This document shows, piece after piece, positions 1 through 64,000 of a stretch of 64,000 bases of DNA. Positions within the stretch are counted from its first letter, which is position 1; the number at the start of each line of letters is the position of its first letter. A program made the translations under genes and the position numbers. Below the pieces are notes generated by a model. The model was not told the origin of the DNA. It saw nothing but the letters and a program-made list of their open reading frames with translations, and made no database searches. Origin of the DNA: Aristolochia californica (taxonomy: Eukaryota > Streptophyta > Magnoliopsida > Piperales > Aristolochiaceae); contig JARWKL010000008.1 of the NCBI GenBank assembly GCA_029961685.1, forward strand, positions 30,505,619 to 30,569,618, given 5' to 3'.

Positions 1-438
1 TCGACCTATGATGCCGAGAATGGGAGGGAATGAAGGAAGGATTGGAGATGTGGAGTCAGACTCGTCGAAGGGATGCCTGAACCTTGGGTTCGTCAAGGAG
101 AACGCCAATCCTGGGTTCCTTAGAGGAGAATCCCGATCCTGGTTAGGTTGAAATCATTCTTGCCTAATTTCATTTCTTGAGCTCCCTTAAAGAAATTCAC
201 GCTAAGGGCCCAATTGAATGCTTTTACAATCCTGCCATTGTGGCTTACATGCTAACGACTTATGAAATAAAATAGACATATACATGCTAACGACTTATGA
301 AATAAAATAGACATATACATGCTAACAACTTATGAAATAAAATAGAAATATAATCCTACAGTACTTGGCTGTTCCACTGAGTCACCAACTCACCCACGTC
401 GCCTCTGGATGACTCGTCCTGCTATGGAGTCCATAACA
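1..438 (-). repeat. G1 3' LTR (partial)
   Basis: Nearly identical to 6671-7073. It ends, in sense orientation, at the TGTTATGGA terminus whose complement is at 430-438; the G-rich polypurine tract lies just to its right. It holds three copies of a 36-bp unit (about 246-353, core CATGCTAACGACTTATGAAA), where the 5' LTR holds two. The remaining ~95 bp of this LTR lie outside the window. Confidence 0.9.
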
Positions 439-495
439 TCACTCCCCCCCTTGGAGAAAGAGCTTGTCCGCAAGCTCGAATGTAGGGTAGACATG

Positions 496-1921
496 CTAGA
501 AAACATTTAGGTCTTCCCAAGTGGCTTTTGTGGCATCTGTGTGTGTCCACTGGACTAGGACTTCTCTGCGCTCATGATTCAGCCGAGCACTTAATATTTT
601 GGCAGGAGTGAGAGAAACTTTACCATCTTCAATTGGTGGTAAGGCGAGAATAGATTGGGGGCGGGACCCTTGAGTGGCTTGAGTAAGGCGACATGAAAGA
701 CATTGTGTAGCTTGAACTCTGGAGGAATTTGTACGCTGGATAATTTTGAAGGGGCCAAAATATTTTGGAGAAAGCTTGTGATGAGTGCCTTCAATAGAAT
801 TTTGACGGTAAGGTTGACGGTGGAGCCATACAAAGTCATCCGGATTGTACTGAATATCGCGGTGTCCCTGATCATAATAGTGCTTCATGCGGGCTTGAGT
901 TGTTCGAAGGTATTGGACAGTGAATTCCAACAATTGACCACGAGTTATAAGAGCTTACTGCATCCACTCTGGTAGTTCCACGAGCATAGGAGAGCAAGCG
1001 AGGAGGATCCCTGCCATATAGTATTTTCAATTTTGTTTCATGTAAAGCCGTGTGGAAAGAAGTGTTGTAGCAGTACTCCGCCCAAGGAAGGCATTCTACC
1101 CACTTTTTAGGATTGTCCCCCAAAAAACACCACAAGTACATCTCAATGGTGCGGTTGACCACCTCAGTCTGGTCGTCTGTTTGAGGGTGATGCGCGGAGG
1201 AGTATTTGAGTTTGGTACCACAAAACTTGAAAATGTCCTTCCAAAAGATACTAGTAAATACCACATCTCGATCACTGACGATGGATTCCGAAATACCGTG
1301 GAGGCAGACAATGTTGGAAAAGAAAACTTGGGCTACAGTGGCTGCTGTATAGGGATGCTCCATAGGAATAAAGTGTCCATATTTAGAAAAATGGTCTACC
1401 ACCACCAAGAGAACAGATTTGCTCGAAGTTTTCGGAAGCCCTTCAATGAAATCCTTAGAAATGTCTGCCCATACCTGTGTGGGAAGATTGAGTGGTTGTA
1501 AGATGCCAGCTGGACTCAAAATGATCAGCTTTGTTCCGTTGACACACTAGACACTCAGCCACATACATTGCAACTGTGGATTTCATCCTTGGCCAATAAA
1601 AATATTCCCGGATGCATGGAAGAGTTTTCTGCACCCCTTTATGCTTGTTGTCATGATAAGATGAGGCAGCCAGTGCTACCAATGGTGAAGTGGATGCTAG
1701 ATATGCTTTTTATAGAGAATAATGTGGTCATGAACGGACCACTGGGCTGACTTAGTGCCTGCAACAATCTGCTTTGACAACTCCTATAAATTTGGTGTGT
1801 GCTGGTGTTCTTCTCTGATGGAATCTAGTAAGATAGAAGTGGGGTGACTGGTGGCAGCCAAATGCAGTTGGTCTTTGGAACGACGGGAGAGGGCATCAAT
1901 AACTTTATTCAGAGTACCCTC
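496..1921 (-). pseudogene. G1 integrase with C-terminal chromodomain (decayed)
   Basis: The zinc-binding N-terminus (about 1682-1500) shows the paired His of YHDNKHKG and the paired Cys of CLVCQRNKAD. The catalytic core (1519-about 930) keeps Asp in DFIEGLP, Asp in SDRDVVF and Glu in TEVVNRT, the D,D,E triad that joins retroelement cDNA to target DNA. The frame then shifts into 933-496, which ends in a chromodomain-like segment, REVLVQWTHTDATKATWED, thought to steer such elements to particular chromatin. The stretch 1921-1690 encodes the RNase H-integrase tether with an NKVIDALSRR motif. Stops and frameshifts break the polyprotein, and N1 separates this part from RNase H. Confidence 0.88.
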
Positions 1922-2360
1922 TGTTGAAAGATAAGCTCAAGGCCACACGACCAAGGAAGGCCCACATATCTAAGATTATTATAAGATGGGCCACATGACC
2001 AAGGAGGGCCCACAAGATGGTCCCAAGCCCATAAGAAGTAGGACCCACAATGATTACCATGAGCTGGCATCCTTATCACATCAGTTGGAAGATCAAGGAC
2101 TCACAAAAGTATCTTTATATTAGGTTCATGACCAAGAAAAGTTTTAGTTTGAGTTATGTTTGTCTTTTATCAATATTGAGTTATTTAATTGTGTTAGGAC
2201 TTATCTTTAAGTGTTAGAGTTTGGGTGTAATTGGGACAAGGGTAGTTTTATTGTAATTGGACTCTACTACCTTCCTCTATTATAAATAGAGGTTCATGTA
2301 CTTTAATTACAACAAGTTATTGATGTCAATGAAGTATTTCACTTTTCCATAAATTCAACA
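1922..2360 (+). repeat. N1 5' LTR
   Basis: 439 bp, TG...CA ends. It contains a TATA-like TATAAATAGAGG near 2281, the likely start region for element RNA. The other LTR of the pair is at 3376-3769. Confidence 0.88.
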
Positions 2361-2831
2361 TGGTATCAGAGGTTCATGTACCCATTGTTTTGCCTCACTT
2401 TTTGAGTTGATATATCAGAAAAATATCTCACTTATCCCTGGTTTGAGGGCTTATCTATGCATCTATGTTATATGGGCTTATTTCTACATCTATGATATTT
2501 GGTTCAAGCTAGGATCACTGCCATTACCTCCCAGCTTGAGGGGGAGAAGTAGAAGAAGTACAAGAAAGAGGTATTTTATTCCATATGTTGTGGATGAGTT
2601 TATGTGACCAAAATATTCAAGAAAGGGGGAGCACAAAAGATGAAGCTGGTGCATCTAAGAAAAAAAAATTATATTAGATTATTTCATGGGTTCTTTTACA
2701 AAGTTTATTATTTGGTTCGTGTTATATGTGTTGGAAGATGGTCGTGTTACATTCAACTGCAGCTATTATGTCTCTTTGGGGACATTATTATAGAAGAAGA
2801 GGTGGCCTCATGTCATCATTTATTTTACCCC

Positions 2832-2998
2832 ATCAAAAAGATGAAAATTATTAGTGGTTGGGAATCCATGACGGAGGAACTTCATCCCCATCAAAAAGAT
2901 CAAAATTATTTGTGGTTGGAAGTCCATGACGGAGGAACTTCATCCCCATTAAAAAGATCAAAATTATTTGTAGTTGAAAGTCCATGACGGAGGAACTT
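2832..2998 (+). repeat. 58-bp tandem repeat, about 2.9 copies, inside N1
   Basis: Units start at 2832, 2890 and 2948 with the common core GTCCATGACGGAGGAACTT. Only N1 among the related elements in the window shows this expansion. A short ORF runs through it on either strand, but that is a by-product of the repeat. Confidence 0.85.
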
Positions 2999-3375
2999 AA
3001 AATTACATCTATGTTATCCTCCCCCCCCCCCCCCCCCTCTCCCCTTGTAATGGCTTTTATGTCTCCTACCACTTGAGAGTCGTTATCTTGTGGAGGGACA
3101 TGGTGGTGGACACTTCAGAGCAATGCCGATAGACACACTACCGATAGAAGTGGAGTGTGTCCTACATCCAGCATTAGGACTGGGGTATGAAGCAATGCTT
3201 ACCGGCTAGGAGTGATTTTCGTAAGGCTTCAATAAAGGATGCAACAGCGTGAGGGGGAGTATTGGAAGATGAAAGCATATTGGAAGATGTGTCATTTTAT
3301 AAAAAACTATTCTATACATCATTTGCAGCAAGTTGGGAGTTCATGTTGTTCTCTCTCCCCCAGCTTGAGGGGGAG

Positions 3376-3769
3376 TGTTGAAAGATAAGCTCAAACCCAC
3401 ATGACCAAGGAAGGCCCACAAGATGAGCCCAAGCTCATAAGAAGTAGGACCCACAATGATTACCATGAGTTGGCATCCTTATCACATCAGTTGGAAGATC
3501 AAGAAGGACTCACAAAAGTATATTTATCTTAGGGTCACGACGAAGAAGAGTTTTAGTTTGAGTTATGTTTGTCTTTGATCAATATTGAGTTATTTAATTG
3601 TGTTAGGACTTATCTGTAAGTGTTAGAGTTTGGGTGTAACTGGGACAAGGGTAGTTTTATTGTAATTGGACTCTACTACCTTCCTCTATTATAAATAGAA
3701 GTTCATGTACTCTAATTAAAACAAGTTATTGATGTCAATGAAGTATTTCACTTTTCCATAAATTCAACA
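3376..3769 (+). repeat. N1 3' LTR
   Basis: 394 bp, matching 1922-2360 apart from a short deletion near its start. It is preceded directly by the polypurine tract. Confidence 0.88.
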
Positions 3770-5159
3770 CCCGCTTTATGTTCCACCTAAAAATCAAAGC
3801 CAATTAACTTGCTAAGCCAGTGTTGTTGGGGAGAAGTTGATATGCGTTGATCAAACAGAAACTTGAAACTTCTGTGCGGACAAGAAAAAAGCATCCCCAT
3901 AAATAAGGTCTCCAATGGCAGACGGCCTTGGCTAGGCCAATGAGTTCCCATTCATAGGCTGGTAGCTTATGATGGTGAAGTGCGAGTTGACGGCTGAAAT
4001 AGGCAATAGGGTGCTGGGATTGTTGAAGCACCGCCCGCCTCCTGAGGCATCACATTCTACCAGATCTTCGAAATCGGCTAACTGCTGTACCGGAGCTGAT
4101 GCTAGAGCTTGCTTGAGTGCTTGGAATGATTTTCAGTGCTATCATTCCAGTGGAAGGCATTGCGGCAGAGAAGATTGGATAGAGGAGCAGCTAGTGGTGC
4201 ATAGTTGTGGATAAACTTCCTATAATATCCGGCTAAGCCCGGAAATCCTCTCAATGCTGAAATATGGCACGGTGGTGGCCAATGCACAATTGCTTCAATC
4301 TTTTCCGGATCCACTGTTTCCCTTGTGGCTGTAATAACTTGACCAAATAGGGCACCTGATTGGTACCAAATGAGCTCTTGGAACTTTTTAATTATAAATG
4401 ATGTGTCCGAAGAAGTTGCAACACCAAACGTAAGTCTCTTAAATAGTGAGTCCAAGACTTGTTGTAGATCAAAATGTCATCGAAGAACACTAACACAAAT
4501 TTTCAGAGATAGTCATTAAATACCTCATTCATTAGTGCCTAAAATGTAGAAGGGACGTTGGAGAGACCGAAAGGCATGACGATGAACTCAAAGTGACCAT
4601 GGTGAGTACGGAATGTGGTCTTCTCTATATGCAGAGGGTACATTCTGACTAGGTGATACCCCGAGCGCAAGTCTAACTTTATGAAAAAAATTTCTCAATG
4701 CAATTCATCTAATAACTCATCCACAACTGGAATAGGGAACTTGTCCTTAATGGTCTTGGCATTTAACTCACGGTAGTCCACACAAAAGCGCCTAGTACTG
4801 TCATTTTTCTTTACCAATAAAACTAACGAGGAGAAAGGGGACTTACTCGGCCGGATGAGACCCTATTCGAGCATGTTTCGGCATTGATGTTCAATTTCAT
4901 CCTTTTGGAGGTGGGGGTACCGATATGGTCTCACAACCACCACTTCGGACCCAGCCTTCAAAGTGATCCAATGGTCACAATGTCTCAATGGCGGTAGAGT
5001 AATAGGTTCCAGAAATAAGTCCTGGAAGTGATCCAACAAGTTGTCTAAATTGGTATCCACCGGGGTGTGTTGCTGAAGTCCATGTAGATGCACTGGCACC
5101 TCAGTTTTACGTCCTTGTAGTGTAACCTTGTTGTTGCCAACTTCAAAGCTCATCATCAA
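3770..5159 (-). pseudogene. G1 reverse transcriptase and RNase H (decayed)
   Basis: Sense reading starts near 5159 with the conserved lead-in VVRPYRYPHLQKDEIEHQ. It continues through [12 protein letters not shown] (about 4780) to the polymerase active-site motif FFDDILIY (about 4490-4467), whose two catalytic Asp are present. The thumb/connection, GLAGYYRKFIHNYAPL, lies at about 4230-4190. RNase H follows at 4031-3804 with SQHPIAYFSRQLALHHHKL. At least three in-frame stops and several frameshifts separate these blocks, so no full-length enzyme can be made. N1 interrupts the reading just past RNase H. Confidence 0.88.
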
Positions 5160-5174
5160 TGCTGAAAAGTCCCA

Positions 5175-5507
5175 CTAGATGGGCCCCAATGTTTGGAGCC
5201 ACTTAACCCCCAAAACCATATCGAATCCTGCCAGTGGGATGATAAAAAACTCCGCAGAAAATTGATGATTATCAATGGTAAACCTGACTTTCTTGCTGAT
5301 CCCATAACTAGGCACCTTTTCCCCATTTGCAACAAAGACTAAAGCTACAGGCCACAGTTGAATTGGAAGCTTTAAAAACTTGGCAGCTGTGAAACTCAAT
5401 AAATTATGAGTGCTGTCGGAGTCGACAAGACTTAAAAGGGGTTGCTTATTGACTAAGGCACAAACTTGCATGGTTGTGGTAGACTGGAGGCCTGTGATCG
5501 TGTGCAA
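5175..5507 (-). pseudogene. G1 retropepsin-like aspartic protease
   Basis: An open 110-codon stretch with the retroelement protease fold: a catalytic loop reading LVDSDSTHN and a distal hydrophobic motif, AGFDMVLGVKWL. In active family members the loop is D-S/T-G, as seen in G2 (LVDSGSTHN); here Gly is replaced by Asp, which should impair dimer-site geometry. The protein would process the Gag-Pol polyprotein inside the virus-like particle. Confidence 0.82.
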
Positions 5508-5559
5508 AGAAATGGCGGGCTCTTTGACCTCGAGCTGTTCTACTTCTCAATTTCTTGCT

Positions 5560-6526
5560 TCTTCCTCATCCTTCACTTCTAACCAGAATAGTTTCTTACA
5601 CTGGTGGCCGAATGTGTACAGCTCATCACAATTATAACATAACCCCTTTGATCTATGTTCTTATATTTCAGACCGGTTTAATTTCCAGATGAACGCTGGA
5701 GTGGATGGAGGAGGTTTAGGTGTTATAGAAGTAGTGGTAGCAGTATTACTTCGCCACGGTGGTGCTATGGTAGGCACTGCCGAGCTGTTCTTTCCCCCTT
5801 GCCAGACAGGTCTTCAAGTTTGAAATTTCTGTTTGGTTTACAAGGCTCTAGCCAAATCCATTGCCCTAGTCAAATCCGTAGGGCCAAGTAGTTTCACTTC
5901 CAAATGGAGGGACTCAGTGAGGCCAGCCGTGAACAAGCTGACATGTTGGTCCACTCGTACCACTTTGCTGGCTGGTGCTAATTTCTCTTGAAATTGCTTT
6001 TGGTACTGGACAACGCTACCCGTCTATCGTAACAGTACTAAATCGCCCAAAGGATTGCTTTGAGCAGGGGACCCAAACCGTATGGTGCACAATTCTTTAA
6101 ATTCATCCCATTCTATGTCAGGATGTTCCAACTCAAGTTGATGGCCCCATAGTTGCACTTCATCGAGCATGTGGAATGCGGCCAAGCCAACTTTGTCTAT
6201 TTCAGCCGTTCGTTGATTGTAAAAAAAAAATTCACAACGATATAAGCAAATTAAAGGGCCGTCAACCCCATTGTAAACCGGAAAATAGAGTTTAGTGTAC
6301 CTTGGGACCACCCCACTGCTTGGACTGAAATTCCGGTGTGTTATGTGCGTCCAATGTGATGTGCACCTTGTCCAATTGAAGGTGCCTTCTCCCCCTCTCT
6401 CGACGTTGGTGTTTTTCCTGAAATCATCTCGTATACTTGAGAGAGTCGGCTATCTAGCAATGCTGCTAGTCGGCCCTCGGTCTCCTCCGGTCTGGTGTAA
6501 ACCATTTTCGTGACTCTTGCCAGCAA
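5560..6526 (-). pseudogene. G1 Gag with CCHC zinc knuckle (decayed)
   Basis: Two open blocks (6526-6341 and 6311-6024) encode the Gag N-terminus and core, with the segment AQSNPLGDLVLLR shared with G2. Further downstream (about 5640-5580) lies a nucleocapsid knuckle, CYNCDELYTFGHQCKKLFW, with Cys, Cys, His and Cys all present. Gag builds the particle that packages element RNA. Frameshifts near 6320 and 6010 break the ORF. Confidence 0.8.
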
Positions 6527-6559
6527 ATCCTCATGGGTCTAAGACTCCCCCATATTTAC

Positions 6560-6576
6560 CTGCTCTGATACCAATG
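6560..6576 (-). other. G1 primer-binding site (initiator Met tRNA)
   Basis: In sense orientation the bases just inside the 5' LTR read TTGGTATCAGAGCAGG, complementary to the 3' end of plant initiator Met-tRNA, the usual minus-strand primer. Confidence 0.9.
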
Positions 6577-7073
6577 TGTTGTGGTCCCTGACCACAGACC
6601 TCGTCACTCGAAAAAGGGAAGGATCGCCAAGGGGAATAGGGGATGAACCAGGCCTAACAGACTTACCTGGTTGACCTATGTTGCCAAGAATAGGAGGGAA
6701 TGAAGGAAGGATTGGAGATGTGGAGTCAGACTCATCGAAGGGATGCCTGAACCTTGGGTTCATCAAGGAGAACGCCAATCTTGGGTTCCTTAGAGGAGAA
6801 CGATGATCCTGGTTAGGTTGAAATCATTCTTGCCTCATTTCATTTTGTGAGCTCCCTTAAAGCAATTCACGCTAAGGGCCCAATTGAATGTTTTTACAAT
6901 CCTACCATTGTGGCTTACATGCTAACGACTTATGAAATAAAATAGACATATACATGCTAACGACTTATGAAATAAAATAGACATATAATCCTACGGTACT
7001 TGGTTGTTCCACTGAATCACCAACTCCTCCACATCACCTCTGGATGACTCGTCCTACTATGGATTCCATAACA
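6577..7073 (-). repeat. G1 5' LTR
   Basis: 497 bp bounded by TGTTGTGG and CCATAACA (TG...CA in both orientations). It carries two copies of the 36-bp unit present three times in the partner LTR at 1-438. The bases after 7073 are satellite sequence. Confidence 0.92.
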
Positions 7074-9486
7074 AAATACATCTCTAGGAACCATAAGTGC
7101 CTCATGTTTCCTTGAACCATTTTCCAAAATTTAAATTCTTACCAAGAAAATTTTGTGGTTAGACAATGTTTAATGAATAAAAATTACTTTCTACAACTAT
7201 AAGGCCTTGTTAATGCATTTTTCTGGAAACGTTGGAAAAATATTTTTAGTGAAAATACCTCTCTAGGGAAAATTAGTGCCTCATGTTTCTTGGAAACACT
7301 TTTCAAGCAGAAAATTCTTACCAAGAAATTTTTCTGGAGAGGCAATTTTTCAAAATCAAATTACTTTTTACAACTATAAGGTATTGTTAGAGGCATTTTT
7401 TAGGAAACATTTGAAAAGTATTTCTTATAAAAATACATCACATGTGACAATTTGTGCCTCATGTTTCCCTTAAACAATTTATAATAAAAAAATCATTCTA
7501 GGAATATTTTTATGGTAAGGCATTTTTTTGAACAAATAAGGCGTTGGTGGTGCATTTGTTAAGGAAAAATTGCAAAAGTATTTGTAGTAAAAATACGTCT
7601 CCAAAGACCATTAGTTCCTCCTGATTCCTGGAAACATTTTTGTTGATGAAAATTCTTACAAGGAAAATTTTGTGGTGAAGCAATATGTGCTAAAACCAAT
7701 TACTTTCTACAAATATAACACCTTGATAGTGCCCTTTTTTAGGAAACATTGAAAAAAGTATTTCTAATAAAAATAAATCATAGGAGACTATTTGTGCCTT
7801 GTGTTTCTTAAAAACACTTTACAAGCGAAAAAATCAATCTAGGAAAATTTTATTGTAATGCGTGTTTTTTTAAAAAAATACTTTCTAAAACTATAAGGCC
7901 TTGCTAGTGCATTTGTTAAGGAAACATTGCAAAAAGTATTTTTAGTAAAAATACTTCTCCAGATTCCATTAGTGCCTCATGTTTCCTGGAAACACTTTTT
8001 AAGCTACCAGGAAAATTTTGTAGTTCTACAATTTTTGCTAAAATAAATTACTTTATACAACTATAATGTCTTGTCATGTAAGAAATGTATTTCTAGTAAA
8101 ATACATCTACATGGACCATTAATGCCTTATGTTTGGTGGAAACACTTTTCAATTTGAAAACTCTTATCGAAAAAATTTTGTGGTGAGGCAATTTTTGCTG
8201 ATACATATTACTTTATTCAACTATAACAACTTGTTAGTACATTTTTTAAGGAAATTTTGGAAAAGTATTTCTAGTAAAAATGCATCTCTTGGGATCATTA
8301 ATGCCTCATGTTTCCTAGAAACACTTTTCTTGCTGAAAATTCTTTGCAAGAAATTTTTGTGGTAAGGCAATTTTAGCTTAAATAAATTACTTTCTATAAC
8401 TATAACGCCATGTTAGTGCCTTTTTTCAGAAAACATTGGAAATGTATTTCAAGTAAAAATACATCTCCAGGGACCATTAGTACCTCATGTTTCCTTGAAC
8501 CACTTTCCAAAATGTAAATTCTTACCAAGAAAATTTTGTGGTCTGGCAATGTTTAATGAAGAAACATTACTTTCTACAACTATAAGGCCTTGTTAATGCA
8601 TTTTTCTGGAAACGTTGTAAAGTATTTTTAGTATAAATACGTCTCTAGAGAACATTAGTGGCTCACATTTCCTGTAAACACTTTTCAAGCTGAAAATTCT
8701 TAGGAGGAAATTTTTTTTGGAAAGCAATTTTTGGTATAACAAATTACTTGCTACTACTATTTTGCCTTGTATTTGCCTTTTAACAAGAAACTTTGGAAAA
8801 AAATATTTCTAGTAAAAATACGTCTGCAAGGACCATTAGTGCCTCATGTTTCTTGGAAATACTATTTAAGCAGAAAATTCTTACTAGGAAAATTTTCTGG
8901 AGCCAATTTTTTCAGAATCAAATTACAATTTACAACTATAAGGTATTGTTAGAGGCATTTTTCAGGAAACATTGGAAAATTACTTCTAATAAAAATACGT
9001 CACATGTGACAATATGTGCCTCATGTTTCCTGTAAATAATGTATAAGAAAAAGATCATTCTAGGAATATTTTTATGGTAAGGAATTTTTTAAAACAAATT
9101 AATTTCTTCAACTATAAGGCCTTGGTGGTGCATTTGTTAAGGAAATGTTGCAAAGTATATGTAGAAAAAATACGTCTCCAGAGTCCATTAGTGCCTCATG
9201 ATTCCTAGAAACATTTTTCTTCCTAAAAATTCTTACAATGAAAATTTTGAGGTAAGGCAATATTTGCTGAAACCTATTACTTTTTACAACTATAACACCT
9301 TGTTACTACCTTTTTTCAGGAAACATTGGAAAATTATTTCTAATAAAAATACATCACATGAGACTATTTTTTCCTCGTGTTTCTTGGAAACACTTTACTA
9401 GCAAAAAAATTATTCTAGGAAAATTTTATGGTAAGATATTTTTTTTTAAAATATTGTTTTCTAAAACTTTAAGGACCATTAGTGCC
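7074..9486. repeat. ~178-bp satellite array, left block (about 14 monomers)
   Basis: The motif TTAGTGCCTCATGTTTCCTGG or a close variant recurs at about 7089, 7268, 7451, 7608, 7788, 7965, 8114, 8292, 8470, 8650, 8830, 9008, 9181 and 9360, mostly 173-183 bp apart, with two short monomers (about 149 and 157 bp). Each monomer also carries TTACTTTCTACAACTATAAGGCCTTG. The block is AT-rich and non-coding; short ORFs through it are chance. Monomer length is like many plant centromeric or heterochromatic satellites. It is broken at 9473-9486 by the pararetroviral insertion and continues at 16823. Confidence 0.93.
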
Positions 9487-9496
9487 GGTTTTGTAT

Positions 9497-9736
9497 ATGT
9501 CAAAGAAGTCAAAGCTTACCTTTGATTCTTTCTGTTTAGGTATACATACTCCCAAACAGTTACGACTCATACCGGTCACATCCCAAGTAACATTTGTAAG
9601 GAACAAATGTACTAATGTATCAAAGACCCCAACTGGTAGGTCAGAAGGAACTCATCGGTCTTTCTTACGACACCGTTTTGAAAACTGGACAGACAAATGT
9701 TTGTCCAATAATAGGCTATCCACATGGATGGCATGA
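9497..9736 (+). CDS. Viral ORF at the left edge, 79 aa, unknown
   Basis: Starts at an ATG ten bases inside the insertion boundary and overlaps the next ORF in another frame. It is rich in Lys, Arg and Thr. The region before 9615 may be the true start of the 136-aa ORF, joined through a frameshift near 9610, or the ORF may be fortuitous. No family recognised. Confidence 0.35.
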   Translation: MSKKSKLTFDSFCLGIHTPKQLRLIPVTSQVTFVRNKCTNVSKTPTGRSEGTHRSFLRHRFENWTDKCLSNNRLSTWMA

Positions 9737-10025
9737 CAAGAATAATCCAATATTAAATAATATAATGGATTTAGTTGGTGATATACATCACAGCTTCTTT
9801 CTAAAAAGATATTGGGAAAAATACACCCCAGAAAGCGTTGCTTTCCTATGCTTAGGAATAGAAAGTGACGTTAATGAACAAGTACAGAAACTCAAGAGAA
9901 GAATTAATGCCCATCTTGAGGTACTTAAAATAGGAAATACTGACGAAACAGTACATTTCCTTACAGATCTACAAAGCTATGTAGATGAAGAAATAAATCA
10001 TTCTAGGATCTTAGCACCAATCTGA
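9615..10025 (+). CDS. Viral hypothetical protein, 136 aa
   Basis: First well-formed ORF of the viral block, with stops in frame just upstream (9597) and an ATG at 9615. The product is mixed alpha/beta in look, with an aromatic stretch, HHSFFLKRYWEKYTP, and a charged helical C-terminus. It sits 15 nt before the 85-aa ORF. Position, upstream of the movement gene and after the leader, is where several caulimovirid genera keep small lineage-specific ORFs. I do not recognise the family. Confidence 0.6.
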   Translation: MYQRPQLVGQKELIGLSYDTVLKTGQTNVCPIIGYPHGWHDKNNPILNNIMDLVGDIHHSFFLKRYWEKYTPESVAFLCLGIESDVNEQVQKLKRRINAHLEVLKIGNTDETVHFLTDLQSYVDEEINHSRILAPI

Positions 10026-10040
10026 GAAGCGAAAATAAAG

Positions 10041-10298
10041 ATGGTTAATAACAAACCATCAAAAAAGGAGTTACAAGAAGTAATTTGCAAAATATCTTCT
10101 GTAAAAACTCATCATGGAACAGATAGAGATCGTCTTATACGAGACATCTGTGCCTTAACACAAAATGAGGAATTGAGAGAACTTGTTATACAACACATCA
10201 CTCCTTTCATCACTTTGTATCAATTGGAACGATTGCTTGAACTCCTGTTCCAAAAATTAGAAGAGACCTCAACTCATCTAAAATTCCTAAATGTCTGA
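10041..10298 (+). CDS. Viral hypothetical protein, 85 aa
   Basis: A small, highly helical, Leu/Glu/Lys-rich product (for example LYQLERLLELLFQKLEE near the C-terminus, a likely amphipathic or coiled-coil helix). It begins 15 nt after the preceding stop and overlaps the movement-protein start by 8 nt (10291-10298), the compact spacing expected of a polycistronic pararetroviral RNA. Function unknown; a virion-associated or accessory role is only a guess. Confidence 0.6.
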   Translation: MVNNKPSKKELQEVICKISSVKTHHGTDRDRLIRDICALTQNEELRELVIQHITPFITLYQLERLLELLFQKLEETSTHLKFLNV

Positions 10299-11247
10299 AC
10301 AAATAGGAATCGAATGTACTTCTCTCCAAAACAGTGTTCATATACATCATGAAACACAGGGAGAATACGATGAACATCCTAATCTGATGCAGGATGGACA
10401 AAAGTGGACAATAAGTATCCCTCGGATAACTGAAGTCTACAATAAAGATTGGATTGAATTCCAAAAGAAATCCTTCGTCTTCCAGAAGGAACTATCTATA
10501 GAAATACAGGATACTGACTCAGGTACTTTCTGCTACAGATTGTTAAGTGAATCTGACTTAGCCAAGCTAAAGAGATTCAAATATGTCCATTATGGACTAG
10601 TTCGTATAGGATTAGACCCCTTAATACGAATCAATCAGAATTTACCCTTCATAGCAGCTATAGTAGATAACTCTGTGAAGAATAATTTTGAAAAGGCCCT
10701 ACTCGGAGGAGTTAGAGCAAATTTAGGATTAGGCCCTGTATCCTTTACAACATGGCCCAATCTCCAAATAGATTTAGAAGACAAGCACATCCAAGATACC
10801 TTGTCCCTAAAAATCTATACAGACAACTGGTCGAAAAATGGAATTCAACCAGGAAGAAGAGTTATGCGCATACTTGTATGCATAGTAGCCCAAGGAATCA
10901 ACACTGGAAAGGTTCCAGTTAAAGATTCAAAGAAACTCACAGAATTAGCCAAAAACATTGGTTATTCGAAAAACTTGACCATAGAAGAACTCGACCCAAG
11001 AAAGTTAACATGGCCAACAGAATGGGTAGTTCAACCTTTGGCACCCAGACACCTTCCTCTCTCTCGAAAAACCATAAAAGAGATAGAAGGAAAACTAGTG
11101 ATCACAAACACTAGACCCAACTTTTCCATCGAACAGGACAGGCCCTCTACCTCGATAAGTAGAACCTCAACTAGTTCCCGTTTCGAAGGAATAGGAAATC
11201 CAAGGCCCAATGCTTATGTTCCTCTTCACATAGATGATGGCACATAA
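10291..11247 (+). CDS. Caulimovirid movement protein (30K superfamily)
   Basis: An intact 318-codon ORF. The central part (about residues 95-215) has the beta-rich 30K core: HYGLVRIGLDPLIRI, then the Asp in AAIVDNSV, a Gly-rich GGVRANLGLGPVSF and EDKHIQDTLSLKIYT. 30K proteins form tubules or gate plasmodesmata so that virions or nucleic acid pass between cells. Length is close to that of caulimovirid movement proteins. The C-terminal 60 residues are Ser/Thr/Arg/Pro-rich, the variable tail usual in this family. It overlaps the 85-aa ORF by 8 nt and the next ORF by 14 nt. No stop or frameshift interrupts it. Confidence 0.8.
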   Translation: MSEQIGIECTSLQNSVHIHHETQGEYDEHPNLMQDGQKWTISIPRITEVYNKDWIEFQKKSFVFQKELSIEIQDTDSGTFCYRLLSESDLAKLKRFKYVHYGLVRIGLDPLIRINQNLPFIAAIVDNSVKNNFEKALLGGVRANLGLGPVSFTTWPNLQIDLEDKHIQDTLSLKIYTDNWSKNGIQPGRRVMRILVCIVAQGINTGKVPVKDSKKLTELAKNIGYSKNLTIEELDPRKLTWPTEWVVQPLAPRHLPLSRKTIKEIEGKLVITNTRPNFSIEQDRPSTSISRTSTSSRFEGIGNPRPNAYVPLHIDDGT

Positions 11248-11653
11248 TCCATACAAAGCCTTAGGTCCGCCGATAGGAAATAGTGACATAGTCACCAACT
11301 CCATTCAAACCTTAGAGTCTTATGGTAAGACCCTTAATAGGTTAGAAAAAACTGTTGAAAACCTCCAACAAAAAATAGATTTCCTCTATGATGAACATAA
11401 ACATAGAGAAATAATAAAGTGTCAAAACATCCTAGAAAATATTCTAGAAAAGATTGACCATGGAAATAGTCCTGTTTTCTTCAAAGAGTTAACAGAACTT
11501 AAACAAAGTTTAGATAATCTAAACAAAGATAAAATGCAAGAACTTTTGACAGAAGTCTTAGCATTAAAAGAACATCTAGGTTCAAAAGAACGTCTAGGTT
11601 CTCCAAGTCCATCAAGGTATAAAACACCTTTTACACCTTGGACACCAGAATGA
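11234..11653 (+). CDS. Virion-associated protein-like coiled-coil protein, 139 aa
   Basis: Starts at the ATG pair at 11234 inside the movement-protein end and terminates in an ATGA overlap with the next ORF. Residues ~30-115 are predicted coiled coil (for example LNRLEKTVENLQQKIDFLYD). The C-terminus is short, basic and Pro/Ser-rich (SPSPSRYKTPFTPWTPE). Size, N-terminal coiled coil and basic Pro-rich tail match the caulimovirid virion-associated protein. That protein forms tetramers, sits in the coat through its tail, and links virions to movement and to vector transmission. Assignment rests on architecture and gene order rather than on a diagnostic motif. Confidence 0.62.
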   Translation: MMAHNPYKALGPPIGNSDIVTNSIQTLESYGKTLNRLEKTVENLQQKIDFLYDEHKHREIIKCQNILENILEKIDHGNSPVFFKELTELKQSLDNLNKDKMQELLTEVLALKEHLGSKERLGSPSPSRYKTPFTPWTPE

Positions 11654-11865
11654 TCTATAAAAGGAAACTTTTAGATCGTTTAAAATTAAAAAGAGAAAGC
11701 CTTAACCTCGCTTTGTTCCAAAGAAATACTCTTCAGCCAGAAGATAATACAATCCCAGCAATGGTATGGTATTACTATTTTTGGGAAAGATATTCTGATC
11801 GCATCTACAACCTTAGATGCAAGATCAAGAAAATCAAAAGGAAGCTAAATCTTTTAGCTTTGTAA
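11650..11865 (+). CDS. Viral small basic protein, 71 aa, twin copy 1
   Basis: ATG at 11650 overlaps the preceding stop as ATGA. The product is basic, ending in a Lys/Arg run (CKIKKIKRKLNLLAL). It aligns without gaps to the next 71-aa ORF, about 29 of 71 residues identical by my count: shared MI, LLD, R-TL-P, W-R, LR--IKK--RKL--LAL. That points to a tandem gene duplication. Function unknown; a nucleic-acid- or virion-binding role is suggested only by charge and size. Confidence 0.65.
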   Translation: MIYKRKLLDRLKLKRESLNLALFQRNTLQPEDNTIPAMVWYYYFWERYSDRIYNLRCKIKKIKRKLNLLAL

Positions 11866-11866
11866 A

Positions 11867-12082
11867 ATGATCAGTAGAGCAAGACTACTAGATCAACTTC
11901 GTCTGGTACGGTCAATGCAAGCCCAAAATTGGCAAGCCAGAGAAACTCTCACACCAGTAAATGACACCGATATAGCCTATCAGGCATATCTGAATGAATG
12001 GTGGAGATTAACCCATAGAGAAATTCTACTACGGTATCTAATTAAAAAGTTTCAACGGAAGCTTCAAGAATTAGCTCTATGA
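11867..12082 (+). CDS. Viral small basic protein, 71 aa, twin copy 2
   Basis: Begins one base after the stop of copy 1 and ends in an ATGA overlap with the coat-protein start (12079-12082). Same length as copy 1 with the same conserved N-terminal LLD, central TLTP and C-terminal IKKFQRKLQELAL, but a Gln/Trp-rich middle. Both copies being open argues that they were maintained as separate genes in the virus and had diverged before insertion. Confidence 0.65.
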   Translation: MISRARLLDQLRLVRSMQAQNWQARETLTPVNDTDIAYQAYLNEWWRLTHREILLRYLIKKFQRKLQELAL

Positions 12083-13818
12083 CAGAGTTTTTCTATTTAA
12101 TGGATATGGAAACTCCATTACCATTAGGCCTTCCTGACATCACCGGATGGCTTAAAAACCTAGTGTACTTTGCAACACCTTGCATAGCACCCAGAAAAAA
12201 AGATCCAGCACCACCTGCTTATAGGATCGCTTCAAAAGCATCATCCTCCACCGATGATGAAGTTTACGCAGAATATAATACCTTCGATCGTCAACCGATT
12301 TATTATGTTCAAGAAGAAAAACCTTCTTCGAGTAAACAACAAGAGCAACACGACAGTGAACCAGAAGCCTGGGAATCTGATGAAGTTGCAGAAGAAAATA
12401 CCAAGAAAACAGACTACTCTGCTAAAGACAAAAAGGCAGATGATCTTGGTAAAAGGTTTCGAATGCTTCGTGGTAGTGACCATTTTGAAGCAGAAACTTC
12501 AAGGGTACGAGATACCCACATGGAAGATAGCTTTCAAGATAACTTCCGAAACCGTACTGCGGTTCATCCGCAAGAACGAGAAAGTTTCTCCCACTCCAAA
12601 ATATCCCTGGGAGGACAAAGGTATTCGACAAAATACACAAATGTCGATCCTTCAAATGCTACTAAGGGACACCGAACCATAGATAGCATAAACCCTTTTG
12701 GATTTTACCTCAACTTGGATTGCCCCAAGGATGGAGAAAAAGTCCTTAAAGATTGGGAAAGAAGCATGAGCAATGCTGCAAATATGCATGAATCTTGGAA
12801 CCAAGAATCAGCATTTAATTTCTTTACCCATGCTTTACAGGGTAATGTAGCTCTTTGGTGGGACAACCTTCCCGAAGACCAAAAATGAGCTAATACTTCA
12901 ATATCGATAGCCAATATCTTGAAAGGATTAGTGGCTAAGATATCAAAGGAATTTCTAGGAATACATCCAACCCTAGAAGCCTACAATGAGAATACTAAAC
13001 AAAGAAAACGTTTAGAAACTCTTCAGAAATTAAACAAGTTACAAATCTATAACATTTGTTTTTATGAGAAGTATTACTGCGAGTTTGCAAGTTACTTCTA
13101 TAAACTGCAAAAAGAAGACCAGAAACCTTATCTGTCTATCTTTTATGCAAAATTTCCAGAACCATTTGCACATGTAGCAGAAAAAGACTACATTACAAAG
13201 TATTGGCAAAACAATCCAGAACTTGGTACTTTAACCATGTATATTTTCCTAAACATTGATACGTTAGGAAGAAGACATAGATTTGTACAAGACATGTTGG
13301 CAAATCTTTGTGAAGCCCAAAAACTACAAAAGAAAAGTAGTAAGGCAAATAAACAAACATTATGTTGTTCAAATCAGAACAAAAACGTAGGAGCTTATGG
13401 TTGCAAAACCACCTCCCATAAGCAACGAAAATATCCTAAGAAAAAATTTAGGATACAAAAAAGTTCTACAACAAGGTATACTCCTAAAAAGAGATACTTT
13501 CGAAAGAGAACAAATTCTGGCCCAACTACATCCAGTAAAAGGTCAAATGCATACTGCCCAAAGGGGAAAACCCCAAGCAAATGCAAATGCTGGATATGCC
13601 AGAAAGAAGGACATTTCGCCAAAGATTGTCCAAATGATAAACAACAACGGCGGTACAGTACATATATGTTACTAGCCGAAGCAAATGGATTGGAAATCAT
13701 CCATTACGCTGACATCCAGTCAGAAGATGAAGTGTATGAACTTCATCTCAAAACTGAGTCCTCCTCCTCGGAAAACTCAGAAAATATGAGTGACTCTTCA
13801 GGCACAACTTTTGCCTAA
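12079..13818 (+). pseudogene. Caulimovirid coat protein, interrupted by one in-frame stop
   Basis: A 579-codon frame broken once, by TGA at 12886-12888; both sides are in the same phase. Features in order: an acidic N-terminus (EPEAWESDEVAEE); a capsid core with FNFFTHALQGNVALWWDNL just before the stop; a Lys/Arg-rich region (about 13390-13540); a zinc knuckle, CKCWICQKEGHFAKDC (about 13582-13630); and a Ser/Glu-rich acidic tail. Acidic ends with a basic region and C-x2-C-x4-H-x4-C knuckle are the hallmark of caulimovirid coat proteins, which package viral DNA and bind its RNA. It overlaps the preceding ORF by ATGA. The single stop is consistent with decay after integration. Confidence 0.83.
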
Positions 13819-13992
13819 TATTCGGTTATGCTTTTGCTTACCCGTTATACAAATGGCAGCTAGCGTGGTGATTTATCTCCCACTATTGTCATAAAATACT
13901 TTCTCTACTCCTGCATCATGCATTATAGAGAATTTTATAATTAACCTGATACTCTTACCACTCGAGATTTTCTTGTGTTATAGACAGGTAAA
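13819..13992 (+). other. Short spacer where the polymerase gene would be expected
   Basis: 174 bp between the coat-protein stop and the transactivator-like start. It has no ORF and no protease or reverse-transcriptase motif. It includes AT-rich TATA-like strings (near 13937) and a pyrimidine-rich stretch ending in ATAGACAG (about 13960-13987) that resembles a splice acceptor. It could hold a promoter for the next gene, as the 19S promoter does in caulimoviruses, but that is inference. Confidence 0.6.
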
Positions 13993-15467
13993 ATGGATCC
14001 CCTCAGCAGCACCCTGACGGACCTAGCAGCAGCAATTGCCGCACTCACGGTATTGCTCTCAACCCTACAGTCACTATTCGACAGTCTTTTAGTTCTCTCA
14101 GAACGAGAAGACATTTATGAGAATTGTGCCCGTTATGGGTTAAGTGGAGAACTCTTACAACTCAAGGTTAAAGAATTAACCGAAGAGTTAAAAGAACTCA
14201 CCCTACGGCATGAAATGCCAAGCTCCTCTGGAACTTCTACCGGATCTCCATTGCGAGAAAAGGAAGCCACAACGTCAGCTAATCAGCAGACGGATGACTT
14301 TAGTGTTTTGATAAACACAGGTCGACCCGGGATTTCTACCGGTCATGCCAGGCATGAGAAGGAAATCACAACCCAATCTTCTCTGAAGATAGGGGAATCA
14401 GGGATTTCTACCTGCCAGTCAAGAGCTGGAAAGGAAACCTTAACGATTTCGTTGAAATCGGAATCAGGGACTTCTACCTGTCAGTCTAGAACTGAAAAGG
14501 AAGTCTTAACGGATCCATCCCTGATGGAAACGGACTTGTCTAAGAATGAGAAATCATTCAAGACAAAATTGGTTACCCCGTCTGAGTTTACAAGGTTGAA
14601 AAGCCTAAATAAACCAGATAAAACTAGTTTTAATGAGTTTGAGTTTTTAAAGAAATTTAAACCTTTAAAACTTTCGGACATTATGTCTGAGGAACCCTCA
14701 CTCGCCCTCAACAGGTGGACAGCGTTCGTTCAAAGATCGAATCCGATCATACTGTTCAATTCCAGAGATGGAATGAACAAATTGGACAAGGGATGAACAC
14801 TCCCTTCTTCACCATTGAGCCCAGCAATAGTTGGAATCAAGTGAAGCTGAGTCATGAAATAGACTCAAAATATGCATCCATGCTTTATGCATATGGATTC
14901 ATAAAACAATTGGTATTGCCCTCCACCGACTTATCAGTATTGGAGAAAATGCCAAAGGAAATTATGGAGGCTTGCAAAAGCTTTATCTCCATAACGAAGA
15001 GTAAAGGAATTCGACTGCATTTCGTTTCCTGTATTGCTGAAATTGTTACTGACACCAAAATGTTTCCAAGCATTTCCGTCGTGACTATTGAAGGCATCAA
15101 AGAAGGTGACGCCAACATGGAATATGATCCCAGACATGTTCCAAAAGCCAAGCCTTGCCCAGAAGCAGTCTGGCCAACCAGACGTATCCACGGGCTAAAA
15201 CACCTGATACAGCTCATGAAGCAGCTGATTCAGAAAAAGAGAAGCTTCGTCTACAAGACCTCCGTCCCATTGACGATCATCTCTAAAAGCTATAAAGAGA
15301 CTCCGGCCTCCGTCCAGACCAGTCTTGAAGTTACGCTGAAGAAAATCCTTGGAGGAAATATCCCCTTCAGCAAAACAACAAAGGAAAGCTTCTGCCAGAT
15401 GGCACAGAAGACTTTTTCTAAGGAGCACACATGTAAACTGTGCACAAAAAGGCAGCTGTCCGAATGA
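13993..15467 (+). pseudogene. Inclusion-body/translational transactivator-like gene, frameshifted
   Basis: Two overlapping open frames: 13993-14796 (267 codons) and about 14715-15467. The first starts with a Leu-rich helical region (LKVKELTEELKELTLRHE), then four Ser/Gly/Thr repeats built around GISTCQSR/GTSTCQSR. The second carries a compact conserved-looking block, KSKGIRLHFVSCIAEIVTD, and ends in a basic tail. Position after the coat gene and before the main promoter is that of the caulimovirid transactivator, which lets ribosomes reinitiate on the polycistronic RNA and forms the virus factory. I did not find the viroplasmin WY motif, so the call rests on position and general look. The change of frame between about 14715 and 14796 breaks it. 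Confidence 0.55.
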
Positions 15468-15592
15468 GCAGTCAGCAGCCACGTCAACCGACTAGTCAGC
15501 AGCCACGACAGCAGACTAGGCCCACGACGAAAACAAATTCAGCAAAGGCGGCTCAAAAGTCCGCCATGGCGGCTACAAAAAGTCATCAATGA
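15464..15592 (+). CDS. Possible 42-aa basic Gln/Ala/Lys-rich viral ORF
   Basis: The ATG overlaps the preceding stop as ATGA, as at 11650 and 12079. The product is low-complexity (SSQQPRQPTSQQPRQQ near its start). A 14-bp direct repeat, AGTCAGCAGCCACG (15470 and 15494), creates the repeated SQQPR. It lies directly upstream of the promoter, so it could equally be upstream promoter DNA, or an extension of the previous protein in another frame. Confidence 0.35.
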   Translation: MSSQQPRQPTSQQPRQQTRPTTKTNSAKAAQKSAMAATKSHQ

Positions 15593-15806
15593 CGGCTACA
15601 CAAGCTAAAAAAAAGATTCCTGCACGTCATCATCATGACATCACAAGCAGAAAAGACATTTCTACCCCTGCTTTCGGCGCCGAGAGGTAATAATGCAAGG
15701 GCAAAAGAGACATGCCAAAAAGACAAAAGTTACCCTTTGTCTTTAAACGCACACCTTACAATCAAGGGTAAAGGTGGAAAAGCTGAAAAATCTTCAGCTA
15801 TAAATA
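15590..15806 (+). promoter_or_regulatory. Putative pregenomic-RNA promoter
   Basis: A clear TATAAATA box at 15799-15806 lies downstream of the last viral coding region. Upstream are two as-1-like cores in opposite orientation, TGACG (15590) and ACGTCA (15624), the sites that bind TGA-type bZIP factors in the caulimovirus 35S promoter. Here they are further from the TATA box than in that promoter. Transcription would start near 15830 and enter the leader. Confidence 0.6.
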
Positions 15807-16822
15807 CGATGCTCCTCCAGAGGAAAGATCATCGAAACATGGAGCAACTCACCAATAGACGAGCATTAGTTCCGAAGAAGAAGGCGATTTCCGGCGATCT
15901 TTCTCCGGCAAGTTCCTCAAGCACGGTATGTGCTTAAACAGCCGTAATGGCTGAGTAGAAAAGAGGGAACCGACCGGTGCCACGGTCGGTAACTTCGGGA
16001 GTTATGTAGATAAGTTGTTTTTTCTTTTCCTTTTTTTAAGGGTATGTATTTTATGTTTTTGTTTTAGACAATGTTTTTATATTTTCGCATGTTTGTAATA
16101 TTGTGATTCGTACAGTAACTGTTATTACTATTCATATTCCGCATCTATGTCTTGATCTCCACAGTGTTTGTTTTTACTGTTCCATAGTTACTGTTCAAAA
16201 GTACTGTTCATTTTTACTATTCATGGTTACTATTCATGTTTACTGTTCACTCGTCAAAAAGAAATAGTATCGAAATAGTGCCAAATAGGACAGACGCTAG
16301 AGACTTGGAATTATTCGGCTACGTTCCGAGGTAGAAAACGAAACGGAGCTGTGCTCTACCCTGCTGAAGCAGCCATGGAGCCGCAACGGTTAATAGGAAT
16401 GGCTAAGGGCCCTCTGGAGACCGTGAGGACCGCATCGACGGAATTGCCCACTTGGTGGTAAGCCGGCAGGAATAGGGTCAAACCCCGAAGAAGTTCTAGG
16501 TAGCAGCAGAAGTCATGTTGGGCCTACTAGATAGCTATGACATAGACACAAACGAGTACATAACGGTGACATGTGGTAGGAAGCAGGAAAGTAGCCTAAT
16601 GGTAAACTGATAGGACGGACGAAGTGTGACTATAGGAATAGTATTGTGTGAGTCATTGTTGTTTTCCGCTACCCGTAGATGTCATCCCCTACCTGTACTC
16701 ACGAGACTGGCAGGTAGCAGTCCCTAGGATTCTTGTTCCGCTGCCCTGTATCCCTAGGATGTCTTCCGCTGTGTGTACAAGTCTATTAGAGACTCTGTGT
16801 CGATATCATAGCAATAGTGCAG
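15807..16822 (+). other. Viral leader/intergenic region
   Basis: About 1 kb with no credible long ORF. It is T-rich at 16010-16120, carries the 13-bp repeat at 16175-16249, then a more GC-balanced, probably structured part (16290-16620). Caulimovirid leaders are long, with small ORFs and hairpins that drive ribosome shunting, and this fits. I could not see the expected TGGTATCAGAGC primer site here or at the left end of the block. If 9487 and 16822 were neighbours in a circular genome, this leader would run straight into the 9497/9615 ORFs. Confidence 0.55.
16126..16249 (+). repeat. 13-bp tandem repeat TACTRTTCA in the viral leader
   Basis: TACTATTCA/TACTGTTCA/TACTGTTCC occurs at 16126, 16175, 16189, 16202, 16215, 16228 and 16241. 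The last five are spaced exactly 13 bp, so this is a true tandem array with A/G alternation at one position, not chance AT-richness. Confidence 0.85.
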
Positions 16823-18015
16823 GGACCATTAGTGCCTCAAGTTTCCTGGAAACACTTTTCTTGCTGAAAATTATTACAAGGAACATTTTGAGGTAAGGTA
16901 ATATTTGCTCAAACCAATTACTTTCTACAACAATAAGGACTTGTTAGTGCGTTTTTTTCAATAAACATTGGAAATGAATTTCTAGTAAAAATACATCTCT
17001 AGGGACCAATAGTGCCTCATGTTTCCTTAAACCAATTTTCAAGATGTAAATTGTTACTAGGAAAATTGTGGTAAGGAATTTTTTGTTGAAACAAATTACT
17101 TTCTACAACTAAAAGGCCTTGTTAAGACATTTTTTTAAGGAAATGTGAGAAAAGTATTTCTTGTAAAAATACATGTCTAGGCGCCATTAGTAGCTAATGT
17201 TTCCAGGAAACAATTTTCAAGTTGAAAATGCTTACCAGGAAAAACTTGTCGTAAGGAAATTTTTGCTTAAACAAATTAATTTCTACTACTATAAGGCCTT
17301 GTTAGTACCTTTTTAAAGGAAATGTAGGGAAAGTATTTCTTGTAAAAGTACGTCTCAAGGGACCATTCGTGCCTCATTTTTGTTGCAAACACTTTTCTTG
17401 CTTAAAATTCTATAAGGAAAATTTTGTGATGTGGCCTTTTTTTAAAACAAATTACTTTCTACAACAATAAGGCATTGTTAGTGTATTTTTTAGGAAATGT
17501 TGGAAAATTATTTCTACAAAAAATACGTCTCCAAGGAAAATTAGTGCCTCGTGTTTCCTGGAAACAATTTTCTAGTTGAAAATTCGTACTTGGAAAATTA
17601 TATTATGTGACAATTTTATCTGAAACAACTTACCTCCTACAACTATAAGGCCTTATTAGTGGATTTTTTCAAGAAAATAGTGGAAAACTATTTGTAGTAA
17701 AAATACATCTCCAGGGATCATATGTTTACTGAAAACACTTTTTAAGCTAAAAATTATTTGCAGAAATTTTTTGTGATAATAAAATTTTTTTCTTAAACAT
17801 ATTACATTATACAACTATTAGTCTTGGTTAGTGCATTTTTTTCAGGAAACGTTGGAAAAGTATTTCTAGTAAATATATGTCTTTGGGGATCATTATTGCC
17901 TCATGTTTCATGGAAACACTTATCAAGAGGAAAATTCTTAGTTGTAAAATTTTGTGATGCCTTTTTTACAACTATAATTCTTTCTTAGAGCCTTTTTTTA
18001 TGAAACGTTGGAAAT
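16823..18015. repeat. ~178-bp satellite array, right block (about 7 monomers)
   Basis: Resumes after the viral insertion with AGGGACCATTAGTGCCTC. Monomers begin at about 16825, 17005, 17185, 17362, 17542, 17715 and 17890. They are more diverged than the left block, and the last is shortened, ending near 18015. No coding content. Confidence 0.9.
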
Positions 18016-18159
18016 GTCCTCTTAGCCGATGCATTTATTTATAGCTTTACAGTGTCCTTAGGGCTACAACATGATAAAAGAAGATACATAAAAGGAACAT
18101 GTATTTACATCTTTATGCCATCTTTATGGAAAACATCCTATTTTACCCATATGCCACCA
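18016..18159. other. Unassigned junction between satellite and copia C1
   Basis: 144 bp without a repeat partner or ORF in this window. It joins the end of the satellite to the truncated integrase of C1. It may be remains of another insertion. Confidence 0.4.
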
Positions 18160-18160
18160 C

Positions 18161-18964
18161 TTAGATGTGTGGACTTACTAGCCTTGATCTTGTGGACTTG
18201 AGCCCATCTTCCAACAAAGGACATCTGTTGATCAAATAGGCAGCGATGCTAATAGCTTTAGACCAGAACATCTTTGGGAATCTTGAATGTAATCTCATGC
18301 TCCTAGCACGCTCGTTTTGAATTATGTTCATCCTTTCAGCCACACAATTCTTTTGAGGTTTTCCAGGGATGTTCTTCTTCATCTTGGTATCATTATCGGC
18401 ACAATACCACTTGAAATCATCATCTATGTATTCTCCCCCATTATCTGACTGCAGACACTTCACCTTCAAATCTATCTCATTCTCAACCATTGCTTTTAAT
18501 CTCTTGAAGGTATCAAAGACATCATATTTATTTTATAGGAAATAAACCCATGTCTTTCTTCTTGCATCATCAATAAATGTCACATAGTAGTTAGAACTAT
18601 CAAGGGAAGTAACAGTTGAAGGCCCCCACACATATGTGTGAACCAACTTCAATTTTGTTGTCTTTTGCTCATTTCTAGCCTTAGAAAATCTAACCCTTTT
18701 CTGCTTGCCAAAAATACAACCTTCACAAATACTATTATTTACAGTTTTCAACCTTGGTAGCTTCCCTTTGGACTGAAGCACTTTCATTCCCTTCTCACTC
18801 ATGTGATCGAGCCTATAATGACACAAGTTAGAATTAGCAAGAGCATTAGCAACTGCAACCATGTCTCTGCAACTAGAAGTGAAGTAAAGAGTTCCAGTTT
18901 TAACTCCTTGTATAACAACCATGACTCCCTTAGTGACTTTCCAGGTAACACCATTAAAAGTCAC
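18161..18964 (-). pseudogene. C1 GAG-pre-integrase and integrase fragment
   Basis: Block 18964-18533 has the His-Cys zinc region of copia integrases (CHYRLDHMSEKGMKVL ... CEGCIFGKQKRVRFSKA) and the core start with YYVTFIDDARRKTWVYFL. Block 18490-18161 continues with LQSDNGGEY, holding the second catalytic Asp, and NCVAERMN with the catalytic Glu. A frameshift near 18510-18530 separates them. Order protease-integrase before RT identifies copia, although the RT itself is lost. Confidence 0.85.
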
Positions 18965-19049
18965 ATTATGACCTTCATCGTCAAGCTGCCCTTACTGAAA
19001 TCAAATTATGCATAGGTTTTGGCACATGTCTCACCTTGTGAATTTTCTA

Positions 19050-19519
19050 CACTGTCCCGTTTCACATCCTCAAACTGACATTACCAATACTGACAATATC
19101 CAAAGGTTCTTCATTAGCAAGATATAGCTTCCCATGATCTCCAACAACATAATTCTCCATGATCTCACAATGTGCAGTGGTGTGAAAAGAAATTCCTGAA
19201 TCAAACACCCAAGAGTCAATAGGGCTATCAACCAACAAGAGTAAAACATCTTGTATTTATTTAGTTACCGAATTTACAGCATTGTTTTTGTTTTTATTTT
19301 CATTTTCTTCGGTGCTCTGCAATTTTTCTACATGTGACTTGACTTGCTAAAATTCATGCACTCCACATTCCTTCCGAATGTGGACTTGCTTCTTCCATTC
19401 CTTGACTTCTTGTTACCATTGCCCTTGATGAAATTCCTCTCGAAGTTCCTGCCACTAGTATTGACACTTAAGGTAGAATTAGATGTCGACGATTCTCTAG
19501 AGTCCTTTCTACAAACTTC
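19050..19519 (-). pseudogene. C1 protease and 3' gag
   Basis: At about 19216-19188 the sense strand encodes DSWVFDSGISFHTT, with the aspartic-protease DSG triad intact. The preceding gag part (19519-19328) encodes RKDSRESST and a basic Gly/Asn/Arg-rich nucleocapsid segment in which the CCHC knuckle has lost cysteines. Its other half lies beyond E1 at 23691. Confidence 0.75.
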
Positions 19520-19903
19520 TGTTATGAAATCAATAGCAAGCTGACTCATGCAAGGATGCCATGGCTGAGTCAATTACTTTGGCTGAGTCAGTTATTTAGT
19601 CATTAAGTTACTTAGTTGTTAAGTTACTTAGTCAGTAAGCTATGTCAATTACTTAGTCATTAATTTTATTTACTTTAAATGTTGTGGAGGGGAAAATCTA
19701 TAATTTTCTTAGGGGTGTAAGGAATGGAAAAGAGACAAGTCTGAATTTAGGTTAAACAAAGGGTTTTGAGTTCTCCTAAACGAGCTAGGGTGTGTGCGTT
19801 CTCCTTAATGAACCTAGGGTTTTCAAGTTTCCCTTTGCCTTGATTTTCTTTTCTTCTCTTCTTCTTCCCTACGAATAGCTTTGTTAGATTCGGGATCTTA
19901 ACA
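19520..19903 (+). repeat. E1 5' LTR
   Basis: 384 bp beginning TGTTATGAAATC and ending TCTTAACA. Contains AAGTTACTTAGT-type short repeats also seen in the LTRs of E3, placing both in one family. Partner is 23291-23690. Confidence 0.88.
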
Positions 19904-20470
19904 ACATGGTATCAGAGCGGGAACACAATGAGCGATGCTTTGTCCCGAGAAAAATGGTTTGCCATACTCGATCTATTGGGAGAAATACACATGGGTTTCA
20001 GTAGTGTGAAATGGGATGGATGAGTCCTCCAATATAATGTTTGAGACATTGTTAGAAATCGAGAAGCATCACTTTAAGGCCTCAGAGGGAAAGGTCACCG
20101 CTCTAGAAGATTAACAATTGCTGCCCATCGTTCGACCTCAAATCGCATCAGAACTGCCAGATTTGGGTTCGACCTCAAATCTCCCCTGTTCATGAAAACC
20201 TAACCTTCTTCCAGAAATTGAGACTAGAATTTTTTTAGCAGAGGAACCCCATGCTAAATTTTGGCCATGACTTGTTGCTGCTCACCAAAACAGGCCAGGC
20301 TCTCCTTCGTCATGAGGCACAAAAATCTTCTACCCAGTAGTTTCAATTGTTCGTCGTTAGCAGTTTGTAAGAGCAGGAAGGTAAAACAAATCCAGAGATT
20401 TTCATTTCGAAGTGGAAATTTTTACAGTGGCGGAAGGAGAATCCAAAGTGAGCTTGAGAGCAAGAGCAGA
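19904..20470 (+). pseudogene. E1 gag-like 5' leader module
   Basis: Following the primer site, a broken reading includes TCGACCTCAAATCGCATCAG and downstream sequence that matches the E3 leader (complement of about 37930-37640), where it is an open frame containing LPIIRPQIASEQPNFGSTS. E2 begins its interior with a related stretch. Shared leaders in elements carrying different cargo mark this as element sequence, not captured host DNA; it probably keeps the RNA packaging signal. Confidence 0.65.
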
Positions 20471-20773
20471 GACGAAGAGCCTCGGGACATAGGACTTTCC
20501 TTGGGGTCGATTGATTTTGTGACCCCTAGAGACCGTAATGTCCTCGACGCTTGCACACCTAATGTTTTCAGAAAATACAAGCTCGGCAGGCTCATTGGCC
20601 AGGGACCCTTCGCCAAGGTTTATTACTCCAAGTCCGTCATTGATGGCACTGCATTCCCCATCAAGGTCATTGGCAAGAAGATCCTGGATGAGATCACCAT
20701 GGTTCCAAGAATCCTCTATGAGGTCTCCATCATTCAAGACTTGGACTTCGACTCTACTTTCCAAAATAATTAG
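20261..20773 (+). pseudogene. Captured protein-kinase fragment (CIPK/SnRK3-like) fused to E1 leader
   Basis: The first ~55 codons are element leader. From about 20560 the frame encodes the start of a kinase N-lobe: FRKYKLGRLIGQGPFAKVYY (Gly-rich loop) followed by FPIKVIGKKIL with the ATP-binding Lys, then stops. The pattern resembles CBL-interacting protein kinases. Nothing downstream of the N-lobe survives, so no active kinase is possible. The open chimeric frame of 170 codons is probably fortuitous. Confidence 0.7.
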
Positions 20774-21091
20774 AGATTGAAGTTCGAAAGCCCTATTAGC
20801 TTTAGGGGTACCTCATATTGTGACTTATATGAAGCAATAGCAAAGCTCCTTCCCAAACTTCTTGGACAGCCGGCGGTTTCTCTTATTCCGCCTGACTGCA
20901 GAGCAGATAAAAAACTGGAGAAAAGGAAATGGCGACCACAGTGGGAGAAATGGCGTCGACAGCAGGATATGCAATCGGGAACAGAGAATTCAAAAAAATT
21001 GCATATTGTGTTTGGGTTTCTGGCAGCGAATGTTTTCTCAAAGGTACAATCTGCTTAAGTTATTGGCTATATGTGGGTCTTTGGATCAGGA

Positions 21092-21386
21092 TGTTGAGCA
21101 CCTAGCCGATGCTACCCAAAAGACTAACATGTTAGGAGCTGAAGGCATAGGTACTTAACCTAGGACCATAACATCACACCCACCTTCATGAGTTGATGAC
21201 CACGGCGGCCACACTCTAGCGACGACCCACTCTAGTTTCTACCAGGTCGCCCCCTCCACTTAGGACTCACGCCGCGGGGATTCGAACTCACGATGTAGCG
21301 CATGCTCTGATACCTAATGTTGAGCACCTAGCCAATACTACCCAAAAGACCAGCCTGTTAGGAGCGGAAGGCATAGGTACTTAACA
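21092..21386 (-). mobile_element. TRIM (terminal-repeat retrotransposon in miniature), 295 bp
   Basis: Terminal direct repeats at 21092-21173 and 21318-21386 (the second lacks ~13 bp), with TG...CA ends. In sense (minus) orientation the right repeat is followed by a primer site, TTAGGTATCAGAGCATG (21317-21301), and the left repeat is preceded by a purine tract, GAAGGTGGGTGTGA. A perfect 5-bp duplication CAGGA flanks it (21087-21091, 21387-21391). No coding capacity. It sits inside E1, which sits inside C1. Confidence 0.88.
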
Positions 21387-21556
21387 CAGGACTCCTGGGA
21401 GGCTTTCTATTTCAATTTTTTGTTGACAATACAAGCTTCTCAAGAGACTGGGTTTTAGTGATGGAGAATATCCTTGGTTTTTCTCTATACCGAGGTCTAT
21501 ATGAGTTTGCACAGTATGCCTTTATGTAAAAGTTAATTGTTTCAAAGAGGCTACTG

Positions 21557-22015
21557 ATGTCAGCATTTTTGTCAACTTTAGCCTTGCTGCCTTGTATGGC
21601 ATTGCAGTGGCAGCTCTTGGAATGCTGGACCACCATTGCTACTAGTGTGACCATTGATGCATATGGTCCCATTAGTGACAATGTTGGAGGTATTGCTGAG
21701 ATGGCTGGCATGAGTCATAGGATATGCGAAATAACTATTGCCTTTGAGGCCGCTGGAACCACTACTACTGCTATTGAAAGGGGGTTTGCCATTGGTTCAA
21801 CCGCCCTGGTGTCTTTGGCTCTCTTTGGTGCCTTTGTGAGCCGTGCTGAAATTTCCACAGTGGATGTTTTGACACCTTAAGCCTTCATTGGGTTGATTGT
21901 GGGTGCAATGCTTCCATACTGGTTCTCCGCCATGATCATGAAGAGTGTGGGAAAGGCATTTCTTATTCTCTGGAATTTCACTTCCCTTTCTAAGACACTA
22001 GAGAAGCTACAGGAA
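21557..22015 (+). pseudogene. Captured vacuolar H+-pyrophosphatase fragment
   Basis: Encodes the highly conserved stretch [20 protein letters not shown] and, further on, [20 protein letters not shown], both diagnostic of the plant tonoplast H+-pumping pyrophosphatase. The frame meets a stop at 21878-21880 but continues beyond it in phase with [20 protein letters not shown]. It covers roughly the central-to-C-terminal membrane part of a ~760-residue protein, without introns. Substitutions at otherwise invariant positions show it is not under selection. Sequence after about 22000 ([20 protein letters not shown]) belongs to another, unidentified gene. Confidence 0.88.
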
Positions 22016-22199
22016 AGAAGGAGAAGTGAGATAAAACTAATGGCGTTTGAGGATTCTGTGCAGCAGAAATTGCAAGAACTGCAGAAACAGCTAGGGAAGA
22101 AACAGACTTTTGAAGAAGCCGTGTCTTTGATCTAATCCATTCTTCTTGAAACCTATTCTTCTGCTTCTCCGTAACTTCGTAAATTCATTTATTCTGTAA

Positions 22200-23015
22200 T
22201 TTTTCGAGCAGCAACGATCTTGCAGACTAGATGTACACCAACGGGATTCTGGCATGCAGGTTTGAGGCTTTTTGAAGATGCAGAACGCATTTTTGCTGAG
22301 TCTTCACAAAAGGAGCACCTAGGAGCATGCATTGCTAGGGCTCTTGAACATTTAGATGAGGCAGAGAATGGACCCCGGGCCTCAGACTCCACACCAAATA
22401 CTCTGCACAGAGATTCTATATTTCTATTTGAAGGACATTTAACAGTTGGACTTGAGCCCCGGCCACCTGCATGGCTCGTGGCACAAAATTTACTTACAAC
22501 TCTTGCTACTACACAAGAGCAGGTTAGTGCTGTTGAGTCTTCTCAATCCCATGGGGAGAGTAATAGAAAAAACAATTTTGATCCTGATGCTACTTCTGCA
22601 ATGTTGGAAGAGTTGGTAAAAACTATGCAAGAAATCAGTGGTTTGCAGGACATTCATTCTGTCATTGAAGCTTCATTACAGGAAATTGGTGCTAGACCAA
22701 AGAAGCCACCTCCAACCTCAAAAGAGATGGTTGCAAGGCTTCCAGTCATCACAGTCACACCTGAAATCTGGGTGAAGCTAGGGAGAGAGACAGAATGTGC
22801 ACTTTGCATGGAGAACTTGGTTATAGATGACAAGATGCAGAGTTGCCTTGCAAGAATTTATTTCCAATGGCTGGATGAGTATAATTCGTGCCCGATCTGC
22901 AGGCATGAGCTACAAACAGAAAACCATGCATATGAGAGCTGGAAATAACGTGAAAATGAGGCTGAAGAAGAAAGGAAAGGAGCAAAAATGCACTCCGAGG
23001 TGGAGAATATATGTT
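22200..23015 (+). pseudogene. Captured AIP2-like RING E3 ubiquitin ligase fragment
   Basis: Open for 242 codons from about 22220. The N-terminal half contains RCTPTGFWHAGLRLFEDAE and HLGACIARALEHL; the C-terminal half has a RING start, ECALCMENLVIDDKMQ, and end, WLDEYNSCPICRHELQ, followed by YESWK. This layout matches AIP2-type ligases, which ubiquitinate transcription factors such as ABI3. The middle of the RING (the Cys-His-His-Cys ligands) is lost through a small deletion and frameshift near 22845, and a stop at 22946 cuts a tail that continues in frame. It reads as cDNA, with no introns. Confidence 0.82.
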
Positions 23016-23089
23016 GAATACTATTGGTGCTTCTACCACAATATAGTAGGATAAAAAAAAATTTGTTAATTTTCAGAGGAAACTTTCTG

Positions 23090-23290
23090 CCAACTGGGGG
23101 AACTAGTGGAGAGTTTCAAATACCACAATATCTATGTTCGGGGTGTTACATTGCAGCACTTACACCACTTATGTCATCCTATGGGTTGACGCGGATGCCA
23201 CAAATACTACTTGGGGAGATATGGCAACATTTTGGCACGCATCCCGATCTTCAAGCTTGAGGACAAGCTCTTTCTCCAGGAGGGGTGTAA
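23090..23290 (+). pseudogene. E1 gypsy pol 3' tail (chromodomain end) and polypurine tract
   Basis: Encodes WVDADATNTTWGDMATFW, the terminal chromodomain pattern, then AAGCTTGAGGACAAGCTC and the purine tract before the 3' LTR. The same tail occurs in G1, G2, E2 and E3. Confidence 0.78.
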
Positions 23291-23690
23291 TATTATGAAC
23301 TCAATAGCAGGCTGAATCATGCAGAGATGTCATGGCTAAGTCAATTATTTTGGCTGAGTCAGTTTCTTAGTTATTAAGTTACTTACATGTTAAGTTACTT
23401 AGTCAGTAAGTTAAGTCAACTACTTAGTCATTAAGTTTATTTACTTTAAATGCCGTGGAGGGGCAATCTATAATTTTCTCTTCAACCTTGTCGACATGAT
23501 CCCTATTTAGGGGTGTAAGGAATGGAAAAGAGACAAATCTGAATTTAGATTAAACAGAGGGTTTTGAGTTCTCCTAAATGAGCTCGGGGGTGTGCTTTCT
23601 CCTTAACAAACCTAGGGTTTTCAAGCTTCCCTTTGGCTTGATATTCTTTCTTTCTCTATGAATCGTTGTGTTAGATCCGGGATCATAACA
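23291..23690 (+). repeat. E1 3' LTR
   Basis: 400 bp, partner of 19520-19903; starts TATTATGAACTC (TG decayed to TA) and ends GATCATAACA. Confidence 0.87.
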
Positions 23691-24259
23691 GCTTCCCCTG
23701 CAAGAATGGTATCTCAAATATCATTAAAGATCAATTTTCCCATTACCTGCATAGGATCTGATCATAACCCTCATAAGTTCCCAACAATTTGGCAGAGATG
23801 CCAAAAGATTTAATGCATGAACCTCATCATCAAATTTAATTTGAACGGATGTCAATTGATTGACAATCATGCTAAACTCATTCAAATGTTATGCTACTAA
23901 TGTTTTTTCTATCATCTTTAAATTGAAGATTTTTTTTTCGTTAGATGTACCTTATTATTTGTGGAAGGCTGTTCATACATTTCAGACATAATCTTCATCA
24001 TCCCCTCTGTGGTTTTCTCCGACGCCATGTTTAGAGCAACATTCTTCGACAATTTTAATGGGACTACTCTTAACACTTGTCTATTGAGGAGATTCCAATG
24101 ATCATCCTTCATTCCTTCTGGTTGCAAATCCAGAAGTGGTGCGTGCAGCTTTTTACTGTACAAATAATCTTTGATCTGCATCCTCCAGAATGCAAAATTC
24201 ATACCATCGAACTTGTTGATTCCAAGTGTCAATCCTTCTCTGCCAGCCATTGCTTTCAA
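23691..24259 (-). pseudogene. C1 copia Gag N-terminal part
   Basis: Block 24259-23918 is an open frame with the copia Gag opening GINKFDGMNFAFWRMQIKDY and a downstream MMKIMSEMYEQPSTNNKVHL. It then degenerates by frameshift toward the E1 insertion at 23690. Gag would form the element's particle. The same protein is recognisable in C2 (58377 onward) and C3 (63420-64000). Confidence 0.85.
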
Positions 24260-24269
24260 TCACAAACCA

Positions 24270-24285
24270 AACCTCTGATACCACT
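24270..24285 (-). other. C1 primer-binding site
   Basis: Sense reading is AAGTGGTATCAGAGGTTTGG across 24287-24268, the initiator Met-tRNA complement used by copia elements. Confidence 0.85.
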
Positions 24286-24702
24286 TGTTAGGAATTAGAT
24301 ACAGTAATTCCAAACTAACGAGAGCAATAATAATAAACACGAAAGAAATAAAAGCAAGCAATGAAAATTAAAAACAAGATTTATACAGGTTCGTCTCGAG
24401 GTGAGACTACGTCTTGTCTTCCGCCGCTACGGTAATCAACTATGAAGATGAAATAGTTTACAAAGAGAAACCACACACACTTACATGTGCTTTTCTCTAA
24501 CATCTCAGGCTACAATTCTAGATGCTCCTCAGGATGATGATACTCATCAAAATGATAAAACCCTAACAACAACAACTCCATATATAAAAAGAAAATAGGG
24601 CAATTGGATTACAAGTGTGAAATTCCCACACTACCCTTAATGACACATCAGTTAATATATCGTGTCAGAGGGTAAGATTTAATTAAGCTCTACAACTTAA
24701 CA
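24286..24702 (-). repeat. C1 5' LTR
   Basis: 417 bp, ends TGTTAGGAATTAG and CTACAACTTAACA in plus-strand reading. Related LTRs in the window: 47020-47323, 58096-58342, 58615-59063 and 61793-61989. Confidence 0.88.
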
Positions 24703-24793
24703 CGCATGGCATGAAATATTTTCCAAAATATAGGCCCAGAGATGACCCGATGAAGTGGGAGCTTATATGTCTAATTTTTTTTTCCTTTTCAAC

Positions 24794-25133
24794 TGTCGGA
24801 AGATGGGCTCAAGCCCACACGACCAAGAAGGCCCACACATCCAAGAGATATGGAAGATTGGCTCAAGGCCCATAGACCAAGGAGAAGGCCCACATACCCA
24901 TACAATGATGGAAAGATGTTAATAAAGAGTCGTCTCATAAAGATGGCACTGATGTAATTAGTTTAAGTACCAGGGGTATAATTATAATATTGTAGTATTA
25001 TTAATATGTAAATTGAGTTTTAGGGGAAGGGTTAGGAGACAAGTCCATAACCTCTTCTTCCTCCTATTTTCTCCCAATATACGTCTCTCCTTTTTTCTTT
25101 GAGCTAAATCCATAGAATCCTGGAAAATCAACA
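24794..25133 (+). repeat. LTR A
   Basis: 340 bp, starts TGTCGGAAGATGGGC and ends AAAATCAACA; followed at 25134 by a primer site. Confidence 0.85.
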
Positions 25134-25944
25134 TGGTATCAAAGCATGATTTTTAGGACTATTGCTGTTGTTTTTAGAATTCTCAGTTTTTTTTGGCGCA
25201 TGATTCTACGCCTTCTCCTATTTTTTATTTTTATTTTAAAAGCTCTCAATCTCATTTACTCTATGGGGTTTTCCCCTTACGTGATTATTCAAAGTTTGTT
25301 GTTGTTGATAATCCTCTGCTTCTGTCCTTGGCGAATTCTGATTCTGAATCTAGTGGTCTACCGCAAGTAGTGGCTATTTAGGCAAGGTTCATATTTTTCT
25401 TTGTGTGATTTAATATTGGATATCTCTAGGCTCCTTTCCATTGTTTGTTGTTGGTTACTGGTTGCTTGGTAACATATATATTTCTGAGTCTTTGTTAATC
25501 GACGTAACCACTTGAACTGGAAGCTAGAGAATCGTTGTAATTTTGGGTGTCCACATGACGCAGATACGTTCTGGTTTCTGGTGCTTACTGGTTTGTTTCT
25601 GTGACGTGGATATGGATTGCTGGTTTTTACGAATCCTTGGCAGTCGTTGTTTCTGATTATTGGTTCCTAAGAATCCTTACTGATTCTGGTGGCTGATTTT
25701 GTTACTCTGTGCAGCGGTCATTGGATAACAGTAGAGTAAGAGAATATTTCTGCTGCAGTTAGTCTCCATGTATTCATCTACTGCTGATTATATTGCAAAA
25801 TGCTTGTATGCATTAGAGTGTGCATGGTACTCGTTATTCATCACCTATTGTAGTCTTCATGTAACAAAGCAGAGGGAACAGTAATCTTGGTAGAGGGAGC
25901 AGTAATTTTTTTGCAGTCTGGTATGTGGTGGTCTTGACGTAATT
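25134..25944 (+). other. Chain interior 1, left part; no gene
   Basis: AT-rich, T-biased sequence with no protein homology visible; short ORFs look fortuitous. It continues after E2 at 30604. Confidence 0.6.
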
Positions 25945-26398
25945 TGTTATGGTCCCGGATCTGACACAAGGATTCGTTGTTAAGGTTCGGTTTGGCCATG
26001 GGGAATTTTAGAACAACATGGCAGAATTGTAGAGAGACATGGAGAGGAAGATGAAAATCAATTGAAAACCCCTGAGCTAGTTGAGGAGAGCTCCAAGCCT
26101 GTTTAACCTAAATTTAACCTAAAATCAATGTTTATCTTTCTCATTACTCTTATCCCCTTAAATAGGGTTCCCCTTGTTAGGGTTTAAGATAAAATATTAC
26201 AAAAATACCCCTATAAATAAAATATTCCAAAAATACCCTTATAAATAAAATATTCCAAAAATACCCCTATAAATAAAATATTCCAAAAATACCCCTATAA
26301 TTAAAATATTCCAAAAATACCCATGCAGCCTAAAATGAAATAAAATAATGTAAATTAAATATAAACAATTAAATATTAATGTTATTGCATGCATAACA
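25945..26398 (-). repeat. E2 3' LTR
   Basis: 454 bp. It contains five copies of a ~28-bp unit with core ATTCCAAAAATACCCCTATA (about 26185-26320); the 5' LTR has two, which explains most of the length difference. Confidence 0.87.
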
Positions 26399-26560
26399 TT
26401 ACACCCCCCTCAGAAGAACAAGCTTGTCCTCAAGCTCGTAAGAAGGGTTTGTATGCCGACGTCTCCTCCTGGGCCCAAGTAGCATCCGCGATCGCTATGT
26501 CCGCCCTCTGGATGCCCAAAACTGGAGCACTCCCTCTAGCAACTTTTTTTTTTTTACGCT
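26399..26560 (-). pseudogene. E2 gypsy pol 3' tail and polypurine tract
   Basis: Sense strand gives a chromodomain-like ADIAIADATWAQEETSAYKP after a frameshift, then GAGCTTGAGGACAAGCTTG and a G-rich tract before the LTR. Same module as in E1, E3, G1 and G2. Confidence 0.7.
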
Positions 26561-27404
26561 TGACTGTAGGGATGCATGCCGAATGTCTCTACATCTCCCC
26601 AAGCAGCATCTCTGCCCTCCCTCAGTCCTGGACTGGTGTGAAACAACCCCTCATGGCGGACCCCCATTGGCCACGTCGCATTGCCTACACTTTGCTAGCC
26701 TTGCAGCAACAACATCAAGACCAGCCCCCTAGGATGGAGAAGAATCAGCAGCACTAACCCCCTCCATTTGCTGCACCTTGAAACACTCAGAGGCTGGAAA
26801 CCATACCATCACTGATAACAGGTTCAGCAGAAGCAATAGATTCAGCATCACCGGAATGATACAGCCCGTGTCCAACACTCTGGGTTAGTGCCTTGATTGC
26901 ATGCCAATAGCCCTCTGCATCCACAAGAAGCACCTCGGCTGGGCTGACTAGCAGCAGTGTATGCTGGACTGTCACAGCAGCCTTGTTGGCTTGGCTGGCT
27001 GTTGGCAGAGTATGCTGGACTGCCACAGCACTCCACTGGGTTAAGAGAGCCTTTGCTAGGTGTAAAGAACTCCATGGAGTGGAACTTCCTCTCAGCCCAT
27101 AAACACTGCCATACTGCTTGCCTAAATATGGACCGATTAGGTGTGTTGTTTCCCATTGGTGTTCACCGAACTGGACAGCATTAATCACTGCAGCATGTCC
27201 CTGAATCACATCAGCTATAGATGCACCCTGTGAGTCATTTCCATTTTGGTCTACATATTCCAGGTGTTGCTCATCTGCATCACTTCGACCGGGTGTTAGT
27301 TTTTTCTGCTGACCCCATTGCTGCAGTGCCACCACAGTAGCAATTTGCAGGCCACTGTCCAAGTCAGGTGTGCATGAAGCTATGTCCCATTCATGGTTCT
27401 GTCT
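26561..27404 (-). other. E2 interior of unknown origin
   Basis: An ORF of 191 codons runs 27362-26787 but its composition (repeated AVTVQHTL-like stretches) matches no family I know. It may be captured host sequence, degraded gag/pol, or chance. A duplicated segment reading GTATGCTGGACTG occurs at 26959 and 27010. Confidence 0.4.
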
Positions 27405-28493
27405 CTATACACAATATGGAACTGCATTATATTTTTCAGGTTGTCGTTGCTGCTGGGGTGCCCTTATCTGCACTACAATAACAGCAGCAACATGAGATAG
27501 CCTCTTCGGCTCCAACTCAAAGCTAGAGGTGAAGTCTACATAACTAGACTCCATTGTCGCCAGATCAACGGTCTTGAGAACTGATGTGCCTGTTACAATA
27601 TCACTAATGTCAACTACATCAACAATAGGAAGCTGGGTAGCATCTTCCAGAACTTCCATCCCAAAGATAGACATGTCAAATCCATAGACATTTTCCCATA
27701 ATGGAACGCTACGTCCACCTCTCCCAACTCCAGCAGCAAACATATTTGCCATATCAGGGAGAATGGTCCCTGCTTTAGCAGCAAATAAAATCAGTATTCC
27801 AGTACCACGACCAACATCAAGAACTGTTGCATGGCTCATGCGAGAAGGATTATTCAGAATAGCTGCCCTATAAGAATCTGTCCTCACCATCTCGCTGATC
27901 ATCTCTCTGTGACTTCCAAAAGAACTGTACGCCCCAAAATAATTCTCGTTTACTTTCTTGATTTCTCTGGCAGCAATATTTGCAAAAGAACCCATCAAAC
28001 TTTTATCCTTCCTTTCCCATGCAGGAAATCTTCCAAGCTCACCCCCCGGCATGCCATTTCCAGCAATAACATTTTGGGCCTTGTAAGCAACAATTGGAAA
28101 TTCATGAACATCTTCATGTACCTTCTTAAAGGGTCCATGAACATAATCAAATTCAGATAAAACAGCATCAAGAACATTCTCATCCGCCAAGCAAATTCCA
28201 GCAAAATCTTTGACGTTGTCCACCTCCCTCAGGAATTCCTCTCTGTCAACTGTTGGGGTACATTCATCTCGGTCATCTTCGTCCCCGCCAAAACTATGCA
28301 AAAATGGATCCTCCGACATGAATGGTTTCATATCTAATGTCTTCCCTTCAGGGACAGAAGCACAAGCAGTGCCAATAGTTACAATATGGAAGGACACTTC
28401 TGCTGAATTGCCTCCAAATTCTCCAAATTCTCCAAATTCAAATACTTGGGCTGTGAAGAAAATTACCTCATAGTCTTTCTTGGTGAGCCACAC
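27405..28493 (-). pseudogene. Captured PRMT3-like protein arginine methyltransferase fragment
   Basis: 362 open codons. It contains the PRMT entry motif YFGAYSSFGSHREMISEMVR, motif I VLDVGRGTGILILFAAKAG (SAM binding; the second position of GxGxG is altered), and a later block, VPLWENVYGFDMSIFGMEVL. After motif I the sequence jumps directly to a later part of the protein, so the double-E loop that binds the substrate arginine is missing. The upstream part (ICLADENVLDAVLSEFDYVH) fits the PRMT3-type N-terminal extension. PRMT3 methylates ribosomal protein arginines. It is intron-free, as expected for a captured cDNA. Confidence 0.8.
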
Positions 28494-28511
28494 AAGGAAT
28501 GGAGATTTTTC

Positions 28512-28973
28512 CTACTGTTCCATATACTCCAGTTCATTTTTTTCTTTGTCATCCAACATTAAGCTGGGCAATGAGGAAGTGTTGTTGGAAGCATCTTCTG
28601 CATCATTAAACATATAACTGAATAACTCCATGCAGCTCCTCAAGCCAGGTAGTAAGTTCCTAGCTATAAGGCAACTATTTCTTCCAAAATTCTCAATTCC
28701 TTTCATGTATAACTCCTTCTCAATAGGAGACCAACTGTTTTCAGCAACATCTGTTTCTAATTCTCCCTTGCCTGAATAGAAACTTTGCATTGTAATAGGA
28801 ACTTCAATCCCAATGTTTGGGTGGACTCCTGATGTACTTTCATCCATTTTTCCCTCCACAAGATCAGAAGCTGCCTCTGGGCCATCCACTGTTTTCTGTT
28901 TGTTAGTTATTGAAGAAATAGATGCCTCATTAGTGGCCAACACGCTATAGTTTATGGCGTTAGGCTTCCCCAT
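28512..28973 (-). pseudogene. Captured E(z)-type histone methyltransferase fragment (SWN/EZA1-like)
   Basis: 154 open codons with WSPIEKELYMKGIENFGRNS and CLIARNLLPGLRSCMELFSY, the conserved SANT-adjacent region of plant Enhancer-of-zeste proteins, the catalytic subunits of Polycomb Repressive Complex 2. The catalytic CXC and SET domains are not included. It lies in the same orientation just upstream of the PRMT3 fragment, separated by a stop at 28512. Confidence 0.8.
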
Positions 28974-30234
28974 ATTTCAGGACTTGTTATCTCTTCAAAA
29001 TTTGTAGTTACATCCTTTTCTATGGAAGCCATATTGCCTATTACATCAACCCGAAGTGTTTGGACAAGGGCCTCAGCTACATAACGGCTAGTCTCCTCCA
29101 AAACAACTTCAACTTGAACCCCACATCCAAAAATTTGAAGACTCACAGCCGCACAGATATTTTGTTCGTCCAAAGAAAAACAAAGCCCCTCAAAAAAAAA
29201 TTTCAGAATTCTCTATAAAATTATTTCTATGAATCCCAGCAGCCCCAGAAAAAATTACATGTCAAAATTCATACACCCAAAATTTCTCTGCTTCTCGGAA
29301 CAGAAACACACCAGGCCAAAATTTCGAATTGGAAGTTCGTGGCCAAACAACATACATGGGATCCCGAAAATTAAACAGAAAACCCCTCTGTTTCGCAACA
29401 CCAAAATTTTCATGGAACAATTTCGATGCCATTGGGAAAGAATTATGTAAAACATAGATGGATTTCAGAAAAGAGAAGACGAAATTTTGGAAAATTCGTC
29501 GCAAGAGTTTACCCCAGATTTTGTGGAAATTCGTTTGCCGTTGTGCTGCCAAGACCAAGTTTGAGAAAAAATTTCGCCGACGGACCCGACGTAGTCTCTG
29601 CTTCTCCGGTGGTGAATCGTAGCCCGTTGGGGCTTCGCCATTTGGGAGTTATTCCCTGTCGACGGTGATGAATCGACCTTCTGTCGGCCATGATAATGGA
29701 TATTGGGAGGTCGAACCCAAATCAACTTTTATTGACAAGATTGTGTCCACATACCCCCTCCGATTTCGGATTTCTAGGGTCTTTGGAGATTTTTGAGGTC
29801 CCCGTATTCGGATTTGGGGTCGCACCAGTATCGTCCATGACCTACTACGTCTTGGCAGAAAACCTTGCCGAATGCCCCAAATCGTGGTCCCCGTTGTGCG
29901 GCTTTGGCTCTCTCCCTGCGCTGAAATTTTGAAGGTTTCCGAGACATGGCCTTTCTGTCAGTCTGGATTTGTGGTTTCCCCGAATCTTCCGCAGGGCCTT
30001 CGGCCTGTTGCTCCGTCCGAGACAACTTATGTTGCTTTCCCTTCTCCTACATCCTGCTCGGGGATTTCAAGTCATATGACTTTTTCGGTGGCAACGCGAG
30101 CAGAAAATACTTATCTTGTTGTCAATTCTTTGTCAATTGCTCTATACTGTGCACGTCTTTCTTCCCATTGATCATGCCAATCCTTTTTTCTTGGGACATA
30201 GACGGGCTCATTGTATTCCCACTCTGATACTATT
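28974..30234 (-). other. E2 5' leader and unidentified captured sequence
   Basis: The part next to the primer site (about 30219-30160) resembles the E1 leader start (AATGAGC... then GTCCC(A/G)AGAAAAA). The rest (28974-30100) shows several medium ORFs in both directions and no clear family. It may include an untranslated part of a captured transcript. Confidence 0.45.
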
Positions 30235-30603
30235 TATTATAGTCCCGGATCTGACACAAGGATTCATTTTTAAGGTTCTGGTTCAGCCTTGGAGAATTGT
30301 AGAACAACATGGCAGAATTGTAGGGAGACACAGAGAGGAAGATGAAAATCAATCGAAAACCCTAGAGCTCGTTGAGGAGAGCTCCAAGCCTGTTTAACCT
30401 AAATTTAACATAAAATCAATATTTGTCTTTCTCATTACTCTTACCCCTTAAATAGGGTTCAACCTGTTAGGGTTTAAGATAAAATATTACAAAAATACCC
30501 CTATAATTATAATATTCCAAAAATACCCCTGGGGCCTAACTGAAATAAAATAATATAAATTAAATAAAAATAATTAAATATTAATATTATTGCATGCATA
30601 ACA
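30235..30603 (-). repeat. E2 5' LTR
   Basis: 369 bp, starting TATTATAGTCCC (TG decayed to TA) and ending GCATGCATAACA in plus-strand reading. Partner is 25945-26398. Confidence 0.87.
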
Positions 30604-31710
30604 TAATCGGAGTAGACGAAGCATTGAATCGCCATCATTGAAGTCATTCCTTGCTGCTGCAAAGGCAAGATGGAAGTGGCAAGCTCAAACGCATCCATCT
30701 CTTAGGAAACTTGCCCACATTGGTGAAGCAATTAGCAACCTATTCGGATTCCATATCACAATCTTTGGTCTGTGTCATTGCTGTTGTTTAAGGGGCGTTA
30801 CAACAAGAATTTTGGTTTGGAATTTTTATTTAAGGGGTGTTCTAGATTTCCCGCCGGTATTGTTGTTTGGACATCTCATTAGAAGAAAATACGCATCCTT
30901 TTAAGAAGCATAGTTTTTGGTTTGGATTTCTGTTTGAATATTTGCAACTCATTAGCAGGAGATACATATCCTTTCAGCAATAGATCAAGGCTTTGTCAGA
31001 TTTTGTTTTTCAGCAACAAAGGCAGCTTCGTCTTCGTTGGTATGGGTTATAAAAGCTGCTGATTTACCGATTGATTTCCAGAAACTTATCTTGATCTTAC
31101 TGCTGATTTTTTGGAAAATCCTCTAATCAGAACTTTGAATTTAATATATCGGGAAGAGAGTCTTTGTTTTTAATCGGAGTTCTCTGCTATCTTTTGAAGA
31201 TCTGCTGTCAAAATCTTCTAGCTGGTTTACTGAGCTGGCTCTAATCCTGCTCTGCTTGGCAATCACCAGCACCACAATGTTACCATTTCTGGCTGAAGAT
31301 GCATCTTTTGATCCGAAGGTTTCTGCTTCGTATGAATCTGAGTTTATTTATGGAAGATATCTTGATTCTGTATTGTCACCTACTGCTGTTAATCTGAAGA
31401 AAATATTGTCGAGTTTCTGATTATAACTGTCACTTCATTGGCAGATCTTACTGCTGTTTTTAGGAAACTTCTGATTCTTCTCAGAGCTACTTCCTCAGGA
31501 TCGCTTGTTCATCATTGACAGCCACAACGATACCTCTCTGCTCTCTCTGGTTTTCCGCTATGTTCAGAAGCGGGGAAGACGATAAATAAATTAAATTTCC
31601 AACTTAGGTGTGTTGAATGATATCGTGGACTGCCATTTTATATAGGAAAATCTTATACACCATTTGTAGCAAATTGGGCGATGTTTTCTCACCCTCAGCT
31701 TGAGGGGGAA
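30604..31710 (+). other. Chain interior 1, right part; no gene
   Basis: Continuation of interior 1 after E2, ending in the polypurine tract CAGCTTGAGGGGGAA. T/C-rich low-homology sequence with no coding signal. Confidence 0.6.
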
Positions 31711-32072
31711 TATTACAAGATGGACCTAAGCCCACATGACTAAGGAAGACCCACACATCCAAATGTGTTAAAATATAGGTTCAAGCCCATAAGACCAAGG
31801 AAGGCCCACACATCCAAGAGATGTGAAAGATGGGCACATAAAGTGTTGGTAGGATGGTAAATAAAGACCCATCTCATAGAGATGGCATTGATGTAATTAG
31901 ATTAAGTGCCAGAGCATAATTTTAATATTGTAGTTTCATTAATCTATAAATTGAGCTTTAAGGGAAAGGTTAGGACACAAGTCCATAACCTCTTTCTTCT
32001 TCCTATTTTATCCCAATATATCATCTCTCCTTTTCTCCATGAGCTAAATGCATAGAATTCTGAAAATTAACA
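31711..32072 (+). repeat. LTR B (shared by chain units 1 and 2)
   Basis: 362 bp, TATTACAAGATGGAC to AAAATTAACA, with primer site TGGTATCAGAGCATTG directly after. Confidence 0.83.
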
Positions 32073-34325
32073 TGGTATCAGAGCATTGATTTTCAAGACT
32101 CGTAGCTATGATTTTTAGGATTCCAAAAACCCTTTTATTTGTCATATTGATGGTTCATTTTTTATAGTTCTTTTTATGTCATCTCCTTCAGCTCTATGAT
32201 TATTTTATCTCTTTGGCTTTCTTTGTAACATTCTTGAGAGGAGAGTCTCCACCATCTGAGTGTTGAATCCTTTGCCTTCTGACATCACTTGTCTCCAATT
32301 CAGTCATCAGTGGCTAGCCATATAGTGATAGTTTTATTACTAAAAAGAGTAGTACCAATGTCAAAAAAATGAAGAGATGTTTGTGATGTCGAGAAGACTA
32401 AAAAAACTTTTATTGTGGTCTTTATATCAGAGTCGTATATGGTATTAGTATTACACCTTTGGTCTCTATCGACGAGCAAGATCTGATCTACGACGGGGAG
32501 ATGGAGTGCGAGGAGGCGATGAAGAAGGCATGGAAGGAGGTGCAAGTGCTATACAACTTTGGTCTCGGGCACTGATTCTACTTGAAAAAAAATCGCCATT
32601 GTCTCCATCCCCATCCAATCCACATCCACATGCATTTTCTACCACTCTTGTCAACTCATCTAAACTAGAGTAACCGGCTCAGAAAAGGAGAAAGTAGAAA
32701 GCTTCGCCTCCGATAAGTAGAAGCAGAGGTGTGCCAGAACATCCACAACAACTACGATTCAAGCGCCTGTGATGGAGCTGGTGAATAGCAGATACTATTC
32801 TACTCTTCTAGTTGTTGTCTGGTTGCATGCTTTCCTCCTATAGCCATTGCCTTTGTCATCGTATCACGACGACACTAGTTTGCAACTGAATAGCTATTCT
32901 TCACTAGATTATTTTTCTCTATCGCAGAAAGAGGTTTATGCCAAGAATACATTTGCTCTTGCTGCTATTTCCTTTTTTTGAAAATTCCTTGGCTCATCTC
33001 CTTGCGTCAGGTCCATTGCCATTTACAAAGACTCATTAGTTGTTGTTGTTATATCTATTTTTTGGAATGTCTCGTGACTATATCCCTTTGTGTTGCCATT
33101 TTTGGATGACAACTCTAATTATTTCAGAATCTCCTTGTTGGTCCTCTACTATTTAAGTAACTTCTAAAGATAGAGTTTTTTCTGCTAACCTTTCCTGCCG
33201 CAGCTAGATTGCCATTTTGGGAGGACGAAGATGATAGCCAGATTGATTTCACCAGCAAGTCTCGTAGCTGTCTCACCATTTGATATGCCGAGCTTCAATC
33301 ACGGCTTGAAGATTTTCCAGGATATTTCTGGAAGATGACTGCTCCATTGTGATGTTCAGGGATGGTGACTTCTTGAAAAATTAAATGTTTATTAAGTTAG
33401 GAAACTTGTTTTCATCCCAACACTGATTCAGCTTCGAGCCCAACTCAGACCAGACCTTGTCGGGTCAACCCACCGACCTGAGACTCATTGCGTGCCACTC
33501 GGGTTAACCTAGTGGGTTGGGTCAACCCAGACTGAATCAACTCAGTTCAGATCAACCTGACTCAGCCCACTTGTTTTCCTACCTCGGTTATACAAGTCTG
33601 GGTCCTGAGTTTTATACTTATTTCTTTCGTGACTCAACTATATTGGTCTACTACTTAACTCAGCCTGACATGGTCCCTTGGCTCCAACATGATATTATGT
33701 AGAATTAATTGACAACTTATTCCTTGATCAACATATTATTGGTGCACAACCTTCTAATGATCTCTGAGTGGATTATTTTATGGGTCCTTGAATTTTCATT
33801 ATTTGGAACGTGTTATTGGGCCCATGCCCATTTCATTTGCTACTATTGTGTCTCTTTGTCTGAAACATTACTATTGAAAGACTTGTTAGTTGCTGATTGT
33901 TGTCAGCATTGGTTATTTGATGAAGTAGAAAACATATGGTGGCCCCAAAATATTATCTTCTGGGTGATTACCTATTACACTCCTTAATTGGCATTTATTA
34001 CTCTTGCCTATAGAGGGACACGATGATGGAGGAGTTTGATTACACTTCTAAGCAATTCCTAGAGACCCACTCGCTACAGAAGATAGGAGTTTGCCCAACA
34101 TCCAACATGAGTTATTTGACTGGAGTATGGAGCGATGTCTTACGGCTAGGAGTGATTTTACTCTCACTTATATTATCCCAATTGGGCCAATTGGAAGAGA
34201 CCACTGGCTTGAGGGGGAGTGTTGGAAGATATGGTGAACTACCATTTTATATGAGAAGATCCTATACGCCATTTGTAGCAAGCTAGGCGTTCATGTTGTT
34301 CTCTCACCCCTAGCTTGAGGGGGAG
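32073..34325 (+). other. Chain interior 2; no gene
   Basis: 2.25 kb without recognisable protein. A region rich in GGGTTGGGTCAACCCA-like words (33430-33560) recurs in interior 3 at 34740-34860. The 3' part (33760-34325) is shared with interior 3, N1 and N2. Confidence 0.65.
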
Positions 34326-34709
34326 AGTTGGAAGATGGGCCCAAGCCCACACAACCAAGGAAGGCACACATATCCAAGTGTGTTAGAAGATGGGCTCAAG
34401 CCCATAAGACCAAGGAAGTCCCATCCATCCAAGAGATGTGGAAGACGAGACCAAGGAGAAGGTCCATAGGCCCATATAGTGATGGCAAGATGGTAAACAA
34501 AGAGTCATGTAATAGAGATGGCATTGATGTAATTAGGTTAAGTTTTAGGGGCATAATTGTAATACCATAGTTTCACTAATCTATAAATTGAGCTTCAGGG
34601 GAAGGGTTAGGACACAAGTCCATAACCTCTTTATTCCTCCTAGTTTCTCCCAATTTATCATCTCTCCTTTTCTCCATGAGCTAAATCCATGGATTCCTAA
34701 AAATCAATA
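34326..34709 (+). repeat. LTR C (shared by chain units 2 and 3)
   Basis: 384 bp, AGTTGGAAGATGGGCCC to AAAATCAATA; both termini are decayed relative to TG...CA and the primer site after it is degenerate. Confidence 0.8.
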
Positions 34710-35472
34710 AGGTGTTGTAGAGATTTTATTCTGTCGAGTGACCCGAACCGGGTTTGTTCTGTTCCACATGGTAAACCCAAAGGGCGAGCGCCAGACTCAT
34801 TCTGTTCCGCTTGGGTTAACTCAGTGGGTTGGGTCAACTCGGTCTAGGTCAACCCGACTATGCCCTCTTGTTTATTTTCCTATGTTATATGTGTTCGGGT
34901 CATGAGTTCTCTATTGATTTCTCTTGTGACTCAGTAATATTGGTCTGATATCTGACTCGGCTCAACTATGTTCCTTGTCTCTGGCTGGATTATTATTTTA
35001 AAGTATTGGCAGCTTATTCCTTGGTCAGTATATTATTTTGTGCACAAACTCGCAAAAAATTATTTTAAGGATAATTTTTTAAGGATTTTTATTATTTGGT
35101 ACGTGTTATTGGGCCCAAGCCCATTTCATTTGTTGTTAATATGTCTCTTTGGCTGAGACATTATTATTGAAGGACTTCTCACTTGATGATTTTTGTCAGC
35201 ACTGGTTATTCTGATGAAAAAAAAAAAGCACATGGTGGCCCCAGAATATTATCTTCTGGGTGATTACTCTTTACTCCTCCTTAATTGGTATTTTTTATTC
35301 CTACCATTTGAGAGTCGGTGTTTTGTGGAGGGATACAATGATTGAAGAGTTTTATTACACTTCAAAGGAATGCCTATAGACCCACTACCTACAAAAGATT
35401 AGAGTGTGCCCAACATCAGCATGAGTTATTTGACTCGAGTATGGAGCGATGTCTAATAGCTAGGAGTGATTT
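34710..35472 (+). other. Chain interior 3, left part; no gene
   Basis: Shares sequence with interior 2. It is interrupted by E3 within GGAGTGATTT; the right part is 38526-38696. Confidence 0.7.
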
Positions 35473-35850
35473 TGTTACAGTCCCAAATCTCACACGGTGA
35501 TTCACAGTGGGAGAAGATGAAGGAAGAAGAAAATCAAGCCGAAGGGAAACTTGAGATCCGAGGTTCGTTGACTTGAACGCACATCCCTTAGCTCGTTTAG
35601 GAGAACTCAAAAATCCTTTCTTTAACCTAAAATCAAGACTTCTCTTTTCCATTCTTTTCACCCCTTAAGTAGGGTTCAAGAGTACAAAATTAAAAATATG
35701 CCCCTCAATGCCATTCAACTTGAAAAGTAAATAAACTTAATGACTTAACTTAATAACTAAATAACTTAACAACTAAGTAATTTAACGACTAAGTAATAGA
35801 CTCAGCCATGTCGCCTCTAAATGACTCGGCTTGATATTGAGTCCATAGCA
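35473..35850 (-). repeat. E3 3' LTR
   Basis: 378 bp, TGTTACAGTCCC to GAGTCCATAGCA; partner 38146-38525. Confidence 0.9.
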
Positions 35851-35975
35851 TTACTCCCCCCTGGAGAAAGAGCTTGTTCTCAAGTTCGAAGATAGGGTAA
35901 GCTTGGTGGAGTGTCTCCATGTCCTCCCCTGGGCCAATCGTGTCATCTGTGGCACTTGTTGGGAGATTTTGTTCC
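35851..35975 (-). pseudogene. E3 gypsy pol 3' tail and polypurine tract
   Basis: Sense strand encodes EDMETLHQAYPIFELENKLF then a G-rich tract before the LTR, closely like the C-terminus in G2 (EDLETFRQAYPTFEHEDKFF). Confidence 0.8.
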
Positions 35976-37216
35976 TCTTCTTGTTTGATGTTGCTCGTCT
36001 ACAGAAAGTTGGTTGATGTCATCTTGCACTGCTTGGGAAAACCATTTTTCACACACTTCCATGCTTGTTGGACTATGTGCTCCATCCAAAATGAAAATGA
36101 GACCTCCAAATTTACAACTACCCTCACTTTGTGTAGTAGCATGTGGGTCAAGATTAGCCATGCACCAAAAGTGTGCGAACTTGGGACTGATGTCAGATAT
36201 AGTCAACATTTCATTAAAACACTTGTGGCCCTCTGATATTAATCCTGCATGAATATAAGCATAGAACAGACCAATAAAGGTAATTTCCTTGGTCAACACA
36301 TTTTCTTTGATGTTGCCTTGGCACCCATTTTGTTATTGGAACTTTGTCCCATCATTGCCGCAAGATATCCATGAATACAGTGTCCGAACATCATTGTATT
36401 CCAACAATTTAAATTTCTCTGTGATATTTGGTAAAATATTCTTCTAGTATCATCCACCTGAAGTACCTTGACAGGCATGTCATGAAACTGGTTACCAACA
36501 TCATACACCCTACATACCAGTGGTTGGGCAGTTTCAAATTGACACACAAATCCGATTTTTGAAATCCAAATAGGATTCAATTGATTCATAATTACTTCTG
36601 TCCACCCCAGTTCTTCCAGTGTAGCATATCTTTTCTTTGCGTAAACTATTGCCCTAGGATCCCCCAATTTCCAGTGACCATTAGTGAGTGCATTCCATGC
36701 TAGTAAAACTTTTTGGTCCATTCTATCAAGTACATAATGAACAATCTTGATTTCTCCACATTTGGCATCCATGTAAATAAGACATGTTACAACAAACACC
36801 TCATATAACAAACCAGTCCATATAGTTCTTCCAGGAATTACCATTCCTTGTCGCATAGATCCTAAATGGGATAAAGCAGGGAGAAGGCTTATAATAGTAC
36901 CTTGATCTACTAGTATGCCTTCAGACTTACCCAAAACATGGAAAAGCTTAATTGCCCCATCAGCAAACCCATTCTTTGCAAAACCATTGAGGATAGTGTT
37001 CCATGACATCACATCTTTTCTGCAGAATCCAGCTCTCATGGTGTGCCAAAGTACCCACATCTCGAAAGGGCATTTCATCAATTGTTTGGTAAGCACAAGG
37101 AATATCCCCGAACTTGGAATACATATGCATCAAAGAAGTTACCACAAACACATCTCCACACATTTCATAATCATCCAAAATAGCATTCCCACAACCCCCA
37201 CCTGGTTGAAGAATTT
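35976..37216 (-). pseudogene. Captured pentatricopeptide-repeat (PLS-class) protein fragments
   Basis: Open stretches 37178-36960, 37096-36293 and 36299-35943 carry PPR helices such as DVFVVTSLMHMYSKFGDI, DVMSWNTILNGFAKNGFADG, KVLLAWNALTNGHWKLGDP and GLFYAYIHAGLISEGHKCF. Spacing and D-V-x-x-W-N wording are those of PLS-class plant PPR proteins, organelle RNA-binding factors in C-to-U editing or splicing. Frameshifts between blocks and non-PPR sequence within (about 36650-36480) show decay or a composite origin. Confidence 0.78.
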
Positions 37217-37579
37217 CAATGAATAAGTGTCCTAGCGGACACTACTTCTCCGCAGGCTGAATACATGTGACCCAAAAAATCCCCATCGCAAATTTTTAAT
37301 ACTAGAGCCTGAACTCCTTCCAAATCACCAGTGGAAGCTAATATATCAACAAGCAACACATAACGTTCAAGCTTATGCGAGTAACCTTTCTGGTTCTCAG
37401 CCCAACTGAACACCCTCAACACCATTGTAGAGTTTTTTCTTACAAAGTCTAGGGACTTGAGAATGGACAAGACAAAATTTGGAGAAAATCGGTTTTGAAA
37501 CTTGCCACAAAATTCGGTCAAGTCGGTTTCCAACTTGGAGGTCGAGAGCGAAAGTGAGAGGCTGCAACTCGATGGTCAC
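37216..37579 (-). pseudogene. Captured second PPR-type gene fragment
   Basis: Encodes NFVLSILKSLDFVRKNSTMV, then VFSWAENQKGYSHKLERYVL and LVDILASTGDLEGV. The wording (FSWAE-Q-GY-H) is that of P-class PPR proteins and differs from the PLS-type fragments next to it, so this looks like a different source gene. It ends where the PLS part begins. Confidence 0.6.
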
Positions 37580-37631
37580 AATTTCAGATCGAAACCAACT
37601 AGTCTAGACTTCTCATCTTCCACCAAAGAAA

Positions 37632-37940
37632 CTATTTCCACTCCGAAATCAAAATCTCAAGATTTTTATGCCCCCTGATGAAGTAGAGCCTGATCTGTTG
37701 CCGATGGCAAACAACTGCAACATGGGGCTTCTCCGCTCGGAAATTTTCCGTCTCCAATTCTGGGAGAAGTTTAGGTTGCCTTGAACAGGGGAGATTTGAG
37801 GTCGAACCAAAATTTGGCTGTTCTGACGCGATTTGAGGTCGAATGATGGGCAGCAACTGTTCATCTTCCGAAGCGGTGACCTTCCCCTCTAAGGCCTTAT
37901 AGCGATGCTTCTTAATTTTGGCCAATCTCAAGTCTTCCAC
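37632..37940 (-). pseudogene. E3 gag-like leader ORF
   Basis: 102 open codons including KHRYKALEGKVTASEDEQLL and IRPQIASEQPNFGSTSNLP. The same nucleotide stretch, with stops, forms the leader of E1 (about 20065-20260). It is probably an N-terminal gag remnant of the parent gypsy lineage. Confidence 0.6.
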
Positions 37941-38145
37941 CCTTCAATCTAGGGGTGGATTTCTTCCAAACATCATACCCCACATCCCATTGATTTTTTG
38001 GTCGTTTCTTTTCATTCGTTCCTCACTTTTTGCCCGCATTGCTGCATTTTCTACCCTCATTGCTGCAAATCGCACCTCTCTGGCAATTGCTTCGAAGCTT
38101 GTAACTCCTGGATGAATCACCCATGTTCAAGCTCTTATACCAAGT

Positions 38146-38525
38146 TGTTACGGTTCCGGATCTCACACGATGATTCATAGGGGGAGAAGATGAAAGACGA
38201 AGAAAATCAAGTCGAAGGGAAGCTTGAGACCCTAGGTTCGTTGAGGAGAACGCACACCCCGGGGCTCATTTAGGAGAACTCAAAAATCCTTTGTTTAACC
38301 TAAAATCAAGACTTCCCTTTCCCATTCCTTTCACCCCTTAAGTACAGTTCAAGAGTACAAAATTACAGATATGCCCCTCCATGACATTCAACTTGAAAAG
38401 TAAATAAACTTAATGACTTAACTTAATAAATAAGTAACTTAATGACTAAGTAACTGACTCAGCCAAAGTAATTCACACAATCACGTCATCTCTGAATGAC
38501 TCAAGCTACTATTGAATCCATAACA
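38146..38525 (-). repeat. E3 5' LTR
   Basis: 380 bp, TGTTACGGTTCC to AATCCATAACA in plus-strand reading; flanked on the right by GATTT. Confidence 0.9.
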
Positions 38526-38696
38526 GATTTTACTCTCACTTATATTATGACAGTTGGACCTCTTGGAAGAAACCACCAGCTTGAGGGGAAGTGTTGGAAA
38601 ATATGGTGGACTGCCATTTTATACAGAAGATCCCATACAACATTTGCAGCAAGTTGGGTTTTCATTATGTTCTATCAGCCCCAACATGAGGGGGAG

Positions 38697-39029
38697 TGTT
38701 GGAAGATGGGCCTAAACCCACATGACCAAGGAAGGCCCACACATCCAAGAGATGTGGAAGATGGGCTCAAGGCCAGTAGACCAAGGAGAAGGCCCACAAG
38801 CCCATACAATGATGGTAAATAAAGAGTCATCTCATAGAGATGGCACTGATATAATTAGTTTAAGTACCAGGGGCATAATTATAATAGTGTGGGATTATTA
38901 ATCTATAAGTTGAGCTTCAAGGGAAGGGTTAGGATACAAGTCCATAACCTCTTCTTCCTCATGTTTTCTCCAATATGTCATCTCTCCTTTTCTCCATGAG
39001 CTAAATCTATGGAGTCCTAAAAATCAACA
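38697..39029 (+). repeat. LTR D (end of chain)
   Basis: 333 bp, TGTTGGAAGATGGGCC to AAAATCAACA, preceded by the tract ACATGAGGGGGAG. Followed by TCAAT, similar to TCAAC before LTR A. Confidence 0.85.
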
Positions 39030-39428
39030 TCAATAAACTGATGAAAACCAAAAAATTCTTCTAGCTTGTTTCCATCTAGAAGGAGATATGTGTGTTGGTT
39101 CCAAGAGAACAACCACACCAGCCCTCTTATCACTTGGCATGTGTTTGTACAAGATCTATGCATATGATTTGGGCCAACCAATATCGAGATTTTGATTCTC
39201 TTCTCATAAAGCTCAAGCAAAGTGGCTCCATCAAAGAGTACCAAACAAAGTTTGAATGCATAGTCAACTGAGTCCATTGGCTCAAATTGGTAGCTTCATT
39301 GGAGGCCTTAAACAAGAAATACCAAGTGAGGTAAGGTTATACCATTCTAGAATCCCTATTGGAAAAATTTACTAAGCTCACATACAAGAAGAAAAATTAC
39401 CCCTCCTATGTTTCAAACTTAAGTGTTC
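39030..39428 (+). pseudogene. Retrotransposon gag fragment (gypsy-like)
   Basis: Broken plus-strand reading with LLIKLKQSGSIKEYQTKFEC and, after a stop and frameshift, a segment like FIGGLKQEIPSEVR. These match the retrotrans_gag region of gypsy elements. It directly abuts the 5' LTR of G2 but is not its own gag. Confidence 0.6.
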
Positions 39429-39867
39429 TGTTATGGACTCAATAGTAGGCCGAGTCATTCAGAGGTGTCGTGGCAGAGTCATTTAGTTATTCAGTTAATT
39501 GCATTTTCAATTTTATTTTACTTCATTTTTATTTCAATTGAAGAGTTAATATGCCATAGGGGAATTATTTTAATTCTTTCTCTTGAACTCTTGTTGGTGC
39601 CAAACCTACTTAGGAGGTAACGAGGAATGGGAAAAGACAATTCTGATTTTAGCCTAAATAGGGATTTAGAGTTCTCCTCAATGAGCTCTAGGTTTGGAGT
39701 TATCCTCAACGAACTCAAATGTCCAAGTTCCCTTTTGAATTTTACTTTCTTCTCTTTTCCATTTTCCAAAACCAAGAGTGACCTTAGCCGTGCTGGACCC
39801 ATCCCCAAAACTCTGGATTACCCTTTCTAGCGCCGTGTTACAAGATCCATGACCTAGGACCATAACA
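39429..39867 (+). repeat. G2 5' LTR
   Basis: 439 bp, TGTTATGGACTC to GACCATAACA; partner 44182-44637. Confidence 0.92.
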
Positions 39868-39890
39868 ACTTGTTATTAGAGCAGGGTAAC

Positions 39891-40920
39891 ATGGGTGATA
39901 TGTCCAGCAATGAAGAGTTGAGAGCCATGGTCAGAGAGATGCAGGACGCAAAGGCCGAACAAGAGGTGAGAATGACAAATTTCGGCCAGTAGCTAGAACA
40001 AATTCCAAGTATTATCCTACAAATGGAGATATTCTCAGGTATGGTTTCAGATCTTTTGGCTGCAAGAAACCCAACCCCAGACCGAAGGGGGGGAGGACAA
40101 CTCGCACAGTAGAAGGGGGGAGAAGCATGCAAGGCGCACTGGTGTCCATGCACAATAGGGTGGAGGTACAGTACCCAGGTATACAAAATTGGATTTTCCC
40201 ACTTTTACTGGGCTAGACAACCCCTTAATTTGGTTGCGTAGATGTGGGAATTTTTTTTTAATCAAGGGACACCTGAATTTGATAAGGTGGGACTGGCCAC
40301 CTTCCACATGCTTGTTGAAGTGCAGTTATGGTTTCATCAAGTAGAATTTGAGAGATTGGTGCTAGATTGAGAGGAATTTAAAGAGTTATGTACTATAAGA
40401 TTGAGCCCTCCAGCACACAGCAACCCGTTGGGGGATTTGGTCCTATTAAGACAAACCGGATCCATGGACCATTATCATAAACAATTCCAAGAAAAATTGG
40501 CTCAAGAAAGCAGGAAGGTTAGAGTCGACCAGCAAGTAAATTTGTTTACAGCAGGCCTTAATGAGTCTTTGAAGTTAGAGGTGGAACTCCATGCACCTGC
40601 TGATTTGGCATGAGTAATGGATTTAGCTCAAGCACTGGATGCAAGACAGAAAGTTCAAAGTTGGATGACTGGTTGGCAAGGAGGAGGAACTACTCACCTT
40701 AGGTGACCTTGCCAACAATGCGGCCACCCAAAAATACACCGACTAATACTATGGCAGCAGATAAAAGGACAAACCACCATTGAAATATATAAAAAAAATA
40801 TCTAGTTTAGAAATGGCTGACCGCAAGGCGAAAAACCTATGTTATAACTGTGATGAACCTTACAGAGCAGGCAACCAATGTAAAAGATTGTTCTGGTCAG
40901 AGTTAGATGCATTGGGATAA
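39891..40920 (+). pseudogene. G2 Gag (decayed)
   Basis: Starts at ATG 39891 and hits a stop within about 100 bp. The best preserved part (40401-40613) contains HSNPLGDLVLLRQTGSMDHY and VNLFTAGLNESLKLEVELH, the retrotrans_gag core. The nucleocapsid knuckle near 40843-40890 reads CYNCDEPYRAGNQCKRLFW, where G1 has His in place of Asn, so zinc binding should be lost. Confidence 0.83.
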
Positions 40921-40979
40921 GGAGAACCGAATGAAGGTCCTCAAGAGGAGGACGAACCAGAAATTTATTTGAATGCAAT

Positions 40980-42750
40980 AATTACTAGACAGAAGTCAGC
41001 CAAAAGTATGCAAGTACGGGCAAGGGTTCTAGACAAGGAACTTGTGGGGTTAGTGGACTCTGGAAGTACCCACAATTTCTTAAGCTAAACAGATGCTAAA
41101 CATCTTCAACTTGGGATCCAACCTCACCCAATTGCCATGGTTTAAGTTGCCAATGGTGAGAAAATCCCTAGCTATGGGGTCAACAAGGCGGTAAAGTTTT
41201 CAATTGGTAACACTCATTTTACCACTGAATTTTTTGTCATACTATTAGCTGGATTTGATATGGTAATTGGAATCAAATGGTTGCAAACCTTGGGCCCAAT
41301 TTTGTGGGATTTCTCTGTTATAACAATGAGTTTTGTGTCGGAAGGAAGCCAGTAATGCTAAAGGGCAGTCAAGCTGAAGTGGCACATCATATCCACCTAC
41401 TACACAAATAGGAACCATCGGACAACACGTTAGAAAAGTGACTGGAAGAGTTCATAGACTTGTTTCAGGAGCTTTCAGGGCTGCCTCCATTGAGGCACTG
41501 TGATCATAGAATTTGTTTAAAATCTGGATCAGATGTGGTGGTTATTAGACCATATAGGTATCCACGCCTCCAGAAAGATGAAATAGAATGGCAGAGCCAA
41601 GCCTTGCTGGAATAGGGCCTTATTTACAACAATTGTTCCCCATTCTCTTCACCAGTCCTTCTAGTTAAGAAACATGATGGCACATGGAGATTTTGTGTGG
41701 ACTACAAGGAGCTAAATGTAAAAATAGTCAAAAGACAAGTTTCCCATACCAGTAGTGGATAAGCTATTGGATGAATTGCATGGTTTTCAAATTTTTACCA
41801 AGTAAGATTTATGATCAGGTTATCATCAAGTTAGAATGCATCCTTCCAATATTCAGAAAATAGCATTCGTACTCACCAAGGACATTTTGAGTTCGTGGTG
41901 AAGCCACTCGGGTTATCCAATGCACCTTCCACATTTCAAGCTTTGATGAATGAGGTGTTCCATGGCTATCTCCAAAAGTTTGTGTTAGTCTTCTTTGGTG
42001 ATATTTTGATTTACAACATATCAAGGGACAAGCATTTGGAAGACTTTTCCAACTTCTCCGAGCACATCACCTCTACTTGAAATGCTCTAAATATTCATTT
42101 GGGGAACCCCAAGTTCTTGGCCACATAATCTCAGTAAAGGGTGTAACCGTGGACCTAGAAAAAATTACAGTGGTCACCAATTGGCCACAACCGCACAACA
42201 TTTCGGCCATAAGAGAATTTTTGGGGTTAGTGGGATATTATCGGAAGTTCATAAAAAATTTATGGAACGCTGGCCATTCCCTTGACCAGTCTTCTCAAAT
42301 GCAATGCCTTCAATTGGAGCGATGCGGCTAAAGACTCTTTCAATGCACTCAAATAGGCTTGAGCTTCCACCCCAGTCCTGCAATTTGCAAGACTTTGAGG
42401 CCTTATTTTTGGTTGAGTGTGACACTTCCGAGGGAGGTATTGGGGTGGTTCTACAACAAACTCAGCATCCCATTGCATAATTGGTTGCAAATTAGTGGCA
42501 CATCACCAGAAGTTACCCGTTCAACATTGGTGGCCATACTTGCGGGGACACACCTTCCTCATCCGCACTGATCATTACAGCTTCAAAATTTTTACTGGAG
42601 CAATGCATCTCTACTTCTCTATAGCGGCATTAGAATAGAAAATTAATGGGATTTGACTTTGTGATGAAACATAAGTCGGGCAAATAGAATAAGGTGGTTG
42701 TTGCCTTATCCCGACGTCTGGACGAACAACACCAATTATATGCGATTAGT
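40980..42750 (+). pseudogene. G2 protease, reverse transcriptase and RNase H (decayed)
   Basis: The protease loop LVDSGSTHNFLS (about 41049) keeps the DSG triad. RT follows with VVIRPYRYPRLQKDEIEWQ (41540), [13 protein letters not shown] (about 41690) and the active-site region VLVFFGDILIYN (about 41985), in which the first catalytic Asp of F-x-D-D has become Gly. RNase H and the tether follow in broken frames. Stops at several points confirm a dead copy. Confidence 0.85.
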
Positions 42751-42879
42751 CAGCGAAAGTCTCTCCTGTTAGACTCCATTAAAGAGGACCATTAGACTAC
42801 TCTAGCACTCCAAGAATTGTCTCATAAGATTACGGCAAGGACAATGGACTCCAAGTGGGATATCCAGGACAACATTATA

Positions 42880-43640
42880 ATGTATGAAAATTGTATCTAT
42901 TTACAACACTCCTTTTCCTTGATTGTAGTAATTTTATCCACTTATCATGATAGCACTCATGAGGGTGTTCAAAAGACGTTGCATCGGATTAGAGCAGATT
43001 TTTCTTGCATTGGATTAGGGCCAATTTTTTCTTGCAGATTACGTGACCTCGTGTCATGTATGCCAATGTGACAAGGCTGAACATTTATCACCAGTTGGCA
43101 TCCTTCAACCACTAATCCTTCCCACACAGGTTTGGGTTGATCTTACCATAGACTTCATTGATGGCCTCCCCAAAAGTTATGGAAAATCCATCCTATTTGT
43201 GGTGGTTGAAAAATTTTCAAAGTACTCTCACTTTATTCCATTGGCTCATCCTTATATGGCTTCCAGAGTAGCTCAAGTGTTTTTAGAAAATATTGTTTGT
43301 TTGCACGGCATTCCGAAGTCCATCATGAGTGATCATGATGCAGTCTTTACCTGCCATTTTTGGAGAGAGCTTTTCCAATTATGCGGTAACAAACTCAACT
43401 TTTCATCTTCTTTTCAACCTCAATCCAATGGCCACCCTGAGGTTGTTAACCGTACGGTGGAAATGTATTTACTGTGCTTTGTGGGTGACTGCCCTAAACG
43501 ATGGTTCGAATGGCTTCCATGGGCAGAATATTGCTACAATACATCTTTTCATACAACTTTGCAAGCTACCCTTTTCAAGGTTCTCTATGGCAGGGATCTT
43601 CTACGATTTTTTTCATATATTTGGCTCCACCAGAGTTGAA
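42880..43640 (+). pseudogene. G2 integrase core
   Basis: The HHCC domain is partly kept (STYHDSTHEGVQKTLHRIR near 42940; SCHVCQCDKAEH near 43046), with a small duplication around 42990-43030. The 198-codon open frame 43043-43639 holds Asp in DLTIDFIDGLP, Asp in MSDHDAVFT and Glu in GHPEVVNRT, the catalytic triad. After 43640 the frame shifts. Confidence 0.87.
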
Positions 43641-43719
43641 TCTCTTGACTAGGCATTGCTGGACCATGATCAAGTACTCCAAGATGCTACTCAACATCTC
43701 AAGAAAGCTTAGGCTCGGA

Positions 43720-44181
43720 TGAAGGAATACTATGACAGGGGCACAAAGATGTTACATACAACCCAGGTGATTATGTGTGGCTTCGCCTCCAACCCTACCA
43801 TCAACATTCCATTGCTGGCCCCCGCCACAAGCTATCACCCAAAATTTTTGGGCCCTTCTCAGTTATCCAGGGCATCGGCCGAGTGGCTTACCAGCTTCAG
43901 CTTCCACCACACTCTCAACTTCATAATGTCTTTCATGTGTCACTCCTCAAACCATTCAAGGGTACAAATCCACCTCCGTTCTTACCTCCAGTGATAGAGG
44001 GGCATGTTATCCTCTCTCCAGCCACAATTTTGCAAGTTTGACAAATTCATAATAGGTGGGAGGTTCTCATCCAGTGGCTAACACATATGAAGCATCTGCA
44101 ACATGGGAAGATCTGGAGACATTCCGCCAAGCCTACCCTACCTTTGAGCATGAGGACAAGTTCTTTCTCCAAGGGGAGTGA
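43720..44181 (+). pseudogene. G2 integrase C-terminus, chromodomain tail and polypurine tract
   Basis: Contains HKLSPKIFGPFSVIQGIGRV and VFHVSLLKPFKGT, then a chromodomain end with RWEVLIQWL and, in another frame, EDLETFRQAYPTFEHEDKFF. The final bases form the polypurine tract. This coding tail is what E1-E3 retain. Confidence 0.8.
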
Positions 44182-44637
44182 TGTTATGGACTCAATAGCA
44201 GACTGAGTCATTCAGAGGCGCCGCGGCTGAGCCATTTTGTTATTCAGTTAATTGCTTTTCTTTCAATTTGTTTTTACTTCATTTTTATTTCAATTGAAGA
44301 ATTAGTATGTTGTAGGGGCATTATTGTAATTATTTTTCTTGAACTCTTGTTGGCACAAACCCTACTTAAGGGGGAAAGAGGAATGGGAAAAGACAAGTCT
44401 GATTTTAGCCTAAATTGGGATTTGGAGTTCTCCTCAATGAGCTCTAGGGTTGGAGTTCTCCTCAACTAACCCAAAGGTCTAGATTCCCTTACGAATCTGA
44501 TTTTCTTCTCTTTTCTTCTTTCTCTTTTCCATTTTCCAAAACCAATAGTGACCTTAGCAGTGCAAAACTCATCCCCAAAACTCTGGATTACCCTTTCCAG
44601 TGCCATGTTACAAGATCCATGACCCAGGACCATAACA
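44182..44637 (+). repeat. G2 3' LTR
   Basis: 456 bp, TGTTATGGACTC to GACCATAACA. Partner of 39429-39867. Confidence 0.92.
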
Positions 44638-44639
44638 GT

Positions 44640-45480
44640 TTCTCAAATTACTTAAGTTGAGATCAATCGGTTAAGAGATTCCTTATAATTAGAGATCTCT
44701 TAGGACATTTGGCTAAACCAGCTCCACCCATAGATGAAGTTGATAATTTCTATATTAAATGGCTCAAGAAGGACACAATTGTCATTAGTTGGTGATAATT
44801 TCTATATTAAATGGCTCAAGAAGGACACAATTGTCATTAGTTGGCTAATTGACAAGAAGGAGGAAACTATATGATGTGTTTAATAACATGTTTATTACTA
44901 AATAAGGATAAAACTTGCATGATTTCTTGGCTAGGTTTAGAGGGCTGATTAATGAGTGGGAAATTTTCTCAAACCTAGTCCATTGATATATCGGTTCAAG
45001 AAAAGCAATGGGAGGCCTTAGCAGTTGCTATTTATTTGTCAAATATCAAGTTATTTCTTGAAGTGGAAAAATCTCAACTCCTTAGCTCCTCCACATTTTC
45101 ATCTTTTGATGACATAAGTGAAATATTACTTCAGATACGAGATCCTTCCTCCACCTCTCAAACTAATGTATCATCTGCTATGTAGTCAGGAAATAGGGGT
45201 AAATCTTCTACCACCCGAGGGCACGGTAGAAATTATAGAGGAGGCCGAGCAAGAGGTGGCAGAAGTGGCTCAGGTCCTTCAAGGTTAGACAAATGTGTCT
45301 GCACTCACTATGGTGGAGTAACCATCTGGTCGATACCTATTGGAAACTTCATGGCAAACCGAGTTGGGTCATTGCCAACCAAGCCTCGGTTCAAAATGAG
45401 AATAATGCTACCCAATCTAAGTCACAAAGAGAAAAGAAGAGTATCACCGATGATGATTATGATATCTTATAAAGGATAAA
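44640..45480 (+). pseudogene. C4 Gag (decayed)
   Basis: Broken frames with LGHLAKPAPPIDEVDNFYIK and a downstream Arg/Gly-rich nucleocapsid part (GRNYRGGRARGGRSGS), followed by a degraded zinc knuckle near 45295. The segment GATAATTTCTATATTAAATG occurs twice (44739 and 44793), a ~54-bp tandem duplication. Confidence 0.75.
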
Positions 45481-45569
45481 AACTTTGATGGTATCCCCTC
45501 CATCTTTTTTTGCATCTTCAACTACTACGACTACTGCCACTACTTTGGGTATAATTTCTCCAACTTCAT

Positions 45570-46978
45570 CCTCTTTATCTTTTGGATCATCGACTCAGGG
45601 GCCTCCGAGCATCTTATAGGTAATAAGAGTCTATTAAATTTCCTATAGCCATGTCTACCAAATAAGTTTTTTTACCATGGTTAATGGATCCATAACCAAA
45701 GTTCTTGGGAAGGGATCCTCTCTATTACACCATCCCTTTCGCTTACTTATGTCCTATTTGTCCCTCAATTTCCCTTAAATGTTTTTATTTGTTAGCCAGT
45801 AAACAAAATGTTTTAATTTCTCCATAACCTTCTCACCTTCTTCATGTGTTTTCCAGGATCTCACAACTAAGCACATGATTATGGCAGCCATGAACAAAGG
45901 AGCATTTATTAATTAAACTCTCTTCCACTCACTGTGATTGCCACTTCTTGGACAAAGGCAAGGTTGCGACACAACCGGTTTGGTCATCCATCAGTAGCAT
46001 CGCTTTAGAACTTATTTTCATCTTTAAAAACTGTATCAAATTTCAATTGTTAAGTCTATCAATTGAGCAAACACCAGAGGAGAACATATTCTCCTCGAAA
46101 TAAACTTAAAGGTGTTGCTCCCTTTCATTAATTAATTTAGATGTATGGGGACCCTTAAATGTCTCGAAGATATCTCAAGTTAAATATTTTGTCACTTTTG
46201 TTGATGACTTCACTAGAGTAACATGGCTATTTTTTTTTAAAGAACAATCTGAATTTTTTTCCATATTTAACTCTTTTCATGCTATGGTGTCCACACAATT
46301 TGGAAAAAAAATACAATTTTTTGATTGAATAATGCCAAAAGGTGAATTTCAATCCTTTTTGTCATGATAGTGGTATTATTCATCAAACTTTGTGCCTAAG
46401 CCCCTCAACAAAATGGTGTAACTGAAAGAAAAAACTGCAACTTCTTGAGGTAGCCCATGGCTTACTCTACTCTATGAAGGTGCTATACTATTACTAGCCA
46501 CATGCCAATCTTACAACCTACTTCTTTATTAATAGGCTACCTTCTTTAGTTCTTAGCCATAAATCCCTATACTCATTATTTTTTTTCAGATGAAGACCCA
46601 TACTCACTTTGTTTGAAGGTCTTTGGTTGCACATGCTTTGTTCATATCACATCCTCTCCAAAGAGTTAGCTTGAGCCTAAGTCTCTAAAGTGTATCTTTT
46701 CGGGCTACTCTCGTACCCAAAAAGGTTATGTCTATTATAATCCTTATCTTTAGAAGTTAATTGTGTCTAATAAGTTCACCTTTTTTTACAACACATCTTT
46801 TTATATCTCAAAAGATGCACCTCCGGGTCTTTCATCAGTACAAGAAACTTTGAAGCCCGTTGTGCCACTTGATGTGGATCTACTTCAGTGCCCTGAAGAC
46901 TCAGCCAACACCACACTTGTGAAGTTTATAGATCCGTCTGAGGTAAGTCAGTCTTCTCCTATTGTATTTGGCCCATAG
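45570..46978 (+). pseudogene. C4 protease and integrase (decayed)
   Basis: Protease motif WIIDSGASEHLIGN at about 45582. The GAG-pre-integrase signature RHNRFGHPSVASL is at about 45967. The integrase core has DVWGP (near 46142) and FVTFVDDFTRVTWLFF (46190 onward), then NGVTERKN near 46423 and FGCTCFVH near 46624. Frames are broken many times. The last open piece (46763-46978) is the integrase-RT linker. Confidence 0.82.
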
Positions 46979-47019
46979 CTCTGCAGAAGGAGCCTCATAC
47001 TTGCAGTAGGCCCTCCACT

Positions 47020-47323
47020 ATTAAGTTGTGGAGCTTAATCAATGCCTTACACTAAGTCGGTACGTGGACCACTAATCTTTCCCTCTTGTATTGTGGTGTG
47101 GCCCGAGAGAGGTTAGATAAAAACACCTATGAGTGTGTGCAATTTCTCTTGTAAACAATTTCATCTTGATAGTGAATTACTATAGTGGCAAAAGACAAGA
47201 CATAGTCTCACCTTGAGGCGAACCTATGTAAATCTTGTTGTATTTTTTTGCTTACTTATTTTTCTTCTTTGATTATTATTGTTGCTCTCGATAGTTTGGA
47301 ATTAGGGCGTCTAATTTCTAACA
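47020..47323 (+). mobile_element. Solo LTR of the C1/C3 copia family
   Basis: 304 bp, TATTAAGTTGTGG to CTAATTTCTAACA, with a perfect 5-bp duplication TCCAC (47015-47019 and 47324-47328). It matches the complement of 24286-24702. A solo LTR is left when the two LTRs of an element recombine. Confidence 0.9.
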
Positions 47324-47423
47324 TCCACTTCTCATCCTATATCAAACTTTGTTTCTCACCATCAATTGTTTTCTTCATGCTATTACTTTCTTGCATCTAT
47401 TTCTTCAACTTTGTTCCGCAGTC

Positions 47424-47592
47424 CTATCAGGAGGCTTTGAGACATCTAGGATGGAAGGTAGCCATGGAAGAAGAAATGCATGCCTTGTATGAAAATCAAA
47501 CTTGGGTCTTTGTTCCCCTTCCTCTTGGAAAGAAACTAGTGGGCTATAAATGGGTTTTTACTATCAAACACATTCCAGATGGTTATGTTGCT
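47424..47592 (+). pseudogene. C4 reverse transcriptase, N-terminal part
   Basis: Encodes SYQEALRHLGWKVAMEEEMH and GKKLVGYKWVFTIKHIPDG, the start of the copia RT domain. It is cut at 47597 by N2 and resumes at 50251. Confidence 0.87.
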
Positions 47593-47597
47593 TGTTC

Positions 47598-48007
47598 TGT
47601 TGGAAGATGGGCCCAAGTCCACATGAACAAGGAAGGCCCACATATCCATGTTTGTTGGAAGATTGGCCCAAGCCCATAAGATATTGACTCACCATGATCA
47701 CTTGAGATGGCATAAGAAGTCTTACACAATAAGAAGTCTTACAGACCCAAAATTATAATGGAACCAGATCTCATAGAAAAGTTTCAGTTTAAAGGTTTTT
47801 TAGTCATGTCAGTCTTCTATTTATATTGAGTTATTTCATTATGCTAGGGCTTATCTTTATCTTTAAGTGTTAGAGTTTGGGTGTAATTGGGACAAAAGTA
47901 GTTTAATTGTAATTGGACTCTATTACCTTCCTCTATCATAAATAGAGTTTCATGTACTTTGATTATAATAAGTCAATGAAGTATTTCTCTTTTCCATAAA
48001 TTCAACA
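47598..48007 (+). repeat. N2 5' LTR
   Basis: 410 bp; internal promoter-like TATCATAAATAGAG near 47934. Confidence 0.86.
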
Positions 48008-49891
48008 TGGTATTGACTCAATCAACCCACAAAGATAATGATATCCTTTTCTGATCTATTATCTTTAGTTTTTTAAGTTCGTATTTATCTTTTTTTTTTC
48101 TCTTTTCAATCCCTATACCATTTGTTTGCTTTGAATTTTTACCTTTATACTGAGCTTTTAATATTGCATATTATATATTGAAGATATTCAAGTCTAATTT
48201 CCAAGTAAAAGTTATTTTTTCAAATTAGATTTATCTAAAAATAGAAATCGATATTTGAAGCAGCAAAGGTCAGATTACAAAAGTGATTCGAGCAGCGGCA
48301 GAAAGCTTCAACTTCTGAGCTATTTAATGCTATCAAGAATGAAACTTTATATGGAGAATTACATATCAAAAGAAATATCTCTAATTCTATTTTCTTAACT
48401 ATTAAACCAATTCTTTATCTAAGTTTTTCATACGGAGATATTGATCTTGGAAGATTCAATGGTCATGTTGGAAAAAGGGGAAAGAGTACTTAGTTCAGCC
48501 AAATTACAAAGACCCAAATCTATCAGATTATATATATCAATATAAGTATATTTTATGAAGATAAATTATACTTGGATGAAATTTATTTAAGTCTAGTTTC
48601 ATAAGGAGAAATTTTCATGCCAATTTGATCTATATTTAAAGATATATTCTCATTGGAAGAATCGAAGGTCATACTGATATCCTGTTGCATTGAAAAATCC
48701 GAGTTTAAGCCGAATGTTTTGCATCAATTTTTGAGTTGCTATTATTGATCAACTATATCACTGCCATACTACATCTATGTTATTTGGTTCAAGCTGGGAT
48801 CAGTGTCATTACCTCCAAGCTTGAGGGGGAGAAGTAGAAGTACAAGAAAGAGGTATTTTATTCCATATGTTGTGGTAAGTATTATGTGATCAAAATATTC
48901 AAGAAAGGGAGAGCACAAAAAAACATTGAAGACCAAGAATCCTAACTTGCAATAATAATTGAATTAGTTATTGGTGATATCTTAATTGTCTCGACTCGAT
49001 TCTTTTTCTCCAGGTGGATTATTATTTTGAAGTATTGACAACATATATTCGGTGCAACTACTCGCATTGGATTATTTCATGGGTCATTTTACAATGATTT
49101 TTATTATTTTGGTTTGTGTTATATGGGCCCAGCCTATTTCAGCTGCAACTATTGTGTCTCTTTGGATGAGATGTTATTATTGAAGAAGTGATGGCCTCAG
49201 CATCCTATCTTCCTCTTTACCCATTACCCATTGGTTATTTGACAACCTTTCTCCTACCAGTTGTTATTTGACTCTCACATACCTCTTTGGGCCAATCTCC
49301 CGCGTGTTGCTTCGGTTGGGAGTTAAGTCCATCATGTTTGGGTGTTTTAAGACCATTGAAACTTTATATATATATATATACCCGTGGGTCTTTTATTGTT
49401 GTCTCGTGAATGACAAACATTACCCACTTATGACATCTTTTATTGCAATCTTGTGAATGACTGTCATTTATCATGTATCACATCTTTTATAGACGTCTTG
49501 TGAATGACAAGCATTTATCATCCATTTCTACCTATGAGAGTCGGTTCCCGGGTTGGGACACTATGGTGGAGGAGCTTATTACTACATATTTGTTACCCCC
49601 CTTTATTGGCATTTATTAATCCTACCACTTGAGATTCGTTGTCCTGTGGAGGGACACGGTGATGCAGGAGTTTTGTTACACTTCTGAGTATTGCGTAAAG
49701 ACAATGTCATACGGTTTGGAGTGATTTTAATCTCACTTATCTTATGTCAGCTCAACTTCATGGAAGAGACCACTAGCATGAGGGGGAGCATTGGAAGATA
49801 TGGAGGACTGCAATTTTACAAGACGATCTTATACATCATTTGCTGCAAGCTGGGAGTTCATGATGTTCTGTCACCCCCAGCTTGAGGGAAG
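48008..49891 (+). other. N2 interior; no gene
   Basis: AT-rich. Contains a (TA)n microsatellite near 49365-49380 and three near-copies of TCTTGTGAATGACA (49405-49510). No protein homology seen. Confidence 0.65.
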
Positions 49892-50250
49892 ATTTGGAAG
49901 ATGGGCCAAAGCCCATAAGATATGGACCCACCATGAACACACAAGCTGGTGAGACCCACCATGATCATGTGAGGTGGCATAAGAAGTCTTACAGACCCAG
50001 AATTATTATGGAAGTAGGTCTCACAAAAGAGTTTCAATTTAAAGGTTTTTTAGTCATGTTAGTCTTTTTTTATATTGTGTTATTTAATTATGCTAGGACT
50101 TATCTTTTAAGTGTTAGAGTTTGGGTATAATTGGGACAAATGTAGTTTAATTGTAATTGGACTCTACTTCCTTCCTCTATTATAAATAGAGGTTCATGTA
50201 CTTTGATTATAATAAGTCAATAAAGTATTTCTCTTTCCATAAATTCAACA
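49892..50250 (+). repeat. N2 3' LTR
   Basis: 359 bp, partner of 47598-48007; preceded by CAGCTTGAGGGAAGA, a decayed polypurine tract. Confidence 0.84.
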
Positions 50251-51595
50251 CGCCTCAAAGACCGACTCATTTCCAAGACATACGCTCAATGTTATGGAGT
50301 GGATTATGGGAAAAAAATTTCTCTAGTTTCTAAATTAAGCTCGATACACATCTTATAATCTCTGGCTACTAATTCCACTTGGGCAATATTTCTGTTGGAA
50401 GTCACAAAAAAACAAATTTGAATGGGGACATAAAAGAAGAGATGTATATCCCCCAACCACTTGGTTTTGTGGTTGAGGGAGAGTCGGTATGCAAATTGAG
50501 AAAGTCTTTCAGTGGCCTTAAATAGTCTTCTCAGGCTTGGTTTGCAAAATTTTAGCTAAGCAATGTTATGGTATGGATTCAACCGGTGCTCAATAGATCA
50601 TTTTGCCTTTATCAAAAATACCTCAAATGGAAAAGTATTACTAGTAGTTTATGTGGATGATATCGTCTTAACTGGTAGTGAGGACAACATCAAAGATGTC
50701 AAAGAAAGTATTTACCAAAAATTTTAAACAAAGGATCTTGGACTTCTAAAATATTTTCTAGGAATTGAGGTATATCAATCAAAGCATGGGATCATATTAT
50801 CTTAGAGAAAGTATACCTTGGACCTACTCGAGGACACATGGATGGGGAGTCGACCTATTGACACTCCAATGGATGCTAATGAAAACCTATGTGCAAGCTC
50901 TGGCGAAGATGTTGATATAGGTAAATATTAGAGGCATGTGGGAAAGTTTATTTACCTCACAGTGACCAGACCAGATATATCATATGTAGTAAGTGTGGTG
51001 AGTCAATATACGGACCAACCACAACTTACCCATTGTCAAGCCTTGGAGAGGATACAAAGATATTTCAAAGGAGCTCCAAAAAAAAGAGCTTCTCTATAAG
51101 AATCATGGCCATTTCAACATAGAAGGTTTCTCATATGTAGATTGACTGGATCACCTAATGACAAGAAGTCCACTTCAGGGTATTGTACCTTAGTTGGAGG
51201 TAACCTGGTTACATAGAGAAGCAAAAAGTAAAATATTGTTGCAAGCTCAAGTGCAGAAGCAGAGTAAATAAGTTAGGCCCAAATAGAGCTTCTATGGATC
51301 AGATTTCTTCTAACTAAATCGGGATTCTATAAAGGAGCTTCTATGGAATTATATTGCGACAACTAGGTAGTCATTCATATCACTTCAAATCCTATTTTCC
51401 AGGAGAGGATAAACCACATTGAGGTAGACTGCCACTTTATTCGGGAAACATTTCAGGCTGGAATCTTATATCTCAGACATGTTCCATCACAAGGGCAGGT
51501 GGCAAACATTCTTACGAAATCAGTCACACTCAAGATCTTAACCACTATATGTGGCAAATTGGATATCAATGATGTTTTCTCTCCACCAGCTTGAG
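50251..51595 (+). pseudogene. C4 reverse transcriptase (C-terminal part) and RNase H
   Basis: Continues RT with RLKDRLISKTYAQCYGVDYG and the catalytic motif LLVVYVDDIVLTGSED (YVDD at 50650-50661), then DLGLLKYFLGIEVYQS. RNase H follows with SGYCTLVGGNLVT, IVASSSAEAE, the tail DCHFIRETFQAGILYLRHVP and VANILTKSV. Several stops are present. The polypurine tract begins just after (51585). Confidence 0.87.
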
Positions 51596-51601
51596 GGGGA
51601 G

Positions 51602-52007
51602 TTTTGGAAGACATCTCAAAGTGGCTACGGTAAATACCTTCCCACATCAAGGAGGTGGCACAATGTGTAATTTAATGATTAAGGGGCATAAGGTTGTAAC
51701 TAATGAAGATGATATATGCAACTTATATCTTTTCATTTTGAGAGATTGTATCCCTAAGGCCATTGTAGTCATTGTAAACTTCTTTCATAAACTATAAATA
51801 GAGGCTCAAGGCAAGGGTTAGATCATTAAGTCTCCCTTCTTCTCTCTCAAATTCGTCCATAGACTTTTCTCTCAAAGTCTCTCTCTCTTCCCCCCCACCC
51901 CCCCAACCTCGTCCCTCTTTGTTCTCTCTTCATTCTTCCTCTCCTTTTCTTCTCCTCTCTCTTACCCTCTTGGTCGAGGACCTTATCATGGGATCCGAAA
52001 TCCAACA
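51602..52007 (+). repeat. C4 3' LTR (probable limits)
   Basis: Begins TTTTGGAAGACATC right after the purine tract; a TATA-like ACTATAAATAGAGG is at about 51791. I place the end at CCGAAATCCAACA (52007) by similarity to other LTR ends; no second copy is present to confirm. Confidence 0.6.
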
Positions 52008-53940
52008 CAAAGAAACCAAACACTTTGAGGAAGAACAACAAGAATCTAGTGAAGATCATTCGACTGATCCACAATCATTTAAACAACCCATTCCAAAAAA
52101 ATTCAAATTAAGAATGAAGCTTCAATCTAAGAAAGATAGGTCTTCAAAATATGTACATAAGCTATCTATATTAGAAGCACGTTATTGCAAAAATTTTATG
52201 TTTTTCTTGAGAGATATATTTGAGATTCTATTGTGATTTTAAAAAGGACAAGTGTCCCTTTCTATGTTTTATGACTCTATTTTTTAACATCAAGAACTCG
52301 TCTTTATGAGTTGATTTCACTCCAAGATTTGCCACTTTTGACTCATAAAGCAAAAAAAATCACTCATAAGCATTTCTCATACTTAGAAACAGATTTTTTG
52401 GAAATGGATTTAGGAATTTTAAATGCTATTCATAAAAAAACTACGTATTTCTTGTGCTTTTGCTTTGAAATATTGTTTGCTTAGCTTAATCCTCGCTGGT
52501 TTTTATGCACCTTGATTTTGATATTTTATTTTTCTTCTAGCAAGAAAATTTTTGGAGTCATTTGTGTTATATTAAAAAATTGGGTTGTTACAAAAATCCA
52601 AGTATTTTGGTGCACATATTTTGAAATGAGTTCATGATACTTGATGAAGCATAATGAATTGAAGTACACTTACTTTGAGATCAATTGTTTTATTAATATC
52701 ACTACTTGTTTTAAAAATCAAAGTGCTTATGTGACTCCTATTTTAAAATCCATTAAATACACTTGGTCAAGTAAGTCTAAACTATAAGATCTTATACTTT
52801 ATAAACATCAAAGTTGTTTTGAACGTGTTAGATTCTAGAGTTCTATGAAATACCTTTGAGAACTTTCTTAGTTAGCCATGTGGAAGAAGATGAAAGTGCA
52901 CAGAAGTAGGGACAACTTGAATGAGAGAGAATATGTGAGAAAGAGAGAAAAGAGATTCATGTGTATGTCATTCCACCCACACCCCTTTCCAACTTTATCT
53001 GTAACATTCACTAGATATCAAGAATTACAAGACTACTTTTACATAATAAGAAACAAAAAAGTAGAGAAAAAGAAAAGTTACATGTTCAAACTCTTCTGAA
53101 GTTTAAAGTTCCAACAAAATGTTACTTGTGAGCTTAGATTGTGGAATCTTTATTTGATTGAACTACATCTAAAGCAATGGTTATTAGTGAAAACAAACAA
53201 AAAAGTAAACTTTTGGTTAGGTAGAAATGGAAAATATCGAATGATTTGAAGCAAACAAATAAGAAAGCAAATCTAATTTTGACCGACAAAGAAAACCAAA
53301 AATTTCAAAAAAAAAAACTTTAAATTGAGAACCCAAAGCAAACCTCATATTGATTGTTACAAAGAAGAAAATCAGATGGGGATATCATCTAATAACAAAT
53401 ATTTATTCTTTAAAGAGGTCATCAAAATTAAGCCATCAATTTTTTCTCTCTTGTCAATCAAAAATTTATAAAAATTTGCATCTGAATTTTTTTATCATTT
53501 AAAAAATAGGTTATAATTATTCTTTATTCGACTTATTTTTCACATTTCTTTAAAATTTTAAAAGGTAACTAGGGGTAAAAAAACACATTCTAACCTCAAA
53601 CTAAACCACTTGGCCTTATACTTGTCTTGTGAGGATAAATGGCCATTGTACTATGACATTATATCTTGTTATCCCACCTTGTTGCCACCCCGAGCTTATC
53701 ATCATCTAGCTTAATATTTTCTAGGAGATGTAATCTATTATAAGGGTAAGTACTAGGTAAAGGCATCCGAAAAACTTTTGTTGTTGGTTTAGGATTTTAA
53801 CTTAAGTTTGAGTTTGGGTCTAAAAATCTAAGCCAGGTTCTAAGCTAACTCAGTTCTGAATGGATTTTAGATGTATGTACCCCATAATGAATAGTCCTAT
53901 TCGCATGCAATTGTTTTTTATACATCTTTACGATTTCTTA
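52008..53940. other. AT-rich DNA, no gene seen
   Basis: No ORF with recognisable homology and no repeat partner in the window. A short ORF (ATG 51988 to 52236, Glu/Lys/Ser-rich) overlaps the C4 LTR end and is of doubtful meaning. Confidence 0.55.
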
Positions 53941-53941
53941 C

Positions 53942-56525
53942 TATAAATATTTAGGGGGGTATTAATTAAGGTTAAGAAATTTAAAGTATATAAATCAAAA
54001 CCCTAGGAATTCTTTTTCTTCTTTCTACATATCTTTCAAGCAGTCATATTACGCGGCGCATTGCTACGGAAGCACAAAAAGATTGCTTGAGGCAGATTTG
54101 AAATATCGCACTTCCAGTCTTCCAAGTAAGAGTATTTCTATTTTAGATCCTTAATGTTTATGTATGGTTGTATTCTTCTTATTCTTCTTCTTCTTATTCT
54201 TCTTCTTCTTTTTTTAAGAATATTACTCTATAGTTTTCATCCTGAAATCTTCACCTCTCTAAATTGTGTTTTGTAGGTTTTATTGGTCTAAAGTCCTTGT
54301 CCATTTTACCGTATTTTTTTTCACACCACATGAAGTCTATCTCACTCCACATGAGAAATAGATTGATTAGATTGTGGTTTCTTAGTGCTATGATTTATAT
54401 GAGGCTTTTATTACCCTCAAGCTAGGCTATAATTCAATAAGAACCGAGAAGCAAGACATATGTTTGGGCTTTTTGAAACGATTACCAAATTAACCCATTG
54501 CAAATAGATATTTTACTAATATATATATTAAAACAAAAAATTGCTTCGATGAAATTATTCATGTGTTAATAAAATTAATAAAATGTTTCTTAAATTTAAC
54601 AATTTAATTTTGTATGGTTAGTTGAAGATATACAATTATTTTCTTTATCGCCCTTGCACATCATGAGTGTGCCTAGAGATATATATATGTATAAATGATT
54701 ATAAATGAAATTTCCAATAAGAGAAAATTTATAGGTATAAAATAATAAGAGACATTTTATATGAAGAAATCAAGAACATGGATTTAATCCGAGTAGTCAT
54801 TTGCTATTCCATATTTAATTAGTTGTTAGATTTCAATGAAATATCTTTTTAAAATTATTCATAGTTGATGACGTTTAAGTTTTTTATTATAACATTTTTT
54901 TAAAATATTTCTAATATTAATTAAAAGTTTATGTTATTGAAGGATAAAAGATAAAAAAAAACCTTTGTAGATGAAATGTGGTAGTCAGCAACCCAGTCGA
55001 TATTATGAGTTTTACAAGCATGGGAAAAGGATGCATGTAACTAAACATGGGAGAACACAAGTCCAACCTCCTTGTCCTTTGAATGTAATAAGAATTATTT
55101 TAGTAGTTTACAATTTAGAATTTTTTTGAACCTTTTGTTTTACTACTTTGGCAGACAAAAAACACTTAAGACACACAAAACTATGTTTAAATGTTATTTA
55201 TAATTTTTTTAAACATGGCAATAACTTGTTCAGATTTTACAAAAAAAAAAAAAAAAACGTTAGTGGTAAGATGTTAAAATATTAATTTCATTACTTTTTA
55301 TATGGGTAGAATTGATTGTAGTATTTTTCAATTTGGTGACCTGTGGAGATAATATTATTTTTGGAAAAATATGAAACATAAATCAGCTACAAACGAATCA
55401 TCCATTTGATGTTTTTTTTTAATTTTGTGATTTCCACATTATATAAAGGTAAGTTTGGATAATATCGTTTGTTGATGAGAGACGATTGAAGATCCTGAAA
55501 ATCTTTCATCCAAGGTTTTTACTCTTTTTAGATTCCATTGTTGATTAATTGGGGGAAAGTTGTAAGAGCCAACATATTGAGAATCCGAATTTTAGGGTAT
55601 GTTTCCTATTAAATAGTGAAAAATTGCATCTGTCTTGAAACAACAATCAAACGAAACACAATCAAAGAAGAGACAATAGAGTAGAAGTGAGTTGATATAT
55701 TATCATATCTATGTGTTTTTCTTTTTTCTTTTAAACTTTGTTATGTGTGGATGTGCATTTCTGTCTTACAAAAGATATAAAAAATTGAGTTTAGATATGC
55801 TAGCCCATTTTAGCATGGGGTTAGATCCATTGGAGTGAATAGGAACTGCTCTCCTTAGTCAATGAGTCTCATGCATCGTTCCATTCCCTACACCAAAGAA
55901 AATCTACAAAGGATGAAAGAAGTCAAAAGTGTAACACAAATTTCAGCACTATAAGTAAAAAAGTTCATTATCAAAATGGCATTAGTTTTTCTCAAGCCGT
56001 ACGGTCATAGCCAAACAACTATTCTTGCTCTGTTACACTTGCGCTAATATACAGTCCTCTGTTACAAGTTGCTAATGCTCTTTCAAAAATCATAAATAAT
56101 CAAAGTACTTAGATTCACTTGCGCTCTATATCGTATCATAATACAGTTGTCAGATGCAAACTGTTGAAACAAAACTAGTTTGATGATTGCCGATTCTTCT
56201 TCTTTTACTGCACCCGTTTTGTTTGAGCACTGCAATCGTTTGGTCTTGCAGTAATTCTTGCATAGAAGTGAATCGGAATGAGCTCAAGACTTGTTAAGTT
56301 TGATCTCAACTTGACTCCTGCCCAAAGGAAGCGGGGGACTAGCAGCCCAAGGAAACGTTTGGATGGAGAAACAAGTTCAGCTCCTCGTGAATCAGAGAAA
56401 AAAAGACGTCAAGAGACTGCACCTCAGAAAGACCCCACGGAGATCTGTTTAGGCTTTGTGAAAAAGAGAAATGAAGATAAGATGATTAGTGTCTATTCTC
56501 AGCCAATTGAGGATCCCATTTGGAG
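53942..56525 (+). CDS. Candidate host-gene 5' end: promoter, 5' UTR exon and first coding exon
   Basis: TATAAATA at 53942 precedes an exon-like stretch (about 53975-54125) ending at a splice donor, GTAAGAG (54126). A pyrimidine-rich acceptor ending TTGCAG (56251) or CATAG (56265) leads into ATG 56278. The coding exon runs 56278-56525 and stops at a strong donor, GTAAGT (56526). Its 82 codons are basic and Ser/Lys/Arg-rich (VKFDLNLTPAQRKRGTSSPR near the start), ending QPIEDPIW. No downstream exon is found; a copia remnant begins at ~56860. The C-terminal wording recalls plant PHD-finger/AIPP2-like proteins, a weak inference. It could be a gene fragment. Confidence 0.4.
54170..54216. repeat. 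TTC microsatellite
   Basis: Run of TTCTTC units in the putative intron; simple slippage repeat. Confidence 0.85.
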
Positions 56526-56859
56526 GTAAGTCTTACTCTCTTCAACAAATACAGTAAATTCCTATCTTAAAAGCAACATTACCAATATTCTTGGCCAGTC
56601 CATCTTAAAAGTTGCTGCAGAAGTGATACTACTAATTGTACCACGTAAAGAATGGTTGTAAAAAGTAAATAGAATGGAGGTTAAAAGAGCACACTTCTAT
56701 GTCTTGTACAACATATGATTTTCTTTTTAGTTAGTACAATTCTTAGGCCATGTCACTGCCCTGGTTGAAAATCATGAGAATCCCAGGGAAAGCATTTCCT
56801 ACAAAGTTTTTCATGATTACAGGTTTTCTAGAAATCTCTAATTTAAAACCTTATTATTT
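56526..56859. other. Possible intron sequence, no feature
   Basis: AT-rich, follows the candidate splice donor, no ORF or repeat partner recognised. Confidence 0.5.
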
Positions 56860-57600
56860 TCTTATTTGAAATTATTTTGAAATATAATAAGATTTTTATG
56901 GTAGTTATTACTATGATTTCCAAGGAAAAGAAAGAAAACCATGTTTTTGTCTATCAACGAGCCGACTCCAGTTTGGACTCGACAAATATAGGTTATCAAT
57001 TTTTTTTTATCAAATTTAGACAAGGAAAGTGTGATTAAGTGTGAGCTTAATCTGAGATTAATTACATAAGATTTTGAAAAAGAAGTAGGAAAGAAGGAAA
57101 GAGAGAAATTGAATTGTTCAAAGGCTTGCCCCAAAAGATTAAGCTCACTAAAGTTCTCCATCAAGTTATATAAGAGGAACACTGAAAAGTATTAATAATA
57201 CCCAATGAGCTATACAATAGATATTTAAAAAAAAAGTTATTTAAATTACACTCTTCTACCCTTATTTAAATACTAAAGTTTACAAACTATCTCCTTATAT
57301 TTTAACACTCCCCTCAAGTTGGATAATAAAAATCAAACATTCCTGGTTTGGAAGACAATTTAGTAAATTGAGCTCTTTGGAAAGCCTTGTTGGAGAGGTC
57401 TACTTGATCTTCATTTTCACATGATATGTAATTATCTTTCCATTCATAACTTGGTCTCTAATATAGTGATAATCCACTTCCATGTGTTTAGTTCTTTCAT
57501 AAAATACTAGATTATTCTATTAATATAGTTGCTTGATTATCACATTTCATCACCATAGGAAGCTTAACTTCTGTATGATAGAACCCTCATTGGAAAGGTC
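56860..57600 (-). mobile_element. Copia-like remnant (3' LTR part and RNase H end)
   Basis: In minus orientation the sequence TCCAACTTGAGGGGAGTGT (complement of about 57303-57322) is a typical copia polypurine tract joined to an LTR start, TGTTAAAATATAAGG, running leftward. To its right (57320-57570) the minus strand has degraded RNase H-like sequence of a copia pol end. No intact ORF; limits are approximate. Confidence 0.5.
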
Positions 57601-58095
57601 CTACCCTTGTAGTCAAGCACAATGGAAGATTGAGATAGGGTGATTAAAAGGTTTGGAAGAGGGTGAAGGTAGATATAAAGTGTTGAAGAAAGCTATTACC
57701 AAATAATCCAAGGTGAGTCTCATGAAAAGGAGGTCTCACTAATAAAATAAAGTCAAAGAGGAAGAGAAGAAGAAGAATCTAAGTCGATCATATGTGAGAG
57801 GAAGATTTCCTCCTTATTCTGTTAGTTATAGTTTTCTTATTGCAAAGTATTGTGATTAGATTTAGTGAGAGATTATTGGGCGTAATTAGGAACTTTAAAA
57901 AAGTTTATTTTTAGCATAAGTCAGTATTCTATTATAAAAAGGACCATGTAAAAGAGCAATAAATACACCACTCTCACAATTTCCGCTTCATATCGATGCA
58001 TGCACTCTTCGATTTCCTCTCTTTTCTCCTCTCTCTTACGTTTTCTCCTCTTCTCTTTGTCTACCATGCTTACTATTTGAAAGTTAACATGGTAG
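57600..58095 (+). repeat. Probable LTR fragment
   Basis: Ends in GAAAGTTAACATGGTAG, an LTR terminus followed by a primer-like start. It holds a promoter-like TTATAAAAAGGACC (about 57932) and a pyrimidine-rich stretch typical of LTR R/U5 regions. No partner copy in the window. Confidence 0.45.
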
Positions 58096-58342
58096 TGTTA
58101 AATTGTGGAGTTTAAATAATTAAGAAAAGTTAGTATGTGGATAGATCTTGTGTGTGTGGGTGCCATTTCTCTTGTAAACTGTTTTATCATCATAGTGAAG
58201 TGTTGCAGCGGCAAAAGATAGGAGGTGGTCTCACCTTGAGGTGAACCTGTATAAATCTTGAGTTTTTCATGCTTGATTATTTCTTCTTCTACGATTATTA
58301 TTGCTCTCGCTAGTATTGAACTAGGGCGTCTAATTCCTAACA
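58096..58342 (+). repeat. C2 5' LTR (internally deleted)
   Basis: 247 bp, TGTTAAATTGTGGAG to CTAATTCCTAACA, shorter than the 417-bp C1 LTR. Confidence 0.82.
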
Positions 58343-58376
58343 AGTAGTATAAGAGCTTTGTTTGGGATTGAGAGCA

Positions 58377-59560
58377 ATGACTAGCGGAGAAGGATCAACA
58401 CTTGGAATCAACAAGTTTGATGGTATGAATTTTGCATTCTAGACAATGCAGATTGAACATTATCTGTATAGTAAAAAGATGCACTCACCACTTTTAGATA
58501 TGAAACCAGAAGGCATGAACGATGATAGGATTTGGGAGTGATCCAGTTGACACTATTGAAGAATGCCGCTCATAACTTGGCATTGGATAAAATCACAACG
58601 TGAATGATGAAGATTGTTATCAATGCCCTATGCTGAGTCGGTATGCGGATTGACTTAGCAGTAAGATCGTCGCGGGGGTTGGAAGGGGGGTAGGAAGCCC
58701 CCCTCCCAATCCATGATATATTAACTACTATTTCATTAAGGGTAGTTTGATAATTTAACTCTTGTATCGCTATTGCCCTTGTTTCCTCTTTATATTTGGG
58801 GTGTTGTTATTAGGATTTTATCATCCAATGTGCATCAGTTGTGATAAAAAGAGGTTAGAGAAAAACCACATGTAAGTGTGTGTAATTTCTCTTGTAAATA
58901 ATTTCATCTTTATAGTGGATTACAACAACGATGAAAGACAGGATGTAGTCTCACCTTGACGCGAACTTGTATAAATCTTGTTTGTTATCGTGCTTGCTTT
59001 TCCTTGCTTCCGCGATTATTACTATTTCTCTCGTTAGTTTGGAATTAGGGCATCTAATTCGTATGTCTGATATATATGAGAAGCCTTCTACAAATAATAA
59101 GGTACCTCTCATGAAAAAACTGTTCAATTTAAAAATGACAGAAAATACACTAGTGACAACAAATTTGAATGAGTTTTGTACGATTGTCAATCAATTGACC
59201 TCCTTTTAGATTAATTTGATAATAAGGTTTGTGCCTTAATTCTTTTGGCATCTCTGCCAAATAGTTGGGAGCCTATGAGGGTTGCGGTCAACAATTCTTT
59301 CTGTAATGGAAAGTTGAACTTTAATGATGTTCGGGTTACTATTCTTGCTTAGAAAGTTTGTAGAAAGGACTCCAAAGAACGACATCTAATTCTGCCCTAA
59401 ATGTTGATACTAGGGGCAAGAAATTTGAGTGTAATTCCAACAAGGGCAACAATATATGGCAAGGAATGAAGAAGCAAGTCCAAATTTGGAAGGAATGTGG
59501 AATGGTGGAATTGTGGCAAGTCTGGTCATATAAAGAAGAACTGCAGAGCACCAAAGAAGG
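58377..59560 (+). pseudogene. C2 Gag (interrupted by a solo LTR)
   Basis: Opens with GSTLGINKFDGMNFAF in frame from ATG 58377, meeting a stop soon after. After the solo LTR it resumes with YEKPSTNNKVPLMKKLFNLK (59075) and, beyond 59390, a degraded nucleocapsid with NCGKSGHIKKNCRAPKK, a CCHC knuckle, near 59513. Confidence 0.8.
58615..59063 (+). mobile_element. Solo LTR inside C2 gag
   Basis: About 449 bp, starting TGTTATCAATGCCC and ending near CTAATTCGTATG, similar to the C1 LTR in its 3' two-thirds (for example GTCTCACCTTGACGCGAAC). Gag reading resumes directly after. Termini are decayed, so limits are to within a few bases. Confidence 0.75.
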
Positions 59561-59629
59561 ATGAAAGAAAAAAGATGTTGCAAATGCGGTGACTGAAGAA
59601 GTACATGATACTTTACTCTTGTAAATGTA

Positions 59630-60720
59630 AATTGATAGCCCTATTGACTCTTGGCTATTAGATTTAGGAGCTTCCTTTCACACCACTATGCATCACAAGA
59701 TCATGGAGAATTATGTTGATGTAAATCACGAGAAGGTGTATCTTACTGATGGAGAACCATTGATATTGTCAGTATTGGTGATGTCAGTTTGAGGATGTCA
59801 AAGGGGTTAGGGTGAAAAATTGACAAAGAGAGACATGTGCAAAAATCGATGCGTAAGCTAATCTTAGTAGGGCATCTTGATAGTGAAGGTCATAAGGAGA
59901 CTTTTAATGGTGTCACATGGAAATTCACTAAGGGAGCCATGGTTGTTCCATGAGAAGTTAAAGCTGGAACTCTTTATATCACTTCTAGTTGTAGAAACAC
60001 GGGTGCGGTTGCGGTTGCTGTTATTAATTCTGATTTGTGGCATTATAGGCTCAGAAGGATATATTTTTGGCAAACAGAAAAGGGTTAGCTTTTCTAAGGC
60101 TGGAAAGTAGCAAAAGATAACAAAATTGGTGTTCATTCATATAGATGTGTGGGGATCTTAAACTATTACCTCCCTTGGTGGTTCTAATTACTAAATGACA
60201 TTTATTGATGAAGCAAGCAGAACAATTTGATTTTATTTCCTAAAAAATAAATATGATGTTTTTCATACATTCAAGAGATGGATAGCAATGGTTGAGAATG
60301 AGACAGATTTGAAGGTGGAGTGCTTGTAGTAAGATAATGAGGGAGAATACATAGATGATGATTTCAAGTGAATTATGTTGATAATGGAATCAAGATGAAG
60401 AAGACCATTCCTGAAAAACATCAATAGAATGGTGTGGCTAAGAGGATGAATGGGACTTTGAACGAGCATGCTAGGAGAATGAGATTACATGTGGGATTTC
60501 CAATGATCTTCTGGTCTGAGGCTATTAGCACTACTGTCTATTTGATAAAAAAAAGGTCCTTCAACACCATTGGATTGCAAAATACTATAAGAGGTTTGGA
60601 GCGAAAAATAAGTAAACCTTTCTTTCTTGAAAGTGTTTGGTTGTGTTTCATATATTCACATTGATTCTGCTATTAGATGTAAACTTGATGCCAAATCCAA
60701 GATATGTTTCTTTATTGGCT
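59630..60720 (+). pseudogene. C2 protease and integrase (decayed)
   Basis: Protease region DSWLLDLGASFHTTMHHKI at about 59648, in which Ser of DSG has become Leu. GAG-pre-integrase GTLYITSSCR is at about 59967, then the integrase region with WGS at 60150 and RMNGTLNEHARRMRLHVGFP at 60443. Frames are broken repeatedly. Confidence 0.8.
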
Positions 60721-61039
60721 ATGGTGGTACCGAGCTTGGATAACATTTTGGGATGACCAAAGTCTTAAGGTTATCTGGAGCAAAGATGTGATCTTCAAAG
60801 AAGGTACCCTTTATAAAGACATGTAGAGGACAGATTCTGAGAGCACAAGTAATGAAGCTAAAAACTTTGAAGTGATTCAGTTGAGAGATCTTCCAATTAT
60901 TGTGATGGCGAATATTTCTCAAGACCAGGAAAACATAGCCCCAAAAGTAAATCAGAACATTTATGTGACTGAACTCATAAGATCTACCAGAACTAGAAGA
61001 CCACCATAGAGATACTCCCTTGCATTGAATTATATTTTG

Positions 61040-61792
61040 TTAATTGATAAAGGTGAACCAGAGAGTTATGAGAAAGTCGTGCAAGTTGATGAATCACCCA
61101 AGTGGGAGTTGGCCATGAGGGATGAGATGGATTCACTGTTATCCAATCAGACTTGGCAATTTACAAAGTTACCAAAAGGGAAGAAGTCTTTGTAGAATAA
61201 ATAGGTGTACTGAATGAAAGACGAATATGATGGCAGCAGGCAGTACAAGGCAAGACTGGTTGTAAAAGGCTTTCAACAAAAAGAAGACAGTGACTACACT
61301 GAGATTTTCTCTCTAGTAGTGAAATTGACTACTATTAGAATAGTGTTTGAACTAGTGACAAATGAAGACTTGCACTTAGAAAATGGTGTGAAAACTTTGA
61401 AAGTGCTTGTATGGTCTTAAACAAGCTCCAAGACAGTGGTATAAGAAGTTTGACATCATCATCAGTGGTATTGGTTTCTTAAGGTTTTAGCGGATCATTG
61501 TTGTTGCATAAAGAACCTTGATAACTCCTACATCATTCTAATGCTATATGTTGATGACATGTTGATTATAGGTTCTTGCAAAAGGGAAATAGATAAGTTG
61601 AAAATGGAGTTGACCAAGAAGTTTGCAATCAAGGATTTGGGTGCTGAAAAACAACTCCATGGGATGAGGGTTAGTATGGATATTGATGTTTTGAAACTGT
61701 CACAAGAAGAATATGTGAAGAAGTGTTGAGCAAGTTCAACATGAATGATGCAAAACCAACGAGTCACTTGAGGTGGATTCTCAGGTATTTGA
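61040..61792 (+). pseudogene. C2 reverse transcriptase (decayed)
   Basis: Starts with SPKWELAMRDEMDSLLSNQT, continues RQYKARLVVKGFQQKEDSDY (61235) and has the catalytic motif MLYVDDMLIIGSC (YVDD at 61547-61558), then KDLGAEKQLHGMRVSMDIDV. Part of the middle (around the LDVKTAFL motif) is deleted. At about 61765 it jumps to a later RWILRYL segment. Confidence 0.85.
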
Positions 61793-61989
61793 TGTCCGGA
61801 ATTAGACACCCTAATTCCAAACTAATGAGAGCAATAACAATAAACGCGGAAGAAGGGAAAAACAAGCACAAAAAGTTAGGGCAACCACATTACAAGAGTA
61901 AAATTCCAAAACTACCCTTAATGAAACAACAGTTAATATATCCGCGACCAACTCAATGTAAGGCGTTAATTAGGCTCCACAACTTAACA
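61793..61989 (-). repeat. C3 3' LTR (internally deleted)
   Basis: 197 bp, TGTCCGGAATTAG to CACAACTTAACA in plus reading, lacking about 220 bp relative to 24286-24702. Confidence 0.8.
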
Positions 61990-62165
61990 ATCTCCCACTT
62001 GGAGATTAATCTATCATCAATATCTCCTCTACAGCGGCAACAACTTCTCAATCCTCAGAAAGAAGTCCAAGTGAAGTTGCACACAACTTCAGTTTCTCGA
62101 TCATAAAAATTTTCATCAACATATCAGTTGGATTCTGATTCCCTCGGATCTTCTCAAGTGCTAAG

Positions 62166-62787
62166 TGTTGAATTTAGGATCCCTTTACTGAAATCTCAAG
62201 CAAGGTGAGAGAGGGAGAAAATAAAAGAAGGAGAAAGAGGGTTCTTGGGTAGAGAGGAGAGAAGAGAAAAAAAAGGAAAGAAAAGAGTTTAGGCAAGAGA
62301 AGAAATCTTCACGAGAGAGAAGTTGAGAACTACTTCACTTTGATGATTTAAGTTCGAGTACAAGCACCTCTCTTTATATTAGAGGAAAGTAGTAGAGTCC
62401 AAGTACAATTAAACTACCATTCTCCTAATTACATTCAAACTATAACACTTAAAGATAAGTTTATTATAATAAAATAACTCAACATAATTAGAAGACTAAT
62501 ATAACTCAAACTAAAATTCTTCTATGAGGATGTGACCATAGGCTAAATATGCCAACTCATGGTTATCTTTGTGGGTTCCACTTGTTCTTCCAACTCATGT
62601 GATAAGGATACCAACTCGTGGTATCTTTGTGGGTCCCACTTGATGCTCAAATATTTTAACTCATTCCAGCTCGTGCTTGTTATCTTCCAACTCATGCCAG
62701 CTCGTGTGATGACTCCTCTTGGTATCTCATGTTCTTATGGTGGTTCCCACTAGCTCGTGCAACAATGGTGGGTCCCGCATTGTGACA
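62166..62787 (-). mobile_element. Solo LTR, 622 bp, with perfect target duplication
   Basis: Flanked by CTAAG at 62161-62165 and 62788-62792. In minus reading it begins TGTCACAATGCGG and ends CCTAAATTCAACA, with CTCTAATATAAAGAGAGG as a promoter-like site. Its 3' half is similar to N1/N2 LTRs (GGACTCTACTA...TTCCTCT). Removing it restores continuous C3 sequence. Confidence 0.9.
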
Positions 62788-62792
62788 CTAAG

Positions 62793-63353
62793 ACTTCATC
62801 CTCTAGAGCCGATCTGATGAAGTGTAATGCACTGGCATGATAAACAAGATTCTTTGCTGAATGAATAGAACTTTGACTGTCACAATACAACACATTCTTC
62901 CCATGTTTGAGATGAAATTTTTTCCAAAAAGATTGGAGCCATACCATCTCTTTGCTAGCTTCGGTCACGGTGACATATTTTGCCTCAATGGGAAAAGAGC
63001 AACTATCTTTTAAAACTTATAGACCCAACTAACTACTATACCATCCAATGTGTATACATATCTAGTAGTACACTTCCTGCCATCAATGTGTCCAACCATG
63101 TCAGCATCTACATAACCCTTTAATCCCATGTCTGACTTTCTAAAACATAAGGTTGAGTCTGTGTTGCATCACTTCACAACTATCTTTTAAAACTTATAGA
63201 CCCAACTAACTACTACACCATCCAATGTGTATACATATCTAGTAGTACACTTCCTGCCATCAATGTGTCCAACCATGTCAGCATCTACATAACCCTTTAA
63301 TCCCATGTCTGACTTTCTAAAACATAAGGTTGAGCCTGTGTTGCATCACTTCA
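62793..63353 (-). pseudogene. C3 RNase H (decayed, with 177-bp tandem duplication)
   Basis: Minus-strand ORF 62968-62793 encodes TEASKEMVWLQSFWKKFHLK and VLYCDSQSSIHSAKNLVYHA, the end of copia RNase H. Upstream, 63000-63176 and 63177-63353 are near-identical tandem copies encoding DADMVGHIDGRKCTTRYVYT, so a segment of the gene has been duplicated. Confidence 0.85.
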
Positions 63354-63419
63354 GGCTGACCTACGGATTTATAGTGGTTGACAATTCTCTTCATGGATTG
63401 TTAATTTTTCAATCTAACA

Positions 63420-64000
63420 CCAAAGAATCAATAGGGCTATCAACCGACAAGAGTAAAGCATCTTAACTTCTTCAGTCATCGCATTTACAACATCACCTTT
63501 CTTTTCATCCTTCTTCGGTGCTCTGTAGATCTTCTTTATGTGACCAGACTTCCCACAATTCCGGAACTCGACATTCCTTCCAAATTTGGACTTGCTTCTT
63601 TCATTCTTTGACTTCTCTCTACCATTACCCTAGTTGGAATTCCTCTCGAAGTTCCTGCCCCTAGTATCAACACTTAGGGCAGAACTAGATGTCGACGATT
63701 CTCTAGAGTCTTTTCTACGAACTTCCTCCACAAGAATGGTATCCCGAATATCATTAAAAATCAATTTCCCGTTGCCTACAGAGATGTTGACTGCAGCCCT
63801 CATAGGCTCCCAACAATTTGACAGAGATGCCAAAAGAACTAAAGCACAAACCTCATAGTTAAATTTAATCTAAACCGACGTCAAATGATTGAAAATCATG
63901 CTAAACTCATTCAAATGTGATGCCACTAGTGTATTTTATGTCATCATTAAATTGAAGAGTTTTTTATGAGATATACCTTATTATTTGCAAACGACTTCTC
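63420..64000 (-). pseudogene. C3 Gag (partial)
   Basis: The minus strand carries gag segments SNCWEPMRAAVNISVGNGKL, RKDSRESSTSSSALSVDTRG and a knuckle remnant, NCGKSGHIKKIYRAPKKDEK, with two cysteines lost. It preserves the uninterrupted version of the E1 insertion site in C1. Confidence 0.8.

What the first reader, a model, noticed from the sequence alone, without database searches (positions are those of the whole stretch)
9487..16822. Caulimovirid genome with the polymerase gene cleanly absent
Seen: movement, virion-associated, coat and transactivator-like genes, a promoter and a leader in normal order, but coat and transactivator genes are only 174 bp apart, with no protease/RT/RNase H motif between them or elsewhere in the block. 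The flanking genes have their own stop and start, so the loss is gene-precise rather than ragged. Known: caulimovirids encode pol as one ORF there, and divided (two-component) genomes have been proposed for some endogenous caulimovirids. Inference: this could be the structural/movement component of a divided pararetrovirus, or a satellite-like deletion mutant helped in trans.
Basis: partly seen in the sequence, partly recalled or inferred. Interest (0 to 1): 0.88.

Follow-up and report, generated by a model that had tools for sequence, protein, structure and literature searches.

The report
Polymerase-less half of divided plant virus
A fossil plant virus in this genome has no polymerase gene but has its movement gene, and the same genome holds many close relatives with the opposite pattern, which suggests that the virus once kept its genome on two separate, complementary DNA circles.

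Summary
The observation largely holds. 9487-16822 is an endogenous caulimovirid without protease/RT/RNase H, inserted in a ~179-bp plant satellite. It is not a one-off: the pol-less junction is in 40 of 40 scored genome matches. The loss is not quite gene-precise: the 174-bp gap holds a probable decayed internal pol remnant and about the last 50 nt of pol.

The partner exists. Of 69 pol-bearing copies examined, 55 have an MP-less 5' gene set including a Cauli_VI ORF, 6 have the MP-side genes, 8 are unresolved. Sampled by MP alone, 23 of 40 copies are pol-less, 3 have pol, 14 are unresolved. Both forms share leader sequence and CP (A-B mean 95.6%), and pol-less copies lie near pol copies far above control (13 of 40 against 0.58).

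Best reading: a divided caulimovirus-type virus, like the bipartite florendoviruses but in another lineage. Minority copies with both MP and pol, and a third form lacking both, mean that helper-dependent defective forms are not excluded. The downstream "transactivator" is named by position only.

The parts
7073..9486 (.). left flank: ~179-bp satellite array
   Evidence: repeat and tandem-repeat output
9487..9615 (+). leader end downstream of the primer site, shared by both virus forms (A-B identity 92-98%, mean 96.0)
9615..10025 (+). ORF 136 aa, MP-side module, function unknown
10041..10298 (+). ORF 85 aa, MP-side module, function unknown
10291..11247 (+). movement protein, 318 aa
   Evidence: PF01107 E 1.2e-10; 40 full-length genome copies at 96-100%, window included
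11234..11653 (+). ORF 139 aa, coiled-coil type; place of a virion-associated protein (by position only)
11638..11865 (+). ~71-75 aa ORF, orthologue of the 71-aa ORF of the pol-bearing form
11867..12082 (+). 71 aa ORF, paralogue of the preceding one
12079..13818 (+). coat protein, interrupted by one in-frame stop at 12886; zinc knuckle near the C-terminus; last residues altered relative to the pol-bearing form
13803..13941 (+). filler in place of pol; most likely a decayed internal pol remnant (right boundary approximate)
   Evidence: aligns to internal pol of the divergent copy L025, 0 of 3000 shuffles as good; among 17 close pol copies shuffles reached the score in 2 to 189 of 200
13942..13991 (+). 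about the last 50 nt of the pol gene, retained
13993..15467 (+). downstream ORF in transactivator position, in two frames here (13993-14796, 14715-15467)
   Evidence: no recognised relatives
15468..16822 (+). promoter region (TATAAA at 15799, by consensus only) and leader with many short uORFs
   Evidence: fold z -1.18, not clearly more stable than shuffles
16823..18014 (.). right flank: satellite array

Best explanation
The block is an integrated copy of component B of a divided caulimovirus-type pararetrovirus. B carried MP, CP and the downstream ORF; component A carried CP, protease-RT-RNase H, the downstream ORF and a separate Cauli_VI ORF, but no MP. Both circles had closely similar leader and CP. 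B's RNA could therefore be reverse transcribed and packaged with A's pol, while A moved between cells with B's MP. The pol-less form arose by deletion in an older virus that had both MP and pol, leaving pol scraps. Both forms, and A/B exchange products, were then integrated many times. Shown: the two gene sets, shared leader and CP, recurrence and co-location. Inferred: function in trans, mutual dependence, and the order of events.
For: Recurrence: 40 of 40 scored matches cross the pol-less junction (39 over all 401 bases, one over 396) at 94-100% on many contigs (1136 candidates, the rest not scored). Partner: PF02160 gives 150 of 150 scored hits over the cut-off, 508 candidates. All 30 protease loci read have CP next to the protease, and 23 of 30 show the downstream ORF on the far side. 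Complementarity: of 69 pol copies 55 have the MP-less 5' type, 6 MP-side genes, 3 rearranged, 5 without viral sequence there; of 40 MP copies, 23 pol-less, 3 pol+, 14 unresolved. Fisher test of 5' module against pol on resolved copies (9:5 and 6:55), p = 5e-5; duplicated loci are not removed. Leader: the 129-nt leader end is 92-98% identical A-B in 17 sequences, one place entered twice. An exact tRNA-Met primer site lies 26-27 nt before it in 10 of the 17 (same double entry). Same virus: CP A-B 95.6%, A-A 95.2%. Co-location: 13 of 40 pol-less copies within 20 kb of one of 150 listed pol copies; control mean 0.58, maximum 4 in 1000. Unit sizes: one same-strand pair each at 7468 bp (MP form) and 5820 bp (form lacking both), and 5 of 12 same-strand pol pairs at 7629-7711 bp, three of them copies of one locus. 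In CP (29 pol+, 7 pol-less copies) changes shared by at least 3 copies fall 25:29:67 on codon positions against 96:81:78 for singletons, so the gene was under selection before integration.
Against: Copies with MP-side genes and pol in one unit exist: four close to the window (L112/L126, L128, L133, L134) and two divergent (L025, L142). Five of 20 pol-less copies carry the MP-less 5' module, so they lack both MP and pol; a strict two-part genome does not need them. Longer leader comparisons of three MP-less pol copies with the window are lower, 80-91%. All exact primer sites stand before the MP-less module; before the MP-side module the best of five sequences has 2 mismatches, two have 3 and two (window and its duplicate) none. 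Part of the copy number is host duplication: the window and a C329 copy share flanks at 99.8%, and two further sets of 2 and 3 copies share structures. MP codon-position data are weak (shared 4:4:11, p 0.08; singletons 34:17:38, p 0.015). No evidence of transcription or particles is available.
Confidence: 0.6

Rival explanations
1. Defective forms helped by an autonomous virus: the MP+pol form (about 9.3 kb by addition of parts) was the complete virus, and the pol-less, MP-less and double-minus forms were its helper-dependent deletion or recombination products, as in satellite-like or defective-interfering genomes.
For: Copies with MP-side genes and pol exist; a third form lacking both exists, with one 5820-bp same-strand pair; the pol filler matches the divergent MP+pol copy best.
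Against: MP+pol is the rarest arrangement seen (6 of 69 pol copies, 3 of 40 MP copies). The MP-less form is not a simple deletion: it has two ORFs, one with Cauli_VI at 5.2e-14, that the MP form lacks.
Confidence: 0.3
2. One defective insertion multiplied only by host processes (segmental and satellite duplication), without replication of the pol-less genome.
For: The window copy sits in a satellite and has a duplicate with 99.8% identical flanks; other copies share rearranged structures.
Against: Among the window and 10 other pol-less copies whose ends were fetched I count 7 different end structures. The pol-less 3' half occurs with two different 5' modules. Pairs at unit-length spacing occur.
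Confidence: 0.06
3. MP+pol copies are only A-B recombinants, and the divided state is the older one.
For: The four close MP+pol copies have MP-side sequence 91-99% identical to the window.
Against: Two divergent copies (mostly 74-92%) already have MP-side genes and pol in one line, which suggests that the joined state is old.
Confidence: 0.2

Closest known systems
Bipartite florendoviruses (VvinBV, VvinDV, OsatBV, SbicV), PMC4241990
   Same: Two complementary endogenous components; one lacks RT, the other lacks part of the structural/movement genes; closely similar intergenic regions; compound insertions; for VvinBV a possible undivided parent (PMC10377300)
   Different: Florendoviruses encode a polyprotein and have no recognisable TAV homologue; there component A loses CP. 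Here genes are separate, CP and the downstream ORF are on both parts, and MP and pol are divided. Pol is of the Caulimovirus type; I did not compare it directly with florendovirus pol.
Complementary non-autonomous grass pararetroviruses ePVCVL/ePVCVL2 and eRTBVL2, PMC5491270
   Same: Non-autonomous virus species kept by shared noncoding regulatory sequences and recombination between partners
   Different: Other lineages and other gene division; I did not test concerted evolution of the leader beyond pairwise identity
Genus Caulimovirus and Rudbeckia flower distortion virus
   Same: Pol of one MP-less copy is 45-46% identical to Rudbeckia flower distortion virus, dahlia mosaic virus D10, Atractylodes mild mottle virus, figwort mosaic virus and carnation etched ring virus
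   Different: Those are single-circle viruses with pol between CP and the transactivator (recalled); here Cauli_VI is a separate ORF seen on the MP-less form only

Membership tests
Caulimoviridae | 30K-type movement protein, zinc-knuckle CP, protease-RT-RNase H | tested here: met
   MP and CP in the window; PF02160, RVT_1 and RNase H in the partner form; pol absent from the window itself
Caulimoviridae | tRNA-Met primer site behind a long leader | tested here: met
   absent from the window copy; exact in 10 of 17 related leader ends, one place entered twice, all before the MP-less module
genus Caulimovirus | pol sequence groups with the genus | tested here: inconclusive
   best named hits are Caulimovirus members and Rudbeckia flower distortion virus at 45-46%; no tree was built
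genus Caulimovirus | transactivator/viroplasmin with Cauli_VI domain after pol | tested here: not met
   downstream ORF has no Pfam match or relative; Cauli_VI lies in a separate 5' ORF of the partner form
bipartite florendovirus | belongs to Florendovirus by RT | tested here: inconclusive
   no florendovirus among the names shown for the 120 best pol hits (many rows unnamed), no direct comparison
divided (two-component) pararetrovirus, as a way of working | complementary gene sets with shared intergenic region, many copies at different places, compound insertions | tested here: met
   with the minority MP+pol copies and the third form as exceptions
divided (two-component) pararetrovirus, as a way of working | each part depends on the other for replication or movement | not testable with these tools
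   needs function; minority MP+pol copies leave helper dependence open

The most novel reading that the evidence does not exclude
A caulimovirus-type virus with separate genes split its genome in a way that my searches did not find described: pol and a Cauli_VI protein on one circle, MP and its neighbours on the other, with CP, the downstream ORF and the leader on both. Both circles are near 7.5-7.7 kb where a joined one would be ~9.3 kb, so a packaging limit may have driven the split, with a third 5.8-kb circle as a by-product or member.
Probability: 0.5. Interest if true: 0.85.

Novelty: new variant of a known kind. Interest (0 to 1): 0.77.

Why it matters
Divided genomes are common in plant RNA viruses but were called unique among viral retroelements when reported for florendoviruses (PMC4241990, passages read). 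A further case in a lineage with separate genes and a different division of labour would show that pararetroviruses split repeatedly. It also gives a genome with all arrangements (MP only, pol only, both, neither) in one place, where the order of events, the role of genome size and the link between shared control regions and partnership can be tested by counting and dating copies.

Tried and rejected
Leads that failed. A primer site at 16801-16812 with three mismatches was dropped: the real site is in the 82-130 bp missing from this copy. Structure prediction of a downstream ORF piece was useless (mean pLDDT 35), so no fold search was made. CP piece, MP and downstream ORF piece found no relatives in viral contigs, and an RT-motif pattern found none. 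MP and the downstream ORF found none among 5.8 billion proteins. No Rfam or tRNA match in the window. The leader is not clearly more structured than shuffles (z -1.18, 3 of 20 shuffles as stable). PF01107 returned another, better-scoring MP family clustered on C489 and C478 in its 150 scored rows, so MP was sampled by DNA instead. One apparent MP+pol copy (L066/L084/L014) proved rearranged.

Not in print: searches listed divided or complementary pararetroviruses only in florendovirus and grass papers and reviews or tools built on them, as far as listings and the five papers read in passages show; the library lacks most subscription journals.
Full report
What is there. The window lies at G000:C500:30505619-30569618 of a 659.6-Mb genome in 521 contigs; satellite, retrotransposons and virus type say plant. 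Positions 9487-16822 interrupt a ~179-bp satellite array. CP holds one in-frame stop, and the ORF after it is in two frames, so this copy is a fossil. The downstream ORF is in the transactivator position, but neither its pieces nor longer open frames from two other copies (447 aa in L002, 394 aa in L006) matched any Pfam family, and the L002 frame found no relative in the protein collection. I keep the name only as a position.

The pol-less junction recurs. A 401-bp query over the CP/downstream-ORF junction matched 1136 candidate places; the tool scored 40, and all 40 cross the junction at 94-100% identity (39 over 401 bases, one over 396). The candidate number is not a copy number, since pol-bearing copies share parts of the query.

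Pol-bearing relatives are in the same genome. PF02160 gave 508 candidates, 150 scored and all 150 over the cut-off. In the 30 loci held, CP lies directly before the protease, at 88-100% identity to the window per tile in 29 and 81-82% in L025; 23 of 30 show the downstream ORF after it. Comparing the two forms, the pol-less one departs at ~13803, has a filler of about 130-140 bp, and regains about the last 50 nt of pol before the next ORF. The filler aligns to internal pol of the divergent copy L025 better than any of 3000 shuffles. Against 17 close pol copies the shuffles reached the observed score in 2 to 189 of 200, so the match is to the older lineage and is the weaker part of this reading.

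The pol-bearing copies mostly lack MP. Five fetched upstream all show leader end, then the MP-less 5' module, then CP, with no MP match. In that module an 83-108-aa ORF is open in four of the five, a 102-aa ORF in two (Cauli_VI at 5.2e-14 in L059), and a 71-aa ORF in all five. Three more are of this type from end pieces, then 15 of 20, 19 of 20 and 13 of 20. With L025 this makes 69 of the 150 scored: 55 MP-less type; 6 with MP-side genes (L112/L126, L128, L133, L134, and the divergent L025 and L142); 3 rearranged (L066, L074, L075); 5 without viral sequence at that place (L076, L078, L127, L140, L146). L126 shows the MP-side module from leader end to the ORF before CP, 93-97% identical to the window, and L112 shows it leading into CP. 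Duplicated loci are included in these counts.

The reverse sample. MP DNA gave 513 candidates and 40 full-length copies, plus one 55-base piece that I left out. At the CP end 23 are pol-less (the window and three others by coordinates, seven re-read as L173-L179, twelve new), 3 are pol+ (the loci of L126, L133, L134), and 14 could not be resolved because no CP end lay at the expected place. This sample was chosen by closeness to the window's MP, not by pol status. Among 20 pol-less copies read at the MP position, 9 have MP, 5 have the MP-less module (a form lacking both), 3 are rearranged and 3 have no viral sequence.

The forms belong to one virus. CP of 36 rows (29 pol+, 7 pol-less with the window; L003, L025 and L030 left out as short) gives A-B identity 92.1-97.9%, mean 95.6, A-A 95.2, pol-less among themselves 97.6. 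The tree needs two changes of the label, and none of 500 shuffles needs as few, so pol-less CPs are clustered but lie inside the pol+ diversity; near-copies help such clustering. The 129-nt leader end is 92-98% identical between forms (12 before the MP-less module, 5 before the MP-side module; L044 and L063 are the same place). Longer leader stretches before three MP-less pol copies match the window at 80-91%. In two places the leader of a pol-less copy runs through the primer-site region into an MP-less pol copy. The exact primer site stands 26-27 nt before the leader end in 10 of 17 sequences, all before the MP-less module; L046 has 1 mismatch, L126 2, L047 and L051 3, and the window, L039 and L095 have none there.

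Replication before integration. Unit-length spacings occur: among six same-strand pol-less pairs within 20 kb one is 7468 bp (second copy of the MP form) and one 5820 bp (form lacking both); the others are 4744, 9148, 11470 and 13840. Among 12 same-strand pol pairs 3-11 kb apart five are 7629-7711 bp, three of them copies of one locus; the 5' type of the second copies was not read. CP changes shared by three or more copies favour third codon positions (25:29:67, p 2e-6), while singletons are flat (96:81:78, p 0.33); the set is mostly pol+ copies. For MP the same test is weak. Thirteen of 40 pol-less copies lie within 20 kb of one of 150 listed pol copies against a control mean of 0.58, maximum 4 in 1000; three of the 13 share one duplicated structure. 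Some multiplication is by the host: the window and a C329 copy have the same ends and flanks at 99.8%.

Placement. Pol of one MP-less copy has its best named matches in Rudbeckia flower distortion virus and members of genus Caulimovirus at 45-46%, with plant-genome matches in Lactuca, Centaurea, Tanacetum and Artemisia among others (120 of 734 rows shown, many unnamed). No tree was made. The host species is not known to me.

Comparison with print. Bipartite florendoviruses (PMC4241990, passages; review PMC10377300, passages) and complementary non-autonomous grass viruses (PMC5491270, abstract and passages) are the same kind of system by similar criteria: missing domains, shared intergenic region, many copies, compound insertions. 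The present case differs in lineage, in having separate ORFs, and in which genes are divided. PMC5902531 (passages) says that TAV homologues occur in Caulimovirus and some related genera and that none is recognisable in Florendovirus; the ORF here could not be tied to them by sequence. PMC9719215 was read in passages. Other papers were seen in listings only.

Conclusion. That the pol-less genome was a replicating, repeatedly integrated form using pol supplied in trans is well supported (about 0.9, my estimate). That it and the MP-less form depended on each other as a divided genome is the best reading (0.6); defective forms beside a rarer complete virus remain the main rival (0.3).

Noticed in passing
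window 1-7073: LTR-like pair (3-438 and 6673-7073, 86% identical) that suggests a retrotransposon next to the satellite array
   Followed up: no
window 7073-9486 and 16822-18014: The satellite breakpoints are out of phase, by about 68 bp by my reading, and share a 14-base stretch at both viral junctions; a microhomology join or a duplication, not settled
   Followed up: partly
G000:C489 about 10-13 Mb and C478 about 8-11 Mb: A second, higher-scoring family of movement-protein genes in dense clusters, many with open frames of 340-360 aa; another caulimovirid or host MP-like genes
   Followed up: no
L073, L077, L119, L144: Four pol copies share an inverted leader piece joined inside the MP-less 5' module, at about the same point in three of them, removing its first part; a further recurrent variant or a duplicated locus
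   Followed up: no
L085/L025 and L142: Divergent (67-92%) relatives with MP-side genes and pol in one line, candidates for an older undivided virus
   Followed up: partly
window 11638-12082: Two adjacent ~71-aa ORFs are paralogues; the MP-less form has only the first
   Followed up: yes
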